From Haloarchaeobius amylolyticus (lineage in GTDB: Archaea; Halobacteriota; Halobacteria; Halobacteriales; Natrialbaceae): a stretch of DNA of 64,000 nt. The translations under genes and the position numbers were made by a program. Below are positions 1 through 64,000 of this stretch, piece after piece. The stretch is from the NCBI RefSeq assembly GCF_026616195.1, contig NZ_JANHDH010000003.1, positions 372,001 to 436,000 of the forward strand. Direction: 5' to 3'. Position 1 is the stretch's first letter. Each line of letters starts with the position of its first letter. The notes below the pieces were generated by a model. It ran no database searches and was not told the origin of the DNA. It was given only the letters and a program-made list of their open reading frames with translations.

Positions 1-599
1 TCAACCTCTGTCTGGAGATACTCCGGCGCGAGTTCGAGGAGCACCTGAACCGGGCGACGGCGGCCAGTCAGCACACCATCGACCTCACCGACTCGGTCCG
101 CGAGGTGGTCGACGTGGTCACCGAGGACGGCGAGATGGAACGCGAGCCGGTCCACCTCGGCAGGGTGCTCGAACCGGAGGTAGAACGTGTCAGACGGACC
201 TTCGAGGACGCCCGGGTGAGCCTCGTCGGCGACGAGACCGACGTACTCGTGGCGGCGAACCCGATGCTCTCGTCGGTGTTCGGGAACCTCCTCAACAACG
301 CCGTCCACCACAACGACAAATCGACGCCCACCGTGCTGGTGGAGGTGGTCGACGAGGGCACCACCGTCGTCGTGCGTGTCGCGGACGACGGGCCCGGCAT
401 CCCGGACGACCTGAAAGAGCGCATCTTCGAGCGCGGGACGCTCAGTCTCACCAGCGAGGGCTCCGGACTCGGCCTCTACATCGTGCACAAGCTCGTCAGC
501 GCATACGGCGGGGAGGTCTGGGTCACGGACAACGAGCCGGAGGGCGCGGTGGTCGGCGTCCGGTTGCAGAAGGCCGACGGCGAGTCCGACGAGGAGTGA
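1..599 (+). CDS. Sensor histidine kinase, C-terminal part (truncated by window edge)
   Basis: The reading frame is open from the left edge and ends at 599. The visible 198 residues are the end of a linker helix and a complete HATPase_c domain: N-box NLLNNAVHHND, G1 box DDGPGIP and G2 box GSGLGLYIVHKL. This is the ATP-binding catalytic domain of a two-component kinase. The H-box and any PAS or membrane sensor part lie outside the window, so the signal is unknown. It is followed by a 115-nt gap and a UspA gene in the same direction, which may be independent. Confidence 0.9.
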   Translation, partial: NLCLEILRREFEEHLNRATAASQHTIDLTDSVREVVDVVTEDGEMEREPVHLGRVLEPEVERVRRTFEDARVSLVGDETDVLVAANPMLSSVFGNLLNNAVHHNDKSTPTVLVEVVDEGTTVVVRVADDGPGIPDDLKERIFERGTLSLTSEGSGLGLYIVHKLVSAYGGEVWVTDNEPEGAVVGVRLQKADGESDEE

Positions 600-714
600 G
601 TTCCGGTATCGCCGTCCTGACCTGCCATCGCACACCCTGACCCCTCGTCCCCAGTTCCTGGGAACGGCCACACCGAATCACCCCCTTGCGGCCCGTCTCT
701 CCGCCTGTAGACGC

Positions 715-1605
715 ATGTTCGATAGGCTCCTCGTCCCGACTGACGGCAGCGACGTCGCGCAGAACGCCACCGAGTACGCCACCGGGCTCGCCAGACGCTT
801 CGGTGCCGAGGTCCACCTGGTGTGGGTGCTCACGGAGTGGTCGCCGCCCCTCGGCGTCGCCCTCCCAGACGACACGGCCCTGGTCGAGGCCGCCGAGGAC
901 TTCCTCGACGAGGCGGCCGAATCCGTCCGTGCGGAGGGCGTCGACGTGACGACGCAGATACTCGAATCCGACGACGGCGTCGCCGACGAGATCGTCGACT
1001 ACGCCGAATCGGCGGGCGTGGAGGCCATCGTGATGGGCACGGAGGGCCGGACCGGCATCGGGCGACTCACCCTCGGGAGCACCACGGAGTCCGTCCTCCG
1101 ACAGTCCGAACTCCCGGTGTTCACGGTGCGCGAGGAGACCGACCGGATGCGCCCGACCTTCGACCGCATCCTCGCGCCGACCGACGGGAGCAAGCCGTCG
1201 CTGGCCGCGGTCGACCACGCCGCGAGCCTCGCGGTCGCCACGGGCGCGACGCTGGACATCCTGCACGTGATGGAGCCCGCCCCGGGCTGGGACGGCGTGA
1301 GCACGGGCGCACTGAACGACGCGCTCGAAGAGGCGGGTGAGAACACGCTCGACGCCGCCATCGACCGCGTGACCGACCTCGGCGTCTCCTCGGTCGAGCG
1401 GTCGCTGGTCTGGGGTGTGCCCCACTCGGCCATCCTCCGGCACGCCGAGGAGACGGCGGCCGACTGCATCGTGATGGGCACCCGCGGGCGCTCCGGGCTG
1501 ACGAAGGAGCTGCTCGGGAGCGTCACCCAGCGCGTGGTCCGGCGGTCGCCGGTGCCGGTCGTAGGCCTGCATGGCCCGTCGGCGGAAGAGCAGCTAGAAG
1601 AATAG
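715..1605 (+). CDS. Tandem-domain universal stress protein (UspA family)
   Basis: This 296-residue protein has two UspA domains, roughly residues 1-140 and 146-290. Each ends with the ATP-binding glycine motif of the family: GTEGRTGIGRLTLGS in the first and GTRGRSGLTKELLGS in the second. Both keep the N-terminal phrase with DGS (PTDGSDVAQNA, PTDGSKPSLAA). UspA proteins are cytoplasmic nucleotide-binding stress proteins; the physiological role of this one cannot be told from sequence. The ATG start is preceded by a short leader. It converges with the gene ending at 1629. Confidence 0.92.
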   Translation: MFDRLLVPTDGSDVAQNATEYATGLARRFGAEVHLVWVLTEWSPPLGVALPDDTALVEAAEDFLDEAAESVRAEGVDVTTQILESDDGVADEIVDYAESAGVEAIVMGTEGRTGIGRLTLGSTTESVLRQSELPVFTVREETDRMRPTFDRILAPTDGSKPSLAAVDHAASLAVATGATLDILHVMEPAPGWDGVSTGALNDALEEAGENTLDAAIDRVTDLGVSSVERSLVWGVPHSAILRHAEETAADCIVMGTRGRSGLTKELLGSVTQRVVRRSPVPVVGLHGPSAEEQLEE

Positions 1606-1628
1606 CGACGCGGGCGAACCCGTCCGTC

Positions 1629-4040
1629 TCAGGGTTCGCGCCGGAACAGCACCGCCTCGCTGTCGGCCAGCGTCGTCTCGCCGGCCGCAGCGACCGATTC
1701 CTCGTCGACGCCGGGGGCGGCCAGCGCCAGCTCCCAGCCCTCCTCGGGACAGTCGTCGGGCAGGTTGGTCGGCGTGACCGTCACGGGCGTCCCCTCCATG
1801 TTAGCGACGAACAGCAGTTCCTCGCTCGCGTCGGGGGCGCGGCGGTAGCCGAAGTAGCAGACCGTGCCCTCGGTCGGGTGGATGTAGTCGAACGTCTCGT
1901 CGCCATGGACGTCGATGTCGGTTCGGAGCCACGGACGGTCCTGGCGGAACTCGCGCACCCCGCGGTCGAAGGCGGTGCGCTCGTCGTCCTGTTTCGCGTG
2001 CCAGTTCGAGAGGTTCGCGTACGCCTGGACGTCCTTCATCCAGGAGTCGGCGAACTCGTGCAGGCCCTCGGGGCTCGTGTCCTCGAGGGGGACACCCATC
2101 TCGTCGAACAGGGTACCGATGAGTTCGAGGTCGTAGTCGGTCGCATCGACGAAGCGTTCGAGCGCGTCGACGAAGTCCTTGAGTTCGTCCTTCGTCTCGA
2201 AGCCGAGCGACTTCAGGCGCGGGAAGTAGTCGGACTCCTCGTACAGGCCGTCGGGGACTTGCCAGTCGAGGAAGTTCGCCTCCTCGGCGACGACCTTCAC
2301 GTCCCACGTCTCGTCGGTGTCGCGGATGAAGCCCCAGGGGCCGCGCATGTTGGCGTTGAGGAAGTCCATCGGGACGCCCGGCAGGAAGGCGTGGAACAGC
2401 ATCCCCGACGCCGGGTTGTCGTAGGCGCGGTCGATGACCTCCGGCAGGGAGTCGCCGAGGTAAGGGTTCTCCGCGTCGGAGTCCCACGAGTCGTCGACCC
2501 GGCGCTGGGTGCCCCGGCGGACCGTGTCGTGGTTGGCGACGCCGGTGATCCACTGCGAGCCGAAGTCCGCGACCTCGAAGACGCGCCACCACTTCGTCGC
2601 CCAGAAGGTGAGCAGGGCGGGCGTGTTGTGCGCGAAGGTGACGGGACTCCACTGGAACGAGTGCGGGTGCTGCTCGATTAAGCTCCGGTAGGTGGAGGCG
2701 AGTTCCCAGTCCGGGCGCGGCCACGGCCGGCCGTCCTCGTATATCATCCACGGCCGGTACTCCTGGCCGGCGACCTCGTAGGTCAGCCGGTCCATCTCGG
2801 CGAGGAACTCGTCGTCGTGGTACTCCTCCTCGGCCTCGGGGTCCCAGACCGTGAAGTCCTGTGCGCCGTCGACGCGGATGGCGTCGGCGCCGAACGCCAT
2901 CTTGCGGCGCTGCATCTCCAGCAGGAGCGCCCTGACGACCGGCTGGGTGTAGTCGAGGTGCTGGCCGTACATTCCGGGGCCGGCGAAGAAGAGGTCGTTG
3001 AGCAGGTCGAGACCGCCGTTGTCGGCGTGGCCCAGCGCGAGGTCGAACGTGACCGTCATCGGCTCCGGGAGATTGTGCAGCGTGGCGATGAAGTCCACGA
3101 GTTCGTCGGGCCGGCGGGACTCGAGGATGGCCGGGTTGATGGCCGAGAACGCGCTGATGACGATGTCGTAGCCCCAGTTTATCATGTCGGGGCGCCGGAG
3201 GGTCGCGTCGACCGCACCCTCGGCGTCCCCGGCCGGGTCGACGCCCAGCTCGAAGTGCGGGTCGCGCTCGTCGTGTTCCGTGATGGGCTCGATGGGCATG
3301 ACCTGCACCGCGTCGTAGCCGACGAAGTTGCGTTCGGCCGGAGTCAGGTCCTCGCCCTGGCGCTGTTTCTCGCCGATCTCGGCGTACTTGCGGGCGAGCC
3401 CGCCGAGGCTACCGTCTTCCGTGGCGGTGCCCGGGTGTATCTCCAGCATGCTCGTGGAGGGCTCGAACCGGGGCACGTCGTCGTTCCACTCGTCCTCGGT
3501 CGTGGCGTAGTCCTTCTCGGCGAGGTCCTCGAAGTACTCGCGGTCGGCGCGCTCCTCGTCCAGCCGGTCCATGTCGTAGAACTCGGCCGGGCCGTAGGCG
3601 CCGAAGGGAACCGAGTACGCGACCGGGTCGGTGATGGTCTCGCGACCCTCGCCCGTCTCGAAGGAGAGCCGGTAGAGCGACCCGAGGTCGTCGCGCGTGC
3701 CGGCGCGCATGCCCTCGACGACCGCCCAGGTGTACTCGCCCTCGCGGCGCGTCTCGACCAGGGTGCGCTGGAACGAGGCGTCGGTCTCCTCGGCGGTGAG
3801 GTCGACCGGTTCGGTCGGGGTCAGCACCTCCAGATGCACTGCAGCCTCGGGAACCTCCCGGTCGAGCAGTTCGGGCGTCCAGAAGCCGACCTCTGCCCGG
3901 CCGTCGACCAGGTGCGCGCCGAGTCGTTCCGCGATGCGCTGGGCGGCGCGGAACTCGTCGTCGGCCTCGGCCCGCACCTCGCGGGTCCACCCGCAGAGTT
4001 CCTCGGTCGCCTCCTCGTGGAGGACGGGGCGGTCAGTCAT
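1629..4040 (-). CDS. GH13-type glycosidase, glucosylglycerol hydrolase-like
   Basis: About 803 residues with a (beta/alpha)8 GH13 core. Counting from the upstream GTG (4046), the candidate catalytic residues are D393 in IRVDGAQDF (nucleophile), E437 in MIYEDGRPW (acid/base) and VANHDTVRRG near 503-511 (conserved H-D pair). The long N-terminal part before the barrel and the overall length resemble proteins annotated in haloarchaea as glucosylglycerol hydrolase, a GghA relative that splits the compatible solute glucosylglycerol; that substrate is inference. The start is ATG 4040 or GTG 4046. ATG 4040 overlaps the stop of the upstream amylase gene as ATGACTGA, which suggests translational coupling in one operon. 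Confidence 0.8.
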   Translation of the reverse strand: MTDRPVLHEEATEELCGWTREVRAEADDEFRAAQRIAERLGAHLVDGRAEVGFWTPELLDREVPEAAVHLEVLTPTEPVDLTAEETDASFQRTLVETRREGEYTWAVVEGMRAGTRDDLGSLYRLSFETGEGRETITDPVAYSVPFGAYGPAEFYDMDRLDEERADREYFEDLAEKDYATTEDEWNDDVPRFEPSTSMLEIHPGTATEDGSLGGLARKYAEIGEKQRQGEDLTPAERNFVGYDAVQVMPIEPITEHDERDPHFELGVDPAGDAEGAVDATLRRPDMINWGYDIVISAFSAINPAILESRRPDELVDFIATLHNLPEPMTVTFDLALGHADNGGLDLLNDLFFAGPGMYGQHLDYTQPVVRALLLEMQRRKMAFGADAIRVDGAQDFTVWDPEAEEEYHDDEFLAEMDRLTYEVAGQEYRPWMIYEDGRPWPRPDWELASTYRSLIEQHPHSFQWSPVTFAHNTPALLTFWATKWWRVFEVADFGSQWITGVANHDTVRRGTQRRVDDSWDSDAENPYLGDSLPEVIDRAYDNPASGMLFHAFLPGVPMDFLNANMRGPWGFIRDTDETWDVKVVAEEANFLDWQVPDGLYEESDYFPRLKSLGFETKDELKDFVDALERFVDATDYDLELIGTLFDEMGVPLEDTSPEGLHEFADSWMKDVQAYANLSNWHAKQDDERTAFDRGVREFRQDRPWLRTDIDVHGDETFDYIHPTEGTVCYFGYRRAPDASEELLFVANMEGTPVTVTPTNLPDDCPEEGWELALAAPGVDEESVAAAGETTLADSEAVLFRREP

Positions 4041-6054
4041 GGCCACCCTCCGCGGCCGGGAACACCGCGACCGATTCGACCTCGACCTCGGTCGTTGGGT
4101 GTCCGCCCGCCTCGTCGTAGACGATGTCGCCGGGGACGACGTCCTCGTCGAGGTGGACCGTCGCCGGCAGGTCGCCGAAGTTCAGCACGACGACGTAGCG
4201 CTCCTCGGCCTCGCGGGCGTAGGCGACGACGGCGTTCGAGTCGCTCTCGTAGCCGACGCGCTCGAAGTCGCCCTCGGGGCCGAGTGCCGGCGTCTCCTCG
4301 CGGGTCTCGAGCAGCGTCTTGTAGTGGTTGTACAGCGCCTCGTCCACGTCGTCCCAGTGGACCTCCTCGCGGCGCCACGTCTCGCCGATCTCCTGCCCGG
4401 CGTAGAGCATCGGGATGCCCGGCAGGGTGTAGAGCGCGCCGGCGGCCGCGAACGTCGCGGCGCGGCCGCACTCCTCGACGTAGCGCGTCTCGTCGTGGTT
4501 CTCGACGTAGAGCATGAAGTTCGCGTGGTCCGGGAAGCCGGTCTCCGCGCGGCCCTCGATGGCCTCCACGACGTTGACGCCCCACGCCTGGCGGTTGCCG
4601 ACTTGGCGGAGGTTGTGGTACAGCGTCGTGTCGAAGTGCACGTCGAACGCGAGTTCGTGCAGTTCCGGGAGGTACGGGATTGTCTCGTCGAGGAGCAGGA
4701 AGTCGCTGTCCTTCGATTTCACGCGGTCGCGGATCTCCTGCCAGAACGGGCGGGGGACCGCCCACGCCATGTCACAGCGGAAGCCGTCGACGACCTCGGC
4801 CCACTGGTCGACCACGTCGAGCAGGTGCCGGCGCACCTCGAGGTTCGTGTAGTCGAAGTTCGCGATGTACTCCCACTCGAAGTAGGTGCCGGGGTTGCCC
4901 TCTTCGTCCCACTCGTACCAGTCGTGGTACGGGTCCGCGGGGTCCTGGGCCTGCTGGAAGTACGGGTGCTCGCGCGCGGAGTGGTTGAGCACGAGGTCGA
5001 AGAGGACGTTGACGCCGTGCTCGTGGCAGGTGTCGACGAAGGACTCGAAGTCCTCGCGGGTGCCGAGGTCCTCGGCGATGCTCGTGAAGTCCGTGATGTT
5101 GTAGCCGTGGGCCCAGCCGTCGTGCTGGAGGACGGGCGTGAGCCAGATGGTGTCGAGGCCGAACTCGGCGATCTCGGGCACGCGCTCCTCGAGGCGCTGG
5201 AAGACCTGCCCGTCGCCCTGGCGGAACGCCACGTCGGGTTCGTCTTCGAACTGGCTGGAACTGGAGTCGTAGGTCGGCCCCTCGGCCACCTCGGGCGGGG
5301 CGTCGGCGTCGCCCTGCGTGTCCTCGCCGCCGAAGGCGCGGACGTACATCTCGTAGAGGGTCATCTCCTTGCCCCACTGCGGGACGTCGTTCGGCCGGGC
5401 GATGGCGAGGTCGCCGGAGTCGTCGCGGGTCACGTCGACCACGTCGGCGACGCTGTGGGTCGCGCCGATGGCGACCGCGTGGACGCGCAGGCGGTCGTCG
5501 ACGGCCGACGCCGGGACGGATGCCTCGCGGCCCGAGACGGTCAGGTCACCGTCGAGGGCGTCACGGTCGCGGTCGTCCACGAAGAACTCGACGTCGAGCG
5601 AGTCCGCGTCGGCGTCGCTCTGGGGGTTCGCCTTCGGCGTCGCCGAGAAGACGAGGTCGTCGCCGTCGACCGCGCCGTCGAGTCGGACGCGCGGGCGCCC
5701 CTCGCGCCCCTCGGGGCTGGTGGTCGCGTGCTCGCCGGAACCGAACACGCCGGAACCGCTGGCGTGTGCCGGCTCGTCCTCTCGCTCGACGACGTGTGTT
5801 CGCTCGACGCTGCTCTGGTGGTAGACCCGGACGGTCAACTGGTGCGTGCCGTCGGGCGCGTCGAGTTCGAACGTGTAGGTGCCTTCGACGTCGGGGGTGA
5901 CGTGCTCGACCGCGTCGTCACCCACGTCGATGGTTGCAGCTGCCGGTGCGTCTGCGACGCGCCACGTGTAGGAACCGGACGGGTCCGGGTCACGCGGCGC
6001 CAGCTCGACCGAATCGCCGACCTCGGCGAACCGGGGTGGCCCAGGATGGTGCAT
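4033..6054 (-). CDS. malA: Alpha-amylase family GH13 enzyme (MalA-like)
   Basis: A 673-residue protein. Residues 1-220 are beta-rich, an immunoglobulin or carbohydrate-binding-like N-terminus. The GH13 barrel follows with all four classic regions: DLVLNHS (353-359), GFRCDMA (424-430, nucleophile D428), LLLDETI with acid E457, and ENHDE (H520, D521). It should cleave alpha-1,4 glucans or maltodextrins. No Sec or Tat signal is visible, so it probably acts in the cytoplasm. I chose ATG 6054 rather than the ATG at 6168 because the extra 38 residues read like non-coding sequence and enter the divergent promoter. Its stop overlaps the next gene by 8 nt. Confidence 0.85.
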   Translation of the reverse strand: MHHPGPPRFAEVGDSVELAPRDPDPSGSYTWRVADAPAAATIDVGDDAVEHVTPDVEGTYTFELDAPDGTHQLTVRVYHQSSVERTHVVEREDEPAHASGSGVFGSGEHATTSPEGREGRPRVRLDGAVDGDDLVFSATPKANPQSDADADSLDVEFFVDDRDRDALDGDLTVSGREASVPASAVDDRLRVHAVAIGATHSVADVVDVTRDDSGDLAIARPNDVPQWGKEMTLYEMYVRAFGGEDTQGDADAPPEVAEGPTYDSSSSQFEDEPDVAFRQGDGQVFQRLEERVPEIAEFGLDTIWLTPVLQHDGWAHGYNITDFTSIAEDLGTREDFESFVDTCHEHGVNVLFDLVLNHSAREHPYFQQAQDPADPYHDWYEWDEEGNPGTYFEWEYIANFDYTNLEVRRHLLDVVDQWAEVVDGFRCDMAWAVPRPFWQEIRDRVKSKDSDFLLLDETIPYLPELHELAFDVHFDTTLYHNLRQVGNRQAWGVNVVEAIEGRAETGFPDHANFMLYVENHDETRYVEECGRAATFAAAGALYTLPGIPMLYAGQEIGETWRREEVHWDDVDEALYNHYKTLLETREETPALGPEGDFERVGYESDSNAVVAYAREAEERYVVVLNFGDLPATVHLDEDVVPGDIVYDEAGGHPTTEVEVESVAVFPAAEGGHD

Positions 6055-6204
6055 ACAGTTTACTATCACACGAGTTGTATTGTTTTTTCGATTGCCGCAG
6101 TGACGGCCGGCGTCAGGGCCTGAGACGCCAGTATAGCGCCCGAGACGGCCGGTATTGGCGGATACCAACTATTTTTCAACCTCCGGGAGAGAGGTGTACC
6201 AACC
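6055..6204. promoter_or_regulatory. Divergent promoter region between malA and the GH15 gene
   Basis: The 150 bp between the two starts contain a T/A-rich tract at 6061-6092, about 10-35 nt before the amylase ATG, and an ACTATTTTTC tract at 6168-6177, about 30 nt before the GH15 ATG. Both are placed where haloarchaeal TATA boxes sit. GGGAGAGAGG at 6185-6194 can serve as ribosome-binding site for the GH15 gene. Shared control of both sides is plausible from the layout. Confidence 0.5.
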
Positions 6205-9200
6205 ATGCGCATTCAGCAGGGGCGCCGCATCGACGGCGAGCGTCCCACGACGGACGGGTTGTTCTCCGGCGGCGACGGCCGACTCGTCTTCGTCGAGCGA
6301 GACGGGTCGATCCGCGACTACTCCTATCCACTCTCTGGACTGTACGGACTCGACGACTCCCGGTTCGGCGTCTGGTCGGCCGACGAGGTCGCCTGGCTCG
6401 ACGAGGTCGAGACGGTCCGCCAGGAGTACTACCGCGACACGACCCTCGTCGTGACCGAACACGAGGCCGACGACTGGACCGCACGACAGTACGACCTCAC
6501 GCTCTCGGGGGCGCACGTGACCCACGTCGAGTTGCGCGGCTCGGTCCCCGACGACGCCCACCTCGTCTCGTCGCTGTCGTTCGTCCCGGACGGGAGCGTC
6601 CAGCCCGGCGGCAAACTGGCCCACGAGAACGCGGTCGAGGTGTACCACGACCGCGAACACGACTACGTGACCGCCTCGACCGGCCTCGACAACGGGACCG
6701 GCGAGAGCGACCTCGGCAAGTTCGCGGTCGGCGGCTGGGACCCCCTCGGCGACACGGTCCGGGTCGCGGCCCCCTTCGACTCCGAGGGCGAACTCGCGCA
6801 CACGACGCTGGTGACGCTGCTCACCGACCGCACCGAGACCGACCGACAGGACGCGCTCGCGCACCTCAGAGCGGTCGCGGACCACCACCCGACCGACAAG
6901 TCGCTCCGGGCGGTCGCCGAGTCCCAGCGCCACGGCCTCTCGGGGATGCCCCACCGTGACGCCATCGCGACGGACCTCCGGACGCTCGGCCTGCTGCGCG
7001 CCCCCAGTGGCGCGCTGATGAAGGCGCCGGAGTACGACCCCTTCACCGAGTCCTCGGGTGGCTACGGCTACACCTGGTTCCGCGACCACGCGGTCGTCGG
7101 CGACGCCCTCCTCGGCGTCGACAGCTCGTTCGACCTCGGCGAGGCCGCGCCGGACCACGCCGCCGCGGTTCGCTTCCTCTGTGAGACCCAGCTCGAGGAT
7201 GGGACGTGGCCCCAGCGCGTCTGGCCGAAGGACGGCGCGCTCGCCCCCGGCTGGGCGAACGGGAACCTCGAGTCCGACGGCGAGGCCTACCAGCCCGACC
7301 AGGGCGCTCGCGCCATCACCTACCTCGCACGGTACCTCCGGGCCCACGACCCGAGCGCGGCCGACCGCGGCATGGCCGAGGAGGCCATCGCCCGCGGCCT
7401 CGACGGCCTCGACGCGACCTTCCGCGGCGAGGAACTCGGCCGCTACCAGAGCGTCTGGGAGAACGAGGGCGGCCGGTTCGTCCACGGCGTCGCGACCGCG
7501 CTGGAGGCGTACGCGACCGCGGCGCTCGCCCCGGTCTCTGACGACCTCACCGAGCGCGCCCACGAGGGCGCACACGACCTCGTCGAGCTGCTCGACGGGT
7601 TCTGGGACGAGGAGGCCGGCGTCTTCGCCCGGCGACTCGACGCCGACGGCGAGCCGGTCCACGACCGCTTCGACGTGGCGACGCTCGCGGTCGCCTCGGC
7701 CTACCGGTCCTACGCGCGACTGGACCACGGCTCCGAGGCCGAACTCTCCAGCGCGCAGGTCGCCCGGCTCGACTCGCACGTCCAGTCGACGCTCGACGCC
7801 CTCGAACAGTCCGTCGGTGACGCGGTCGGGCTGGCCCGCTACGAGCGCGACAACTGGCGGGGCGAGGGCGACGGTGACCCGAAGGTCTGGTCCGTCGCGA
7901 CCGCCTGGGGCGTCGTCGGCGCCGCCGAACTCGCCGCCCTGCTGGACGAGTACGACCCCGACCCGGACGCCGGCGAGGTCGGCCAACTCGTCGAACGGGC
8001 GAAGGGCCTCCTCGAACCGTTGCTGCCCGGCGGCGAACTGGTGAGCGAGCACGGCTACCTCGCCGAACAGTCCTTCGCCGACGGCTCGCAGGACAGCGCC
8101 ACGCCGCTGGCGTGGGCCCACGGCCTCCGGCTCGCGGGCATCGTCGAACTCGACCAGCTCGGCGCACTCGGCGCGGAGACCGCGGCCCCGACCGGCCCGG
8201 ACGAACAGCCGACGTGGACGACCGGCGAGAAGTACGGCATCGGGACGGTCCCCGACCACGAGGACCCGGAGTCCCACGTCTGGTTCACGCTGACCGAGGG
8301 GGCCCTCACGGAGCCGCGGTTCCCCCGCGTCGACCTGATGAACGTGAAGACGCTCGACTTCCTCGTCGTCGATTCCGAGGGTGGCTACGCGGCCCGCACC
8401 CACAACGAGCACCGTACCGACGACGACGCCGAGACCCTCTCGCGACACACCGAGATGGTCGGCACCGACGCGCTGGTCTACCGCCAGACCATCACGGAGG
8501 ACGATGACGACCACGAGTGGGAGCTGTCGGTCGAGTACGTCACCGACCCCGAAGGCGACGCCATCGTCGGCGACGTGTCCTTCTCCGCCCGCGACGACAA
8601 CCAGTACGACGTCTACGCCGTCGCCGACAGCGCCTGCTCGAACAGCGGCGCCCACGACCGGGCCGCGGTCGTCGGCGACGAGAGCGAGTACGCCCTCACG
8701 TCGGTCGACGACACGCCGGAGTACCTCGACAACGCCATCGTCGACCCCGACGGCGAGGAGTACGAGGTCGCGGTCGCCCTCGCCTCCAGCCGGTCGTTCG
8801 ACGTTGCCACCGTCGGCACCCCCGACGCTGCCCACGTCGCCGACCTGTTCCGGGGCGACGCGACCGCCATCGACCACGCCGCCGACGCGGCCCACGGGAA
8901 CGTGGTCCTGCTCGGCCGGCTCGGCTCCGGCGTCAGCTCCGTCGCCGACACGCTCGCGCTCGGCTTCGCCACCGAGGGCGACGAGGATGCGGCCCTGACG
9001 GCCGCCGGCGACGCCCTCGACGGCGGCTTCGTCTCGGTGCGCGACGGCTACGTCAACGCGTGGCAGGAGTTCGTCGCGGACGTCTCGCTCCCGAACTCGG
9101 TGCAGGGCTCCTCGCACCTCGCGAACCTGTACCGCGCCTCCGTCATGGTGTTGAAGGCGGTCGAGGACAAGACCTTCCGCGGCGCCGGCATCGCCAGCCC

Positions 9201-10695
9201 GTCGGTCCCGTGGGGCGACGCCGTCCCCGCCGACGAACCCACCGACTTCGGCTACAACTTCTCGTGGGCCCGCGACCTCTACCAGGTGTTCACCGCGCTG
9301 GAGACCGTCGGCAAGGTCGAGGAGGCCGCCGACTCGCTCGCGTACATCTACAACTACCAGCAACGCGAGAACGGCTTCCTGCCCCAGAACACCTACCTCG
9401 ACGGCCGGACCCGCTGGGGCGGCGAGCAACTCGACAACATCGCCTTCCCGTCCGTGATGGCCTACCAGCTCTGGGAGCGCCACGGTATCACCTTCGAGGA
9501 GGCCGACTACGACTACGAGCAGGTCCGCGCCTCCGCCGCCTACGTCGTCCGGTCCGGCCCCCACAGCGGGCAGGAGCGCTGGGAGGAGGAGGCCGGCTAC
9601 TCCCCGAGCACCATCGCGGCCGAGATCGCCGGCCTCGCGTGTGCCGCCTGGCTGGCCGACGCCGAGGGCGAGACCGCCGACGCCATCGACTTCCTCGCCC
9701 ACGCCGACGCCTACCGCCGCGGCGTCGAACGCTGGTGTGCCACCACGACCGGCACGAACCGCATCGACAACACCCCGTACTACGTCCGGGTCACCCGCAA
9801 CGGCGAACCCGACAGCGGCACCCGCCGCGAACTCGCCAACCACGGCCCGACGCTGGACGAGCGCGCCATCGTCGACGCCGGCTTCCTCGACCTCGTCCGG
9901 CTGGGCATCCTGCCGTGGGACGACCCGGTCGTCGAGAACTCCGTCGAGGTCGTCGACGAGACCATCCGCGTCGACACCCCGCACGGCCCCGCCTGGTACC
10001 GCTACAACGGCGACGGCTACGGCGAGGTCGGCGAGCGCGAACCCGACGAGGGTGCGCCGTGGGGACTCGACCGCCTCGGACAGGGCCGCCTCTGGCCCAT
10101 CTTCACGGGCGAGCGCGGCGAGTACGAGCTCCGCAGGGGGACGGCCTCCGGCGACCTCGCCCCGCAGAACCTGCTGGAGACGATGGCCGGCTTCGCCAAC
10201 TCCGGCCGGATGATCCCCGAGCAGGTCTGGGACCGCGAGTACGAGACCGAGTACGGCTGGGAGTTCGGCGAGGGCACCGGCGCCGCCACGCCCCTCGCCT
10301 GGAGCATGGCGCAGTACATCCGACTCGCCGACAGCATCGACGCAGGCGAACCCATCGAGACGCCGCGGTTCATCGCCGAGCGCTACATCGGCTCCAACGC
10401 CGCGCCGGTCCCACCGGCGCTCTCGGTCGAGGAGGTCGCCGTCGACGAGGCGACCGAGACCGTCGCGGTCTCGGGCAAGACCAACGCTGCATCCGTCCTC
10501 GTCAAGACCGGCGCGGACCGGACGCTGGTCCCGGTCGACGACGGCGAGTACGCGGTCGAACTCGACTGCGTGCCCCACCAGGGCGACGTGACGGTCATCG
10601 GCGCCACGGGCGAGGAGAACCTCGCCAGCGTCGGCACCGTGATGCTCACGCGGAACCTGCAGACGGAGACGCGGACGGTCCACGGCGACGACTGA
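6205..10695 (+). CDS. Double-domain GH15 glucoamylase (glucan 1,4-alpha-glucosidase)
   Basis: A 1496-residue protein with two successive GH15 units. The first (about 1-640) has YGYTWFRDHAVVGD near 286 and a toroid ending in the ATPLAW phrase. The second (about 670-1410) has FGYNFSWARDLYQVF near 1015, EEAGYSPSTIAAEIAG near 1128 and PEQVWDREYE near 1339, plus its own N-terminal beta-supersandwich. A short beta domain closes the protein (about 1415-1496). GH15 enzymes release glucose from the non-reducing ends of starch or maltodextrins, matching the divergent GH13 genes. No signal peptide is seen. The second unit looks closer to canonical GH15; whether both are active is unknown. Confidence 0.88.
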   Translation: MRIQQGRRIDGERPTTDGLFSGGDGRLVFVERDGSIRDYSYPLSGLYGLDDSRFGVWSADEVAWLDEVETVRQEYYRDTTLVVTEHEADDWTARQYDLTLSGAHVTHVELRGSVPDDAHLVSSLSFVPDGSVQPGGKLAHENAVEVYHDREHDYVTASTGLDNGTGESDLGKFAVGGWDPLGDTVRVAAPFDSEGELAHTTLVTLLTDRTETDRQDALAHLRAVADHHPTDKSLRAVAESQRHGLSGMPHRDAIATDLRTLGLLRAPSGALMKAPEYDPFTESSGGYGYTWFRDHAVVGDALLGVDSSFDLGEAAPDHAAAVRFLCETQLEDGTWPQRVWPKDGALAPGWANGNLESDGEAYQPDQGARAITYLARYLRAHDPSAADRGMAEEAIARGLDGLDATFRGEELGRYQSVWENEGGRFVHGVATALEAYATAALAPVSDDLTERAHEGAHDLVELLDGFWDEEAGVFARRLDADGEPVHDRFDVATLAVASAYRSYARLDHGSEAELSSAQVARLDSHVQSTLDALEQSVGDAVGLARYERDNWRGEGDGDPKVWSVATAWGVVGAAELAALLDEYDPDPDAGEVGQLVERAKGLLEPLLPGGELVSEHGYLAEQSFADGSQDSATPLAWAHGLRLAGIVELDQLGALGAETAAPTGPDEQPTWTTGEKYGIGTVPDHEDPESHVWFTLTEGALTEPRFPRVDLMNVKTLDFLVVDSEGGYAARTHNEHRTDDDAETLSRHTEMVGTDALVYRQTITEDDDDHEWELSVEYVTDPEGDAIVGDVSFSARDDNQYDVYAVADSACSNSGAHDRAAVVGDESEYALTSVDDTPEYLDNAIVDPDGEEYEVAVALASSRSFDVATVGTPDAAHVADLFRGDATAIDHAADAAHGNVVLLGRLGSGVSSVADTLALGFATEGDEDAALTAAGDALDGGFVSVRDGYVNAWQEFVADVSLPNSVQGSSHLANLYRASVMVLKAVEDKTFRGAGIASPSVPWGDAVPADEPTDFGYNFSWARDLYQVFTALETVGKVEEAADSLAYIYNYQQRENGFLPQNTYLDGRTRWGGEQLDNIAFPSVMAYQLWERHGITFEEADYDYEQVRASAAYVVRSGPHSGQERWEEEAGYSPSTIAAEIAGLACAAWLADAEGETADAIDFLAHADAYRRGVERWCATTTGTNRIDNTPYYVRVTRNGEPDSGTRRELANHGPTLDERAIVDAGFLDLVRLGILPWDDPVVENSVEVVDETIRVDTPHGPAWYRYNGDGYGEVGEREPDEGAPWGLDRLGQGRLWPIFTGERGEYELRRGTASGDLAPQNLLETMAGFANSGRMIPEQVWDREYETEYGWEFGEGTGAATPLAWSMAQYIRLADSIDAGEPIETPRFIAERYIGSNAAPVPPALSVEEVAVDEATETVAVSGKTNAASVLVKTGADRTLVPVDDGEYAVELDCVPHQGDVTVIGATGEENLASVGTVMLTRNLQTETRTVHGDD

Positions 10696-10881
10696 GGTAA
10701 CCCGGCTTTCATCGGTTCTTCTTTCGGTTGGCTATCCGGGGGCCGTGTTCCTGAATCGTTTAGAGCGAGAACCGGAACACGAGTGGTTTGCGTGGTCGAA
10801 CTGCTCCGCTGTGGACTCCGATCCAACGAATCGGAAGACAGGAAGTTCGAGTGAGTTACGAGAGATGCAACGAATCACTGG

Positions 10882-11414
10882 TATGTTCTGTACGTTCTGC
10901 TGAATACAGGGCGCGAATCGGGTATCGACCAGTGGCCTACTGAGGATTGGCTGCTTCGGTTGATACAGAGGGCTCTGTCAACCGGTTCTGTAGCTACAGA
11001 TTTCGGTCACTGGAAGCCATGGAACTCGAGTACCAAGGAGTCAATTCCCGCTATTTTGCCAGAGATTCCCAGTTCGAATGGCCCTTTGGACCACCCTCGT
11101 TTGTAAGTCCAACCTTCAATATACGGTTTCTTGTGCGTTGGAAATCCAGTTAATGTCCACTGAAACAGTCTTTCAGGGCCTAAATCAACGATAATTAGTT
11201 CTCCTTCCTCGAGTCGATACGTCTCGTCTGGCTCCTCGTTGTCTGTATGTTCCCACTTCTTCCAGACTCGAAGCTCGACCTGTTCCACCATGTTACCACA
11301 TCGGTATTATCGATGATGAATCACTCGCACTCAAGGTCTGTCGGCATATTCAGCTCACAGACGCCGAAACAAACGAAGGTCGGGTGCTGACTACATCCTC
11401 TCTATCTTGCGCGC
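10882..11414. mobile_element. Small-gene cassette, copy 1 (shared left and right ends)
   Basis: The left block (10882-10975, with TGCTGAATACAGGGCGCG) matches blocks at 59086 and 63103. The right block (11335-11414, with GAAACAAACGAA and CATCCTCTCTAT) matches blocks at 59784 and 63632. The DNA between the blocks differs in every copy and holds one small gene, here 11007-11291. Ends resemble a terminal inverted repeat of GTGCTGAATA/TATTCAGCAC type, decayed on the right side of this copy. It sits in otherwise core chromosome between the GH15 gene and the AEC carrier. Confidence 0.7.
11007..11291 (-). CDS. Small hypothetical protein, cargo of cassette 1
   Basis: A 94-residue protein rich in aromatic and charged residues (for example RVWKKWEHTD and GWTYKRGWSKGP), with no signal peptide or membrane segment. 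I do not recognise a family. It has lower GC and different codon use than the flanking starch genes, and it is the only open frame in the cassette, which supports it being real transferred cargo. It reads towards the left block. Confidence 0.55.
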   Translation of the reverse strand: MVEQVELRVWKKWEHTDNEEPDETYRLEEGELIIVDLGPERLFQWTLTGFPTHKKPYIEGWTYKRGWSKGPFELGISGKIAGIDSLVLEFHGFQ

Positions 11415-11574
11415 CACTCCAGACAGTTCGCGAGGAAAGAGACCGACAGTTGCTGTCTAACCAGCCCGGGTCGAGCAGACCAGCGCGAGTCGACCTGCCG
11501 CCACGAAGCCGAGACCAGCCAGCAGGACGAACCGAGACCACAACACCAATCACACTCCCCAATTCAGCCCAGGT

Positions 11575-12495
11575 ATGAGCGTCGCGACGCAACTCGCCTA
11601 CATGCTCGCCCTGCTCGCCGTCGGGGCCGGGCTCCGGGCGGTCGGTATCCTGACCGAGCGTCGTCGCGACCGACTCACCGCGGTCGCCTTCTACGTCGCG
11701 CTCCCCGCACTCGTCTTCTCCTCGACGGTGAACCGGTCGCTCTCGGACGTCCTCGTCTGGCGGCTCTTCGTCGGCGTCACGGTCGTCCTCGTGGCGGTCG
11801 CCGGCATCGGCTGGCTGGTCCACCGGGACCACGCCGACCCGTCCCGTCGTGGGGTCGCCGTCGTCCAGTCCTACCACTGCAACCTGGGCTTCCTCGGCGT
11901 GCCATTCGTCGCGGCGACCTTCGGCGGCGTCACGGCCGGGAAGGCGAGCGTCATCCTCGGCATCGGCTCGCTCGTGCAGGTGACGCTCACCGTGTTGCTG
12001 TTGACCAGCATCACCAGCGCCGAGGCGGACGTCACGCAGGAGCTGCGAAGCGTCGCCCGCAACCCCGTGCTCGTCGCGCTGGTGCTCGGACTCGTCGGCG
12101 GCGCGGTCGGGGTCGACCTCCCCAACCTGGCGCAGGAGTCGCTCGGGCTGCTCGGGAGCCTCGCGCTCCCCATCGCGCTGCCGGCCGTTGGTGCGTCGCT
12201 TTCGTCCGAGGGCGGGCTCGTCGACCCACCGACCGTGGGGGCCGTCGCCGCGGTGAAACTGCTGGTCATGCCACTGCTGGCACTGCTCGTGTTCGTGGGC
12301 CTCGACGCCGCACCGACCACCCTGCGTGCCGGGGTCCTCATGCTCGCGATGCCGACCGCGGTTTCGACGTACATCTACTCGAGCGAGCTCGGCGGTGACG
12401 GCGACCTCGCGTCGGCGACGGTCCTCACGACGACGGTGGTCGCCGTGGCGACGCTGTTCGGGGTCGTGGCGCTGCTCGGGCTGGTGACACCCTGA
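11575..12495 (+). CDS. AEC (auxin efflux carrier) family membrane transporter
   Basis: A 306-residue integral membrane protein with about ten hydrophobic segments in two five-helix halves. Typical AEC features are the N-terminal helix with LLAVGAGLRAVGIL, the VQSYHCNLGFLGVPF segment, and the matching C-terminal MLAMPTAVSTYIYS segment. AEC proteins export organic anions such as malate or other small acids; the substrate here is not predictable. It converges with the oxidoreductase gene ending at 12539. Confidence 0.88.
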   Translation: MSVATQLAYMLALLAVGAGLRAVGILTERRRDRLTAVAFYVALPALVFSSTVNRSLSDVLVWRLFVGVTVVLVAVAGIGWLVHRDHADPSRRGVAVVQSYHCNLGFLGVPFVAATFGGVTAGKASVILGIGSLVQVTLTVLLLTSITSAEADVTQELRSVARNPVLVALVLGLVGGAVGVDLPNLAQESLGLLGSLALPIALPAVGASLSSEGGLVDPPTVGAVAAVKLLVMPLLALLVFVGLDAAPTTLRAGVLMLAMPTAVSTYIYSSELGGDGDLASATVLTTTVVAVATLFGVVALLGLVTP

Positions 12496-12538
12496 GTCGT
12501 GCGCGATATCGAGCCGACTGTGCTGGGGCCCCGGCCGT

Positions 12539-13732
12539 CTATCGTCCCGGTTCCCGTTCGGTCCTGTCGAGGAGGCCGCCGAACCCGACCGTGCGGAGGG
12601 CGGCGATACGTCCGAGTGGGCCGGATCGGCTCTGGGGTGGGTAGTGCTGCTCGTGGGGCGGGGCGGCCCTGGTCGACCCTCTGAGCCGTGCCAACCGTCG
12701 TTCACGACATGTCTCGTAGCGGTCGAGTGCCGCGTCCATCGGCTCGACCGTGGTGACGGTCTCTGCGAGAACGAGTGCGTCCTCAAGCCCGAGCGCGGGG
12801 GTCAACCCGGAGAGGTACCCGACTGGTGTTGCAGCCTCCCCGCAGAAGGCGACGCGCCCGGCCCGGAACACGGGGTCGACGCTCGGGTCCGGGAGCCACC
12901 GGAACACGGCGTCCGGTGGCAGGTGTTGCTCGAGGAGACGACCGACCCGGCCGTCGAAAGACATCAGGGCCTGTTCGGCACGCTCGCGGGGGTCTGAAGA
13001 CCGGCCAGCAGGGACGTGGACACCGAGACAGACGCCGAGTTCGTCGCCCATCGGTACCACGGTCGCCAGCGCGTGCCGGGTCCAGCCCTCGACCAGCCCG
13101 GCCGACCACCAGGCGGGCCGGTCGACCCGGAACGTCCATTCGTGGAGCCCCGCGGGGGAACTGGTCGCCGTACCCGTCATCGTGCGGACGAACGAGTTCG
13201 GTCCGTCGGCCCCGACGACGAGGTCAACCCACCGTGGCTCGTCGTGCTGGTCGGTCACGCGAACGCCGTCGCCCTCGTCCGAGAGGTGGTCTATCTCCTG
13301 TCCCTGGCGGACCGGACTGTCGAGATTCTGCCTGAGCACGTCGAGCAACCGACCACGGTCGACGGTGGACGGGGTCGAACGCGACCCCGCACTGGTCAGC
13401 GTCACCGCCTCAGTCCCTCCGTCGTCAGTACAGACCGTGGCCTCGGTGATGCTGGTCGCTGCCGGTTCGATTCGGTCCGTCCGGTCGATGGTCGTGAGCA
13501 TCGACAGTGCGGCCGGTGTGAGCGTCACGGCGCCGGTCGTCGAGGGGGACCCGCCGTGGCGGGTCAGGACCGTGATCGAGGCACCAGCACGTTCGAAGAC
13601 GATGGCGGCAGCCAGTGCCGCCACGGTGTCACCGACGACGAGGACGTGTGGCGCGGGCTCCCCCTCGAAACCGACCCGGTCGGTGAGGGCCGGGGCTGGG
13701 GGGCAGCGACGGGAGTCGAAGCGGGGTGGCAT
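12539..13732 (-). CDS. FAD-dependent monooxygenase-like oxidoreductase
   Basis: A 397-residue protein of the aromatic-ring hydroxylase or geranylgeranyl-reductase-like FAD family. The N-terminal beta-alpha-beta is HVLVVGDTVAALAAAIVFE, where the GxGxxG is modified. A DG motif is seen as VVGADGPNSFVR, and the second FAD contact as RVAFCGEAATPVGY followed by GLEDALVLAE. I start it at ATG 13732; the frame is open further upstream but that sequence is the divergent promoter and start of the next gene. The weak GxGxxG makes substrate and even FAD affinity uncertain. Confidence 0.75.
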   Translation of the reverse strand: MPPRFDSRRCPPAPALTDRVGFEGEPAPHVLVVGDTVAALAAAIVFERAGASITVLTRHGGSPSTTGAVTLTPAALSMLTTIDRTDRIEPAATSITEATVCTDDGGTEAVTLTSAGSRSTPSTVDRGRLLDVLRQNLDSPVRQGQEIDHLSDEGDGVRVTDQHDEPRWVDLVVGADGPNSFVRTMTGTATSSPAGLHEWTFRVDRPAWWSAGLVEGWTRHALATVVPMGDELGVCLGVHVPAGRSSDPRERAEQALMSFDGRVGRLLEQHLPPDAVFRWLPDPSVDPVFRAGRVAFCGEAATPVGYLSGLTPALGLEDALVLAETVTTVEPMDAALDRYETCRERRLARLRGSTRAAPPHEQHYPPQSRSGPLGRIAALRTVGFGGLLDRTEREPGR

Positions 13733-13867
13733 CAGGTCGTATCCGAAACGGGCCGTCGGGTTAAGACGGGGCGCGCTGTTTCTCGGTCTGCAACGCGCCG
13801 GGGTGCAGCCGCCACCGGAACCCCGGCCCCCGGGGGTTTTACTGTCAGAGAACGTGAGAAAGCAGGT

Positions 13868-16800
13868 ATGGAAGAACTCGAACGCGCCACCCCAGTACTG
13901 GTGCTCAGCCAGGGGGAGGGGGTGGCCACCGCGATCCGGGGAATCGCGGCGTCGGCAGCGACCGACATCGCTGTCACCACGGGGAGTCCCGACGAGGTAC
14001 AGGGGGGACAGGTCGACCCGGGCGAGTACAGTCTCGCCGTGGTCGTCCAGTCGTCGTCTCAGGCGCACCTGGATACGATAGCGCGACTCGACGCACGAGC
14101 AGACGACGTTCCGGTCGTCGGGGTCATCGACACCGGTGACGGGCAAGCCCACGTCGACGCACTGGCGGCGGGCGCAGCGAAGGTGCTGCCGCGGACGGCG
14201 TTCGAGCGGTCACCGGAGACGGTCGCCGACCTGCTGGTCGACGCGGCGGCCGAGCCGAGGGACCAGTATGCGGCCGTCGAGCAGGTGATGGCCGAGACCG
14301 CGGCACCGGCCAGTTTCCACGACCCATCGACCGGCGAACTCGTCGAGGTCAGTCGGGGGTTGGCAGAGGCGCTCGGCTACCCGGACCGGCCGAGCCTCCT
14401 CGACGACGGTGTCGAAGCGGTGCTGCCTGCCGGCGAGAGCGAGGGAGAATCGCTCCGCGAGAAGCTCGGGGACATCCCCGACGACCTCTCGATCACGTCG
14501 ACCGAGGTCGAGCGGAGTCTCCCGGACGGGCGCACCCGGTTGTTCCACGTCGTCACAATGCCGGCCAGCATCGGTGACGACCCGCTCGTCCTCTGCCTGT
14601 GGCGGGACGTGACCGAGCGACGCGAACTCCGACGGACCTACCGGGACGTGTTCGAAGGGGTCAGCGACGGGCTGGTCGTTCACGACCCCGAAACCGGCGA
14701 GATCGAGGACGTCAACCAGCGATTCTGCGAACAGGTCGGGTACGGCAGCGAGGAGCTCGTCGGTGAGACGGTCGACGTGGTCACCGCACCCGGTGACGAG
14801 TACTCGTACGAGCGAGCCCGCGAACGGATACGGCAGGCCGACACCGACGGCCCACAGCTGTTCGAGTGGCGGAACCAGCACGCAGACGGCCAGACGTTCC
14901 CGGTCGAGGTCCACCTCTCGGTGGTGGAACTCCAGGGTGCCGAGTTCGTCCTCGCGTCGGTGCGGGACATCTCCGAGCGCAAGCGTCGAGAACGCGAGTA
15001 CGAACAGGTCTTCGACGGCGTCACCGACGCGATAACCGTCCACGACCCCTGGGAAGAGGAACTGGTCGACGCGAACGAGTCGCTTTGTTCCCTCCTCGGG
15101 TACGACCGGGCGGCGGTCCTCGACATGGGCATCGACGAGTTCAGCTACGGCGACGAGGGGTTCACCGCCGACCGAGCGTACGAGATACAGCGCGAGGTGG
15201 CGGAATCGGGCGAGCCGGAGACGGTCGAGTGGAAGGTCGAGACCGCGGCTGGGTCGGTACGGACGCTCGAGACGAAGCTCACGCCGGCGACCATCGGCGG
15301 GGAGAAGCGGGTCCTGGTCATCTCGCGCGACGTCACCGAGCGCCGGCGCCGCGAACGCGAGTACGAGCAGATGTTCAACAAGGTCAACGACGCCATCAGC
15401 GTCCACGACCCCGAGACGGGTGAGATACTGCAGGTCAACGAGACCTACACCCGCGAGTTCGGGTACGACCAGGAGACTAGCCGCGACCTCGGTGTCGAGG
15501 GGCTGAGCGTCCCCGAGGAGGGCTACACCGGAGAGCGCTCGCGGACGATAATCCAGGAGGTCGCCGAGACCGGCGAGTCGATCACGGTCGAGTGGCTGGT
15601 CGAGAACGCCGACGGCGAACGCCGCTGGTACGAGGTGAACACGACCCCGGCGAGGATCGGCGGCGAACTCCGGGTGCTCGGCATCTCCCGCGACGTCACC
15701 GAGCGCAAGCGTCGCGAACGCGAGTACGAGCAGATATTCGACGGGGTGACGGACGCCATCACGGTCCACGACCCCGAAACGGGGACCATCGTCGACGTCA
15801 ACCAGGCGATGTGCGAGCTGGTCGGCTACGACAGGGAGACCATCCTGGAGCAGGGCATCGCGGGCGTCAGCGTCACCGAGGAGGGATACACGAAGGAGCA
15901 GGCGCGCGAGGTCATCCACCGGGTGATGGACTCCGGCGAGTCAGAGACGCTGGAGTGGAAGGTCGAGACGGCGTCGAGCGAACACCGGTGGCTGGAGGTC
16001 AAGGCGACCCCGGCGGTGATCGGCGGGGAGGACCGCTACATCGGGATGACGCGTGACGTCACCGAGCGTCGGCGCCGCGAACGCGAGTACGAACAGATAT
16101 TCGATGGCGTCACCGACGCCATCGCGGTCCACGACCCCGACACCGGCGAGATACTGCAGGTCAACGAGACCTACTCGGACCTCCTCGGGTACGACCGCGA
16201 GACCATCGTCGACCTGGGCATCGACGGTATCAGCGACACCGAGACGGGGTACACACGTGAACGCGGTGAGGCACTGATAGACCGTGTCGTGGCCGGCGAG
16301 TCGGTCGACCCGTTCGAGTGGGCCGTCCAGCGGGCCGACGGGGAACGTCGCTGGTTCGAGGTCGTCCTGACGACGGCGCGGATCGGCGGCGAGACGCGCG
16401 TCCTCGGCATCGCCCGTGACGTGACCGAACGCCGCGAGCGCGAGCAGCAGATCGCCGAGGAACGCGAGAAGTACTCGACCCTCGTCGAGCAGAGCACGGA
16501 CGGGGTGGCGGTCGTCCAGGACGAATCCTACACCTTCGTCAACCAGCAGTTCACCGAGATAACGGGATACGACCGGACGGAACTGCTGTCGATGTCGTTC
16601 GAGGAGGTCTTCGCACCGTCACATCGAGACCTCGTCGTGGAGCGGTTCCGGAAACGTGTCGACGGGGAGTCGCCGCCGCGGCAGTACGACGTGGAGGTCG
16701 AGACGGCCGCGGGGAACCGACGGACGCTCGAGCTGGCCGTCTCGCGCATCACCCACGAGGGCGACCCGGCGACGCTGGCGAACTTCCGTGACGTGACCGA

Positions 16801-18928
16801 ACGCCGGGCCAGGGAGGAGGAACTCCGCCGGAGCGAACAGCAGTTCCGCCAGATCGCCGAGGCCGTCGACGAGGTCATCCACCTCGCCGACCCGGACTTC
16901 GCAGAGACGCACTACATCAGCCCGGCGTACGAGGACATCTGGGGGCGGCCGGTCGAGGAGCTGTACGAGGACCCGCTCTCGTTCGAGGAGACGATCCACC
17001 CGGCCGACCGCGAGGAGTTCATGGCGTTCCTCGACGGCCTCGACGACTGGCCCGACCCCGGGGAGACCGAGACGGCCGACTACAGTTACGAGTACCGCGT
17101 CGAGCGCGCCGACGGGTCGGTCCGCTGGATAGACGGTCGCGTCTACCCCATCCGCGACGAGTCGGGCGACGTGAGCCGGGTCGTCTCCGTCAGTCGGGAC
17201 GTGACGGAACGACAGCGACGCCGCCAGACCCTGGAGTCGTTCCAGGAGGCGACGGCGGAGCTGACCACCGCGGAGTCCGCCGTCGCCGCCTGCGAGACCG
17301 CCGTCTCCGCCGCAGCCGAGGTCTTCGGACTCGATAGCGTCGCCGTCCACCTGTTCGACGAGGGGACCGGGACGCTCTCGCCGGTCGCTGCCACCGCCGA
17401 CCTCGGACCGACAGACGCGCTGCCGGCGTGGAGTGCCGAGAACCGGGTCCCCTGGGAGGTCTTCGTCGACGAGTTGCCGGATCGCGTCGCCGTCGGAGAC
17501 GCCCCTGCCCTCGCGGTCGCCGGGGTCGACGAGGAAGGGTCGGCACTCGTCATGCCACTCTCCGGGCACGGCGTGCTGACCGTCTGGATGGCCGACGACG
17601 GGGTCGACGTCGAGACGGCACACCTCATCGCGGCCGTCCTCGAGGGCGGGCTGAACCACCTCGTCGGCCAGCGCCGACTGGAGTCACAGCGCGAGGAACT
17701 GGCCGTCCAGACCGAACGAGCCGAACAGCTCGAACGCATCGCCGAACTCACCCGACAGGTGGAGGTCGCCATCACCGAGCAGTCGACCCGGGTCGGCGTC
17801 GAGCGCGCCGTCTGCGAGGGGCTGGTCGGCATCGGGCCGTTCGCGGCCGCCTGGACCGCCGAAACCGAGCCGGGGTCGGACCGGTTGACGCCCCGCACCA
17901 CGGCGGGAATCACGGAGGAGGACGCAGAGCGAACCGTCACGGCTGCCGGCTCGCGCGACGGGTACCCGCATCCCGCGCTCGAGGCGTGGGAGACCGACGA
18001 GGTGGTCGTCGAGACCGACCTCGTCGGAACGACGGGGGAGAACTGGCGACGGGACCTGCTCCGGCGCGGTATCCAGGCCGTGTGTGCGATTCCACTCTCG
18101 TACGAGGGTATCACCCACGGCGTGCTCGTCATCCACGCGACGGACCCGACGGCGTTCGAGGGACCGGGCCGCGAGTCCATCGACCAGCTCGGCACCTCCA
18201 TCGGCTACGCGATAACGGCCATCGAACGGCGACGGGCGCTCGAGTCCGACGAGACCCTCGAACTCGAGTTCCGCGACGACGACGATTGTTCGGTCCCGTT
18301 CGCTCGCCTCGCCACCGAGACGGGCTGCCAGGTCCGGCACGACCGGACGGTCCGTCGACGAGACGGCTCCCTCTCGGTCGTCTACACCGTCATCGGTGAC
18401 GTCCCGGATGACGTCGAGACGGTGGCCGACCGGGTGTTGCCGGGCGAGACCGAGGTCCTGAACGACTCGGTCGACCAGGCCGTCGTCGAACGTCGAGGGA
18501 CCAGCTGGTTCGGGTCCATCATCTCCGACTACGGTGGGGTCCTCCGCCGCGGCCACGCGACGCCGGAGCTGGCGACCTTCGTCGTGGAACTCCCGACCGA
18601 GGCGAACACGCGGCGGTTCGTGGACCGTCTCTCGGAGACGATCCCCGGCATCGAGATGGTCGCCCAGCGCCAGCACCAGCCGACCGACTCGACCCCCGGC
18701 GAGGTCGGTGCCCGACTCGAACAGCGTCTCTCAGACCGCCAGCAGCAGGCGCTCGAGGCGGCCTACGAGATGGGCTACTTCGACTGGCCGCGTGAGCACA
18801 GCGGGCAGGAGGTCGCCGACGAGATGGGCATCAGCCAGCCGACGCTCAACAAGCACATCAGGCTGGCCGAACGCAAGGTGTTCGACCTGCTCCTCGACTC
18901 GGACGACTCCGGAAGTGGCGCGGTCTGA
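13868..18928 (+). CDS. Giant multi-PAS, GAF and HTH_10 (Bat-like) regulator
   Basis: A 1686-residue cytoplasmic protein. The order is a receiver-like N-domain (1-130), about eight PAS domains (about 135-1115, each closed by DVTER or DISER), two GAF domains (about 1120-1270 and 1295-1450), the Bat-type N-domain (about 1460-1600) and a C-terminal HTH_10 helix-turn-helix (about 1622-1675, DWPREHSGQEVADEMGISQP then TLNKHI). HTH_10 proteins such as Bat activate haloarchaeal genes in response to light or oxygen. Genes downstream are a winged-helix protein and halorhodopsin, so control of hop is an attractive inference. ATG 13868 fits the start of the first domain; the frame continues upstream but overlaps the divergent gene. 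Confidence 0.88.
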   Translation: MEELERATPVLVLSQGEGVATAIRGIAASAATDIAVTTGSPDEVQGGQVDPGEYSLAVVVQSSSQAHLDTIARLDARADDVPVVGVIDTGDGQAHVDALAAGAAKVLPRTAFERSPETVADLLVDAAAEPRDQYAAVEQVMAETAAPASFHDPSTGELVEVSRGLAEALGYPDRPSLLDDGVEAVLPAGESEGESLREKLGDIPDDLSITSTEVERSLPDGRTRLFHVVTMPASIGDDPLVLCLWRDVTERRELRRTYRDVFEGVSDGLVVHDPETGEIEDVNQRFCEQVGYGSEELVGETVDVVTAPGDEYSYERARERIRQADTDGPQLFEWRNQHADGQTFPVEVHLSVVELQGAEFVLASVRDISERKRREREYEQVFDGVTDAITVHDPWEEELVDANESLCSLLGYDRAAVLDMGIDEFSYGDEGFTADRAYEIQREVAESGEPETVEWKVETAAGSVRTLETKLTPATIGGEKRVLVISRDVTERRRREREYEQMFNKVNDAISVHDPETGEILQVNETYTREFGYDQETSRDLGVEGLSVPEEGYTGERSRTIIQEVAETGESITVEWLVENADGERRWYEVNTTPARIGGELRVLGISRDVTERKRREREYEQIFDGVTDAITVHDPETGTIVDVNQAMCELVGYDRETILEQGIAGVSVTEEGYTKEQAREVIHRVMDSGESETLEWKVETASSEHRWLEVKATPAVIGGEDRYIGMTRDVTERRRREREYEQIFDGVTDAIAVHDPDTGEILQVNETYSDLLGYDRETIVDLGIDGISDTETGYTRERGEALIDRVVAGESVDPFEWAVQRADGERRWFEVVLTTARIGGETRVLGIARDVTERREREQQIAEEREKYSTLVEQSTDGVAVVQDESYTFVNQQFTEITGYDRTELLSMSFEEVFAPSHRDLVVERFRKRVDGESPPRQYDVEVETAAGNRRTLELAVSRITHEGDPATLANFRDVTERRAREEELRRSEQQFRQIAEAVDEVIHLADPDFAETHYISPAYEDIWGRPVEELYEDPLSFEETIHPADREEFMAFLDGLDDWPDPGETETADYSYEYRVERADGSVRWIDGRVYPIRDESGDVSRVVSVSRDVTERQRRRQTLESFQEATAELTTAESAVAACETAVSAAAEVFGLDSVAVHLFDEGTGTLSPVAATADLGPTDALPAWSAENRVPWEVFVDELPDRVAVGDAPALAVAGVDEEGSALVMPLSGHGVLTVWMADDGVDVETAHLIAAVLEGGLNHLVGQRRLESQREELAVQTERAEQLERIAELTRQVEVAITEQSTRVGVERAVCEGLVGIGPFAAAWTAETEPGSDRLTPRTTAGITEEDAERTVTAAGSRDGYPHPALEAWETDEVVVETDLVGTTGENWRRDLLRRGIQAVCAIPLSYEGITHGVLVIHATDPTAFEGPGRESIDQLGTSIGYAITAIERRRALESDETLELEFRDDDDCSVPFARLATETGCQVRHDRTVRRRDGSLSVVYTVIGDVPDDVETVADRVLPGETEVLNDSVDQAVVERRGTSWFGSIISDYGGVLRRGHATPELATFVVELPTEANTRRFVDRLSETIPGIEMVAQRQHQPTDSTPGEVGARLEQRLSDRQQQALEAAYEMGYFDWPREHSGQEVADEMGISQPTLNKHIRLAERKVFDLLLDSDDSGSGAV
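14977..16440 (+). repeat. Four tandem PAS-coding repeats, 363-bp period
   Basis: The phrase GAACGCGAGTACGA (GAACGCGAGTA ending at 15000, 15363, 15726 and 16089) recurs with an exact spacing of 363 bp, that is 121 codons. Each repeat encodes a PAS unit beginning EYEQxFDGVTDAI(T/A)VHDP and ending DVTER. DNA identity remains high between units 4-6, which points to recent tandem duplication inside the regulator gene. Confidence 0.9.
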
Positions 18929-19239
18929 CTGGCCCGAGAGAGCGGGGTGTGGCCAGCGCTGGCGGCCTTCCTGTCGTATCCGAGGCCACGCCGTTTCGAC
19001 GGCGGCCTCCGACCGGGGCTATCAGTATAGCTGTGACACCCTCTCGCAGACTACGCACGTTGCGGACACCTTCCAGTTGCTATGGCCCAGAGTACGAGAT
19101 GCGATGGTCCCGCCACTCACGAACGAATGCCCCCATGGTGTCGAAGCCACCCGTGACGGACTGGCCGACGTCGACACCTCGACGACCGGCTCCGTGCGCC
19201 GCCCTGTACGAAGCCATCCCGACCGCAGAGGTGCTCCCC

Positions 19240-19719
19240 ATGTCGAGTAGTACGCAGCTCCATCGCGACGCTGGCACGTCGAACCAGACGCAGGAACACG
19301 AGGCCACCGCAGTCGCCGACACGACCGGTGCTCCCACCGACTCCCACCGCGAACTGGTCGTGACGGCCGACGGTGACCAGGCCAGCCCGATGGACCTGCT
19401 CGACCTGCTCGACGACGACTACGCCAGTCGCATCCTCCAGGCCCTGTCGGTCGAGTCCCGACCCGCCCGTGACCTCGTCGAGGCCTGTGAGGCATCACGG
19501 TCCACCATCTACCGACGGCTGAACCGTCTGGAGTCCTACGGCCTCGTCGCCACCGACGTGGAACTCCACGAAGACGGCCACCATCGAAAGGTGTTCGAAT
19601 CGACCTTCGAGCGAGCGACGTTCGAGTTCGAGGACGGCACACCCCAGGTCAGGCTGGTCGTCACCGAACCAGAGCAGGTGAGTGCTACGCCATCGACCCC
19701 TACCCGTCCGTCAGACTGA
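19240..19719 (+). CDS. Winged-helix DNA-binding protein (ArsR-like)
   Basis: A 159-residue protein with a disordered acidic N-terminus (1-45), then a winged helix: DLLDLLDDDYASRILQALS, a recognition helix in EACEASRSTIYRRLNRLESY and a beta wing with GLVATDVELHEDGHHRKVFE. No metal-binding cysteine cluster is present. The start ATG 19240 is chosen because residues encoded upstream (from 18949) lack haloarchaeal character. It lies between the giant HTH_10 regulator and halorhodopsin, suggesting a three-gene light or energy regulatory locus. Confidence 0.75.
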   Translation: MSSSTQLHRDAGTSNQTQEHEATAVADTTGAPTDSHRELVVTADGDQASPMDLLDLLDDDYASRILQALSVESRPARDLVEACEASRSTIYRRLNRLESYGLVATDVELHEDGHHRKVFESTFERATFEFEDGTPQVRLVVTEPEQVSATPSTPTRPSD

Positions 19720-20020
19720 ATCCGACGCTGGCTGTTCGTGCATCGAAGCAGTCCCCTCCGCTCCCGTCCATGGTGGTATTCCCCACCGCCACCGCCCACC
19801 CGCTGACGTCAGCCCTCCCCGTCGTCAGCAGCCTTCTGTCTCTCTCACTGTCACCCCAAGTCCAGACGGAATCGCGCGGTCCACCACGACCATGGAGACA
19901 GGCACCCGCCCCGGACTGGCCAACAGACAACCAGAAAATTTCAATTCTTGACATAGTCTCGAGTCCTGCCCAGCGACCGGAGCGCGGTGTCTCACGGTTG
20001 CCTGGCGGCGCGGTGGGCAC

Positions 20021-20111
20021 AGATATAAATTGAACGTTCGGCCACTATTTCTCCGGATTATCGCGCATTTCGGGCGCCTATTTATAGATATAGAGCACTG
20101 ACCGGTACCGT
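20021..20111 (+). promoter_or_regulatory. Halorhodopsin promoter with TATA box and palindrome
   Basis: CCTATTTATAGATATAGAG at 20077-20096 is a strong archaeal TATA region centred about 26 nt before the ATG, so the transcript should be leaderless or nearly so. Further up lie ATATAAATTGAA (20023-20034) and the palindrome TGAACGTTCG (20031-20040), which is a candidate site for a regulator such as the HTH_10 or winged-helix protein upstream. The rest of 19720-20020 shows no gene. Confidence 0.65.
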
Positions 20112-20945
20112 ATGGGATTGGTACCAGTGACCACGACCGGACTGCTGCTCCAGACGACCCAGGCCGACGTCCTGTCCGAGATACGGAACGACGCGTTGCT
20201 GAGTTCGTCGTTGTGGGTCAACATCGCGCTGGCGGGTCTGTCGATACTACTGTTCGTCTACATGGGCCGCAACGTGTCGACCCCACGTGCCCGGTTCATC
20301 TGGGCAGCCACGCTGCTGATACCGCTGGTGTCGATATCGAGTTACCTCGGCCTGGCCTCCGGCCTGACCGCGGGGTACATCCAGATGCCGGCCGGCCACC
20401 CGCTGGCCGGCGAGGAGGTGCTCAGCCAGTGGGGTCGCTATCTCACCTGGACCCTCTCGACGCCGATGATACTGCTCGCCCTCGGCCTCCTCGCGGACGT
20501 CGACCGCGGGAGCCTCTTCACCGTCATCGCCGCCGACATCGCGATGTGTGTGACCGGACTCGCGGCGGCGCTGGTCACGTCCTCGCTGCTGTTCCGGTGG
20601 CTGTTCTACGTGGTGAGCTGTGCGTTCTTCCTCGTCGTCCTCTACGGGCTGGTCGTCGAGTGGCCGAAGTCGGCCGCCAGGGCAGGCACCAGTGACATCT
20701 TCGGCACGCTCAGAGCCCTGACCATCGTGCTGTGGCTCGGCTACCCGATCGTCTGGGCCGTGGGCGTCGAGGGCCTCGCGCTCGTCCAGTCGGTGGGCCT
20801 CACCTCGTGGGGGTACTCCGGCCTCGACATCGTCGCGAAGTACGTCTTCGCGTTCCTGCTCCTGCGGTGGGTCGCCGCCAACGAGGAGACCGTCGCCACG
20901 GCCGGGAGCGGGACGGCCACCGCGGCAGCACCGTCCGACGATTGA
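20112..20945 (+). CDS. hop: Halorhodopsin, light-driven chloride pump
   Basis: A 277-residue seven-helix retinal protein. Helix C reads WGRYLTWTLSTPMILLALG: R109, T112, S116 and A123. The T-S-A pattern replaces the proton-pump aspartates of bacteriorhodopsin and marks a halide pump. The helix G lysine that binds retinal is K243 in DIVAKYVFAF, with D239 four residues before it. Loop sequences such as EVLSQWGRY and WGYSGLDIVAK match known halorhodopsins. It pumps chloride inward across the cytoplasmic membrane in light. Adjacent upstream genes are regulators; no retinal biosynthesis gene is in the window. Confidence 0.96.
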   Translation: MGLVPVTTTGLLLQTTQADVLSEIRNDALLSSSLWVNIALAGLSILLFVYMGRNVSTPRARFIWAATLLIPLVSISSYLGLASGLTAGYIQMPAGHPLAGEEVLSQWGRYLTWTLSTPMILLALGLLADVDRGSLFTVIAADIAMCVTGLAAALVTSSLLFRWLFYVVSCAFFLVVLYGLVVEWPKSAARAGTSDIFGTLRALTIVLWLGYPIVWAVGVEGLALVQSVGLTSWGYSGLDIVAKYVFAFLLLRWVAANEETVATAGSGTATAAAPSDD

Positions 20946-21146
20946 CCGGGAGGCCACCGAGAGGCGGCCACCGACTCGGTCGGGACTTCCTGGCCGTGTC
21001 CGGGATGGCTCGCATTCGGTCCCACCTGAAGGGATTATCCCGCTCGACCACCGAGAGACGGATATGCAGTGCTGTGGCCGGTTTCCGATGATCTCAGAGA
21101 GCGAGAGTGAGAGCACCCGCGACCGAAGCCGGTCAGAGGTGGCACC

Positions 21147-21797
21147 GTGACCGAGGAGGTCCTCCCGGCAGAGCCCCTCTCGCCACTCGCCGGTCTCGTC
21201 GACAAGGTACTCGCCGCCGTCGGCTACGACGTGGCGGCCGCCATCGACGCCATCGACGACGCCGTCCCCGGCTTCGGTGGGCTGTTCGACCCCGGGACCA
21301 GCCCGACCGAACTCCGTCGCGCACTCGAGAACCTGCAGACGTCGGAACTCGCCCGGCCGCCGGTCCAGGAAGCGACGGGCGACGACTTCATCCTCTACGT
21401 CGACGGCAGTTCACGCGGCAACCCCGGGCCCGCCGGCGCGGGCGCCGTCATCATGGACGCCGACGAGAACGAACTCGCCCGTCTCGGCCGACCCGTGGGC
21501 TCCAACTCGGGAAACAACACCGCCGAGTACGTCGCCCTCCAGCTCGGCCTCGCCGAACTTCTAACCCGCTACGAACCACGCAAACTTGAGGTGCGCATCG
21601 ACTCGATGACGGTCATCCGGGACGTCTGGGGCGGCGATACCCCGACTGAACCGGGGGTCGATTCCTACAGCGGGGCCATCGCTACCGCGCTGTCACGTAT
21701 CCCGGAGCACCACTACACGCATCTCGCCGACAGCGACCCGAACCCGGCCGACGCGCTCGCGACGGTCGGTGCGGATATCGCGGCGCTCGGGCCATGA
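21147..21797 (+). CDS. rnhA: Ribonuclease H (RNase HI-type) with N-terminal extension
   Basis: A 216-residue protein. Residues 80-212 are an RNase H fold with catalytic acids D86 (LYVDGSSRGNPGP), E127 (NNTAEYVAL), D152 (VRIDSMTVI) and a last acid cluster LADSDPNPADAL near 193-204. It should cleave the RNA strand of RNA/DNA hybrids. The first 75 residues are a haloarchaeal-type extension without a known motif. The start is GTG 21147. This is the last clearly chromosomal gene before the accessory region begins. Confidence 0.88.
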   Translation: MTEEVLPAEPLSPLAGLVDKVLAAVGYDVAAAIDAIDDAVPGFGGLFDPGTSPTELRRALENLQTSELARPPVQEATGDDFILYVDGSSRGNPGPAGAGAVIMDADENELARLGRPVGSNSGNNTAEYVALQLGLAELLTRYEPRKLEVRIDSMTVIRDVWGGDTPTEPGVDSYSGAIATALSRIPEHHYTHLADSDPNPADALATVGADIAALGP

Positions 21798-21889
21798 CGG
21801 TCGGGCGACCCTGGTTGAGGTCCGGTCTGATCGTGAGGGTACTGCTCTCGAGGTGCGATTAGTCGTCCCACCGAGGGGGTAGTCGCAGG

Positions 21890-22378
21890 TCAGTAGTGGA
21901 CGTCGGCGGGGACGACCCAGAGGTCGTCGGTGTCGAGAACGGCGTCGAGTTTACGGCGGTGACGGATGCCGCAGGCGTGTTGATCGTACAGTGCGATGGT
22001 CGGGCCCTGGTAGCGGCCGACGTTGTAGAAGGCGTGCCTGACGAGGTCGGTGTCTTCCATGATTTCGTCGGTGGAGTAGTTGGCAAGCGCGTCGTGGGCG
22101 ATGTCGAGGTTGCGTTCGAATTCGTTGCGGGTGGCACGCCAGCCACGCTCGATGAGTTCGGCGCCGGCGGGTGCGTGGGCTGAGACTGCGACGGGGAGGT
22201 CGCCCCAGCGGGCGGGCCCGGCGAGGGACGCTTCGTGGTCGTCGAAGGTGACGTAGTAGTCGAACACGGGGCACGTGTCTGGGTGAGCGCCGACCAGGTG
22301 GTCGAAGACGGAGCGGGCGTTCGCGAGGGCGTGTTCGGTGGACGATGCCTGAACGAGTGCGTAGATGAGTTTGTGCAT
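21890..22378 (-). CDS. Conserved haloarchaeal accessory protein
   Basis: A 162-residue acidic protein starting MHKLIYALVQASS, with a conserved-looking core (VFDYYVTFDDHEASLAGPAR, then DLVRHAFYNVG) and the end DLWVVPADVHY. Similar proteins are common on haloarchaeal plasmids and integrated elements, but I know no function. It is cytoplasmic by composition. It marks the left part of the accessory region, about 90 bp beyond RNase H. Confidence 0.75.
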   Translation of the reverse strand: MHKLIYALVQASSTEHALANARSVFDHLVGAHPDTCPVFDYYVTFDDHEASLAGPARWGDLPVAVSAHAPAGAELIERGWRATRNEFERNLDIAHDALANYSTDEIMEDTDLVRHAFYNVGRYQGPTIALYDQHACGIRHRRKLDAVLDTDDLWVVPADVHY

Positions 22379-22428
22379 TGTATTGAGTAGGGTTCAGCTA
22401 AGTCGGTGATAGCGGGCAGCGTGAGCGG

Positions 22429-22851
22429 TCAGTCGTCGAAGTTGCGTTTGCCGTCGCGGTAGCACGGCCAGCATGGACTGTCGTCGGGAAGGGTGTCGCA
22501 GTCGCAGTCGGGGTCAGGTGCAGACCTGGTCTCTGAGTTGGGTTCGACTGGTCGAGCACCGCCGTCGGCGACGAGCTGGTTCTCAGTTGCAGAGTCGAGA
22601 ACGGGCCGTCGAATCGCGACCGCGATGCGGTGCTTGCAGGCTCCTTCGTAGTTCGCGTCGGCAGGACAGGTGCACGCGGTCGGGACCCCGTCGTTGACGG
22701 TGACGAGGTACTCGTGCTTGCCCGGATTCGCGTGGCTGCAGTTGCGGACGCGAACGCCTGTCGAGGTCAGTTCGAATTCGAAGGCTTCGTACTGTGCTCG
22801 CTTTCCGACGCGGGTCAGGTATTGGAGTTTCGAGAGTGGATTTTCCGACAT
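22429..22851 (-). CDS. SWIM zinc-finger protein
   Basis: A 140-residue protein with a SWIM motif CTCPADANYEGACKHRIAVA (C-x-C-xn-C-x-H). A second cysteine cluster CDCD...CWPCYRDGKR sits at the C-terminus. SWIM domains bind DNA or proteins. The ATG at 22851 (MSENPLSK) is chosen over 22884 because the TATA-palindrome promoter repeat at 22875-22904 would otherwise overlap the coding start. Confidence 0.8.
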   Translation of the reverse strand: MSENPLSKLQYLTRVGKRAQYEAFEFELTSTGVRVRNCSHANPGKHEYLVTVNDGVPTACTCPADANYEGACKHRIAVAIRRPVLDSATENQLVADGGARPVEPNSETRSAPDPDCDCDTLPDDSPCWPCYRDGKRNFDD

Positions 22852-22874
22852 TGGAATCGACGAGAGGCTATCGT

Positions 22875-22904
22875 GCCCCCGCACCCCTCAGGGGGCGATA
22901 AAAT
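22875..22904 (-). promoter_or_regulatory. TATA plus G/C palindrome promoter, copy 1 (SWIM gene)
   Basis: Read on the minus strand: ATTTTATCG followed at once by CCCCCTGAGGGGTGCGGGGG. The TATA-like part is about 48 nt before the SWIM ATG, so transcription should start near 22875, at the far end of the palindrome. Five relatives occur at 25134, 26569, 53347, 55958 and 61604. Confidence 0.7.
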
Positions 22905-23220
22905 TCCTCCACTTAGGAACCCGATTTCGCCAGCATGAAGGAGAATATTCGAGGACTGAATCGTCTCCCAGACCCTGCTTTATATACGATTCTCGGGGCG
23001 AAATTCGTGATTAGTCATACTTTTTGAATATCGGCTGAAGTCCCCCTTCCCTCGCGCGCGCGAACTTGCGCGAGCGCGCTCACGAGCGCGTGAACCGCGC
23101 CCGCAATAGAAGGGCAGAATAACAAAAATAATATATTTGAAAATTGTTCTTTGGGGCGAATTTGCGCTTCAGGCCTTCTATGTGGTGTTTAATTGGTTTT
23201 AACCCCTCTCTGGACAAGGT
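22905..23220. other. Intergenic stretch with GC palindromes and an AT-rich tract
   Basis: No gene is seen. It contains TTTATATACG (22980-22989), alternating GC-rich inverted repeats at 23053-23104 (CGCGCGCGAACTTGCGCGAG and the ACGAGCGCGTG region), and a very AT-rich run at 23117-23150 (AACAAAAATAATATATTTG). GGGGCGAA(A/T)TT occurs twice (22995 and 23153). The AT-rich run may be the promoter of the gene at 23221; with the palindromes it could also be part of a replication origin, but no repeated origin boxes are evident. Confidence 0.4.
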
Positions 23221-23724
23221 ATGAGTGTAGACATGACTTGCCCACCGAACGAAGGAAAGTCGAACCGAACCGTACTCAATACGATTCCAGTTGCCGTCTC
23301 GGGTGACTGGTGGACCGGACTCGTCCGCGACCGTGACGACAAGACCGAAGAGGAGCGGCTCCGGATGGAGCGCTGGGTCGCGAACAAGCATGGGTACTCA
23401 AACCCACACACGTGGCGTGTGCGTCCGGACTATTGGTCTGCTGAGCTAAACGCCGTGACCCAGCTCGAGCGACGAAAGGGTCAGTCACCGCCGGGGAACC
23501 TTCCTCTCGATTCTCGTCTGACTCCGCTTGAGTACGTACTCGTCCGCAGAGACGAAACTCGCTGGGTTGCGGTAGTCCGTCTGGACCGTCCGTACAAGGG
23601 TGAATGTCTCAGACTCTATCACTGGAATCCTGCTGACGGTTCTGTCCGTCAAAAGTGGACCGTCGGCCGGGACTGGTCGCAGTTGACGGACCTGGCTACG
23701 CGTCATCTCAAGAATCGGGTGTAG
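23221..23724 (+). CDS. Hypothetical protein
   Basis: A 167-residue soluble protein, neutral to basic compared with the acidic haloarchaeal norm (RLRMERWVANKHGY, RRDETRWVAVVRLDRPY). No known domain is recognised. It precedes a RelE-like gene by 52 nt in the same direction, so it could belong to that module, but it does not look like a classic antitoxin. Confidence 0.5.
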   Translation: MSVDMTCPPNEGKSNRTVLNTIPVAVSGDWWTGLVRDRDDKTEEERLRMERWVANKHGYSNPHTWRVRPDYWSAELNAVTQLERRKGQSPPGNLPLDSRLTPLEYVLVRRDETRWVAVVRLDRPYKGECLRLYHWNPADGSVRQKWTVGRDWSQLTDLATRHLKNRV

Positions 23725-23776
23725 AAGTCAACCTGGCGTCAGCGTGTCGCAACGCGCTCTACAACAGAGGAGAATC

Positions 23777-24046
23777 ATGGTATACAGAATCACATTCACG
23801 GCTGACGGCGCCGCTACGATGGAATCACTTGGACAGGTTGAGAAAGAGTATGTCCACAAGAAGCTCCACAGGATCGCCCACAACCAGTTTCGCAGCCCGC
23901 GGGACTGGGATTATCGAGAAATGGCCGGTCATCCTGATGGTCGGCTGCGAATCGGGGACAGCCTTCGGGCCTTCGTGGATATCGATGACGCCGCAGAAGT
24001 GATCCGGATACATCGGGTTGGGCGTCGGGAGAACCTGTATTCATAG
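23777..24046 (+). CDS. RelE/ParE-superfamily toxin-like protein
   Basis: An 89-residue protein with the RelE pattern: MVYRITFTADGAATMESL, a middle YREMAGHPDGRLRIGDSLRA and the terminal beta strand VIRIHRVGRRENLYS. RelE toxins are ribosome-dependent mRNA interferases; the C-terminal R-R-x-x-x-Y is typical. AGAGGAG at 23766-23772 is a good ribosome-binding site for ATG 23777, which excludes the longer start at 23744. No antitoxin gene of ordinary type is seen directly beside it, so it may be orphaned or paired with the preceding protein. Confidence 0.75.
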   Translation: MVYRITFTADGAATMESLGQVEKEYVHKKLHRIAHNQFRSPRDWDYREMAGHPDGRLRIGDSLRAFVDIDDAAEVIRIHRVGRRENLYS

Positions 24047-24171
24047 GTGCCCCTCGACGTCTCATAAACGGAAATCTCTCTTTTTCTTGCTGTAGCCTGG
24101 TCTTTTCGTTCGAAAATTTCTGAAGAAGTCCCTGGTTCAGGCCTAGTAAATAGATGTTCAGAAACGCTCTA

Positions 24172-25095
24172 TCAGCAGTGTTCTCGAACCTCTTCGCGGC
24201 GATTCCGAATCGTGGGCGGGGATACACCGGCTTCGGTCGCCAGTTCTTTCTGCAGGATGCGTTCCCCGGTTTGCTGGCCAGCTTCGTAGAGACATGCAGC
24301 GGCGACGCCGGCGGGATGTCTCCCGATTACGTCGCCTGCATCTTCCAGCCGTCGTGCGAGAACGAACGCCTCACGACGGGTGGTATCAGAGATATCGAAT
24401 TCGCTTGCAAGCCGTGGGAGGAACGCACTGGGTGATGGGGCGGTCACTTCAAGGCCGAGCTCGACGTTCATGACGCGGTAGGCGTTCCGGAGGGCGGAGC
24501 GGTCACACCGAGCGACGCTCTCAACCTCCTGCAGTGTCCGTGGCAAGTCGAAGCACCGACATGCGGCGTACACACTCCCGGCGGTGAAGGAATGGACTGA
24601 GCGGCCTGGCAGGAGCCCTCGGGACTGCGACTCTCGAAACAGGGACGCTGCCCGGTCACGGACGCTCGTTGGAAGCCCGAGCGCGCTCGTGACACGCCGC
24701 ACGTCGATGAGCCCTCTGACAGTGTTTCGTGACCGCCTCGTCGGCTGGCGGGCCTGGCTGTGGTGTCGCCTGAGCCTGCTGAAGCGTCGCCTCGTCCGCC
24801 CGGAAAGTCGGTTGCCCATCCCGTCTCGTTGTTCCCCGATTTCTGAGGAGAGTCCCTTGTCGTGTCTGGCGGGCGTCAGAGGTGAGCCGACGTGCTTGTT
24901 CGACTCCTGGTTCTGGTAGTCGAACCAGTCTGGCCCGTGGTCGATCTCGTACTCCCGAATAACTAGCCCGCACTCGGTACAGTAGGTCTGTCGTTGGTCG
25001 CGTTCGAGGCTGCCACTGCACTCGGGACACGGGAGGTCGATTGGAAGTCGTTCAGATTCGTCGAAGCCAGTTGCGTAGATGTGTTTGGTCGCCAT
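24172..25095 (-). CDS. tfb: Transcription initiation factor IIB homologue (TFB)
   Basis: A 307-residue protein with a zinc ribbon (CPEC at 23-26, CTEC at 39-42), a linker rich in RRRFSRLRRHH, and two cyclin-like repeats (about 115-205 and 215-300). TFB recruits RNA polymerase to TATA/TBP; haloarchaea use many variants, and an element-borne one can redirect transcription to element promoters. The start MATKHIYATGF at 25095 is used. Its upstream region is duplicated in front of the integrase gene. Confidence 0.88.
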   Translation of the reverse strand: MATKHIYATGFDESERLPIDLPCPECSGSLERDQRQTYCTECGLVIREYEIDHGPDWFDYQNQESNKHVGSPLTPARHDKGLSSEIGEQRDGMGNRLSGRTRRRFSRLRRHHSQARQPTRRSRNTVRGLIDVRRVTSALGLPTSVRDRAASLFRESQSRGLLPGRSVHSFTAGSVYAACRCFDLPRTLQEVESVARCDRSALRNAYRVMNVELGLEVTAPSPSAFLPRLASEFDISDTTRREAFVLARRLEDAGDVIGRHPAGVAAACLYEAGQQTGERILQKELATEAGVSPPTIRNRREEVREHC

Positions 25096-25133
25096 TATCG
25101 AAATCACTGCTCTGCAGGGCGCTCACGAGCACT

Positions 25134-25162
25134 GCCCCGCACCCTTCAGGGGGCGAAAAAAT
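25134..25162 (-). promoter_or_regulatory. TATA plus G/C palindrome promoter, copy 2 (tfb)
   Basis: Minus strand: ATTTTTTCG then CCCCCTGAAGGGTGCGGGGC. It lies about 64 nt before the tfb ATG. An inverted repeat TTAACCAACAA/TTGTTGGTTAA stands about 35 bp further upstream. Confidence 0.7.
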
Positions 25163-25197
25163 GCCGTTGAGGAGCAGAATACCTGATCCCCTTCGAG

Positions 25198-25238
25198 TTA
25201 ACCAACAACCGGACTTTCCTCCCGATCTTGTTGGTTAA
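25198..25238. promoter_or_regulatory. TTAACCAACAA inverted repeat, copy A
   Basis: Arms TTAACCAACAA (25198-25208) and TTGTTGGTTAA (25228-25238) are perfect 11-bp inverted repeats with a 19-bp spacer. The site is just upstream of the tfb promoter and behind the integrase stop, so it could also act as a terminator, but the same repeat upstream of the integrase argues for a protein-binding site. Confidence 0.65.
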
Positions 25239-25252
25239 GTCGCGGTCTCCGT

Positions 25253-26437
25253 TTACTCCGATAAATCCTCAACGCTCACAGCAGCACACTCTGGTATGTG
25301 GCTCGGATAGTCTGTGATCGAGACACCACACCACTTGCAGTTCTCCTGTTCTGCGACGATTGTCTCCTTCGTGAAGGCTTGTCGACAGTGGATACAGTGG
25401 TCCTTCTCGCGCGGCGTTCGCTGATGGCACCGGGGGCACTCAATCGGGGCTGTTGGCTCGGGTTCGTCTTCGTCATCGACCTCGAGTCCGTGGATGCGAG
25501 CAACTTCTCGGGCTGAGTCGTCAGCGAAGACGGACACGTATCTGGAGGCGACGTCGCTGCCACGCGTCCAGCCGTGATGGTCTTCGATGTGCGCCTGGTT
25601 CATGCCACGTGAGGCGAGATGCGAGGCGCTGCTCTTTCGGAAGTTGGTGAACGTCACCGGCTTCGTAATGCCGGCGCGTTCAGCGGCATTCTTCAAGATA
25701 TTCGCCAGAGCGTTGTAACTCGGCTTCTCGGGTGTGTTCAGTTTGCTCCAGAGTGGGTCATCGGGGTGGCCACCAGGATGTGCTTCGAGCCAGCGCTGGA
25801 GGAATGGAACGCTTGGGATGAGGCCGATTGAGCGTTGGCCCATCTTCCCCTGGACCGTGATCTGGTAGCCGTGAGTGTAGTCGGTGACGTCACCGAGTCT
25901 CAAACTCCGGAGTTCTCCTGAGCGAGCACCTGCATCCCAGGCGACAGCGATGAGAGCGGCGTCGCGAGGATTGAGCGTTGCCTCGATCATCGGTAGGACG
26001 TCTGCCTTCCACTTCAGCATGTTACTCGGCTCAGGAGCTGGATCGTACGTGCTCGACGTGTTCGATGGGATCCACTCCATCGATTTGGGTGGCCTGTTGC
26101 CGTTCTCGTCCGTGACCCGCCGTCCGAACTGCTTCAACGCGACCCGGTAGTCCCGGTTCGTCTCTTCGTTGTCGTAGTTCCGATGAATCCATCGGACGAT
26201 ATCCTTGGCCGCCTCTTCATCCTCCAGCGCGTTGACGAGGGAACCAGCATGCTCAGCCATTCTGACGTTGTGCCTGAGGAGTTTGAGGTGGCGAAGGTGA
26301 CCCACCTGGCTGGGGATGAGGAACAGCTCGTCACTGAATCTCAGGAGGGCCTCGCAGTCAGCATCATTCACATCGCGTTCTCGATTCTCGAGTTTCTGTC
26401 GTAAGACGTCGATCTGGTGTTCAGGGTCTGAAGTCAT
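25253..26437 (-). CDS. Tyrosine recombinase/integrase with C-terminal zinc ribbons
   Basis: A 394-residue phage-integrase family protein. The core-binding domain is about 1-130; the catalytic domain has R172 (GARSGELRSL), the box-II region NFRKSSASHLASRG with R267, HHGW (H288) and nucleophile Y300 (ASRYVS). A C-terminal extension carries CPRCHQRTPREKDHCIHC and a second CKWCGVS...C cluster, likely zinc ribbons for DNA or protein contact. ATG 26437 overlaps the stop of a 31-codon upstream frame as ATGA. It would integrate or excise the element by site-specific recombination. Confidence 0.88.
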   Translation of the reverse strand: MTSDPEHQIDVLRQKLENRERDVNDADCEALLRFSDELFLIPSQVGHLRHLKLLRHNVRMAEHAGSLVNALEDEEAAKDIVRWIHRNYDNEETNRDYRVALKQFGRRVTDENGNRPPKSMEWIPSNTSSTYDPAPEPSNMLKWKADVLPMIEATLNPRDAALIAVAWDAGARSGELRSLRLGDVTDYTHGYQITVQGKMGQRSIGLIPSVPFLQRWLEAHPGGHPDDPLWSKLNTPEKPSYNALANILKNAAERAGITKPVTFTNFRKSSASHLASRGMNQAHIEDHHGWTRGSDVASRYVSVFADDSAREVARIHGLEVDDEDEPEPTAPIECPRCHQRTPREKDHCIHCRQAFTKETIVAEQENCKWCGVSITDYPSHIPECAAVSVEDLSE

Positions 26438-26529
26438 ACCCAGATTACCAATTCCAGCTGATTTTTGTTCAGTTCCCAATTCTTCGTCAATGCCACAACG
26501 GTCGCTGTGTAAATATGGTCGGTCGACAT
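26434..26529 (-). CDS. 31-codon leader ORF coupled to the integrase
   Basis: The frame encodes MSTDHIYTATVVALTKNW and ends LELVIWV; its TGA overlaps the integrase ATG (ATGA). Its first residues and the DNA upstream match the start of the tfb gene (MATKHIYATGF), so it is a relic of a duplicated tfb 5' end that now heads the integrase transcript. It may only serve to couple translation. Confidence 0.55.
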   Translation of the reverse strand: MSTDHIYTATVVALTKNWELNKNQLELVIWV

Positions 26530-26568
26530 TATCGCAATCACTGTTCTGCAGGGTATTTTCGAGAGGTT

Positions 26569-26596
26569 CCCTGCACCCTTCGGGGGACGAAATAAT
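26569..26596 (-). promoter_or_regulatory. TATA plus G/C palindrome promoter, copy 3 (integrase)
   Basis: Minus strand: ATTATTTCG then TCCCCCGAAGGGTGCAGGG, the most divergent copy. It is about 64 nt before the ATG of the leader ORF, the same distance as in the tfb promoter. Confidence 0.62.
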
Positions 26597-26628
26597 GCTG
26601 TGCGTCGTGGATGCAGGACCGAAGTCGA

Positions 26629-26670
26629 TTAACCAACAGACCACCATCGTGACCAACAGGCGTTGGTTAA
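26629..26670. promoter_or_regulatory. TTAACCAACA inverted repeat, copy B
   Basis: Arms TTAACCAACA (26629-26638) and CGTTGGTTAA (26661-26670) with an internal partial repeat TGACCAACAGG. The spacing from the downstream TATA box, about 33 bp, nearly equals that of copy A at tfb. Confidence 0.62.
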
Positions 26671-26805
26671 CCTCTGTCCGAGTTCACTGCTGCCCGTGAA
26701 CTCGAAGATGCAGGTCGAAACCCTAACAGCGGAAGTAGTGGGGTCCTTGGTCAGGAAACAGAAACTAACGGAGGGAATAAGCGACGCTGCTGCCTGAGGT
26801 CACGT

Positions 26806-28245
26806 ATGCGAAAGACGCGGTCCTGGGGGACAGTCCTCGTCGTCTGCCTGGTCGTGCTGGCAGGCTGCGCAGGCGGACCAGGGACCACTGACGGGACAAC
26901 CACCGGACCAGGTGAAGTACCGGAGACTGACGGCACAGCGACGCAAACACAAGCGACCGCGAACGGAACGCTGAGTGTCCACTACATTAACGTCGGGCAG
27001 TCCACGAGTATCCTGCTCGTTGGACCGAGCAATGAGACGATGCTCATCGACACTGGGGACTGGCGGAACCATGGGGAGTACGTCATCAACTATCTGGAGG
27101 CGAAGGGAATCACTCGAATCGACCATCTGGTCACGTCCCACGCTGATGCGGACCACATCGGCGGGCACGCAGCTGTCATCGAGACGTTCGAGACGAAGTA
27201 CGATGGCGTCGGGGCTATCTACGACCCCGGTATCGCCTCGTCGTCGAACACGTACGGCCGATACCTCGATGCTGTCGAGAAGTACGACGTCCCGCTCTAC
27301 CGGGCAGGTGCTGGTGATCGAATCCCATTCGAGGGCGTCGATGTCTCCGTCATCGCTCCACCTGAGGGGTATATCGCGAACGAGGCTCGCAACGAGAACA
27401 GTCTCTCGCTCCGGGTCCAGCATGGCGGTGTCTCGTTCCTGTTCACCGGCGATGGCGAAGAGGCACTTGAGGAGTACCTGCTCGCAAACCAGCGTGATCA
27501 GCTCGACGTGACCGTCCTGAAGACGGGCCACCACGGAAGTCGGTCGAGTAACAGTGCGGCGCTGCTCGACGCGGCCTCACCGCGGGTCGCAATCATCTCC
27601 AGTGCATACGACTCCCAGTACGGCCACCCACACGAGGAGGTCCTTCAGCGACTCGCTGACCGGTCCGTGCCGACGTACTGGACGGCGACCCACGGGTCGA
27701 TAGAGATAGTCACCGACGGCCAAACCCTGTCCATCGCGACGCAACAACAGGCACCGACTGTGGCAACCAGTGTTCGGGATGGGTCGGCAACCGCCCCTGA
27801 GACTACGGGGTCGCTCACCGTCCGGGACACGATTGCAGCTGACGGTTCGTCGGGGCAATCTAGTGGGGCTACCAGGACACCTGAACAGTACACGGCAACG
27901 CCGGTCGCGACTGACGGTGGCATCACGGTCGATAACGTCCACGCCGATGCGGAGGGGACCGAATCGGAGAACCTCAACGACGAGTACGTGGTCTTCAGCA
28001 ACGACGGCGATGCAGCGGTCGACATGTCGGGGTGGACGGTCACCGACGCCGCTGGGAACAGCTACACGGTCCCTGATGGGTTCACACTGGAGGCTGGCGC
28101 ATCCGTGACGCTGCATACTGGGAGTGGCGAGGACACTGATACCGACCTCTACTGGGGCAGCGGGTCTCCCATCTGGAACAACGACGGGGACACGGTCATC
28201 GTGCAAACAGATAACGGCGAGACAGTCCTAGAGGAAGCATACTGA
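26806..28245 (+). CDS. ComEC-like metallo-beta-lactamase lipoprotein with lamin-tail domain
   Basis: A 479-residue secreted lipoprotein: signal segment ending in the lipobox VLAGCAGG, a threonine/glycine-rich linker, a metallo-beta-lactamase fold (about 53-310) with HADADHIGGH, FTGDGEE and TGHHGSRSS motifs, and a C-terminal LTD-type beta domain (about 370-470, DEYVVFSNDGDAAVDMSGW). The fold matches the nuclease-like domain of ComEC, a candidate extracellular hydrolase of DNA or other phosphodiesters. Its stop overlaps the next start as TGATG. Confidence 0.85.
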   Translation: MRKTRSWGTVLVVCLVVLAGCAGGPGTTDGTTTGPGEVPETDGTATQTQATANGTLSVHYINVGQSTSILLVGPSNETMLIDTGDWRNHGEYVINYLEAKGITRIDHLVTSHADADHIGGHAAVIETFETKYDGVGAIYDPGIASSSNTYGRYLDAVEKYDVPLYRAGAGDRIPFEGVDVSVIAPPEGYIANEARNENSLSLRVQHGGVSFLFTGDGEEALEEYLLANQRDQLDVTVLKTGHHGSRSSNSAALLDAASPRVAIISSAYDSQYGHPHEEVLQRLADRSVPTYWTATHGSIEIVTDGQTLSIATQQQAPTVATSVRDGSATAPETTGSLTVRDTIAADGSSGQSSGATRTPEQYTATPVATDGGITVDNVHADAEGTESENLNDEYVVFSNDGDAAVDMSGWTVTDAAGNSYTVPDGFTLEAGASVTLHTGSGEDTDTDLYWGSGSPIWNNDGDTVIVQTDNGETVLEEAY

Positions 28246-28535
28246 TGACCGAGAAGACGTACACTGCGGTACTCGACCGTTTCGAGGAGGAGGAGGCAGT
28301 CTTGCTCTGTGAGGAAGGGGGCGAGGTCGTCGAGGAGCTCGTCATTCCAAAAGCGTTCCTCCCGGTGGAGGGCCGACACCAGGACGCGATCTTCACGCTT
28401 CGAGTTGGTGAGGATGACCAGACCGTCCTTGCCTACCAGCCAGTCGAGACAGAAGAACGGAAGAAGAAGGCGCAAAGTCGATTCGATAGTTTGTCGCAGT
28501 CGCTTTCGGATCGTAATCCAGACGACGGGAAGTGA
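28245..28535 (+). CDS. DUF3006 family protein
   Basis: A 96-residue acidic protein. The pattern TYTAVLDRFEEEEAVLL...VPKAFLP and its coupling to a ComEC-like hydrolase are typical of DUF3006, a small beta-rich family found beside such genes in bacteria and archaea. Function is unknown. It shares one base with the stop codon of the hydrolase gene, so the two are translationally coupled. Confidence 0.8.
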   Translation: MTEKTYTAVLDRFEEEEAVLLCEEGGEVVEELVIPKAFLPVEGRHQDAIFTLRVGEDDQTVLAYQPVETEERKKKAQSRFDSLSQSLSDRNPDDGK

Positions 28536-28643
28536 ATGAATCAGGGGGCTCGTTTTGACGCGTAGAACATGTGTGAGGGGCAAATTTTGAGTAGAACACT
28601 TCTGAGGTAGATGTAGAACGTTCGAGAGGTGACTGACGTTAGT

Positions 28644-29048
28644 CTATCTATCGTTTCTCATCAACAGTATTATTGACACCATCAACGCTATTTGTGCAAC
28701 CATCGCCATGGCACCAAGCAATCCTACCTTGGTTTGTGCTGACCCAGTGAGAGCGGGCAGGCTTACGAACCGGGTGACTACCCAGATGGCAGTGAGCAGA
28801 AGGTTGAACGAAATGCCTAGGCGTAGTGTCCATCTCCCGGGCCTGAACAGTAGACGTACAGCAAGTACCCCCTGGAAAATCCCTACGAAGAGGAAGAACA
28901 AGCCGGGTAAGAGTGTAACAACGAATGCTTCGGGGAGTATCCACAGGTGAATCGCTTGTGAAATGAAAGCAAGTACTGCCCCGAAGTAGCGAAGGGCTAC
29001 ATCGCCAGAAGATCCTAGCTCGTTTGACTCCCTCTCCAGAACGCTCAT
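28644..29048 (-). CDS. Four-helix membrane protein
   Basis: A 134-residue protein with four hydrophobic segments (about 20-40, 45-68, 75-95 and 110-130) and no recognised family. Its ATG directly follows the stop of the multicopper oxidase gene (TGAATG), so both are one operon and it may assist the oxidase at the membrane. Confidence 0.7.
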   Translation of the reverse strand: MSVLERESNELGSSGDVALRYFGAVLAFISQAIHLWILPEAFVVTLLPGLFFLFVGIFQGVLAVRLLFRPGRWTLRLGISFNLLLTAIWVVTRFVSLPALTGSAQTKVGLLGAMAMVAQIALMVSIILLMRNDR

Positions 29049-30617
29049 TCAGACCACCTCGAAGTTGGCCATCATCATCATGTCCTCGTGTTCGAGATTG
29101 TGGCAGTGGAAGACGTACTTACCCCGGTAAGGAGTGAACTTAGCAACCACCCGCACGGTCCCACCGTCGAGGAACACAGTGTCTTTCCAGCCCGCATCAT
29201 ACGGTCCGGGGGGACCACCGTTACGCGAAATCACCTTGAAGTGAACGAGGTGCATGTGTATCGGATGCGCTGGATCGGCATCGAATTCCCATATCTCAGT
29301 AGCGCCGAGGCGAGGTTTCGCATCGATACGCTCGGGGTCGTACCCTTTGTTGTTTATCGTCGACATTCCACCGAGCATCCCCGCGATGAAAAAGAAGCGT
29401 CGCGTCGTCTCCGCTTCACCAGGACTCGGGAAGTCGAGTTGTGGAGCGAGTTGCGCTGGAATTTCACTCTCGTCCTCCTCTTCTCGGACGACCTCGAACC
29501 GCATCACATCCGACACACGTCCTTCTCCGCGACGGTTTACGAGTGTGATCTCGGAGCCGACTGGGTACTGCGAGAAGTCGATAACCACGTCGAAGCGCTC
29601 GGCAGGAGATACGCGAAGCTCGTCATGACGAATCGGTTCCGAAAGGAGGCCGCCATCGCTGCCGATCTGGACGAATGAGTTCCCTTCCGATGGCGACGGC
29701 TCGAGTGCGAGTTCGTAGGCCCGTGCATTGGAGGCGTTCAAAACCCGAAAACGGTACTTCGTGTTCGAGACCTCCATACGCGGCCACGGTGCCCCGTTGA
29801 CAAGAATCGTGTCTCCAAAGACACCGGTATGCGGCCCGAAACTCGTTGAGGCAAGCACTCCGTGGTCACCCAACAGCGATGGGTCGACCGATGGATAGTA
29901 CATCTCACCGTCATCGGTGAACGTTCGATCTGCGATCATGAGAGGTACTTCCTTCTCTCCATCTGGAAGCGGTAGCTCGTCCTCGATGTCATCGCGGATG
30001 AGATAGAACCCTGCCAGTCCCTTGTACACCTGTGGACCGGTGAAATCCATCCTGTGGTCGTGATACCAGAGGGTTGCTGCTCGTTGCTCGTTTGGATACC
30101 TGTACGTTTTCGAGCCGTGTGAAACACCGGCGACGGTTCCAGAGATATGCCCTGGTAAATCGTCTACCGACAAATCAGGTGGCAGGATGAGGTCCGTTGG
30201 AAACCCATCGCTCTCAGGGGGTGTCACCCCACCGTGGAGATGCGTTGAGACCGGCACAGGGAGTTCGTTCCGCTGTTCGATGACTACCTCTCGTCCCCTT
30301 TTAGCTTCGATAGTAGGCCCTGGAAAGATTCCATTGTATCCCCAGATTGTAGTATCGTATCCTGGGAGGATTTCGACTGTTCCCTTCTGCTGTGTAATCT
30401 CATAATAGTCGGTCGTTTCGTCTGAGCTTGTTGGTTCTAGAACTGGAGGGACAGGTAGTGGAACTTCGAACTTCTCGACACGGGGACTCGTTATGTTCAT
30501 CGATTCTACCAGGCGCTCTACTGGCCCAGCGACCCTCCCGAGAGGGGCACCAAGTCCTACACCAGTCAGCAAGCCGAGTTTTACAGACTCCCTTCGAGTG
30601 AACTTCATCTCTCGCAT
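29049..30617 (-). CDS. Multicopper oxidase (CotA/bilirubin-oxidase type), Tat-exported
   Basis: A 522-residue protein. The N-terminus FTRRESVKLGLLTGVGL is a twin-arginine signal. Copper ligands are complete: THLHGG, LWYHDHRMD, HPIHMHLVHF and the type-1 site FHCHNLEHEDMMMM. Such enzymes oxidise phenolics, bilirubin or metal ions such as Mn, Fe and Cu while reducing oxygen to water outside the membrane. It leads an operon with the 28644 membrane protein and has an AACATGT palindrome just before its start. Confidence 0.9.
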   Translation of the reverse strand: MREMKFTRRESVKLGLLTGVGLGAPLGRVAGPVERLVESMNITSPRVEKFEVPLPVPPVLEPTSSDETTDYYEITQQKGTVEILPGYDTTIWGYNGIFPGPTIEAKRGREVVIEQRNELPVPVSTHLHGGVTPPESDGFPTDLILPPDLSVDDLPGHISGTVAGVSHGSKTYRYPNEQRAATLWYHDHRMDFTGPQVYKGLAGFYLIRDDIEDELPLPDGEKEVPLMIADRTFTDDGEMYYPSVDPSLLGDHGVLASTSFGPHTGVFGDTILVNGAPWPRMEVSNTKYRFRVLNASNARAYELALEPSPSEGNSFVQIGSDGGLLSEPIRHDELRVSPAERFDVVIDFSQYPVGSEITLVNRRGEGRVSDVMRFEVVREEEDESEIPAQLAPQLDFPSPGEAETTRRFFFIAGMLGGMSTINNKGYDPERIDAKPRLGATEIWEFDADPAHPIHMHLVHFKVISRNGGPPGPYDAGWKDTVFLDGGTVRVVAKFTPYRGKYVFHCHNLEHEDMMMMANFEVV

Positions 30618-30637
30618 CGAGGTGGGCGCTCTCCAGC

Positions 30638-30661
30638 GGTCAATATTCAGGTAAACATGTT
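30638..30661 (-). promoter_or_regulatory. AACATGT palindrome site 1 (multicopper oxidase)
   Basis: Minus strand AACATGTTTACCTGAATATT, 44 nt upstream of the oxidase ATG at 30617. It belongs to a family of five sites (30739, 33516, 37411, 39064) with consensus GGTnnACATGTnnACC and a trailing TGATTCC-like tail. Confidence 0.6.
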
Positions 30662-30738
30662 GGCTTCAGCGCCTCCCTGTCTCGGAGTCTGTAGACAGCA
30701 GAGTGGTGGAGTGAAACACTACGACAATTGAGGCGGTG

Positions 30739-30764
30739 AACATGTAGACCTCAATCCTGATTCC
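30739..30764 (+). promoter_or_regulatory. AACATGT palindrome site 2
   Basis: AACATGTAGACCTCAATCCT followed by GATTCC, starting exactly 49 nt before the ATG at 30788. No good TATA box follows, which fits an activator-dependent promoter. Confidence 0.62.
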
Positions 30765-30787
30765 TTGTTCCGGTCTTCACCCAGTCG

Positions 30788-31198
30788 ATGACGACAGTCT
30801 CGGACTTACAGTGGAAACAAATCGTCGTTGGTGGTATCGTCCCGCACGTCATTTCGACCGGGCTTCTAATCGCGTGGCTTGTAGCCTACACCTTCCTCCT
30901 TGCATTCCAAACGGGGGGAGAGCCAGACGGTGGTGCCTTACAGCAGTTCAGTACCATCTCTGGCACCTTGATATTCCCATTGCTAACGATTCTGTTGACT
31001 GTAGTCGCAGCGGGATGGGTCGCGCAGCGAGTTGACTCTGATACAGTAACTATCCACGGTGTTGCAGTGGGTGTTCTTGCTGGCCTAGTCGGGTTCGCGT
31101 TCGGAGCTCTGGACGTGATGATGTTGATTCGGTTTGGTCTCACTGTTGGGGCAGGAGTGCTTGGCGCAAAACTTGCACCGGCCCTCTTGCGAGGCTAG
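30788..31198 (+). CDS. Four-helix membrane protein, paralogue A
   Basis: A 136-residue protein with four hydrophobic segments (about 13-38, 55-80, 88-108 and 110-133). It is clearly paralogous to the protein at 33565: both have L-W-K-(Q/R)-IV-GG near the start, QQFS(T/M)(I/V)SG in the middle and GFAFGALD or GLAFGALD near the end. Family not recognised. It is followed after 7 nt by an alpha/beta hydrolase, so they form an operon. Confidence 0.72.
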   Translation: MTTVSDLQWKQIVVGGIVPHVISTGLLIAWLVAYTFLLAFQTGGEPDGGALQQFSTISGTLIFPLLTILLTVVAAGWVAQRVDSDTVTIHGVAVGVLAGLVGFAFGALDVMMLIRFGLTVGAGVLGAKLAPALLRG

Positions 31199-31205
31199 CG
31201 GTACG

Positions 31206-31943
31206 ATGAGCGAGTTCTCTGAGGCGACCGATTGTGATATCGGATTCGTACTGGTCCATGGCGCTGGATTCGATGTATGGATTTGGGAAGAGTTGGTCTC
31301 GCTCGTTGACGCTCCGATGTTACCAGTCAGGTTTCCGGCCCGAGCAGCCGAGCAGCCGGTACGAGACAACCTCCAGTTGGTGGACTACGTGGAAGCCATC
31401 GTGAAACAGATTGAGGAGTGGGATGTTTCCACTGTCATTCTCGTTGGTCATTCAATAGGGGGTTCAATTTGCGTGGAAGTCGCAGACCGTCTTTCTGACT
31501 GCACCGCAGGGTTTGTCGGTCTGTGTGCAGCCATCCCAGAGTGCGGTCAGTCGTTCATGTCTTGTCTCCCATTCCACGAACAGGTAGTCCAGAGGTTCAT
31601 AATGCGACTTGTGGGAACGAAGCCACCGGAGCGAATCATCAAGCGGTCTCTCTGTGCAGAGCTGACTGACGAGCAGGCAGACGATGTGATTTCTCGGTTC
31701 GTCCCAGAATCACGCCATCTCTATACCGACCCAGTGAACGGCAGTATTCCGAACGTTCTCCGGATGTACATTCAAACTCAAAATGATGAGTCTATCCACC
31801 CTGATCAACAGGTAACCAGCGCGGAAACCTTGGGGACTAACGAGGTTATTACGCTCAATTCAGGGCATCTGCCGATGCTTAGCTGCCCAAGAGAGTTAGC
31901 GTCTATCTTGCTCCAATTTCGAGATCAGATGGGAACACGGTGA
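31206..31943 (+). CDS. Alpha/beta hydrolase
   Basis: A 245-residue protein with oxyanion-hole phrase VLVHGAGFD, nucleophile elbow GHSIGGS and late histidine NSGHLPML: the Ser-Asp/Glu-His hydrolase arrangement of esterases and methylesterase/hydroxynitrile-lyase-like enzymes. Substrate unknown. ATG 31206 is selected; an upstream ATG at 31134 would sit inside the preceding membrane-protein gene. Confidence 0.8.
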   Translation: MSEFSEATDCDIGFVLVHGAGFDVWIWEELVSLVDAPMLPVRFPARAAEQPVRDNLQLVDYVEAIVKQIEEWDVSTVILVGHSIGGSICVEVADRLSDCTAGFVGLCAAIPECGQSFMSCLPFHEQVVQRFIMRLVGTKPPERIIKRSLCAELTDEQADDVISRFVPESRHLYTDPVNGSIPNVLRMYIQTQNDESIHPDQQVTSAETLGTNEVITLNSGHLPMLSCPRELASILLQFRDQMGTR

Positions 31944-31961
31944 TACCGTGTTGTGAATATC

Positions 31962-32077
31962 TGTGACATCCTCTCCGCCGTGGATGGCGGGGCTTCCCGT
32001 ACCGCAGGTGGGACATTTGCTGGTCTACAGAGGAAACAAGGCGAGTGCCTCGGGGCTTGACCCCCGGGGCGGTTCAC
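31962..32077 (+). mobile_element. PATE/IS200-605-like remnant with two hairpins
   Basis: A non-coding 116-bp unit: a first palindrome CCGCCGTGGATGGCGGGGCT (31976-31995) after GTGACATCCTCT, typical of left ends near haloarchaeal IS200/IS605 elements, and a second hairpin GCCTCGGGGCTTGACCCCCG (32047-32066) ending GGCGGTTCAC. The second hairpin recurs at 56019 and 61003. No transposase frame is left. Naming as PATE-like follows from these end palindromes. Confidence 0.55.
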
Positions 32078-32329
32078 ATTATCAACCAGGTTCGTTCCCC
32101 GCGGTGAAATCTCTGTGGTGAAAGGACGTGGTTGACCCAGTCATGGTCTCCTGTGGTCGAAGGGAAGCATCGAGACTTCCTCATCAACATGTTCATCTGA
32201 ATGCTGATGCGAAACCGACTGCAGTTACTTTCTGATGGTCGAAAGATCAGTACCCGATAGCAGAACAGTGCCTGAAGGCGTTGATTTCGAAGCACGGAGA
32301 ATCGAATCCAGTCTCTCTCGGTGGTCACG

Positions 32330-33511
32330 ATGACCCAGTCAAACGAAGATCGGAAAGCCCTGATAATTGGCTGTGGCGTGGCTGGCCCGGTTCTCGCAAT
32401 GTATCTCCAACGAGTCGGCATCACGCCAATCATCTACGAGGGACGGTCAGAACCCAGAGATGAGGAGGGTTTCTTCCTCAATCTTGCAAAGAATGGAACG
32501 GATGTTCTGGAAACTCTCGGCATCGAAGACGAGGTCCTCGAAAACGGCCACCAGTCGAATCGCCTGGTTTTCCAGAATCACAAACAGAAAAGACTCGGTG
32601 AGAATCCCTCGGAAACGGTTGTGATTAAACGCGGGCTCTTGACCAAGGCCCTTCGGGAAGCAGCCACCGAGCGTGGCATCACGGTGGAGTTCGGAAAGCG
32701 TTTGGTAGACGTTCAGGTGCCACACGATGACATGGCGATTGCTTACTTCGAGGACGGTACAGAAGCGCACGGAGACTTCCTCGTCGGCTGTGACGGAATC
32801 CATTCACAGACCCGACGCTCGATGTTCCCTAATGCCCCTGAACCAGAGTATACGGGAATAATCGATTCCGGGGCGTTCACGCACAACGATTCGATTCCAC
32901 AGTCGGATGGCGTGATGAGGATGACGTTTGGCGTGGACGGTTTCTTTGGGTATCAAAAGGTTCCAACGGGAGAGATTTTCTGGTTCGAGAATCACGAGCG
33001 GAAGCAGGCTCCTGATCGAGCAGAACTGGAGACCATTCCGCAAGCAGAGTGGAAAGAGAAATTGCTTCATCTTCACAAGGACGACCACGAGGAAGTCACC
33101 GAAATCATCCGCTCGACCGACGGTGAAATCGGGAAGTGGCCAGTATACGATCTGCCCGCGCTTCCAACCTGGCATACAAAGACAGTTTGTCTCATCGGTG
33201 ACGCTGCCCATGCAACGTCTCCCCACGTTGGACAGGGGGCGTCGCTCGCCATGGAAGACGCAATCGTTCTGGCAAAGTGTGTACGGGACCTCGAAAACGC
33301 CCAGGACGCGTTCGAGAGGTTCGAATCGTTGCGACGAGACCGGGTCGAAGAGATTGTTGAGATATCTCGAGAGACAGGCAATCAGAAAGCACCGTCAAAC
33401 ATCGTCGCTCGAAAAATACGGGATCTTATTCTTCCATTCTTCCTGAAGCGGGGAGTGGAGAACTTCGAAAAAATCTATTCCTACAGAGTTGACTGGGCCG
33501 AGCCGGTGTGA
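32330..33511 (+). CDS. FAD-dependent aromatic monooxygenase-like protein
   Basis: A 393-residue class A flavoprotein monooxygenase: ALIIGCGVAGPVLAMYL (Rossmann GxGxxG), VGCDGIHSQTR (DG motif) and CLIGDAAHATSPHVGQGASL (GD motif). Such enzymes hydroxylate aromatic or polyketide-like compounds with NAD(P)H and oxygen; members include TetX-like degraders. The substrate is unknown. ATG 32330 is preferred over GTG 32321. It follows a PATE-like remnant and has about 250 bp of empty DNA upstream. Confidence 0.85.
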   Translation: MTQSNEDRKALIIGCGVAGPVLAMYLQRVGITPIIYEGRSEPRDEEGFFLNLAKNGTDVLETLGIEDEVLENGHQSNRLVFQNHKQKRLGENPSETVVIKRGLLTKALREAATERGITVEFGKRLVDVQVPHDDMAIAYFEDGTEAHGDFLVGCDGIHSQTRRSMFPNAPEPEYTGIIDSGAFTHNDSIPQSDGVMRMTFGVDGFFGYQKVPTGEIFWFENHERKQAPDRAELETIPQAEWKEKLLHLHKDDHEEVTEIIRSTDGEIGKWPVYDLPALPTWHTKTVCLIGDAAHATSPHVGQGASLAMEDAIVLAKCVRDLENAQDAFERFESLRRDRVEEIVEISRETGNQKAPSNIVARKIRDLILPFFLKRGVENFEKIYSYRVDWAEPV

Positions 33512-33515
33512 CATG

Positions 33516-33541
33516 AACATGTAGACGTGAATTCTGATTCC
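33516..33541 (+). promoter_or_regulatory. AACATGT palindrome site 3
   Basis: AACATGTAGACGTGAATTCT then GATTCC, starting exactly 49 nt before ATG 33565. Nearly identical to site 2, which serves the paralogous gene at 30788. Confidence 0.62.
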
Positions 33542-33564
33542 CCCACAGAAACACCTTACAGTGA

Positions 33565-33975
33565 ATGACGAAAATGAGAGACCTTCACTGGAAACGAATC
33601 GTCGCCGGTGGCGTTGTAACTCACGTGATATCCATGGGAGTTTTGGTCGCGGTAATCGTCGGGTATTCGCTCGTCGGAACCGCAGGGTCAGGAGGCAAGC
33701 CCGATCAACTGGCAATCCAGCAATTCTCTATGGTGTCCGGCGCACTGCTCTTTCCCGCTCTGACGATTCTGATAACAGGGGTTTCGGCTGCATGGGTCGC
33801 CCGAGAGGTAAAATCTAGGACAGCGACGAGTCACGGAGCAGGAGTCGGTATTGTCGTCGGAACTCTTGGCCTCGCGTTCGGCGCCCTTGATTTGACCATG
33901 TTGGTTCGATTTGTGACTACCGTCGTCGCTGGGGTCCTTGGTGCGAAAGTCCATCTGGCTCTCTCAGTAGAATAA
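33565..33975 (+). CDS. Four-helix membrane protein, paralogue B
   Basis: A 136-residue protein, same length and topology as the 30788 product and sharing IVAGGVVTHVIS, QQFSMVSGAL and GLAFGALDLTML. Both paralogues have the same promoter motif at the same distance, so they were duplicated together with their control region. Function unknown. Confidence 0.72.
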   Translation: MTKMRDLHWKRIVAGGVVTHVISMGVLVAVIVGYSLVGTAGSGGKPDQLAIQQFSMVSGALLFPALTILITGVSAAWVAREVKSRTATSHGAGVGIVVGTLGLAFGALDLTMLVRFVTTVVAGVLGAKVHLALSVE

Positions 33976-34156
33976 GAAGTTACGATACTGGCTTTTGTTG
34001 GAATGGTCAAGGGATGAGTGAAACAGTATGTGATATCGAGAGGATGGATGCAGCAGCTAGAGTCCCGTAGACGCCATCACAGCTTGCCTTCGCATCCAGG
34101 GGTCCCGATCTCGTGTTGGCGGTACAATTATTCTAAAAGCTCTTCTGTATTCGAAT

Positions 34157-34513
34157 ATGGGCATCAAGGAGTCGATACTGGAACTGGAGCGGCAGTTGTG
34201 GAACGCTGACAAGGAGTTCTATCAGGACGCACTCTCGGAGGATGCTGTGATGGTATTTCCCGAACCGACTGGTATACTAGAGCGGTCGGCGGTGCTGGAG
34301 TCTCTTGGAGGGGCCGACAGATGGCAGCGTATCGAATTCGACGAGGAGCGACTGGTCGAAGTCGATGACGACGTCGTCCAGGTGGTCTACCGAGCAGTTG
34401 CAGAACGCAGTGAGGATGGATCTGAGTACACCGCTCTCGTCACCACGACGTACGTCGAAGCCAACGGGTCGTGGCAACTGCGCACTCACCAACAGACCCC
34501 TGTCGGCGAGTAA
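34157..34513 (+). CDS. SnoaL-like/NTF2-fold protein (DUF4440 type)
   Basis: A 118-residue protein beginning IKESILELERQLWNADKEFY and ending with beta strands VTTTYVEANGSWQLRTHQQT, the typical NTF2-like cone fold. Members are small-molecule-binding enzymes or scavengers; nothing shows the ligand. AATTATTCTAAA (34128-34139) about 25 nt upstream is a likely TATA box for a short-leader transcript. Confidence 0.75.
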   Translation: MGIKESILELERQLWNADKEFYQDALSEDAVMVFPEPTGILERSAVLESLGGADRWQRIEFDEERLVEVDDDVVQVVYRAVAERSEDGSEYTALVTTTYVEANGSWQLRTHQQTPVGE

Positions 34514-34607
34514 CCTGTATTCTGCCATCGCTTCCTGACACACGTCCTGTATATAGCACAGCGTCGTTGAACTGTCCGTGCCCGAGAATCTCGATAGAGC
34601 CACAATT

Positions 34608-35591
34608 TCACAAATCAACGCTTGTGTAGGGGCCCCGATCAGGGCGACCATGGGAGAGAAACGCCTCGGGCCCGTCAAGAGCAATCGCCCACGACCAGAG
34701 CGTCTCCACATCCGTCGATTCATCCGGTGTCGAACAAGCACAGACACCAGTTTCAGTGTCTGAGAGCGTTTGTTTCAGGTCGCTGAGTGAGAGAGGAGAA
34801 CCCGCTGATTCTACCCATTCAGTGATCGACGCCTGCCGCTCTTTACTACTCGAGCGACTACCGTCTTCCTGTTCGTACTTAGTCATCGAGTCTGATTGGA
34901 AGTGGTTGGTCACTACACCGAACCCTTGGGGATATGATGTAGTAACTGTCTCAGGACTTGCCTCGACGACCGCTATCGCCCCAGACCCATCAGCCAACAA
35001 AAAGTTCGTGTTTCGTGCATGTGTTACATCTTCAAGGAACGCCACCGCTTCGCCAACAGATTGGCACGTTTCCAGCACGGTCCGAGCCGCAAGAGAGAAC
35101 ATCAGCCCCGGTTTCAACCCCCTATGAGGAACGAAACTGTGGCCGATAGCAAGACCGGCTTCGTTGACGCCGTCGTGTCGCCCAGTCCAGTGGTCTGAAC
35201 ACCCGACGTGGGAAAACCCCCTCGCAGGTTGAGTCCGAAACATGGTGGCGAAATCGGCGAATTCCGTCGAGAAATCGTAGTTCCGTCCGAATAGCTGTCG
35301 ACCATCGGCACAGTGTTCTCCAGATAGTGAGACGACAGTACACCCATGGTCCCAGCCGAGCGCAATTGGTATTGCTCTGATCCGTTCGAGATTCCAGTCT
35401 CCTGCGTCGGCGATGCCACGGAGCTCATCAAGAATACCAGGTGCAGCCCTCTCGACGTACGGTAGACAATCTATAACGAACTGTCTCTGAGTGGGTGTGA
35501 CTTCTGGTGGCTCGAACCCATGTTCTCTGAGGATAGTCCCGTATTGGTGCCCGATTTCGAACGCAGTACCAGAAAGGGTGACTTCATCCAT
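34608..35591 (-). CDS. C45-family autoproteolytic acyltransferase/hydrolase
   Basis: A 327-residue Ntn-hydrolase of the penicillin-acyltransferase (AAT) family. The likely processing site is the Cys in DHGCTVVSLSG (residue near 83), which would become the N-terminal nucleophile; FGRNYDF and NEAGLAIGHS further on match the family. These enzymes hydrolyse amides or transfer acyl groups. Starts at ATG 35591 or 35600 are nearly equivalent. The neighbour genes give no pathway. Confidence 0.8.
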   Translation of the reverse strand: MDEVTLSGTAFEIGHQYGTILREHGFEPPEVTPTQRQFVIDCLPYVERAAPGILDELRGIADAGDWNLERIRAIPIALGWDHGCTVVSLSGEHCADGRQLFGRNYDFSTEFADFATMFRTQPARGFSHVGCSDHWTGRHDGVNEAGLAIGHSFVPHRGLKPGLMFSLAARTVLETCQSVGEAVAFLEDVTHARNTNFLLADGSGAIAVVEASPETVTTSYPQGFGVVTNHFQSDSMTKYEQEDGSRSSSKERQASITEWVESAGSPLSLSDLKQTLSDTETGVCACSTPDESTDVETLWSWAIALDGPEAFLSHGRPDRGPYTSVDL

Positions 35592-35686
35592 GGATATCAT
35601 CCGGAACAGATAGTCACACCAACAATAACGTCTCTGGTGAACGTGTTCATCATAGGTATCTGGATATGGGAACATCTGGCTCTGTT

Positions 35687-35736
35687 GAAACCCTCAGAAA
35701 TTGATAGAAACTGCGTGCTAAATAGAGAGGATGGGC
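35687..35736 (+). repeat. IS end-like sequence before the transposase
   Basis: CTCTGTTGAAACCCTCAG followed by GTGCTAAATAGAGAGGATG (35712-35730). The second half is the reverse complement of the outer end of the small-gene cassettes (CATCCTCTCTATTCAGCAC at 59847). A similar CTCTGTTAAAA stretch precedes cassette 3 at 63065. It probably marks the left end of the IS-like unit carrying the broken transposase. Confidence 0.5.
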
Positions 35737-35829
35737 CTTGTTTAGACGCTCAAACTTTAACAGCGTAGAGTCAATCGACCTCGTATCGCTGTGCTAGTAG
35801 CTCCGGAGAAATACCAAATCTACTAGGAA

Positions 35830-36689
35830 GTGAAGCGGGACGGGTTCGTTGTGCACACGAAGACCTCCCGCTTCACAGAGATGGTTGTATCGCTCGCTCA
35901 AAAAGCCGTCGTTGGCCCGCCAGCTCCAGCCTACCGTCCGGGTGAAGAAGGCTACGCTGACTGGGTGATCCTCGCCGTTCAGGGGCTCAAAGAGTATCTC
36001 GGCCATCCGTACCGGAAGCTGATGGACGTCCTCCGCGAGATGCCAAGAGTGGCGAATTTGCTCGACTTGACGCCTGAGACGGTTCCGCACTTCTCGACGG
36101 TGTGTACGCGAAAGCAGTCGATTCCGATGAAGCGGTGGCGGGCGATCCTCGATCAGTCTGTCGAGTTGTACGAGCTCGGTGATGTTCAGGCAATCGACGC
36201 AACCGGCGTGGATCGCGTCCAAGCCAGCCAGCACTACGCCAAACGCACCGACTACACGTTCGAGGCCGTGAAGACCACGCTGTTGATCGATTGCGAGACC
36301 AGCGCGATTCTAGATATACACTGTTCGATGAAACAACCACACGACACACAGGTTGGCTGGCAGGTGCTAACCCGGAATTTAGATAAGCTGGCGGCTGTAG
36401 CAGCCGATAAGGGCTACGACTGGGAGCAGATTCGCACACGGTTGCGAGCGGAAGCTGTCACACCGCTGATTCCGCAGCGAGATCCCGGGTTCCGGGGGTG
36501 GGCACGAAATTTTCTCATCCGTGATCGGGCGTATAATCAACGCTCAAACGCTGAATCGGTGTTTTTCGGCTCCGGTGCAGATACGGTGACACGCTCTGGG
36601 CGAGAACCTGGTTCGGTCAATTCCGTGAAATTGTCATGAAATCCGCGGTCCGCAACATCGAACGCGCCATCGAGGACTCACACCCGTGA
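35830..36689 (+). pseudogene. IS5-family transposase, frameshifted
   Basis: The frame encodes a DDE transposase with DVQAIDATGVDR, MKQPHDTQVGWQVL and ADKGYDW motifs. After VFFG (about 36571) it leaves the family sequence; in the next frame the expected end LRCRYGDTLWARTWFGQFRE continues to a TGA at 36687-36689. One missing base near 36570 explains this. The start is GTG 35830. The unit cannot encode an intact enzyme without frameshifting. Confidence 0.8.
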
Positions 36690-36855
36690 AATCATGCGTT
36701 CAAACAAGGCCGAGAGGATGTATCCATCACGGCGAACCATCGAGCAGGACTCGATACGGTGACGACAACCCGCCCATTTCTGCGGGCACATTTCTATTGC
36801 CGAAGGAGACAGGCACAGAGAATACTGCTATCTACGAGTACAGCGTATAGGGTCC

Positions 36856-37287
36856 ATGGCCGTTAAATCATCAACTGAGCAGAACAAGGCCGTCGTTACT
36901 CGTTTTGTCGAGGAGGTCTGGGAGAACGGTAACGTCGATGCGATCGACACCCTGTTCACCGAGGACTCGGTTCTCCACGACCCGACCGGGGATGTTCGCG
37001 GCCGGGAGGCCTTCAAGACGTACAACGAACGGTACCTGGCCGCGTTTCCCGATCTTCAATACGACATCGAGGATATGATCGCGGAAGGTGACAGAGTAGT
37101 CTTCCGTGCTCGAATGCGGGGTACTCACGAGGGGGAGTTCATGGGCTTCGAACCGACCGGGCAACGCTTCGATGCGGAAGGGATCATCATCGCCCGTCTC
37201 GAGGACGGGATGATCGCTGAACGATGGGCGAGTTACGATGCACTCGGCATGATGAGACAACTCGGCATCCTCCCGGATGCCCCGTGA
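36856..37287 (+). CDS. SnoaL-like ester cyclase-type protein
   Basis: A 143-residue NTF2-fold protein of the SnoaL polyketide-cyclase-like group: FVEEVWENGNVDAIDTLF, LHDPTGDVRGREAF, AFPDLQYDIEDMIAEGDRVV and FEPTGQRFDAEGIIIARLED. Despite the family name most members are not polyketide cyclases. It lies between the broken transposase and an IS-like end at 37297, so it may have moved with the element. Confidence 0.82.
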   Translation: MAVKSSTEQNKAVVTRFVEEVWENGNVDAIDTLFTEDSVLHDPTGDVRGREAFKTYNERYLAAFPDLQYDIEDMIAEGDRVVFRARMRGTHEGEFMGFEPTGQRFDAEGIIIARLEDGMIAERWASYDALGMMRQLGILPDAP

Positions 37288-37296
37288 CCGATACGC

Positions 37297-37318
37297 ACTC
37301 TGTATTCAGCACGGCCTC
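37297..37318. repeat. Outer end motif of IS/cassette family
   Basis: GCACTCTGTATTCAGCACGGCC closely matches the right outer end of cassette 2 (CTCTCTATTCAGCACGGC, 59851-59868) and is the inverse of the cassette left end (GTGCTGAATACAG). With the 35712 motif it could bound a 1.6-kb unit. Confidence 0.5.
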
Positions 37319-37410
37319 AACATGCTATCAGTGGCCGAAGATTTCGACAGAGCCGCACATCTGATTGTGAGGAGGGTAGGAGCAGCGAAATTCCTGGATT
37401 ATCCAACGAC

Positions 37411-37437
37411 AACATGTATACGTGAATCTTGATTCGG
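37411..37437 (+). promoter_or_regulatory. AACATGT palindrome site 4
   Basis: AACATGTATACGTGAATCTT then GATTCGG. It starts 49 nt before the ATG at 37460, the start of a 24-codon frame, and 114 nt before the next gene, which has its own ribosome-binding site. Confidence 0.58.
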
Positions 37438-37459
37438 GTTTCCCCGCTTGTCGGAACTG

Positions 37460-37534
37460 ATGAGAGATTCCGTTATGGACATAGAGGCGGTTACTTGGGT
37501 GGCTACTGAACAGGGGAGGAGTCAATGGTATTGA
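37460..37534 (+). CDS. 24-codon leader ORF
   Basis: The frame MRDSVMDIEAVTWVATEQG...WY begins exactly 49 nt after the AACATGT motif, the distance seen at two true gene starts, and overlaps the following gene by 10 nt. Too short to judge by content; the spacing is the main argument that translation begins here. Confidence 0.35.
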   Translation: MRDSVMDIEAVTWVATEQGRSQWY

Positions 37535-37737
37535 TCCCAGACAAGTTCCGAAATCGTGGCAAGCGCGTCGCGAATGGGCTCAACCAAGTCACTGTCGCGG
37601 TCTGGGACGATTCAAGCCTTGTCGTGAAAATTGGAATCCTGATCCTGCTGATTGGTACCGGTACCGCGGTTCCGTTGATTCCGGTCGCCCTGGTCGCACG
37701 ATATCTCGCTGTATCGAGTGCGGGGTATCAGATTTGA
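37525..37737 (+). CDS. Small single-helix membrane protein
   Basis: A 70-residue protein with a basic N-terminus (PDKFRNRGKRVANGLNQ) and one strong hydrophobic segment (about 33-60, KIGILILLIGTGTAVPLIPV). GGGGAGGAG directly before the ATG is a strong ribosome-binding site. It precedes the TVP38 gene by 12 nt, so both are in one operon. Confidence 0.65.
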   Translation: MVLIPDKFRNRGKRVANGLNQVTVAVWDDSSLVVKIGILILLIGTGTAVPLIPVALVARYLAVSSAGYQI

Positions 37738-37749
37738 GTTACTGGGAGT

Positions 37750-38433
37750 ATGAAACTGTTCGCTACATCTGTGAGTCGGAGCCAGCGTATCGCGCTACTA
37801 ACGACCATCCTCGGAGTTACGGCCATTGCAGGGTATCTTACTCATCAATACTCATCGGCGATTCTGGATCCAACGTACCTTCGTGAATGGATTGGTGGTT
37901 TTGGATATTTTGCCCCACTTGTATTCGTGCTCGTTCAGGTGCTTCAGGTTATCATCGCACCGATTCCCGGGCACATAATGGTACTGCTCGGAGGGTATCT
38001 CTTCGGTCCTGTCTGGGGGACAATCTACAGTATGATCGGGGTGACCATCGGGAGCGGACTTACGTTTCTGATTACGAAGCGATACGGTCGGCCCTTCGTA
38101 GAGCGCGTACTCCACGAGAACATTGTTTCAAGACTAGATGCATTCGTCAGTAAGGCTGGCGCGCCTGGATTGTTGGTATTCTTCGCAATCCCGGGTACGC
38201 CGGACGACGCTGCCTCATTTCTCGCTGGACTCACGAAAATTCGGATTACCACGTTTCTGGTGGTTGTTGTGGTCGGGAGACTCCCAGCCTACGTCCTGAC
38301 GAGTTTCGCTGGTGAGAGCTTTGCCGCAGGTCGTCACTTCGAAGCGGTGGTCATCCTTGGATTGATTGCAGGGGTTTCGGCACTTGCTTACTGGTTCCGC
38401 GGCGATATCAAGCGCAGACTCGTTCAAGAATGA
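37750..38433 (+). CDS. TVP38/TMEM64 (DedA-like) membrane protein
   Basis: A 227-residue protein with about six hydrophobic segments. The family hallmark is present as APIPGHIMVLLGGYLFGPVW...GSGLTFLITKRYGR, followed by FFAIPGTPDDAASFLAGL. These membrane proteins are linked to lipid scrambling and envelope stress tolerance. It lies in the AACATGT-controlled group. Confidence 0.85.
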   Translation: MKLFATSVSRSQRIALLTTILGVTAIAGYLTHQYSSAILDPTYLREWIGGFGYFAPLVFVLVQVLQVIIAPIPGHIMVLLGGYLFGPVWGTIYSMIGVTIGSGLTFLITKRYGRPFVERVLHENIVSRLDAFVSKAGAPGLLVFFAIPGTPDDAASFLAGLTKIRITTFLVVVVVGRLPAYVLTSFAGESFAAGRHFEAVVILGLIAGVSALAYWFRGDIKRRLVQE

Positions 38434-38586
38434 TAGTGGCCCAGAATAAAGGCAGTCGGCGGCGGGATTGATTTGACCTGAGAGGAATTCTTAGGTGCGA
38501 CGATTGTACCGTTATGCCTCCTTGAACCTGAATTTCCATACCACGCTGTGCTCCCCAACAGCTAACGTGTCGGTGACTTTAGTGGT

Positions 38587-39009
38587 TTATTTTTTAGTGA
38601 CTTCTTCGAAGAGGAGCAATTGGTTTTGCTCGTTGTCTTCGAGAACCGCTTCTACCCCATTACTCGTTTCTTCGGGTTCGCTGGAGAAATTCACGCCTCG
38701 TGCTGTGAGCTCATCGTACGCTTTACGACAATCTTCGACTTTGAGACCAAGCATCGGATTGTGACCGATCAATCCCGAATACCGTTGCTCATCGACTCCC
38801 CCGAACCAGTCTGGTGAGCGAAGAATCAGACGTGGCTGCGCTTCGCCAGACGGAGCAACGGTGAGCCACCGGTCGTCCCCCATCGGGATATCTTCTATTT
38901 TTTCAAAGCCCAATTTTTCAGTGTAGAACTGGAGAGACTCTTCTTGGTCACCAACTATCAGTGTGCAATGACTTATCGTGGAAACGCCAATCTCAGCTGT
39001 GTGTTCCAT
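38587..39009 (-). CDS. Glyoxalase/VOC-family protein
   Basis: A 140-residue protein with the VOC beta-alpha-beta-beta-beta pattern: ISHCTLIVGDQEESLQFYTE and LGFEKIED at the start, then NPMLGLKVEDCRKAYDELTARG. Likely metal-coordinating residues are H14 and a late Glu in LLLFEE. Reaction unknown; VOC proteins include dioxygenases, glyoxalases and antibiotic-resistance proteins. It is divergent from the HTH_10 gene, with palindromic site 5 between them. Confidence 0.8.
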   Translation of the reverse strand: MEHTAEIGVSTISHCTLIVGDQEESLQFYTEKLGFEKIEDIPMGDDRWLTVAPSGEAQPRLILRSPDWFGGVDEQRYSGLIGHNPMLGLKVEDCRKAYDELTARGVNFSSEPEETSNGVEAVLEDNEQNQLLLFEEVTKK

Positions 39010-39059
39010 CGAATTGTTTCACCAATTCGAATGAGTCCAGAAGAGACGAAAGCCGTTCA

Positions 39060-39090
39060 GGTGAACATGTTTACCTCTGCCCCCATTACG
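39060..39090. promoter_or_regulatory. AACATGT palindrome site 5, divergent promoter
   Basis: GGTGAACATGTTTACC is a near-perfect palindrome (AACATGTT at 39064-39071). It begins 47 nt before the HTH_10 gene start at 39111 and lies 55-62 nt before the VOC gene start, so it may control both, including autoregulation of the regulator. Confidence 0.62.
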
Positions 39091-39110
39091 TTGGAGAACC
39101 AAAGAGGACC

Positions 39111-39740
39111 ATGCCGCGAGTGCGTCTCAAGGTTGGACCGCTGCCGGATATGGAAGCAGTCGCCAAGTATTTCCCTGACACAATTATCCGGTTTTTAGCC
39201 AATTACCCAACGGACGACGGAGTATGTAGCGTGATAGAGATTCGAACTGATGAACCAGACCGTTTCGTCCAAGAAGCATTGACGCACTGGGATGCACAGA
39301 CTCTTGAGATCCTGCACAAGGACGAGGATACAATCGTCGTTACGTTCGAAGGACAGCCACCAGAGGGGTACTTTGTCTCTCAAGATATCGGCTACCATCC
39401 GACTACTCCTGTCGTTGCCCGTGATGGATATCTCTTCATCGAGTTCGTGATGCCTGAATCGAAAATGGCTGCAATGTGGGAATCACTTGATGAACGTGGT
39501 ATCACGTATGATGTTCTCTCCATCACCGATGGGTACGATGTCCTCGATTCACTCACGGCCAGGCAACGTGAGATTCTCACTGCCGCGATTAAACGTGGGT
39601 ACTATGACACCCCCCGAGAATGTTCGTTAACCGATATTGCTGAGGAACTGGAAGTCAATAAGTCGGTAATCAGTGGGGTCCTTCATCGAGCTGAAGGTGA
39701 GATAATCAAAGACGCCATCGGCGATCCCCGAGACCATTAG
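39111..39740 (+). CDS. HTH_10-family transcriptional regulator
   Basis: A 209-residue protein with a Bat-type N-domain (about 1-140) and a C-terminal HTH_10 motif (about 147-200: LTARQREILTAAIKRGYY, CSLTDIAEELEVNKSVISGV). It is the only regulator in the 28.6-39.8 kb island, and an AACATGT palindrome lies in its own promoter. It is therefore the best candidate for binding all five sites. The signal is unknown; the long N-domain may sense a ligand or redox state. Confidence 0.85.
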   Translation: MPRVRLKVGPLPDMEAVAKYFPDTIIRFLANYPTDDGVCSVIEIRTDEPDRFVQEALTHWDAQTLEILHKDEDTIVVTFEGQPPEGYFVSQDIGYHPTTPVVARDGYLFIEFVMPESKMAAMWESLDERGITYDVLSITDGYDVLDSLTARQREILTAAIKRGYYDTPRECSLTDIAEELEVNKSVISGVLHRAEGEIIKDAIGDPRDH

Positions 39741-40052
39741 AGAGAGGATTTCTCAGAAGACGAGGGTTCTATTTGGCACGAGTAAGCCCCGTGGTCGGTC
39801 ATCTCGCATCAACTCTGTTCACTGGATAGCCTGCTTGAGAACTCTGATGTCTCGACGCACCGTTCGCTACTCAGTGAGGTCGCCCCATCGCTCGTGGATT
39901 ACCTCGTGGTCCACGGTAGCATCGTCAGGTACGACCACAATGTCCGGTCCTTGTGCACTGTCTTTTCATTGAACACCTAGTCTTGGTTGATTAGTTCGTC
40001 GACTCTGTCTTTGACCTCGTTTATGGGGTTCTTGTTGGATATCGAGCCAATC
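39741..40052. other. Intergenic stretch with a coding remnant
   Basis: No full gene is seen. On the minus strand 39869-39976 is an open frame encoding VFNEKDSAQGPDIVVVPDDA and continuing to HERWGDLTE before a TAG, with an in-frame stop just upstream (a GTG could start it). It looks like the 3' end of a truncated gene of unknown family. The rest holds nothing recognisable. Confidence 0.3.
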
Positions 40053-40661
40053 CTACCACTCGTCTCCGATCTCCTTCCGAATCTGTCGATACTCGCGGCT
40101 CGTCTGCCAGGACCGTCCGGTTGCGACGTGAGTAACGTGATATGGACTGTTGCATGACCCACATCGTCGCTGTTCTGGCTGGCTTACGGCTTTCGATGCC
40201 CGGTACCGTCGCGCTTCCCAGTCACAATTCTGGTCCTCACACTCCAGTAGCAACCGCGCCTCAACGAACTTGGGACAGTGGACGTCGACGTCCAGTTCGC
40301 TGGCCTTCCGCTTGAACCGCCTCCCGTGGGTGGACTCGCCGAAATGCTGGAACTCCCAGGCATGGATGAGCTCGTGCCGGATGACCCGGGTGAACTCCTC
40401 CCAGCCGAACTTCTGGTACGCTGCCCAGGTGAGTCGAATCGTAATCTCGCCGGTGTGCGATTTGTAGCGACAGGCACCAGCACGGCGTTTCGCTTGCGTC
40501 GACACCTCCCACGATATCCGCGAGAGGTCGACGTCCAGGTCAACGGTTCGTGCGTACTCGGCCGCACGCTCACAGAGTTCGACTTTCGTCGCTGGCGGAT
40601 TTCGCGGGCTCGGTCGTTCGATGAACAGTGCGCTATCGAGGGTGGTCTGTCTGCCAGTCAT
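40053..40661 (-). CDS. SprT-like zinc metalloprotease
   Basis: A 202-residue protein. The SprT core has IRHELIHAWEFQHF (HExxH) with the third ligand in STHGRRFKR, and a C-terminal zinc ribbon CEDQNC...CGSC. SprT/Spartan proteins cut DNA-protein crosslinks in eukaryotes; archaeal ones are uncharacterised. ATG 40661 (MTGRQTTLDS) is chosen since upstream residues look non-coding. Such genes are frequent on haloarchaeal plasmids. Confidence 0.85.
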   Translation of the reverse strand: MTGRQTTLDSALFIERPSPRNPPATKVELCERAAEYARTVDLDVDLSRISWEVSTQAKRRAGACRYKSHTGEITIRLTWAAYQKFGWEEFTRVIRHELIHAWEFQHFGESTHGRRFKRKASELDVDVHCPKFVEARLLLECEDQNCDWEARRYRASKAVSQPEQRRCGSCNSPYHVTHVATGRSWQTSREYRQIRKEIGDEW

Positions 40662-40952
40662 GGAGAACACAGGCACTCTGAGTGAGCGACTCACCCCTGA
40701 GGCGCAGAAAAACAGGATCGAGAAGGCTGGGAATTCTCTCCGGTGAATCGAACGGTAATTGAAAGAGTTTCCTAGCCCGTGCAATCGTTACAGCCACACA
40801 GTATCGGCAAAGTTTCGGAAACCGGATAGGGTCCCGAGAACGGGCACATGAGTCCGCAATTAGCAGGTTCTGACTTTTTTGGCAATATCGGAAACACCCC
40901 GGTTTCGCTTACATGGCTCACTCGTCTTCGGTTTATTGAGGAAGAACCACCC

Positions 40953-41126
40953 ATGTCACAGCATGATTCGGCCTCCGACGTTCGAGACCACCAGACACCC
41001 ATGTCCCCACCGCAGGGTCGTCGCGTGTACTGCCCGTTTTGCAACACGCGGTTCGAGTTCGAGGGACAGAAAGAATGTCCAACGTGCACTGAGCGACTGA
41101 CCGATGCGGAGGTCAGCGATGAATGA
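40953..41126 (+). CDS. Small zinc-finger protein
   Basis: A 57-residue protein with VYCPFCNTRFEFEGQKECPT then C, that is CPFC-x13-CPTC, a single treble-clef-like zinc finger. It overlaps the next gene by 8 nt (ATGAATGA), so they are coupled. It may be a DNA-binding accessory of the winged-helix partner. Confidence 0.7.
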   Translation: MSQHDSASDVRDHQTPMSPPQGRRVYCPFCNTRFEFEGQKECPTCTERLTDAEVSDE

Positions 41127-41358
41127 GCAGATCACACGCAAGGAGGTGCTGTCGGCGCTTCGGGTAGTGTACGATCCACAGTGCGACCAGGAGATGGGCG
41201 TCCAGTACGTCGCTGTTGCAGACCTGCTGGGGGCCGACCACTCGCGAGTCTACCATCCTCTTGAGTCGCTCGCCGACGATGGCCTGATCGAGAAGGTCAC
41301 CAAGTGCCGGAGCGGCGTCATCGAGAAAGGATTCCGACCGGCTTCGAAGAACACCTGA
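41119..41358 (+). CDS. Small winged-helix (MarR-like) protein
   Basis: A 79-residue protein made of one winged helix: ITRKEVLSALRVVYDP, the recognition helix ADLLGADHSRVYHPLESLAD and the wing DGLIEKVTKCRSGVIEKGFR. Translation is coupled to the zinc-finger gene. It probably regulates transcription of its own locus. Confidence 0.75.
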   Translation: MNEQITRKEVLSALRVVYDPQCDQEMGVQYVAVADLLGADHSRVYHPLESLADDGLIEKVTKCRSGVIEKGFRPASKNT

Positions 41359-41398
41359 ACCTGTATTTGAAGTGAAACCGGTCTCAACAACAGACTAC

Positions 41399-41751
41399 AT
41401 GACGCGAGGATTACGACCGACGGAATCGATCGATAATCGAATCACGGTCGTAGTTCTCAGCGACGCCACTGGACGAGACCAGATCGCCTGTAATTCCTAC
41501 ATTGAAGCAATCTCGGTCACGAAAAACAGGTCGACTCCGAGACAGTGGTGAAAATCGAGAACCGAGATGACGATATCGTCTTCAACTCCGAAGAGATGGA
41601 CATCGAGGCCTGGGAGATCGAATGGAAAAACGCCAAGCGACGGCTCTCGGTCGATATTCCCGACCACGATTGTCCATACGACGAGATCAGCTGTTTCGCG
41701 GACGACCTCTGTACGCAGTGCCAGATTGACAAGGTCCAGGACCAGTATTGA
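41399..41751 (+). CDS. Small acidic protein with possible leader frame
   Basis: The frame 41548-41751 (GTG start) encodes about 67 acidic residues with CPYDEISCFADDLCTQC, a possible metal-binding CxxxxxC...CxxC cluster. A 50-codon frame (41399-41551) ends in a TGA overlapping that GTG (GTGA). They may be two coupled genes or one gene split by a frameshift; I cannot decide. Family not recognised. Confidence 0.4.
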
Positions 41752-41780
41752 AATCTGGAGCGCTACGCTGGTGACCGTCT

Positions 41781-42060
41781 TTATCCAATATTGGTCTCCT
41801 TATCTTTGTTTCTTGCTCTTGTTCTGGGGTCGTCTCCGTCGGAGTCCATCCCGATCCAGTCGCCGAGTTCGACCTCGTTGGTGACCGAGATACAGACCGC
41901 GCCAGCGATGATGAGCGAGGCGGCCCAGCTGATGGTATGGCTACCGAGCGAGAACGCGGTGTCTGAAAGGCTGAATCTGTACACGCTGATGGTACCGATC
42001 TGCGTGAGGCCGATTGCATGAGCACGATGGCGGCGAAACCGGGTGCGTCTTCTGAGTCGA
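41781..42060 (-). pseudogene. Truncated small membrane protein
   Basis: The minus-strand frame contains IGLTQIGTISVYRFSLSDTA and then FSLGSHTISWAASLIIAGAV, a membrane protein fragment with two hydrophobic segments and an acidic end. No acceptable start remains beyond about 42060, so it seems to have lost its 5' part. Length and family unknown. Confidence 0.4.
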
Positions 42061-42206
42061 ATTCTCCGGAGGTCTGGTAGTAGACTCCAGATAGCCGTCG
42101 CTGTACCTCGCTTAAATAACCTGTAATCGAACTAGTGCGTTATTGGAGGTTGTTGGTTCTCGGTTTCCCACCAGAACTAATAGTACAATTAACGAACATA
42201 TCCTAT

Positions 42207-43694
42207 ATGCGTAACCAGCGTCTCGTCTCTCTCCTGATTATACTACTCTTGCTCGCAGGGTGTAGTGCAATAACTGATTCAGGCTCGGAGACGACAACTA
42301 CTCCAGGCGCGACTTCGGTTGATGAAACTAGTTCACCCACCATTGTGTCTAGCTCTGAATCGACGGAAACGGGTACAACTACTCCAACTCAGACTACGAC
42401 TGAGGCTCCTCGAATCAACCCCTTCGATTCGAGGTCGATCACAGTTGGAGTTTCAGCGCCTCCGAATCAGACAGTTAACCTCACTGAGATATCCAGAGAA
42501 GCGGTTGCGTATTGGCAGGACAACCGTGAAGCGGCGTCACAGTACAGGGAGAACCCCGTCGAATTGGTTTTCAAACCCGAGGCGGCCGATCCTGATGTCC
42601 TGATTGAGTACAAATCGACCATAGCGAACTGTGACGGCGGGTATAGTCCGGATACATTCCTATTCTGTAGTGAGTGGGTGACGACCGGCCAAGTCGTCGA
42701 GGACCAGATTACAATCGAAGTCGCAAATCGGTACACCAGGAACGATACTGAGCTGCTTACAAGAGAAGCACTCTCTGGAATCTTCGGATACTCTTCCGAA
42801 GACTACAATAGCGGGAGTATAGACGAACCAGCTCTCCGAGACCCATGGCCGTCGAAGGACACGGTGATTGTTGGAGTCACGGACGGTACAGGGTCAGATC
42901 GCAATATCGAACCGCTCGTCAAGGAATCACTCGAGTACTGGGAAAACTCGACTTACGGGGACTATGACATCAACTGGGTGTTGAAACCGGATGCGGCCAG
43001 CCCTGACGTCGAGGTCCACCTCGTCGACTCAATCGAGACGTGTGGACACACACCGTCTGACAAAGAAACGCTAGGTTGTGCTCCAAACCTTGAGCGAACA
43101 GAACCAGCTGGAGATGACGTCCTCGTCAGAATTGCTGACGGATATACCGATGAATCAATCACAGAAACAATAAAACACGAATTCGGCCATGTTCTGGGTC
43201 TCTCTCACGGAGAGGAACCGATGCCGTTGATGAACGAGTCAAAAGTCGCCGACACGCTACCCGCGACAGACGTTCAGAACCGGTCGATCGGCTGGGAATC
43301 TCCCGAGATAACTGTCGGAGTCACTGAGTCGGCGAGTGCGGAAATGGAGGAACAGACGAGAGCAGTGGTGGAATACCTGAATAGCCGCGAGAGTCAGCCC
43401 GATGAACTCAGTCTCAAATACGTTGGAGTCGACGCAGAAGCCGACATTGTGGTTCAAGAGGATCCGGAAGACGTCTGCAATCTCCATGCTGGTAGCTGTC
43501 CTCGCGCTTTCGGCCGTTCTCCAGATACGGACGACGCGTTGGAGTACTACACTGAGGTCACGATCTACGTGGAGGACTTAGACGGTGATACACTGGGATG
43601 GCATATCGGTTACTGGATCGACCGTGTGGCCTCCCCGACGATGACTGATGAAGCCTGGGACGAAGATGACGACGACCGTGATGGCTGGCGCTGA
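42207..43694 (+). CDS. Secreted matrixin-like metalloprotease lipoprotein, three repeats
   Basis: A 495-residue lipoprotein: signal with lipobox LLLAGCSA, Thr/Ser-rich linker, then three similar modules (about 68-215, 220-370 and 378-495). Each starts with (I/V)xVGV and has a helix with (A/E)YW or EYL and a D(P/A)D(V/I) strand. Only the middle module has the metzincin zinc site HEFGHVLGLSH with a later Met (PMPLMNES). The other two keep the scaffold but not the histidines. It probably acts on the cell surface. ATG 42207 is chosen because the upstream frame lacks a signal. Confidence 0.82.
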   Translation: MRNQRLVSLLIILLLLAGCSAITDSGSETTTTPGATSVDETSSPTIVSSSESTETGTTTPTQTTTEAPRINPFDSRSITVGVSAPPNQTVNLTEISREAVAYWQDNREAASQYRENPVELVFKPEAADPDVLIEYKSTIANCDGGYSPDTFLFCSEWVTTGQVVEDQITIEVANRYTRNDTELLTREALSGIFGYSSEDYNSGSIDEPALRDPWPSKDTVIVGVTDGTGSDRNIEPLVKESLEYWENSTYGDYDINWVLKPDAASPDVEVHLVDSIETCGHTPSDKETLGCAPNLERTEPAGDDVLVRIADGYTDESITETIKHEFGHVLGLSHGEEPMPLMNESKVADTLPATDVQNRSIGWESPEITVGVTESASAEMEEQTRAVVEYLNSRESQPDELSLKYVGVDAEADIVVQEDPEDVCNLHAGSCPRAFGRSPDTDDALEYYTEVTIYVEDLDGDTLGWHIGYWIDRVASPTMTDEAWDEDDDDRDGWR

Positions 43695-44004
43695 CGCGCT
43701 CGGATTGCTCTAAATCGGTTCCTCCACCTCACTTGGGAGACGGAACTAAATATTGGTGTGGGCTGACTGAACCTCTGGCTCTCGTCTCACATGACGAACT
43801 AGGAGCAGTGCCACGTAGGTAGGCAAGTTGACTGTCGTGACGACTGTCGTAGACCACCTATCGGTGCTAGGGATTCGGCTTCATTGAAACGGGGGACCGG
43901 ACTTCAATCTTCGAGAGGAGCCTGGTTTAGAGCCTGACAGCTAACACCCGTTACTCAATCTGTTTTTATTCAATAGGATATACTCAGGTTTCGCTAAAAC
44001 GCCC
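43695..44004. other. Intergenic, nothing recognised
   Basis: About 310 bp between two convergent genes. No open frame, tRNA or repeat is recognised. A short AT-rich run (TTTTTATTCAATAGGATATA, 43963-43982) near the right end may act in termination. Confidence 0.4.
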
Positions 44005-45774
44005 TTATAACGCTTCGAAGGTGGCGTACACAAGCGACCCCATTACAATCGAGAGTATAGCAGCAGCTCCAATCAACAAGAAAATCCCATGCCCACCAGC
44101 CAGCCAGATTCCGATGAACATCGGAATTGAAGACACCAGTAAGATCTGTGCTGGTTTGCCAGAAGTCGACAATTCCTCACTGCTCGTCGCTTTCTTAATA
44201 CCCCGCATGATTTCGAGTAGGATTCCAGAGAGAGCGAACGTGATTGCGAGGAACCCGAAAGCAATTCTCACAAGAATGTGAGTGAATGCGTCTCCCAACT
44301 TGTCTAAGAAGCTCGGCCCAGAGTCCATCTCGTTCGGGGAGTCTACTTCGACGACCATCGGTTCAGTTGTCGTCTTGGCTGCCCTCTTCGCGGATTGGGT
44401 TTGTTCTTGCTGCTCCTGAGTTTTGGTCGTTGCAGTGCTCTGCTTCCGCTCGGCGTTCTGCTTCTGGTTAGGGGTAGAGCTTCCCCACTGCGCGGGCTTT
44501 TCCTGAGCCTGTTTCGTTATTGCAGAAGTGACGTTCTCCCGAATCTGGTTGGAGAGCTGCTCGGCTTTCTGCTTCGCGTCTCCGGTAATAGTCAGATCAC
44601 CAGTTCGGTCCATATCGTAGGCGACGATTACGGCGGGGGAGGTCGTGTTAAAAGACACCTGTTCCGAACTGACGACCCGGCCGCGAATCACGTACTCCCC
44701 AGTCTCGGGGTTAGCGACACCATCGATCTTCTTGTTCGATAGGCCCACCACCGGGATATCGGTATCTTCGCCCATTAGGATGCCAGTGTGGACTGTTGTG
44801 TCCGTGACGAGCGGGAAACACCCCGTGACGGGGTTCGCTATCGAATCCGGTGCACACCTGAGCGAGTTGACTAGGACCTGCTTAGTGCTCACCTGTCCAC
44901 CGACGTAGTTCCCGGAGACCTCGACAACCTTGCCAGAGAGTTCGCCCGAATTGGATACCGTCGTTTCTTGGGCTACTGGGGTAGCATCGAGGGCCACATA
45001 TACTCGTTCTCCGCCCATCTCAGGAAGAACGAGGACTTGGACGGTGGCCTCGCTGCTCATCCACATCGTATCATCGAGGCTGAGAGGCGCAATGGAGTCT
45101 CCAAAAACAGGGGGGAGCATTTCAGAACTCATTGACTCGAACGCAGTAGAGCCCCCCAAGTCAGATGAGGACGTGTTCAGTACCCCTGCGACAGCTCCTA
45201 CAGTTGGTTTTCTGAATACCCTGTCCACTGGTCGACGAGCGGTAGAAAGATATCCACCAGACACGGTCGACCCGATATCACCTGGACTCTCGGACTCAAC
45301 CGCAATCTGGCTGAAGTTCCCAGTAACGGAAACCACCTGTGCCTCGTACTTATTCGGCGAATTGATGAGAGTCGACAATTCGACTGTGTCGCCTGACCTC
45401 GACAATTCGATGTTGTCTGCGAAAATGACGCCCCCGTCGTTTGGTGTCTCACTCGGTGTGAACGTCCTTCCGGTCACTGTCGCCCTCCCAGCAAGGTCAT
45501 CCGAGTTATGGAAGACAAGGTACGAACGTCCATCAGGCTGCATCAGGAGAGAGGTGTTCGACCGGACCTCGAGACCAAACATCGAGGCGAAATCTTCCTG
45601 AACACTCTGGTACTCGGCTTCCATCTCCGGTGACAGAGGCATAAGTGCGCCACTGGTCGTCTCAGCCTCAATCTGGCTGGAACTGGCCTTATCTGAGTGA
45701 CTCGGTGTTGCTGTGGCCACTGACGCAAAAGAGACTACAACAAGGATTAGCAAACAGACATGCTTCAAACTCAT
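44005..45774 (-). CDS. Large secreted, C-terminally anchored protein of unknown function
   Basis: A 589-residue protein: Sec-type signal (KHVCLLILVVVSFASVATA), a long beta-rich extracellular part (about 30-430) with repeated strand patterns such as VVSVTGNFSQIAVE and VVEVSGNYVGGQVS, a Gln/Lys-rich low-complexity stretch (about 430-490), then three hydrophobic segments (about 505-530, 548-570 and 570-590). No known family is recognised. The topology suggests a surface domain tethered to the membrane. ATG 45774 fits the signal peptide better than ATG 45786. Confidence 0.7.
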   Translation of the reverse strand: MSLKHVCLLILVVVSFASVATATPSHSDKASSSQIEAETTSGALMPLSPEMEAEYQSVQEDFASMFGLEVRSNTSLLMQPDGRSYLVFHNSDDLAGRATVTGRTFTPSETPNDGGVIFADNIELSRSGDTVELSTLINSPNKYEAQVVSVTGNFSQIAVESESPGDIGSTVSGGYLSTARRPVDRVFRKPTVGAVAGVLNTSSSDLGGSTAFESMSSEMLPPVFGDSIAPLSLDDTMWMSSEATVQVLVLPEMGGERVYVALDATPVAQETTVSNSGELSGKVVEVSGNYVGGQVSTKQVLVNSLRCAPDSIANPVTGCFPLVTDTTVHTGILMGEDTDIPVVGLSNKKIDGVANPETGEYVIRGRVVSSEQVSFNTTSPAVIVAYDMDRTGDLTITGDAKQKAEQLSNQIRENVTSAITKQAQEKPAQWGSSTPNQKQNAERKQSTATTKTQEQQEQTQSAKRAAKTTTEPMVVEVDSPNEMDSGPSFLDKLGDAFTHILVRIAFGFLAITFALSGILLEIMRGIKKATSSEELSTSGKPAQILLVSSIPMFIGIWLAGGHGIFLLIGAAAILSIVMGSLVYATFEAL

Positions 45775-45903
45775 TACCGCCAACATGTTCTCAGTCAGTT
45801 ATAAATTGACTAGATAACCTCACGTCCAAGGCTGGCGGTATCTATTGTCTATAGGGTTTTTGTGACAGCAAGTCAGACACCCAAATATAGGTTCCTGCAG
45901 ATC

Positions 45904-48018
45904 TCAATACGCATCCAGAGATACATCCCGATACTCGTCCAGATACCGCTCAATCGCGCCTTCACGCCAGCCCAGTGGGGAGAGCACACTCTCTGCCGCT
46001 CGAAGTAACTGCGTCCGATAGAACCCGTCGTCGTACTCTTCGAGCGATTCGTGGGCCAGTCGAACGCGCTCAGGAGACTTCTTGTCGTCGTCGACGACCA
46101 CGTACTGGACTGACTGGCCAGGGTGGCGTGGAATCCCGAGGTGCTTCGCTCGCTCTAGCGCGGCAACGTTCCGGGTGTACTGGCTGTACTCTGACAGCGA
46201 CTTCGAGACGCGGTTCTTCACGAGCAACTCGTCGGGCGAAACATCACCCCGACTGAGCTTCCCCAACCACGTCTTCAGGCGTTCGACCACTGCCTCGGCA
46301 TCCCTAGTTTCGGCGAGCGTCTCGATGAGGTCCTTTTGGGCATCTTCGATGAACTGGGGCGTGCTCCGCTGGCGGCATTCGATTCCGCGGAACTTGTACT
46401 CGTCAACGCCTGCCTCCTTCCCGAAGTACTTCGTCAGCGCGCCGGCGTCGCTGTTGCGCATGGGGACGAACGCGATCCAGTCGTAGGCGGCCTCGTACTC
46501 CAGTCGGATACCCACGTCAGCAGTAATCTCGTCGACCAGCTCTTCCAGCGGCGTCTGCTCCTCTCCTTCGATGGCGGTCACCCAGATGGAGTCGACGATG
46601 CCATGGATGACACGCCAACCGTTCGCCTCGAAGGTGTCCTTGGCGTCGAGCAGTATCTCACGAGCGTAGGCGTTGATTGCCTCGTGGCATTCGATGCGCC
46701 CGAACTTCGCGTTCGAGAAGCCCTGGTAGCCGAAGCACGACACCAGAATCCACTTGATGGCGCTCGACTGCCCCTCCAGTGCCTCGATTCGCTCGGGGTC
46801 CTCGGCCTCTTTGAGTTCGGCCTTGATGTCGTCCCGGTCGCTGACGAGTGGCTCTAGCACGTCGGGGAGGAACCCGCGTTCGTCACAGATGGAGTAGCCA
46901 AGCCCGGGCACATCCTCCCGATTGCTATGGCAGTCACAGCGAATCTTGTCTGGGCTCACGTTACGCGTGACGATGATATTGGGATACAACGAGGAGAAGT
47001 CGAGTTCGTGGACGTCCTCGTGGAACCCGGCGTCGGGGGCGAACGTGAACCCGCCGCGGTCGGCGTCGTGGAGCTGGCGCATCGTCTTCGGGAACTCATG
47101 CCGCCAGGAGTGCCACGGCACGAGTACCCCACGACTCCGTGCTTCTCGAATCTGGATGGCGGTGAGAATGGAGCCGATGGAGGACCGGGCGAGTTCTTGC
47201 AGCGGCTTGTGAGAGCGACTCACGAGGTCGAGACAGCTGTTCAGGTTCGTCTGGTTCCACGTGAACGTGTTCGACCGGTTGACGATGGCACGACCGGGAA
47301 CGTTGTAGCGGGCTGGCGAGTGTCCGACCCGACCGTAGCTCGTGTACGTCGACCGTCCGGCGAGTTGCTGGTAGCGCTCACCAGGCAGCCGCCCAAGTTC
47401 GAAGTCGTCGAACCCGACCGATTGCGCTTGCGTGAACAGCGCTGGAATCACGTCGCTGGTGTTCACCAGCAACACGTCCGGGTTCACCTCGTCCACCCGA
47501 GACTGCAGCGTCGTAAGAACGCCTTCGCGGTCGCCTGTTAGCGTCTCACCGTCGACGGTGAGACTCGTGATGTGCTCGTTTGCGAGGGCCTGATCGTCGA
47601 CATCAAGCCGGAGCACAGAAAGGTCGCTGGCAGGCGTCGGGTCGATACCCTCCTCCAGACAGTAGCGGTACTCTCGGGAGAGGTCGACGTTGTACAGTCG
47701 GTAGACGCCTGGGTCCGCCCAGGCCGCGACCTCCCGGGCGATTCGCTTCACTGCGTCGATGTTCGAGGCGTCTACACGGAGGACTCGGGACGGTTCGTGG
47801 CGGAAGCTGATTCGCTCCTCGACGTAGCGGGTGTGTTCGACCTGTGGGTGTTCCGAGAACGTCGGCTCAATCTCGGTGAGGCTTCTGCCTTTGTGCGCGG
47901 AGACGTACAGCGTCGGCGTGTAGGACTCGTCGACTTCATAGGTCGCACCGTCCTCGGTGGTAGTCCACTGGTACACCTTGCCGTTGATGAAGTCGAACTT
48001 GTACGGCACGAGACTCAC
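45904..48018 (-). CDS. polB: Family B DNA polymerase, element type, exonuclease degenerate
   Basis: A 704-residue PolB. Motif A is DFSSLYPNII, motif B KWILVSCFGYQGFSNAKFG, and motif C HGIVDSIWV. Motif C keeps the essential second Asp but not the first of the usual DTD. The exonuclease part (about 130-230) has lost the usual DxE and YNxxxFD residues (LRLDVDDQ, VNTSDVIPALF), so proofreading is unlikely. Start GTG 48018 overlaps the stop of the preceding gene (GTGA). This type is found in plasmids, viruses and as a second PolB in haloarchaea. Confidence 0.88.
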   Translation of the reverse strand: MSLVPYKFDFINGKVYQWTTTEDGATYEVDESYTPTLYVSAHKGRSLTEIEPTFSEHPQVEHTRYVEERISFRHEPSRVLRVDASNIDAVKRIAREVAAWADPGVYRLYNVDLSREYRYCLEEGIDPTPASDLSVLRLDVDDQALANEHITSLTVDGETLTGDREGVLTTLQSRVDEVNPDVLLVNTSDVIPALFTQAQSVGFDDFELGRLPGERYQQLAGRSTYTSYGRVGHSPARYNVPGRAIVNRSNTFTWNQTNLNSCLDLVSRSHKPLQELARSSIGSILTAIQIREARSRGVLVPWHSWRHEFPKTMRQLHDADRGGFTFAPDAGFHEDVHELDFSSLYPNIIVTRNVSPDKIRCDCHSNREDVPGLGYSICDERGFLPDVLEPLVSDRDDIKAELKEAEDPERIEALEGQSSAIKWILVSCFGYQGFSNAKFGRIECHEAINAYAREILLDAKDTFEANGWRVIHGIVDSIWVTAIEGEEQTPLEELVDEITADVGIRLEYEAAYDWIAFVPMRNSDAGALTKYFGKEAGVDEYKFRGIECRQRSTPQFIEDAQKDLIETLAETRDAEAVVERLKTWLGKLSRGDVSPDELLVKNRVSKSLSEYSQYTRNVAALERAKHLGIPRHPGQSVQYVVVDDDKKSPERVRLAHESLEEYDDGFYRTQLLRAAESVLSPLGWREGAIERYLDEYRDVSLDAY

Positions 48019-48287
48019 CTCGGGTGGGTTGCCTGTTCGTGCGGTTCCTCAACTGCTGCTTCGAGTTCCGTGATGCGCTTCTCCTGTTCGAGGACGATGG
48101 ACATGAGTACGGGAACCGACGTGGAGCGATGATTGAGGTAGCCAGCGGTGTCGGCGTGTGCTCGCGCGTGCTCGAACAGTGCGTCGAAGTGTTCCTAATC
48201 GTGGCGGCGGAGTGCGCGCCGGTAGTCGCTCCAGGAGTTCTCCATCGCTCGCAGCGAGTCTCTGAAGGTCGGGTTAGTACGTCCCAC
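48015..48287 (-). pseudogene. Small polB-operon gene interrupted by an in-frame amber codon
   Basis: From GTG 48287 the frame reads GRTNPTFRDSLRAMENSWSD, then RRALRRHD, a TAG at 48195-48197, and continues EHFDALFEHARAHADTAGYL to VLEQEKRITELEAAVEE and a TGA overlapping polB. Content is coding-like on both sides of the TAG, which is one change from CAG. Operon overlaps on both sides are intact. The function of this roughly 90-residue helical protein is unknown; it may be lost, or restart downstream. Confidence 0.7.
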
Positions 48288-48293
48288 TGAGAC

Positions 48294-48944
48294 TCACCTC
48301 CGGTTGCGGGCTCTCGGCGAGCGCGGCGTGTCTGTCCTGCAGAACGCGAGCGTGGTCTGGACGTCCCCGTTCTCGAGCGGGTAGACGAGCGTCTCGAACT
48401 CGCCGCCGGAGAAGCGTGGCCCGAACTGGGTGCGTTCGCACTCCAGTACCTCGCCGGCGAGGTCCCGCATGGGCTGGCTGAACGAGTCCACGCGCTTGCG
48501 GGTGAGGAGTATCGGCAACTCGTGCTCGTCGGCGAGTGCCTCGACGATGTCGGGGCCTGCCTCACGCATCGCGTCGCCTTCCCCCCGACGGAGGTCGTCA
48601 TCGCCATAGAAGGCGTCGAAGGCGGGCAGGACCAGCAATGTGGTGTCGTCGTCGATGAACTCGGGCGTGTCGAACAGCAGGCTCTGGTGCTGCCAGGGGG
48701 TAAACGCTCGGGCGACCTCGATTCGGTCGAGGGCGCGCATGCTCGGGGCGAGCTGGGCCATCGGCTTGGTCGTGGCGTGGCCGTGAGCATCGAGCCACGT
48801 TGCAGTCCCGCTTTCGAGGAGGACATGGTCGAGGACCAGCGATTGCAGTGCACCCGTGACACGCTCGTCGGCTTCGAGCAGGGTCACGCCCGGGTTGAGC
48901 GTCGGCAGCTCTGGCGTGTTCGTCTGGGTCGGTGGTTCGGTCAT
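48294..48944 (-). CDS. RecA/KaiC-like protein of the polB operon, ATPase site unclear
   Basis: A 216-residue protein with a RecA-like strand and helix pattern: LQSLVLDHVLLESGTATWLD where a Walker A would be, and TTLLVLPAFDAFYGDD resembling Walker B. The P-loop lysine is absent, so it is probably a non-hydrolysing paralogue. Position directly before polB suggests a role in replication or repair. ATG 48944 is used; upstream residues are not convincing. Start and stop overlaps make it the first gene of a three-gene operon. Confidence 0.65.
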   Translation of the reverse strand: MTEPPTQTNTPELPTLNPGVTLLEADERVTGALQSLVLDHVLLESGTATWLDAHGHATTKPMAQLAPSMRALDRIEVARAFTPWQHQSLLFDTPEFIDDDTTLLVLPAFDAFYGDDDLRRGEGDAMREAGPDIVEALADEHELPILLTRKRVDSFSQPMRDLAGEVLECERTQFGPRFSGGEFETLVYPLENGDVQTTLAFCRTDTPRSPRARNRR

Positions 48945-49309
48945 GGCTATCTGAACGTAGCCACGTCCCACACTTAGGCTCGACAGGGCCGTTACCGATA
49001 CTGCCGATAGTAGATTCAGACCGCATTCGTGGAATGACCATGCGCAACTGTCCGGATAGACGAATCAGGCGGGCATAGGTGGCTGGTCTGGTCTATGAAC
49101 CGTTTAGGAATTACTCACGTCTCGTTTTGTGACCGACCGTACTTTCGGCAAAGCTGGTCGTTTCGAAATTTCCGTTACCTGGACCTATTCACTCTGGTAT
49201 CTCAGCAGGCGTGGCTAGCAAAACTCACTCCGGCGTCTCATCGAAGCTATTCTCGTAGACAAGGAAGCTTGGCAGTTACGACAAACTTAGCGGAAGAGCC
49301 GAATGTGCC
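48945..49309. other. Intergenic, nothing recognised
   Basis: The polB operon promoter should lie near 48950-49000. Beyond that the sequence to the transposase remnant has no convincing gene or repeat. Confidence 0.35.
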
Positions 49310-49606
49310 TAAACTACTCTTCCGCTTCGCTTCCACCTTCAGAACGACGCTATCCTGCCGCCTTCTGCGGATTCAGCAGAGCAGGTTGTACGGCTGTTGT
49401 ACGTCGTGGTGAGCTTGCTGTTACAGAACACCTGGCGGTATCTGCACTGGGAGTACGTGGCGACGCCCCGCCGTGACGGGCGTCGCCTCTGGAAGTGGTC
49501 GTTCAAGGAGTTCATCAACATGATTCGACGGGCAGCGTGGACGGCTCTCGCAACGCGTCGGGCCGTCCCCGCGAGCCGATCACCGGACGACCAGTTTCAC
49601 CGGTAG
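49310..49606 (+). pseudogene. C-terminal remnant of an ISH3-like transposase
   Basis: About 98 residues are left: SADSAEQVVRLLYVVVSLLL, NTWRYLHWEYVATPRR, WSFKEFINMIRRAAWTALA and the end SPDDQFHR. This looks like the C-terminus of haloarchaeal ISH3-type transposases. The N-terminal catalytic part is missing, with a stop just upstream at about 49312. It is a dead fragment. Confidence 0.65.
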
Positions 49607-49650
49607 ACTTCGACCGGGCTGGCCTATGGTGTGAGTGGCGGCTCTGTCGC

Positions 49651-49672
49651 GTCGGGGGCAATCGCCCCCGAC
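49651..49672. terminator. Strong hairpin after the transposase remnant
   Basis: GTCGGGGGC and GCCCCCGAC are perfect 9-bp arms with a four-base loop. It could be a terminator or an end structure of the decayed insertion element. Confidence 0.45.
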
Positions 49673-49822
49673 AGCAACGGCTCTCTATCGATTCGTCCAT
49701 GATTCTCTCGACGAGATCGTTAGTGCAACTGCTCCGACACAGAACTCAGGTTTCAGAAACAGTTAGCCGAGAACGCTTTGTGAGGTACTGAATCTAAGTG
49801 AGAAGGAAGAGTACTGGGTAAT

Positions 49823-50497
49823 CTAGCCGAATATCTTGGCTAACCAGCCAATTAACCCAGAGTGACCGGTGTCTGAACTCGAGCTGCTGCTCGTATTCGA
49901 AGAGCTGGTGTCGGAATCTGGTGATTTGGAATCGAATCCCTTGTGTGATCCGCTGTACCAATCTGGGCCGTCACTCGGATCACCTGTCTTACGCGAGCCC
50001 TCTAGCTGTAAGTCCGAAGCCTCGAGCGACTCGGGCACCCCTTCAACCACTTCTGGTTTGAACACCAGCCGATAATCACCCGAATTGTCTCCAGCGGGAA
50101 CCTTTTCAAAGAGGTCTGAATAATCAGGTGGTGATGACACTTGGTCCTCGCCAATCAGTGGTGCAGAATGGTTAATCGGGTCATCCGGGATGGACGAAAC
50201 CGTATCGAGTGAATTGGTCGAATCCCCGATCCCTCCTGACCCGCTCACATCTAACGAGCTACCGAAGAGCTCACTCTCCTCTTTCCACTCTTGATGAGCC
50301 TCCCACATGGCCCGGTCATGCTCACGGCGTTGGAGTTCATCTCGAGCGGCTTCCCGGAATTGACCCGCAAAATCAGGGTCGTTCAGAATATCCTGATACC
50401 CGGTCCGAGGGGCCACGCCATATCGGTCAACTTGGTTGAGTTCGTAGTTACTGAACGTCTGGAGATCTGGGCCATAGTTTGGTGCACCATAAGTCAT
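49823..50497 (-). CDS. Hypothetical protein with Ser-rich tail and amphipathic C-terminus
   Basis: A 224-residue acidic protein: N-terminal helical part with many charged residues (EAARDELQRREHDRAMWEAH), a disordered Pro/Ser/Asp middle, a run of serines near 200, and the ending GLIGWLAKIFG, a short amphipathic helix. No family is recognised. The terminal helix suggests membrane association. Confidence 0.6.
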   Translation of the reverse strand: MTYGAPNYGPDLQTFSNYELNQVDRYGVAPRTGYQDILNDPDFAGQFREAARDELQRREHDRAMWEAHQEWKEESELFGSSLDVSGSGGIGDSTNSLDTVSSIPDDPINHSAPLIGEDQVSSPPDYSDLFEKVPAGDNSGDYRLVFKPEVVEGVPESLEASDLQLEGSRKTGDPSDGPDWYSGSHKGFDSKSPDSDTSSSNTSSSSSSDTGHSGLIGWLAKIFG

Positions 50498-50635
50498 GTT
50501 ACATAGTGACGTGGACCTACAGAATAAGTGTTACCCCAGTGCCACAACGAGTCAAGTAGTCGGTCAAATTTCTCGCCAGAGGTTGAAACCAGTGGCCGAT
50601 ACGTACTTCAGATATATCGAATAAAGGAGAGTGGC

Positions 50636-51666
50636 CTATGCGATACTGTACGTCCGCCCACGCTTCTCACCGTGGCTCGTAATCAGGCCGTAGCGGTCGA
50701 GCTTCTTGAGGTGGTAGCGCACCGTTTGTTTCGCCTTAGGTTCCTCAAAGCGTTCGACGTATATTTCGTAGAGTTTACCTGACCCGATCTCCCCTTCTTC
50801 ATCGATGATGTCGTAGATGGCGTGCTGGTGCTCGGTGAGTTTCTCCAGCGTGTTCTGACGGACTTCCTCCTTCCCAGCGGGGACGGCCTCTTCGATGATG
50901 CTCCGGGTAATCTCGTCTGCGCTCTGCTGGTCTGCCCGGCGAGCGGCCGACCGGAGGATGCCGATGCCGACCCGAGCGTCACCTGCCGCACTATCGGCAA
51001 TCAATCTGAGTTCCTGTTTGCCGATACTGTCCTCGGTGAGTCCCCCAGCGCGCCCTGGCTTCGAGAATCGCAACCAGTTCCTTGAGGTGGTACTTGTCGA
51101 ACTGGATGCGAACGCAGCTATGGAGCCGGCTCATGAGAGGGTCTTCGAGCTGTGAGAACAGTTCTTCCTCGCGGTTGGCGATGAGGACCATCGTGATCTT
51201 CGGCGCCTAGTAGAGGTCGTACAGGACCTTCGAGTCTTGGAGCTGGTCGACCTCGTCAAGGATGATGACGTACTGTGGCCCCTCGTAATCCCGTAGTCGG
51301 GTCGAGAGCTCGTCCTTTGGGGTGGACTGGCGCTGGATATCGACGGTCTGGTTGATACCCTCCAGGATACGGTAGAGGACGCGGTATCGGGAATAGTCCT
51401 GCCAGCAGTTGACGTACTGGGTGTTGATGTCCAGCACGTTCTCGCGGAGTTTCTCGACGGTGTACTGGGCGATACAGGTCTTCCCAGCGCCACTGGGCCC
51501 GTACAGGAGTGCAGTCTCGCCCGATTGCCCGTCCATGATGGGCCGGAGCGCGTTCGAGAGGTGGTTCATCCTTGGGATTACGGTGCTCGACCTCCTGTGG
51601 GATGAACTCGGGCTGGAGGACGCGGGCGTCGGCGATCATCAGATAGGTCTGTGCTGGGGAGGACAA
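50636..51666 (-). pseudogene. orc1: Orc1/Cdc6 replication initiator, broken at three sites
   Basis: All parts of an Orc1/Cdc6 AAA+ initiator are present in order but in different frames: [19 protein letters not shown], Walker A GPSGAGKT, Walker B ILDEVDQL, sensor region MVLIANREEELF, and the C-terminal winged helix ending GRTYSIA. A frame change lies near 51570, an in-frame TAG replaces a codon after KVLYDLY (51207-51209), and a one-base shift occurs near the G-run at 51047-51052. It would have loaded the element's replication machinery; it can no longer be made as one protein. Confidence 0.88.
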
Positions 51667-51746
51667 TAAACGGCACCGTGGGGTTGCCGTTATTGCCGAT
51701 ACTCGATTCTCGGGGTGGTTCGATAGTCGGTGAGTCTATTGCTGGA

Positions 51747-51917
51747 CTACTCAGCTAATGACTCAGCGAGACCACGGAAATGGGAGGCGAGGATTTGGCG
51801 TTCTTCGTCTGTGATGTCTTGACGAACTCGGACGCGTGCGAGGACGTGTTCTTCGTCGATTTCATCGACGAGTTCAGCAAGGTCAAGGTCAGCGGTGTGC
51901 CACGATTTCTCTGTCAT
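51747..51917 (-). CDS. Small acidic helical protein
   Basis: A 56-residue frame, MTEKSWHTADLDLAELVDEI then DEEHVLARVRVRQDITDEER, ending AESLAE. Composition and codon use are haloarchaeal and the ATG is well placed. It may be a small regulator or antitoxin; no family is recognised. It lies upstream of the Orc1 relic. Confidence 0.5.
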   Translation of the reverse strand: MTEKSWHTADLDLAELVDEIDEEHVLARVRVRQDITDEERQILASHFRGLAESLAE

Positions 51918-52055
51918 AATCTGTTTGGAGTCGGTATCGTACTAAAACAACGGTTCGAGTGACGGATGAGCAAGTGACGGACCGTGAATTCGCACGAGAA
52001 CAGCCGCTCACTGGATAGCAGGAGAGCCGGTTTGGAAGCACGGAAAACGAACCGG

Positions 52056-52277
52056 TCAGTCGGTAATCCGAATCTCTGAGTTCACGCGATAGATGTACCC
52101 ACGCATCTCCAGTACTTCGAGTGCTTCGCGAGCGTCCGCTCGTGTGAAGCCCTCTTTCATGAGTAGGCTTTCGGCATTGGCTTCGTCGATGCCGGGTTCA
52201 GGCGGTGAAACCGTCCCGGAAAGGAGGTCGAGGCAATCCTCAGCAAAGGGTGGAATCGGCGTTGATTCGCCGTGCAT
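52056..52277 (-). CDS. Small winged-helix-like protein
   Basis: A 73-residue protein whose second half is a helix-turn-helix (ANAESLLMKEGFTRADAREA then LEVLEMRGYIYRV) with a short wing EIRITD. Probably a DNA-binding regulator. The function is not known. Confidence 0.6.
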   Translation of the reverse strand: MHGESTPIPPFAEDCLDLLSGTVSPPEPGIDEANAESLLMKEGFTRADAREALEVLEMRGYIYRVNSEIRITD

Positions 52278-52335
52278 GGGTTCAGTCCGTCTACGGATAT
52301 TCGTTCAGGCTCAATAGACCTATCCCCTGTATGGT

Positions 52336-53319
52336 TCAGGGATTTTGTCGCTCCACAGCGCCGATAACTTCCTTCGCGGTCTTCACAATACGCTGGAGCC
52401 GCTCACGAATCGCTTCGGCTGGGTCACCGTCCCAGGCAGCGACGTACAGCGCGCTGTTTGAGGCATCCAGCCCGAAGTACTGGGAGACGACGTAGACCAC
52501 ACTCTCGGCTTCCACCTCGCGTTTCTTCCGTTCCCCGTGGTCGTCGACGTCGAAGTGCAGGAGAGCGTGTGCGTACTCGTGAGCAAGCACACTCGCGACC
52601 TGTGCTTCGTTCTCTACGTCTTTCACCTCGACGAGCAGCGAGCAGTCGTAGGCACTTCGGTCGGTACAGATTCCATCAGCAGTTCCATGTTCCCAGTCGT
52701 CAGTAGGAACGATGTTTGCACGGACACCGAGGCTCGTTGCGGCGTTGAGTAGAGCGTCAAGGAGTTCCTCCTCGTCTCCGTCACCCCTTGCTTCAGTATC
52801 GAGTTCAGGGAGTGGTTCACCGTCTGTCTGGGAGACGTCGAACACGGGAACGGGCCTGAACCCCACTAGACCATCGTCCCACTCGTCTGCCGGCGTTTCG
52901 TCGTACTCACAGTCGCTACTGTCGTGGTATGACGCTGAATTTCCACAGGCGGGGCACTTGCTCGTGATGATGGGCGCCCAGATCCAGATAGCGGACTCGC
53001 CTTCCTGGACGTAGCGGTCGAACTCTTTCACCCAGGTGTTGTAGCCAGCGACCTTCGTCGCGTGGGGACACTGGTGCTTGATGAGCAGCGTGTTCCGGTA
53101 GGAGTAGTCGTGGAAGTGCGATTGGACGTCCAACCACTCCTGCAGTTCCGCACTTGCTCGTGCTTCGTCCGAGAGTTCGGCGAACTGTTCGACCCACGCT
53201 TCCAGCGAGCCGTGCATCTCGTCGCGACGGGTGTCGGACTCGCCGAACTGCCTGTGGGTGGTCTCTTGGTCTTCGGTGCTGCCGCCACTAGCCTCTGTTT
53301 GGTAGGAATCTATCGACAT
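52336..53319 (-). CDS. ArdC-like antirestriction protein with metallopeptidase motif
   Basis: A 327-residue protein. The N-terminal part (about 30-110) has the ArdC ssDNA-binding pattern (FHDYSYRNTLLIKHQCPHAT, ESAIWIWAPI), followed by a CPAC cluster and a C-terminal zinc peptidase site VLAHEYAHALLH with EVEAESVVYVV. ArdC-type proteins protect incoming plasmid DNA from restriction. ATG 53319 (MSIDSYQTEAS) is chosen because the promoter repeat 53347-53375 lies before it. Confidence 0.8.
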   Translation of the reverse strand: MSIDSYQTEASGGSTEDQETTHRQFGESDTRRDEMHGSLEAWVEQFAELSDEARASAELQEWLDVQSHFHDYSYRNTLLIKHQCPHATKVAGYNTWVKEFDRYVQEGESAIWIWAPIITSKCPACGNSASYHDSSDCEYDETPADEWDDGLVGFRPVPVFDVSQTDGEPLPELDTEARGDGDEEELLDALLNAATSLGVRANIVPTDDWEHGTADGICTDRSAYDCSLLVEVKDVENEAQVASVLAHEYAHALLHFDVDDHGERKKREVEAESVVYVVSQYFGLDASNSALYVAAWDGDPAEAIRERLQRIVKTAKEVIGAVERQNP

Positions 53320-53346
53320 CGAGCATCTCCGAGGAGAACTCGAAGT

Positions 53347-53375
53347 CCCCCTCACCCGTCAGGGGGAGATAAAAT
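53347..53375 (-). promoter_or_regulatory. TATA plus G/C palindrome promoter, copy 4 (ArdC-like gene)
   Basis: Minus strand: ATTTTATCT then CCCCCTGACGGGTGAGGGGG, about 53 nt before the start. Confidence 0.7.
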
Positions 53376-53445
53376 GGCTCAGTCATCGAGATCCTTGGCT
53401 GAACAGAATATAAAGTATAAGTATTCTAGTGTGCTACTATGCCCT

Positions 53446-54249
53446 ATGCGGAGTAATAGTTCGGCAGAAGAGGCCGACGGTCAGTCGGATGTGGGAGGGT
53501 CTATCGAGCTTGGACTCCCGATTCGAGATGCTGAGCTCTTCAAACATGGGGCGACGACGTATATCCTCCACTTCCTCAGTGACAACCCAGACATCAACGT
53601 CTCTATCCGGCAGCTGTCAAAGGTAACGCCCTTCAGTGAGCGCGCAACGCGGGAGGCCGTCAACGTTCTTGAGCCGAATGGGCTCGTCGAAACCTTCCAT
53701 AAGGGGAACGCACGTCGCGTTCAGATTAACAGGGAGCGACTTTCCAAACCGAGTGACCCAATCCGTAGTATCCCGCAGACAGAGTACCACACGCCCGTTC
53801 GAATTGCTAAGCAGTACATCGTCGATGAGCTTGCGGATGTTCAGGGTCTCATTCTGTTCGGGAGCGTTGCCCGTGGAGAGGCTGACCGTCAGTCGGATAT
53901 CGATCTCTGGGTGCTCGTCGGTGGTGACCACATGCAGCAACGGCATGCCGCGAACAAACTTGCAAAACACTTGGAGGGCCTACAGATTCCCCCAACGATT
54001 GCTGTCGCGGATGCGATGAACGCTGACCTTGAGAGTGCGTGGAACGAGGTCAAAGAGACACTGGAGTCCGATGAGCAGAACTGGGCGTCCGCACAACGGC
54101 ATTCGTTCGAGATACTCGTCGAAACCCCACAATCGATTCTCAACCAGTCTGACCGAGTCGATGCAGAGAAACTGTTTGGCGAAGGGATTACACTGCTTTC
54201 GTCGGAGACGCTTGACCGAGTGAAAATAGAGGTGCTCTCCGATGAGTGA
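53446..54249 (+). CDS. MNT-type nucleotidyltransferase with winged-helix N-domain
   Basis: A 267-residue protein. The N-terminal half (about 28-95) is a winged helix (VSIRQLSKVTPFSERATREA); the middle has the minimal nucleotidyltransferase signature ILFGSVARGEADRQSDIDLW (about 140-160). It overlaps the HEPN gene by 8 nt (ATGAGTGA). In MntA/HEPN systems the transferase AMPylates and silences the HEPN RNase. ATATAAAGTATAA (53408-53420) is the TATA box, with a short leader. Confidence 0.85.
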   Translation: MRSNSSAEEADGQSDVGGSIELGLPIRDAELFKHGATTYILHFLSDNPDINVSIRQLSKVTPFSERATREAVNVLEPNGLVETFHKGNARRVQINRERLSKPSDPIRSIPQTEYHTPVRIAKQYIVDELADVQGLILFGSVARGEADRQSDIDLWVLVGGDHMQQRHAANKLAKHLEGLQIPPTIAVADAMNADLESAWNEVKETLESDEQNWASAQRHSFEILVETPQSILNQSDRVDAEKLFGEGITLLSSETLDRVKIEVLSDE

Positions 54250-54763
54250 TCCCCGGGAGATTCTGGACGGCCTCGCGGAAGCTGAAGATGCGTTCGGACA
54301 CGCGTATGGACAGCCAACGTTCGAACCCGGATTGAACGCCAGCACTGATGCTGGTGAAGGTGAGGTACAGCTTCAGAAAGCGTGCCGCCTTCTCGAATTG
54401 ACGCACCGACTTGATGAACTCGGCGAGTACTATGGAGCGATACTGGAACACTCGTTTATTGTCATCGAACACACGTTCCAGGGATACCTGCTGGCGATGA
54501 CGGGGACTGACCCGCGAGAGCTACGAAACCACACGTCACCGTACGAGTTTGCGAAAGGGCAGGTACCACTGGAGGCAGACACCATCGAGACGTTGAAAAC
54601 TCTGTACGACGCCCGCCGGACCGAACACTACTACGGAACCACTGTCACAACAGAGGGACAGGCAGACGCGATGCGTAGCGTCGCCACGGCCGTCCACGAG
54701 CACATCGTATCGTTCGACCCAGAGCTTCACCGATTCTGCAACTGTTCGTCGACGAGGGAGTAG
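54242..54763 (+). CDS. HEPN-domain toxin partner
   Basis: A 173-residue helical protein with the HEPN motif ARRTEHYYG near 128-137 (R-x4-6-H, the RNase active site) and a preceding helix LGEYYGAILEHSFIVIEHTF. It is translationally coupled to the MNT gene. HEPN/MNT pairs are toxin-antitoxin and anti-phage systems. It converges with the regulator at 54775. Confidence 0.82.
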   Translation: MSDPREILDGLAEAEDAFGHAYGQPTFEPGLNASTDAGEGEVQLQKACRLLELTHRLDELGEYYGAILEHSFIVIEHTFQGYLLAMTGTDPRELRNHTSPYEFAKGQVPLEADTIETLKTLYDARRTEHYYGTTVTTEGQADAMRSVATAVHEHIVSFDPELHRFCNCSSTRE

Positions 54764-54774
54764 GAGACGCGCTT

Positions 54775-55314
54775 CTAACTGTTCCTGTCTTCGTCGCGTT
54801 TGAGACGGAGTAGTGCCTGTCTCGCATCGCGAATCCGGCGGCGGAGTGTCTGGAGTTCGCTCAACTGGTCGTACCGCTCTTCGAGCTCATCGAAGGGAAC
54901 GTCAGCGAGGATACTGTCATCGACCTCAGTCGCATCAAGTTCGGTTTCGAGTTCGTCTACGCGCGTCTCGTACTCTTCGACGAGCGATTCGAGTTCAGTC
55001 CTACTATACTCTCTCGTGAGGCGTTCGATTCTGAGGAAGTCGAAGTACGCCTCGTTGCGCCTGTAGAGTACCGGGTCGCTGGCGGTCTGTTCGACGACTC
55101 CCATCGCATCGAGCCACTGCAGGTTCGTTCGTGCACCACCAGGAGAACAGTCTGCGAGTCCTGCAATCTCAGAGACTGGGGTTGGATCCGTGAGTCCTGT
55201 GACGACCTCGTAGACGCGCTCCTTCGTTGATCTGTCTGCGACGCTCTTGCCCCACGGCTCGGCGAATGACCCGACATCCTCGGGGGCGTCATCCGAGGAA
55301 TTACGGTCTGCCAT
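54775..55314 (-). CDS. Winged-helix plus coiled-coil protein (DUF7342-like)
   Basis: A 179-residue protein: winged helix (about 30-85, TPVSEIAGLADCSPGGARTN), the conserved phrase LYRRNEAYFDFLRIERLT, then an acidic coiled coil (100-170). It resembles the proteins at 60397 (YERNDAYFEWRRINQLA) and 62120. The other two are followed by a TumE-like gene; this one is not, so it may be an orphaned antitoxin or a plain regulator. Confidence 0.72.
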   Translation of the reverse strand: MADRNSSDDAPEDVGSFAEPWGKSVADRSTKERVYEVVTGLTDPTPVSEIAGLADCSPGGARTNLQWLDAMGVVEQTASDPVLYRRNEAYFDFLRIERLTREYSRTELESLVEEYETRVDELETELDATEVDDSILADVPFDELEERYDQLSELQTLRRRIRDARQALLRLKRDEDRNS

Positions 55315-55394
55315 CGTGTCCCTCAGTAAGAAATCTCCTCAGAATATACTTTGGGTGGGCAAAGGCAGACCTACATGGTGGTGTTCAACGTCGC

Positions 55395-55655
55395 TCAGCT
55401 GTCGACACCGGCTAGCCAACCGCGATGGAAGTACGCGAGACAGATACAGGAGCGGAATATCTCTCCAGTCGGGCGGTGCCTGAACTGCTTCGATTCTGGA
55501 TTGGGGGCGACGATGCCGGCGTCGACGAGGTCGGTGACGATGTGGCGGGCGTCCTCCTCTGCAATTTGGAGTGCACTGGTGTGGTCACGGTCTTGGGCGA
55601 GCTGGCGTCGTTCGAACTGTTCGTGGCTGTCGGATTCGTATGGGTCTGGTGTCAT
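55395..55655 (-). CDS. Small conserved accessory protein
   Basis: An 86-residue protein with a helical region LQIAEEDARHIVTDLVDAGI, like one half of a winged helix, and the end SCICLAYFHRGWLAGVDS. It follows the 55673 gene by 17 nt and probably is transcribed with it. Function unknown. Confidence 0.6.
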   Translation of the reverse strand: MTPDPYESDSHEQFERRQLAQDRDHTSALQIAEEDARHIVTDLVDAGIVAPNPESKQFRHRPTGEIFRSCICLAYFHRGWLAGVDS

Positions 55656-55672
55656 GGCTAGTGAGAAGGGGA

Positions 55673-55948
55673 TTATTCGTTCGTGTCGATGCTCGGGTCG
55701 AACGCTCGTGCGGCTTCGGCGAGACGGCACAGCTTCGAGAAAAGCACGTCGACGTCGGCTTTCGCCTGCTCGACGGTCGGTGCTTTGACCTTCCCTTCGA
55801 GACGCTCCTGGTCACGAGTGCCCGTCCCCCGGGTTATCGTAATTTTGATTGAGGCCCCTGTGTCGGTTCGAGTGACGTGCTCGGTCGTCTCGAAGTCGTC
55901 TGGAAGTCTCCGCTCGTCGTCGTTAGTTGGGTCTGTGTCTGTCGACAT
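55673..55948 (-). CDS. Small conserved accessory protein (DUF7389-like)
   Basis: A 91-residue acidic protein with a beta part (TGASIKITITRGTGTRDQER) and a helix (APTVEQAKADVDVLFSKLCR). Similar proteins accompany haloarchaeal plasmids. Start ATG 55948 lies about 35 nt after the TATA of promoter copy 5, which gives a short leader. Confidence 0.65.
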   Translation of the reverse strand: MSTDTDPTNDDERRLPDDFETTEHVTRTDTGASIKITITRGTGTRDQERLEGKVKAPTVEQAKADVDVLFSKLCRLAEAARAFDPSIDTNE

Positions 55949-55957
55949 CTGAGGATT

Positions 55958-55986
55958 CTCCCTCACCCCTGAGGGAGTGATAAAAT
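55958..55986 (-). promoter_or_regulatory. TATA plus G/C palindrome promoter, copy 5
   Basis: Minus strand: ATTTTATCA then CTCCCTCAGGGGTGAGGGAG, a perfect palindrome whose arm bases differ from copy 6 yet still pair. Confidence 0.72.
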
Positions 55987-56018
55987 GCTATGCAGAAGAG
56001 TTCCACCCTGATGTTCTG

Positions 56019-56062
56019 AAAACAAGGCGAGTGCCTCGGGGTCAAGCCCTGAGGTGGTTCAC
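56019..56062 (+). repeat. CCTCGGGG hairpin repeat, copy 2
   Basis: ACAAGGCGAGTGCCTCGGGG followed by TCAAGCCCTGAGGTGGTTCAC, related to the ends at 32034 and 61003. It overlaps the stop of the AbrB-like gene. Probably an orphan IS200/IS605-type end. Confidence 0.5.
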
Positions 56063-56310
56063 TCGGTGTCGACGCCCCAGACGTCGTGGTCGGTAGCCAC
56101 ATCGGTTTCTGTGTCTCCGTCGTAGCCGTGGAAGTCATCGAGGGTTCCAGTGTGACCCTTGACGACCCGGACGCGGATGGTCCCGTCGTCGTCGATGTGC
56201 CAGCGAAGAATATCACCATTGTCGATGCCGAGTTCCCGGCGAATCCGCGCAGGGATTGTGGCCATATTCCCCGTGACCTTACTTTCTGCGTCGGCACAGT
56301 CACTGCTCAT
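56059..56310 (-). CDS. AbrB/MazE-type DNA-binding protein
   Basis: An 83-residue protein with the swapped-hairpin AbrB fold: NMATIPARIRRELGIDNGDI then LRWHIDDDGTIRVRVV. Such proteins are antitoxins or transition regulators. No toxin gene is directly adjacent in the same operon; the broken PIN gene stands about 100 bp upstream but has its own antitoxin. Confidence 0.78.
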   Translation of the reverse strand: MSSDCADAESKVTGNMATIPARIRRELGIDNGDILRWHIDDDGTIRVRVVKGHTGTLDDFHGYDGDTETDVATDHDVWGVDTE

Positions 56311-56407
56311 ACTCGTTTAGTAGGTTTCCAATATGAATAGAGTAGTGTGTAGCTACCAGAATATCGTTGCAACGCTCCTCTTGATAGTTGATGCACCGGA
56401 GAACGAG

Positions 56408-56937
56408 TCAGAAATCGTCCGGAAGTACGTCGGTGATTGTGTCTACGGGAGCAAAGTACCGGCCCTCGGTTGTCCACGTCGCAAGCCATTGGTCTGCCTC
56501 AGTGACCGTGAGCTGATCAGTTGTCACACCGTAGGCGAGGATTCCGAGCGAGCCGGTTACTGGAACATCGTATTCAGCTGCGAGGGCTCGACCTGCTGAA
56601 TCATCAGTGGCGAGTATGCAGTTTCGGTTCTGTTCGCATGCGGCAGCAATTGCTTCGGCTTCGCCACGGTCTACACGCGAACGGATCTCCGTATATTTTG
56701 CTGGAGTGTTGTCGGTGCAGTTTCGACGAGTTCGATATCACTAGAGAGGATTGCGTCGACTGCCGGTTGCAGGCTGTCGTAGCCGTGGTCGATGCCGCGG
56801 ATGAGTTCATCGCGGACGGCTGGAACAGTCTGCGGCGCTGTCAGCGTCTCAGTCATCCACGAAATAGACTCAGAGATGCTGAAGTTGCTGAGGACTGTTG
56901 CATCAAGAATAACCGCAGTTTCCTCGAGGCCTGTCAT
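56408..56937 (-). pseudogene. PIN-domain toxin (DUF3368 type), frameshifted
   Basis: The first part encodes VILDATVLSNFSISESISWM and AVRDELIRGIDHGYDSLQPA. Around 56700-56715 the frame changes; the other frame continues EIRSRVDRGEAEAIAAACEQ, ILATDDSAGRALAAEYDVPV and ends PDDF. Together they form a full PIN RNase with catalytic acids D14, E in GEAEAI and DD in ATDDSAGR. One base indel disables it. The antitoxin gene before it is intact and overlaps by ATGA. Confidence 0.8.
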
Positions 56938-57206
56938 TCACTGTCCGTGTCGAGGTTGAGCGCGACGTCGACTTCACTGTCGAGTTCTTCACGGGATTTC
57001 GGACCGTAGCGAGCGTCGATGCCGAGGTCGTCGAGGAGGTCTTCCATCTCCCATCGGGTGATGCCGACACGTTCGGCCGCTTTCCCTAGACTGATCTCAC
57101 CGAGGATGTACAACCCAATCGCTGTCGCGAGCTTACCCGTCTCCTGGGGGCCGTCGTTCCGGTGGTCGATCGCCATTCGATTCGAACAGAAGTCACGTAT
57201 CCCCAT
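56934..57206 (-). CDS. UPF0175-family antitoxin
   Basis: About 80-90 residues; the core is KLATAIGLYILGEISLGKAA then ERVGITRWEMEDLLDDLGID, the UPF0175 helix-turn-helix. This family pairs with DUF3368 PIN toxins, as here, with a 4-nt overlap. The start is ATG 57206 or 57176. Confidence 0.82.
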   Translation of the reverse strand: MGIRDFCSNRMAIDHRNDGPQETGKLATAIGLYILGEISLGKAAERVGITRWEMEDLLDDLGIDARYGPKSREELDSEVDVALNLDTDSE

Positions 57207-57412
57207 GAATGTTGCACCTCATTGAACTTCACCTCTCCTGAGTTCGAGAGATGCTGGTCGTGCGCTCTTCCGACGTTCGTCCATAACCGATAATTGCCAC
57301 TCTGATGTTAAGGTCGTGGCTGCGCGCGCAGCGCAGCGAGCACGGAGCGGTGGGTGGGGAGGTGGGTGTCGGGTGGTGGAGTCGACAAAAAAGAAAGGAC
57401 CGCCGGCGTCGA

Positions 57413-58234
57413 CTACTGTTCCCACCATCGGTCGCGCTCGGGGAAGGTCACCCGCGACCAGCCCGTCACGGCCACCGAGACGCGCCCCTGGTACCAGTTC
57501 TTCGCGACGTTCCGCAGCCGCACGAGCTCGCCTTCTCGAACCACAGGCGCCCCTGACCGCTTCCAGGACGTGAACTTAGTGACGCCCGTCTCGTCCTCGA
57601 TGAGCCCGACCTGAGCTATCTTCGGATGGCTCGACTCCCACAATTGGGTTACACGACCTTGGATACACACCTCACGCCGCTGCACGTCTTCCAGGCTGGC
57701 GATAGGGACGATGGTACCGGGCCGGTCTCGCTCGGCTTCACTCACGGCGATAACCGCACTAAGGATGCTCCCACCGTCTGCGACGCGCTCTGCCAGCTGC
57801 CTCGCGATGGCCGCTCTCGAACTGCCGTGTTCGATGCGACTGTGGATCTTTGCCGCCTTCTCGTTCACCGTCCCCAGCTCCTCACGACTGAGTCTCTCTC
57901 TCGGGTCGGGTTCGGGCTTCCAGACGCCCTCCAGCGTCGCTGCCTGCGCTTCCACGTCATTTCGACACCGTTCCTCTCGGGTTGACTCCTGTGCCCGGTC
58001 CCACCGCTCTCGCGTCCGCCCGATCTCCAGCTCACGCGCTACCATCCGTTCCTCCGCTTCGAGGGTCAACGCCTCCCGGTTCACGTCAGGGTGATTGCTG
58101 TCCACTTTCGCCTGGATCTCCAGTTCAACCGTCGCTTCGAGCGTCGGCGTCTCCTCGACCACGTACGCGTCCGTGGGGTCTCTGTATCGTTCTGGAACCG
58201 AAACTTCATCACTGAGCTTGTTGCTATTATACAT
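57413..58234 (-). CDS. OB-fold single-stranded DNA-binding (RPA-like) protein
   Basis: A 273-residue protein: helical N-terminal half rich in Glu/Arg (about 45-160) and a C-terminal OB fold (about 180-265) with VCIQGRVTQLWESSHPKIAQ, GLIEDETGVTKFTSWKRSG and RLRNVAKNWYQGRVSVAV. This resembles haloarchaeal replication protein A domains and small element-encoded versions. Role: binding ssDNA in replication of the element. The unusual N-terminus is not assigned. Confidence 0.75.
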   Translation of the reverse strand: MYNSNKLSDEVSVPERYRDPTDAYVVEETPTLEATVELEIQAKVDSNHPDVNREALTLEAEERMVARELEIGRTRERWDRAQESTREERCRNDVEAQAATLEGVWKPEPDPRERLSREELGTVNEKAAKIHSRIEHGSSRAAIARQLAERVADGGSILSAVIAVSEAERDRPGTIVPIASLEDVQRREVCIQGRVTQLWESSHPKIAQVGLIEDETGVTKFTSWKRSGAPVVREGELVRLRNVAKNWYQGRVSVAVTGWSRVTFPERDRWWEQ

Positions 58235-58299
58235 TGGTATCTTACCTGGTACCGCACGAAGGCGCTCACTCGGCGTCTTTTTCCGACCACCATGACTCT

Positions 58300-59060
58300 C
58301 CAGCCCTGGCTCTCGTCGACGACCAACTCATCCATCGCGCGCTCTCGCTTGCGCCTTCGCTCGCGTCCCCTGGGGCGCGAGCGAGAGCGCGCCAGAAGAG
58401 AACAAGTTACCAGAACCGCGCGTCCGACCCGCCCGTAGCGAGCGTCCAGCGGGATAAGCCCGCTCTCGGTCCGGCCCGAACTGCGGGACCGTGTTCAGGG
58501 CGACTGTCGGTGCGCTCGCCGAGTCGGGGCGGTCGTGACTCGGCGAGCGCGCCGGCACCAAGCGCTGGAACGCGAAAGCCCGCGAGGGGCGCAACCGACG
58601 GGCTTACCCGCTGGCGCCGAAGGCACATGAGCGACCGCAGGGAGCGAGCCTGGCCCGGAACGGGCGCTCGCGGTGCGGAGAGCGCCCGCATGCCCGGAAT
58701 GGTCGGTCGCGAGCGATGCGGAGGTCCCGTGAACGCAGTGAGCGGGACGCCGGTGAGCTTGCTCACCGGAAGGCGGCAGCGGCGAGCGGGGCGTGCCGTC
58801 GAAGACGGGCTAGCGAACACTGGACTCCGATGCCGGGGCTTGGCGTTCGCGTTCGAGTTGGTATACTGGAAGCGACAGTGTTCAACTAGTCACTCGGGTG
58901 GGGCTGAAAGGGGCCGTGCGCTCGACAGTCGAGACGACGGAAGCACCGCAGGAACGAGGAGCGCAGCGAGTCGCAGACGGCGAGCGTGCGGGGGCTTTCG
59001 AGGTGTTCTACTTCCGGCCTGATCAAGATACAGTGACAGACCGAGAGGTGCGAGTGAGCC
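58300..59060. other. Long non-coding stretch with many perfect hairpins
   Basis: No convincing protein gene. Perfect inverted repeats: GCGCGCTCTCGCT (58337-58349) with its complement at 58380-58392; GCGCTCGCCGAGTC (58512-58525) with 58537-58550; GTCCCG/CGGGAC around 58724-58747; CCGGTGAGC/GCTCACCGG (58750-58769). The density of paired arms suggests a structured RNA or an origin-like DNA region next to the RPA-like gene. Confidence 0.45.
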
Positions 59061-59085
59061 ACGAGATTTCCTGACGAGCCGCTGA

Positions 59086-59868
59086 TGTGTTCTGTGACTC
59101 CTGCTGAATACAGGGCGCGAATCGGGATTCGACCACTGGTCATCTGGGGATCGGCTGGTTCGGTTGAGTCAGTAGGTGAGTGTGGCAGAACGAACAGGTT
59201 CTATGGACAAACGACGGCCTGAATGCCTGTGTTGCAGAGGATGCGAATCGGACGTAATCAAGCCTGGATGTCAACTTCGGGGCCGGGATTAACTATCACG
59301 TCGATGGTGACGGTGTCTGACGTGTAGGTTGGGGTGACTACTTTATCAAAAAGTTTGGTTGTGGATTGCTCTGAGATGAAGACTGTTACTTCGAGCTCGG
59401 ATGCACGGTCTTTCGGCACCTTCGTTCGATATCTGATGGCGGAACCATCGTCCCATCCTACACCGTTTCTACCGAATACCTTGGTCTTGTGTTGGTCTAA
59501 GACAACGATATCGGCCTGATAATATTCGCCGGCATTGTTTTCGACTGCTATCTCTACCTCGACGTTTGCAGTTTCAGTTGATTGCTCCGAGGAGACACAT
59601 CCGGTGAGTGTGGGGAGAGCAGCACCGCTGAGTTGGAGGACCTTCCTTCGGGGATAATCGACCATATTACAAATTTGTCTCCGTACCGTCCTAAATGTTG
59701 GAACAGTGCCGGTGAATGCTTTTCCCTGTCTACTGAATCGAGGAACCGAGACGAATGATGAGTTCTTCTGCCCGAGATGCGCCTCTCGGTCCGTCGGCGT
59801 ATTCAGCGAACAAGTGCTGAAACAAACGAACCTCGCGTGCTGACTGCATCCTCTCTATTCAGCACGGC
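59086..59868. mobile_element. Small-gene cassette, copy 2
   Basis: The left block 59086-59176 and right block 59784-59868 match copies 1 and 3. Outer ends CTGCTGAATACAG and CTCTCTATTCAGCACGGC form an imperfect terminal inverted repeat. It contains one gene, a lipoprotein at 59258-59665, unrelated to the cargo of the other copies in sequence. Confidence 0.72.
59258..59665 (-). CDS. Tat-type lipoprotein, cargo of cassette 2
   Basis: A 135-residue protein with PRRKVLQLSGAALPTLTGC: twin arginines, hydrophobic run and lipobox Cys. The mature part is beta-rich (VEVEIAVENNAGEYYQADIV), like an immunoglobulin-like or FxLYD-type small surface domain. Function unknown. Lower GC than core genes. Confidence 0.72.
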   Translation of the reverse strand: MVDYPRRKVLQLSGAALPTLTGCVSSEQSTETANVEVEIAVENNAGEYYQADIVVLDQHKTKVFGRNGVGWDDGSAIRYRTKVPKDRASELEVTVFISEQSTTKLFDKVVTPTYTSDTVTIDVIVNPGPEVDIQA

Positions 59869-59959
59869 ACATCTGACAGGGTTGATTCAGAACACTGGGT
59901 GAAGCGACAGACCAAGCCCTCTGAGTCTGTCGAACCACTCTAAGTCTATTCCAGACGGC

Positions 59960-60394
59960 CTACTCGCTCCACAGCGTCGTGATTCGTTCTTCGATGTCAT
60001 CGAGAACGAGCGTCAGAACATCACGGTAATCTGATGGCCACGAAGCATCCTCACCAGGGGTAGGAGCTGTTGGCGGCGGATGGAAATGATCGCGGGTGTT
60101 GTGTGGGTTCGGGTGGCGGTCCCAGCGACACTCCCAGGAGGTTCCATCGAGAACGTCTCGATAGTGGATTTTGAAGTCGTCGTTCGTGTACCAGCGAACA
60201 GCGAGGCTCGCGTCCTCTACTTCGGACGGATAGTACGGGGACGCGAGTGTAACAGCGAGTTCGAGGTGGCCGTTGTCGTCCGTGATGGTCGCCTGTTCGA
60301 CCTGGTTCGTCGACGCGAGTCTGGTCTGGATGAATTCAAGGATTGGTCGGTCGATGGGGGCAGGACTCCCTCCATCGCCAGCGGGTGGAGCCAT
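59960..60394 (-). CDS. TumE-like (DUF6516) putative toxin
   Basis: A 144-residue protein with the family-like core VRWYTNDDFKIHYRDVLDGT and CRWDRHPNPHNTRDHFHPPP, a His/Asp-rich stretch, then a helix DVLTLVLDDIEERITTLW. TumE proteins are toxins of two-gene modules with an HTH antitoxin, which matches the gene 2 nt upstream. Assignment is by pattern only. Confidence 0.65.
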   Translation of the reverse strand: MAPPAGDGGSPAPIDRPILEFIQTRLASTNQVEQATITDDNGHLELAVTLASPYYPSEVEDASLAVRWYTNDDFKIHYRDVLDGTSWECRWDRHPNPHNTRDHFHPPPTAPTPGEDASWPSDYRDVLTLVLDDIEERITTLWSE

Positions 60395-60396
60395 CG

Positions 60397-60960
60397 TTAG
60401 CCAGACGCCTGTTCCCGTTCGTTCGTGCTGGCGTGTTGCTGGCGGGCTCGTTCGTATTGTTCACGCTCTTGGCGGGCAGTCGCCCAGTCCGTGAGGTCGG
60501 CGTAGACGTCGTCGATCGATACGTCAGTGGAGGCTTCGGCTACCGCGACCGCATCGACCGCTGCCGGACTGGGAGTCTCGTAGTTGTCTTCATAGCTCGA
60601 GATCTTCGCTGTCAGCTCCTGGACGCGCCGTTGGAGTTCTTCGGTTGTATGTTCGGCGGCGAGTTGGTTGATTCGTCGCCACTCGAAGTACGCGTCGTTC
60701 CGCTCGTAGGTCGTCGGATGGCCATCGTGACGGGTGACGATTCCGAGGTTGGCGAACCACCCGAGGTATTTTCGGGCTGTCTTCGGGTCACAGTCAACCT
60801 GGTCTGCGATTGCCCGTGCCGTCGTTGGACTCCGCGTCTGCAGGATGGTTCCGTAGACGCGCTGCTCGACGTCGTCACCGCTGAAGGCATCGTCGAACGG
60901 CGGCGGACCGTCTGTTGAGTCGGATTCAGCCATGGTTGTTGTCTGGTCGTGGAAAGACAT
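60397..60960 (-). CDS. Winged-helix/coiled-coil protein, putative antitoxin of TumE-like gene
   Basis: About 178-187 residues: winged helix (TTARAIADQVDCDPKTARKY), YERNDAYFEWRRINQLAAEH, and a C-terminal coiled coil with many Gln/Arg/Glu. Paralogous to 54775 and analogous to 62120. Start ATG 60960 or 60933. The next gene begins 2 nt after its stop, so they are co-translated. Confidence 0.72.
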   Translation of the reverse strand: MSFHDQTTTMAESDSTDGPPPFDDAFSGDDVEQRVYGTILQTRSPTTARAIADQVDCDPKTARKYLGWFANLGIVTRHDGHPTTYERNDAYFEWRRINQLAAEHTTEELQRRVQELTAKISSYEDNYETPSPAAVDAVAVAEASTDVSIDDVYADLTDWATARQEREQYERARQQHASTNEREQASG

Positions 60961-61002
60961 AATTCTTGCTTCAAGGAATTATTTCCTGCTTTCTCATCTA
61001 CA

Positions 61003-61049
61003 GGCGAAGCAGGCCGAGTGCCTCGGGGCTTGACCCCGAGGCGGTTCAC
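61003..61049 (+). repeat. CCTCGGGG hairpin repeat, copy 3
   Basis: GAGTGCCTCGGGGCTTGACC followed by CCGAGGCGGTTCAC forms a perfect hairpin (CCTCGGGG-CTTGA-CCCCGAGG). Same end as at 32034 and 56019. Confidence 0.55.
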
Positions 61050-61083
61050 GCCCGCTCTTGAGTCCGATACAAAGTACGCTGTG

Positions 61084-61123
61084 TTAACCAACAGAATCAG
61101 ACTTCGTTGCTAGTGTTGGTTAA
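61084..61123. promoter_or_regulatory. TTAACCAACA inverted repeat, copy C
   Basis: Arms TTAACCAACA (61084-61093) and TGTTGGTTAA (61114-61123) with a 20-bp spacer. It overlaps the stop of the 61120 gene and lies about 125 bp upstream of the 60397 gene, from which it is separated by the hairpin repeat. Confidence 0.6.
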
Positions 61124-61578
61124 ATATACGGAGGATAGTCGCGGCGAAGCTGCCTAACCGGCTTCACGCAGAAGGTATCGTACACGCCCACTGTCTCCCC
61201 ATCCGGCGGAATCGTACTCTGTGGATTCGGCCGGGTAAGCCTGTCCACCAGTTCTTCCCGCAGTTCTTGGCGGCTGATAGTCGTCTCGTACCAGCCGACC
61301 CGTTTGTCATAGCACCGTTTTTCGAACGTCTCTCCGGTCTCGTCTGCGATGAACTGTGTCCGATTGTTTCCCCAGAGACGCGACGCTACGTACTCTGCCC
61401 CAACGTCTTCGTGGGTGAGTTCGACGAGGACGCACTCAACGAAGGTGACGATGGACATGTCGTTCCGCTCGTTCGGTACCGAAATAGAGAGCTGCGCCCA
61501 GGGGCGAGGTGTTTCGTCTGTTTGGTCTGGTGTGCTGTCGGTGCCACGGTTCAGCCGCCGCTGTCGATTGGTTTGCAT
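61120..61578 (-). CDS. Hypothetical accessory protein
   Basis: A 152-residue soluble protein with Arg-rich start (QTNRQRRLNRG), beta-rich middle (SIVTFVECVLVELTHEDVGA) and basic end VKPVRQLRRDYPPYI. No family recognised. It is served by the most symmetrical copy of the palindrome promoter. Confidence 0.6.
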   Translation of the reverse strand: MQTNRQRRLNRGTDSTPDQTDETPRPWAQLSISVPNERNDMSIVTFVECVLVELTHEDVGAEYVASRLWGNNRTQFIADETGETFEKRCYDKRVGWYETTISRQELREELVDRLTRPNPQSTIPPDGETVGVYDTFCVKPVRQLRRDYPPYI

Positions 61579-61603
61579 GGTCGTTCTCGGGGAATCTCAG
61601 GGT

Positions 61604-61632
61604 CCCCGTCACCCCTGACGGGGCGAAAAAAT
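61604..61632 (-). promoter_or_regulatory. TATA plus G/C palindrome promoter, copy 6
   Basis: Minus strand: ATTTTTTCG then CCCCGTCAGGGGTGACGGGG, with perfect 8-bp arms and GGGG between. About 51 nt before the ATG at 61578. Confidence 0.72.
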
Positions 61633-61667
61633 CTCAGCGGCGAAGATGCCTTCCAATCCAGAGAAAG

Positions 61668-62111
61668 TTAGAATTCTCTCGTCTTTCGTAGCTCTTCGGG
61701 GAGCCTGTCGAGACAGGTTTCGAGGAAGCTCAGAGGGGCTTCCACTTCGATATGCCCTGGCTCATGAATCTCTTCGCCATCGCCTTCGCGCTGGAAGTGT
61801 GTCGTCCCGAGGTCTTGATGGTCGTCGTCCTTGTGCCATCCCAAGCTGACAGCCTCGTCCGCCCAGTGGACACGCTGGACGTCTGTTCCCTCACGAGGTC
61901 GCCAGAGGACCTCCACCTTTGCCGTCTGGCGTGGGAACGATTCGCCGAGGAACATCTCTATCTGTACGTCTGCCACGACAGTCCGGGGCCGGATTCGAGA
62001 CGGTTCGTAGCGAACATCAGTGAATCCCGGAACGTTCTCCATTCGTTCTTTGAGCCGACGAAGTCCTTCACGCCGGGTGAAGCCCCGGCCTCCTGCAAGA
62101 AAGATCACCAT
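61668..62111 (-). CDS. TumE-like putative toxin, second module
   Basis: A 147-residue protein with beta strands TVVADVQIEMFLGESFPRQT, a His/Asp-rich core LGWHKDDDHQDLGTTHFQRE and the final helix PLSFLETCLDRLPEEL. The layout parallels the 59960 protein although sequence identity is low. It follows a winged-helix gene by 8 nt. Confidence 0.58.
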   Translation of the reverse strand: MVIFLAGGRGFTRREGLRRLKERMENVPGFTDVRYEPSRIRPRTVVADVQIEMFLGESFPRQTAKVEVLWRPREGTDVQRVHWADEAVSLGWHKDDDHQDLGTTHFQREGDGEEIHEPGHIEVEAPLSFLETCLDRLPEELRKTREF

Positions 62112-62119
62112 TCGTTCGA

Positions 62120-62689
62120 CTACCCTTCCTGTGGGAGCGTTTCCGACGGTCCGTTGCCGAGCGAGTCAGCACCGAGTGTCGTCAGGGAACTCTTGAGGCT
62201 GATTGCGAGTTGAACCGACTCCCGAACCTCGATGTTGTACTCCCATTCCTCGATGACATCGAGGCGCTCGCGGCGCTCTTCTCCGGAGAGGTCCTCATCT
62301 CCGATGCTCTGGCGCAGGGCTGGGAGCGATTCGACGTCGTACGTCTCTTTCCACGAGTCGATTTCGTCCCCGATGGCGCTGAGCTCTTGGGTCAGTTCGT
62401 CGAGCGTGTGCGATTCGGCAAGCTGCCGGACTTCTTTGAGGAACTGCGTGACTGTATCTGGCCTGTAGCTCGTTCCATCGCCGGTTTCGAGTTTCTTCAG
62501 GTCGCCCTGGTCGACCATTCGGTTGAGGTACTTCACAGCTGTGTCGCGAGAGACATCCGCTTCTTCGGCGATCCATCCGGCATTCCGTGCTTCGGTCCGT
62601 GTGAGTGCGACGTGCCGGACACGTTCTGCCGCGTCCATCTCGTCAGGCCACATTGGTTCTTTCTCGGTCATTAGTGGAGACTTGGTCAT
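62120..62689 (-). CDS. Winged-helix/coiled-coil protein, second TumE-like module
   Basis: Up to 189 residues: helix-turn-helix TEARNAGWIAEEADVSRDTA then VKYLNRMVDQGDLKK, followed by a long helical region (VRQLAESHTLDELTQELSAI). Similar in order to 60397 and 54775. Likely antitoxin and autoregulator. Starts at 62689, 62671 or 62653 are possible; AAATTATTAG just upstream is a TATA-like element favouring an early start. Confidence 0.68.
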   Translation of the reverse strand: MTKSPLMTEKEPMWPDEMDAAERVRHVALTRTEARNAGWIAEEADVSRDTAVKYLNRMVDQGDLKKLETGDGTSYRPDTVTQFLKEVRQLAESHTLDELTQELSAIGDEIDSWKETYDVESLPALRQSIGDEDLSGEERRERLDVIEEWEYNIEVRESVQLAISLKSSLTTLGADSLGNGPSETLPQEG

Positions 62690-62812
62690 GTGTGTACTAA
62701 TAATTTCGTGCTAGTGCTAACTATTTGGTTTACTGTGCTGGGGTGATTTCCCACCAACACGCTTGGCATGGGGGCAGGGTTCTCCGAACGCAGTTCTCTG
62801 ACCAGCAGTCGG

Positions 62813-62968
62813 CTACGTTTCGTCCGGACTGAAATCGACACGCTCGCGTGTCAGCAAGGGGTCCTCACCATCACGCAGCGGCGGCTCACCGAGGGCTTCT
62901 GGATCGAGGGACGGGGCACTCAAGAACTCCTCTAGCGCGCTGGTCCCGTCTTCGTTATCTGCCGTCAT
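62813..62968 (-). CDS. Small acidic protein
   Basis: A 51-residue frame: MTADNEDGTSALEEFLSAPS, then DPEALGEPPLRDGEDPLLTR and the end FSPDET. Strong haloarchaeal acidity and a clean ATG suggest a real small gene. Function unknown. It lies upstream of the TumE-like module in the same direction. Confidence 0.5.
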   Translation of the reverse strand: MTADNEDGTSALEEFLSAPSLDPEALGEPPLRDGEDPLLTRERVDFSPDET

Positions 62969-63102
62969 CGGTGTCCACCCTTGATGAGAGAGTAGTGGTT
63001 CGCCTGGATTAATTCCTCCGTCGTAATTTTGGTGTACTACACCCGCTGCAGTGTGGAAAACTGGCTCTGTTAAAATGTTCAGTCGCGGGTAATTTTTGGG
63101 GG

Positions 63103-63717
63103 CCGTGCTGAATACAGGGCGCGAATCGGGTACCGACCACTGGCCAACCAGAGGACGGCTGATCCGGTTGATTCAGAGGGCTGGGTCTGTCACTCGTCAT
63201 CGAGTGGGAGAGAATCACCGTGATTCTGGCACAAAGGCTTTGCCATCAGTTCATAAATAGGACACATATGGGTTCTGGAATGTGTCGGCGTCACTTTCTT
63301 GTTGGTCTCTCTGTGAGCCTCACCATGCTTGGCGGATGTGGCGAATTTACGGGGACACAACGGTACAGCGTGCGGATTCGAAACGAGACCGAACGTCCTG
63401 TTGACGGGTTTCTGAAAATTGTGTCTACTGATGGTGGGGATGTCGTTCTCGACGAGTCTCTGAATGTGGGGTCGGGCGAACAAGTAGAGTACTGGGTAGA
63501 GGAAGGCAAATATAATCTGGTGGTTACGTATAACGGAAACGAGTCCACACACATCTGGATTGCCGACGAATTAGGGTTGGACGTAGTCATACACGAAGAT
63601 GGGGTCAGTTACCCTGAATGAGCAACTCGCAGTCTCGGTCTGTCGGCGTATTCAGTGAACAGGTGGTGAAACAAACGAACGTCGGGTGCTGACTGCATCC
63701 TCTGTATCTTGCACGGA
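63103..63717. mobile_element. Small-gene cassette, copy 3
   Basis: Left block 63103-63182 (CCGTGCTGAATACAGGGCGC) and right block 63632-63717 (CATCCTCTGTATCTTGCACG) match copies 1 and 2. A CTCTGTTAAAATGTTCAG stretch at 63065-63082, like the sequence before the IS5 transposase at 35688, stands just outside. Cargo: one lipoprotein gene on the plus strand, the opposite direction to copies 1 and 2. Confidence 0.72.
63268..63621 (+). CDS. Tat-type lipoprotein, cargo of cassette 3
   Basis: A 117-residue protein: CRRHFLVGLSVSLTMLGGC gives twin arginines, hydrophobic run and lipobox. The mature part is a small beta-sandwich (YSVRIRNETERPVDGFLKIV, GSGEQVEYWVEEGKYNLVVT). Similar in type, not in sequence, to the cassette 2 lipoprotein. 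ATG 63268 or 63280. Confidence 0.72.
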   Translation: MGSGMCRRHFLVGLSVSLTMLGGCGEFTGTQRYSVRIRNETERPVDGFLKIVSTDGGDVVLDESLNVGSGEQVEYWVEEGKYNLVVTYNGNESTHIWIADELGLDVVIHEDGVSYPE

Positions 63718-63777
63718 CTTTCTGCCAAGGTCTGAGGAGCTCTATCGAGTCGAGAAACTCTATTTTCTCGCTGCTAC

Positions 63778-64000
63778 TTAGCCATCGTCACGACCAAGCA
63801 GTCGTTTCGTTCGCGAGACCAGGGACGTGGCTGGGTCCTGCCCATCGGTCTGATCGCATTCCTCGTGTTCACAGACCTCTGGTTCGTTTTCTCTGCCTTC
63901 GAGTTCTGCCTGTAGCCGCTCCACCTGGGTTTCGAGCGATTCAATCCGCTCGTCCTTCTCTTCGAGCGTTGCTTCGAGCGCTGCCACACGATCGGCCAAC
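63778..64000 (-). CDS. Coiled-coil protein, C-terminal part (truncated by window edge)
   Basis: The frame runs off the right edge. Visible: a heptad-type coiled coil (RVAALEATLEEKDERIESLE, TQVERLQAELEG), a CEHEEC metal-binding-like motif and the end TSLVSRTKRLLGRDDG. Related tails occur in haloarchaeal regulators and plasmid proteins; nothing more can be said without the N-terminus. Confidence 0.6.
   Translation of the reverse strand, partial: LADRVAALEATLEEKDERIESLETQVERLQAELEGRENEPEVCEHEECDQTDGQDPATSLVSRTKRLLGRDDG

Follow-up and report, generated by a model that had tools for sequence, protein, structure and literature searches.

A palindromic promoter motif as the probable autoregulatory operator of an HTH_10 protein in a putatively mobile haloarchaeal gene cluster

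A palindromic element recurring ahead of the start codons of a small haloarchaeal gene cluster is very probably the target of a regulator that one of these genes encodes. The best explanation of the available sequences, to which we assign a probability of about 0.77, is that an autoregulated HTH_10 protein of the NarO/DmsR kind, most likely acting as an activator just upstream of the BRE and TATA elements, controls a mobile cluster. HTH_10 proteins are abundant in haloarchaea, and an operator is known for few of them. One such protein can now be assigned a precise predicted operator, along with its candidate targets and a fixed promoter geometry. It resides on secondary replicons in several hosts and is coupled to laccase-type and FAD-monooxygenase chemistry. 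The regulon is new, while this kind of regulator is already known.

Sites, genes and promoters of the cluster

The window is the whole stretch of 64,000 nucleotides that was analysed (G000:C3:372001-436000), and belongs to a haloarchaeal assembly of 4.6 Mb in six contigs. The first-pass annotation had listed five AACATGT palindromes preceding the multicopper oxidase operon, both membrane-protein genes, the leader ORF of the TVP38 operon and the HTH_10 gene, and all five are present in these positions (Table 1). The distances it gave for the four plus-strand sites hold, but its 44 nt for the site at 30661(-) counts to an ATG at 30617; the ATG at 30608, which is the oxidase start common to all 6 orthologues examined, gives 53 nt. 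The sequence common to the sites also proved to be shorter than had been described. It consists of AACATGTnnAC, with the full GGTnnACATGTnnACC occurring exactly only at 30735-30750 and 39060-39075 and the outer arms being altered elsewhere. On the 3' side of the palindrome most promoters show a BRE-like GTSAA or TGAA, and the reported TGATTCC-like tail is recognizable as TGATTC at 30739, 33516 and 37411, but is replaced by TTGACC at 30661 and by CATTA at 39064.

Two further sites had been overlooked. That at 32186(+) is a clear sixth site, scoring 26.1 bits with a motif model derived from other genomes, whereas that at 35636-35651 is degenerate and lies 47 nt from an in-frame ATG (35600) of a gene whose product presumably resembles acyltransferases or amidohydrolases. 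The orthologue of this gene in a second cluster, on contig C4, carries the site AACATCTTCACC (17.2 bits with a motif model from other species). The nearly symmetric site at 39064 also faces the start of the VOC gene at 39009(-), at a distance of 62 nt. Altogether, the window contains 11 matches to the motif with at most two mismatches, against 1.9 expected. The AACATGT occurrences at 28566 and 45782 were not counted, as they lack the flanks and the start-codon spacing, and the SnoaL (36856) and DUF4440 (34157) genes, which have no site, were excluded from the regulon.

Table 1. Sites and genes of the cluster in window coordinates
Feature	Position	Strand	Remarks
134-aa membrane-like protein	28644..29048	-	downstream of oxidase and conserved with it
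CotA/laccase-like multicopper oxidase	29049..30608	-
Palindromic site	30650..30665	-	multicopper oxidase operon promoter; AACATG starts at 30661
Palindromic site GGTGAACATGTAGACC	30735..30750	+	AACATG (30739) 49 nt upstream of membrane protein 1 ATG
Membrane protein 1, 136 aa	30788..31198	+	conserved core member
Alpha/beta hydrolase	31206..31943	+	immediately 3' of membrane protein 1
Palindromic site CATCAACATGTTCATC	32182..32197	+	AACATG (32186) 49 nt upstream of leader-ORF ATG (32235)
32-aa leader ORF	32235..32333	+	49 nt after site start
FAD-dependent monooxygenase, aromatic hydroxylase/tetracycline destructase type	32330..33511	+	conserved core
Palindromic site	33512..33527	+	AACATG (33516) 49 nt upstream of membrane protein 2 ATG
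Membrane protein 2	33565..33975	+	paralogue of membrane protein 1
Acyltransferase/hydrolase-like gene	34608..35675	-	C4 orthologue present
Degenerate site GATGAACACGTTCACC	35636..35651	-	minus-strand reading
Palindromic site	37407..37422	+	AACATG (37411) 49 nt upstream of short leader ORF of TVP38 operon
24-aa leader ORF, TVP38 operon	37460..37534	+	overlaps next start codon
70-aa ORF and TVP38/VTT-domain membrane protein	37525..38433	+
VOC/glyoxalase-like protein	38587..39009	-	C4 orthologue likewise preceded by a site, at 62 nt
Palindromic site GGTGAACATGTTTACC	39060..39075	+	AACATG (39064) 47 nt upstream of HTH_10 ATG
HTH_10 regulator, 209 aa	39111..39740	+	PF04967, residues 148-200

CotA laccase and bilirubin oxidases are the nearest matches of the multicopper oxidase, whose N terminus, judged by eye, is Tat-signal-like. 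The closest relatives of the FAD monooxygenase are tropone, 6-hydroxynicotinate and salicylate hydroxylases along with tetracycline destructases; its start codon overlaps the stop of the 32-aa leader ORF as ATGA, and a leader of equal length is seen in four other loci. Membrane protein 1 matched no accepted family. The types of enzymes in the cluster suggest a metabolic role in which phenols or other aromatics are oxidized or detoxified.

None of 33 regulon promoters matched the consensus TATA box at all 6 positions, and the mean match was 3.97, as against 3.69 in shuffled upstream regions, which upholds the earlier remark that good TATA boxes are missing. This absence fits an activator-dependent promoter, and, taken together with the placement of the site upstream of the putative BRE, it favours activation over repression. 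We propose that the palindrome (consensus GTGAACATGTTYACS, core AACATGTT) serves as the operator of both the 39111 protein and the C4 paralogue (83% identity). A dimer of the HTH_10 protein would probably bind just upstream of two elements assigned from sequence, the BRE-like GTSAA and a weak TATA-like stretch (TGATTC or CATTA), at about 47-49 nt before the starts of mostly leaderless genes, and could thus aid the recruitment of TFB/TBP; binding, dimerisation, activation and the leaderless starts are all predicted steps of this scheme. The targets of the regulator would be its own promoter, the oxidase and TVP38 operons, both membrane-protein genes (one together with the hydrolase), the VOC gene and, by way of the leader ORF, the FAD monooxygenase. 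The acyltransferase-like gene would probably be under the same control. With the VOC site at 62 nt and the oxidase site at 52-53 nt, the spacing is not uniform across these targets.

Distribution in the genome and in other species

Genome-wide counts were obtained by pattern searches and motif-model searches. The pattern AACATGTnnAC has 23 matches in the 4.6 Mb genome. Matches to AACATGTNNAC concentrate in two clusters, one in the window (C3:402.6-411.1 kb) and one at C4:61.6-69.0 kb, with five and six distinct sites respectively, and ten further matches are scattered. The two clusters are paralogous to each other, and that on C4 contains the only close HTH_10 paralogue (83%, C4:69076-69699), which has its own site. 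All ten scattered matches lie inside stop-to-stop frames of at least 290 codons; at most three of them have an ATG or GTG opening at least 20 codons at 40-64 nt, and for none of them is the distance 44, 47-49, 53 or 62 nt, as it is within the clusters. Frame length by itself is no discriminator, since two clustered promoter sites are also covered by such frames. The clustered sites are found 44-62 nt upstream of start codons, and the sole exception on C4, at 63050 (minus), arises because the monooxygenase site is near-symmetric and is also matched in the opposite direction. The clustering and the placement ahead of starts are far beyond chance, and fortuitous clustering is ruled out by the excess in the window, the genome-wide grouping and the position upstream of start codons. 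The motif is thus distributed non-randomly relative to genes, as a regulon demands. The earlier view of a local regulon is supported as regards the regulon, but must be widened to include the second cluster, with a second copy of the regulator, on another contig.

We also used a sequence-only motif model (R1) built from 29 promoters, all from other species, of the membrane protein, HTH, multicopper oxidase and FAD monooxygenase genes. Its 13 best matches in the 4.6 Mb genome all fall within the two clusters, and the first match outside them has an E-value of 0.11. R1 recovers the overlooked site at 32186. It also finds the sites of the TVP38 and VOC genes, orthologues of which were absent from its training set.

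The same arrangement was seen in about ten other species and on a second replicon, with regulator orthologues (72-84% identity) from Halegenticoccus, Haladaptatus, Halovivax, Halorussus and four further genomes. The distance from the start of the site to the regulator ATG is exactly 47 nt in all 11 promoters compared, which include the window and C4 copies, and the site reads AACATG in all but two loci (AATATG in L070, AACATA in L048). It stands at 48-49 nt in the 12 membrane-protein promoters (48 in one) and at 52-53 nt from the conserved ATG in the oxidase promoters. For the FAD monooxygenase, a distance of 47-49 nt reaches the ATG of the gene itself in L047, L067, L068 and L070, and that of the 32-aa leader ORF in the window, L044, L048, L049 and L069. 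Pairwise identity among the HTH and membrane-protein promoters is 82-87% in the palindrome columns, as against 25-29%, which is the chance level, in the DNA 56-130 nt upstream. It should be noted that many sites precede orthologous genes and are thus not independent of each other.

Nine loci (L044, L047-L050 and L067-L070) combine the regulator with the FAD monooxygenase and the membrane protein, and the multicopper oxidase is additionally present in L044, L048, L067, L068 and L069; L046 has the regulator only, within the sequence stretch examined. A search of 392 genomes of the order for the long motif AACATGTNNACNTSAANNNTGATTC, with one mismatch allowed, gave matches in 6, each of which has the regulator gene. 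The gene is broken in one of these, Haladaptatus pallidirubidus (L051), where the locus has decayed and a site remains, an observation that counts against the proposal. Twelve relatives lacking the regulator gene, including five from the same genus, gave no motif-model match above 17.9 bits, whereas the best motif-model matches in five genomes with the gene reached 24-29 bits. Among 391 genomes sampled from the class, 6 have the regulator itself at 72-84% identity. They belong to several families, and the gene often resides on secondary contigs; this patchy distribution suggests horizontal spread. The claim that the HTH_10 protein serves the regulon withstood all the computational tests capable of refuting it, and is strengthened by the fixed -47 position in 11 of 11 promoters with diverged flanks, by the restriction of the long motif to genomes with the regulator gene and by the self-promoter palindromes of distant homologues (see below).

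The regulator, related systems and rival explanations

The 39111 protein scores 60.6 bits with the HTH_10 model (cut-off 23.1), and can be assigned to this family. A Pfam scan detected no PAS or GAF domain in it, so that it is not a Bat protein in the strict sense. Its N-terminal region adopts a ferredoxin-like alpha/beta fold in a model of moderate confidence (pLDDT 74); a single-sequence model was poor (pLDDT 55). No solved structure was convincing as a sequence relative. The best fold match is Thermoplasma Ta1207 (5m86; Foldseek E-value 3.6e-4, TMq 0.48), which superposes on the model with Z 6.6 and rmsd 4.6 over 136 residues, and HTH domains like sigma region 4 were also retrieved. These structural matches are weak and hence the sensor domain cannot be named. 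With Bat the protein shares the HTH_10 DNA-binding domain, but differs in having no PAS or GAF domain detected, and in its motif and targets. The UAS of the bop gene of Halobacterium salinarum is presumably akin to the present sites in being an activator-type site upstream of a promoter.

NarO and DmsR, which are without PAS and GAF domains (PMC11218638), are closer counterparts. The likeness extends to the AACATGTT core and to the presence of several sites in one cluster with the regulator gene among its members, the latter being described for Haloferax mediterranei (PMC11218638). However, the denitrification motif CGAAYATDKTYG (CGAACATGTTCG; PMC10062603 and PMC11218638) has outer bases CG...CG in place of the GTG...CAC found here, and it lies 66-79 nt rather than 47-49 nt from the starts of genes for different enzymes. 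Mutation of CGAACATGTTCG in denitrification promoters of Haloferax mediterranei lowers their activity, the most damaging change, in nosp, being that of the outer C to T (PMC10062603), and a T stands at this outer position in many of the present sites. These read TGAACATGTTTA or CAACATGTTCAT, retaining the core with the outer bases replaced, and are not the operator CGAAYATDKTYG. Among those cluster proteins that were scanned, a part of the whole, no nar, nir, nor or nos family was encountered, and a denitrification regulon is ruled out by both motif and gene content. In terms of promoter geometry, the sites, with their fixed spacing to the ATG and a putative BRE beside them, probably resemble the haloarchaeal GvpE UAS, which adjoins the BRE at a short fixed spacing that is essential for activation, and is likewise found at the promoter of the activator gene (PMC4390858). 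GvpE differs in being leucine-zipper-like, and its UAS is made of two 8-nt elements 4 nt apart (PMC4390858).

The same protein could bind the same sites as an autoregulated repressor, relieved by a ligand, that blocks access of TFB to the BRE. In favour of this, the palindrome borders on the putative BRE, repressors are frequently autoregulated and the palindrome of some distant homologues directly abuts a good TATA-like TTTTTAAG. Nevertheless, we consider repression unlikely, given that the lack of a consensus TATA in the 33 promoters makes the basal promoter look weak and that activation is the mode of action given for NarO, DmsR and Bat (PMC11218638). Still less probable is that the true binder is another regulator, such as a NarO-like HTH_10 paralogue encoded at a different locus, with 39111 as merely one of its targets. 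The genome does contain 49 matches to the regulator, mostly over the HTH part, and one paralogue (C3:693273) has a similar self-site, CCGAACATGTTCG. However, the long motif co-occurs with the 39111 orthologue from genome to genome and is missing in close relatives having other HTH_10 genes, and the outer bases are unlike those of the CGAAYATDKTYG type, in which the C to T change noted above causes the largest loss. That the sites are passive remnants of cluster duplication and horizontal transfer, with no regulatory role, appears very improbable: the paralogy of the two clusters and their patchy occurrence across species would be in keeping with it, but the palindrome is conserved while the adjoining DNA is at chance similarity, and it precedes non-homologous genes.

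Self-promoter palindromes of distant HTH_10 relatives

Palindromes also occur in the promoters of distant HTH_10 homologues. Near-perfect palindromes of 16 nt, with their centres 38-65 nt upstream of the ATG, are present in 7 of 20 groups of such homologues that differ in their upstream DNA; shuffles predict 0.27, and the maximum in 500 of them was 3 groups. The palindromes CGCAAACATGTTTGCG and CGCGATTATATTCGCG are centred 43 nt upstream of the ATG, and CTCGAACATGTTCGAA, CCCGAACACGTTCGGG and CGTGAATATATTCACC at 46, 51 and 61 nt respectively; in one of the seven groups (L037) the AAYATRTT core was not seen. It is conceivable, though we would put the odds at somewhat below even, that many haloarchaeal HTH_10 regulators are autoregulated through an AAYATRTT palindrome whose outer bases set the specificity, so that the operator of an orphan regulator might be read from its own promoter. 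This would offer a simple route to the operators of other HTH_10 proteins. In one further genome (G265), a motif-model match lies 47 nt upstream of the gene for a homologue that is 36% identical to the regulator.

Short leader ORFs

Both leader ORFs of the window, one preceding the FAD monooxygenase gene and the other heading the TVP38 operon, overlap with the start codon of the following ORF. For the former, the 32-residue length and the ATGA overlap are constant across five loci despite divergent amino-acid sequences, which suggests that these ORFs provide translational coupling from a leaderless start.

Coordinates of the features discussed
Feature	Location	Strand	Remark
Leader ORF, 32 aa	window 32235-32333		begins exactly 49 nt past site start
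Leader ORF	window 37460-37534		begins exactly 49 nt past site start
Tyrosine-recombinase-like ORF	window 25253-26656		read by eye
IS-type transposase ORF	window 35830-36639		read by eye
Divergent membrane-like ORF, GTG start	L044 14955	(-)	48 nt from own site
Decayed cluster copy, Haladaptatus pallidirubidus	L051 9732-10361		

Surroundings and decay of the cluster

The cluster is bordered and broken up by the recombinase-like ORF and the putative transposase ORF, an arrangement that would fit mobility. A divergent membrane-like ORF, its GTG start 48 nt from a site of its own, adjoins the regulator in five related loci (L044, L046, L047, L049 and L069) and is absent from the window. In the decayed copy, the membrane-protein gene is truncated and fused into a frameshifted HTH_10 gene fragment; the site upstream of these broken genes is still intact.

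Other self-promoter palindromes

HTH_10 homologues at further loci (L121-L126) carry a different conserved palindrome, of the CCCGAACA-GTTCGGG type, in their own promoters, and the palindromic promoter motif of haloarchaeal denitrification genes is close to it.
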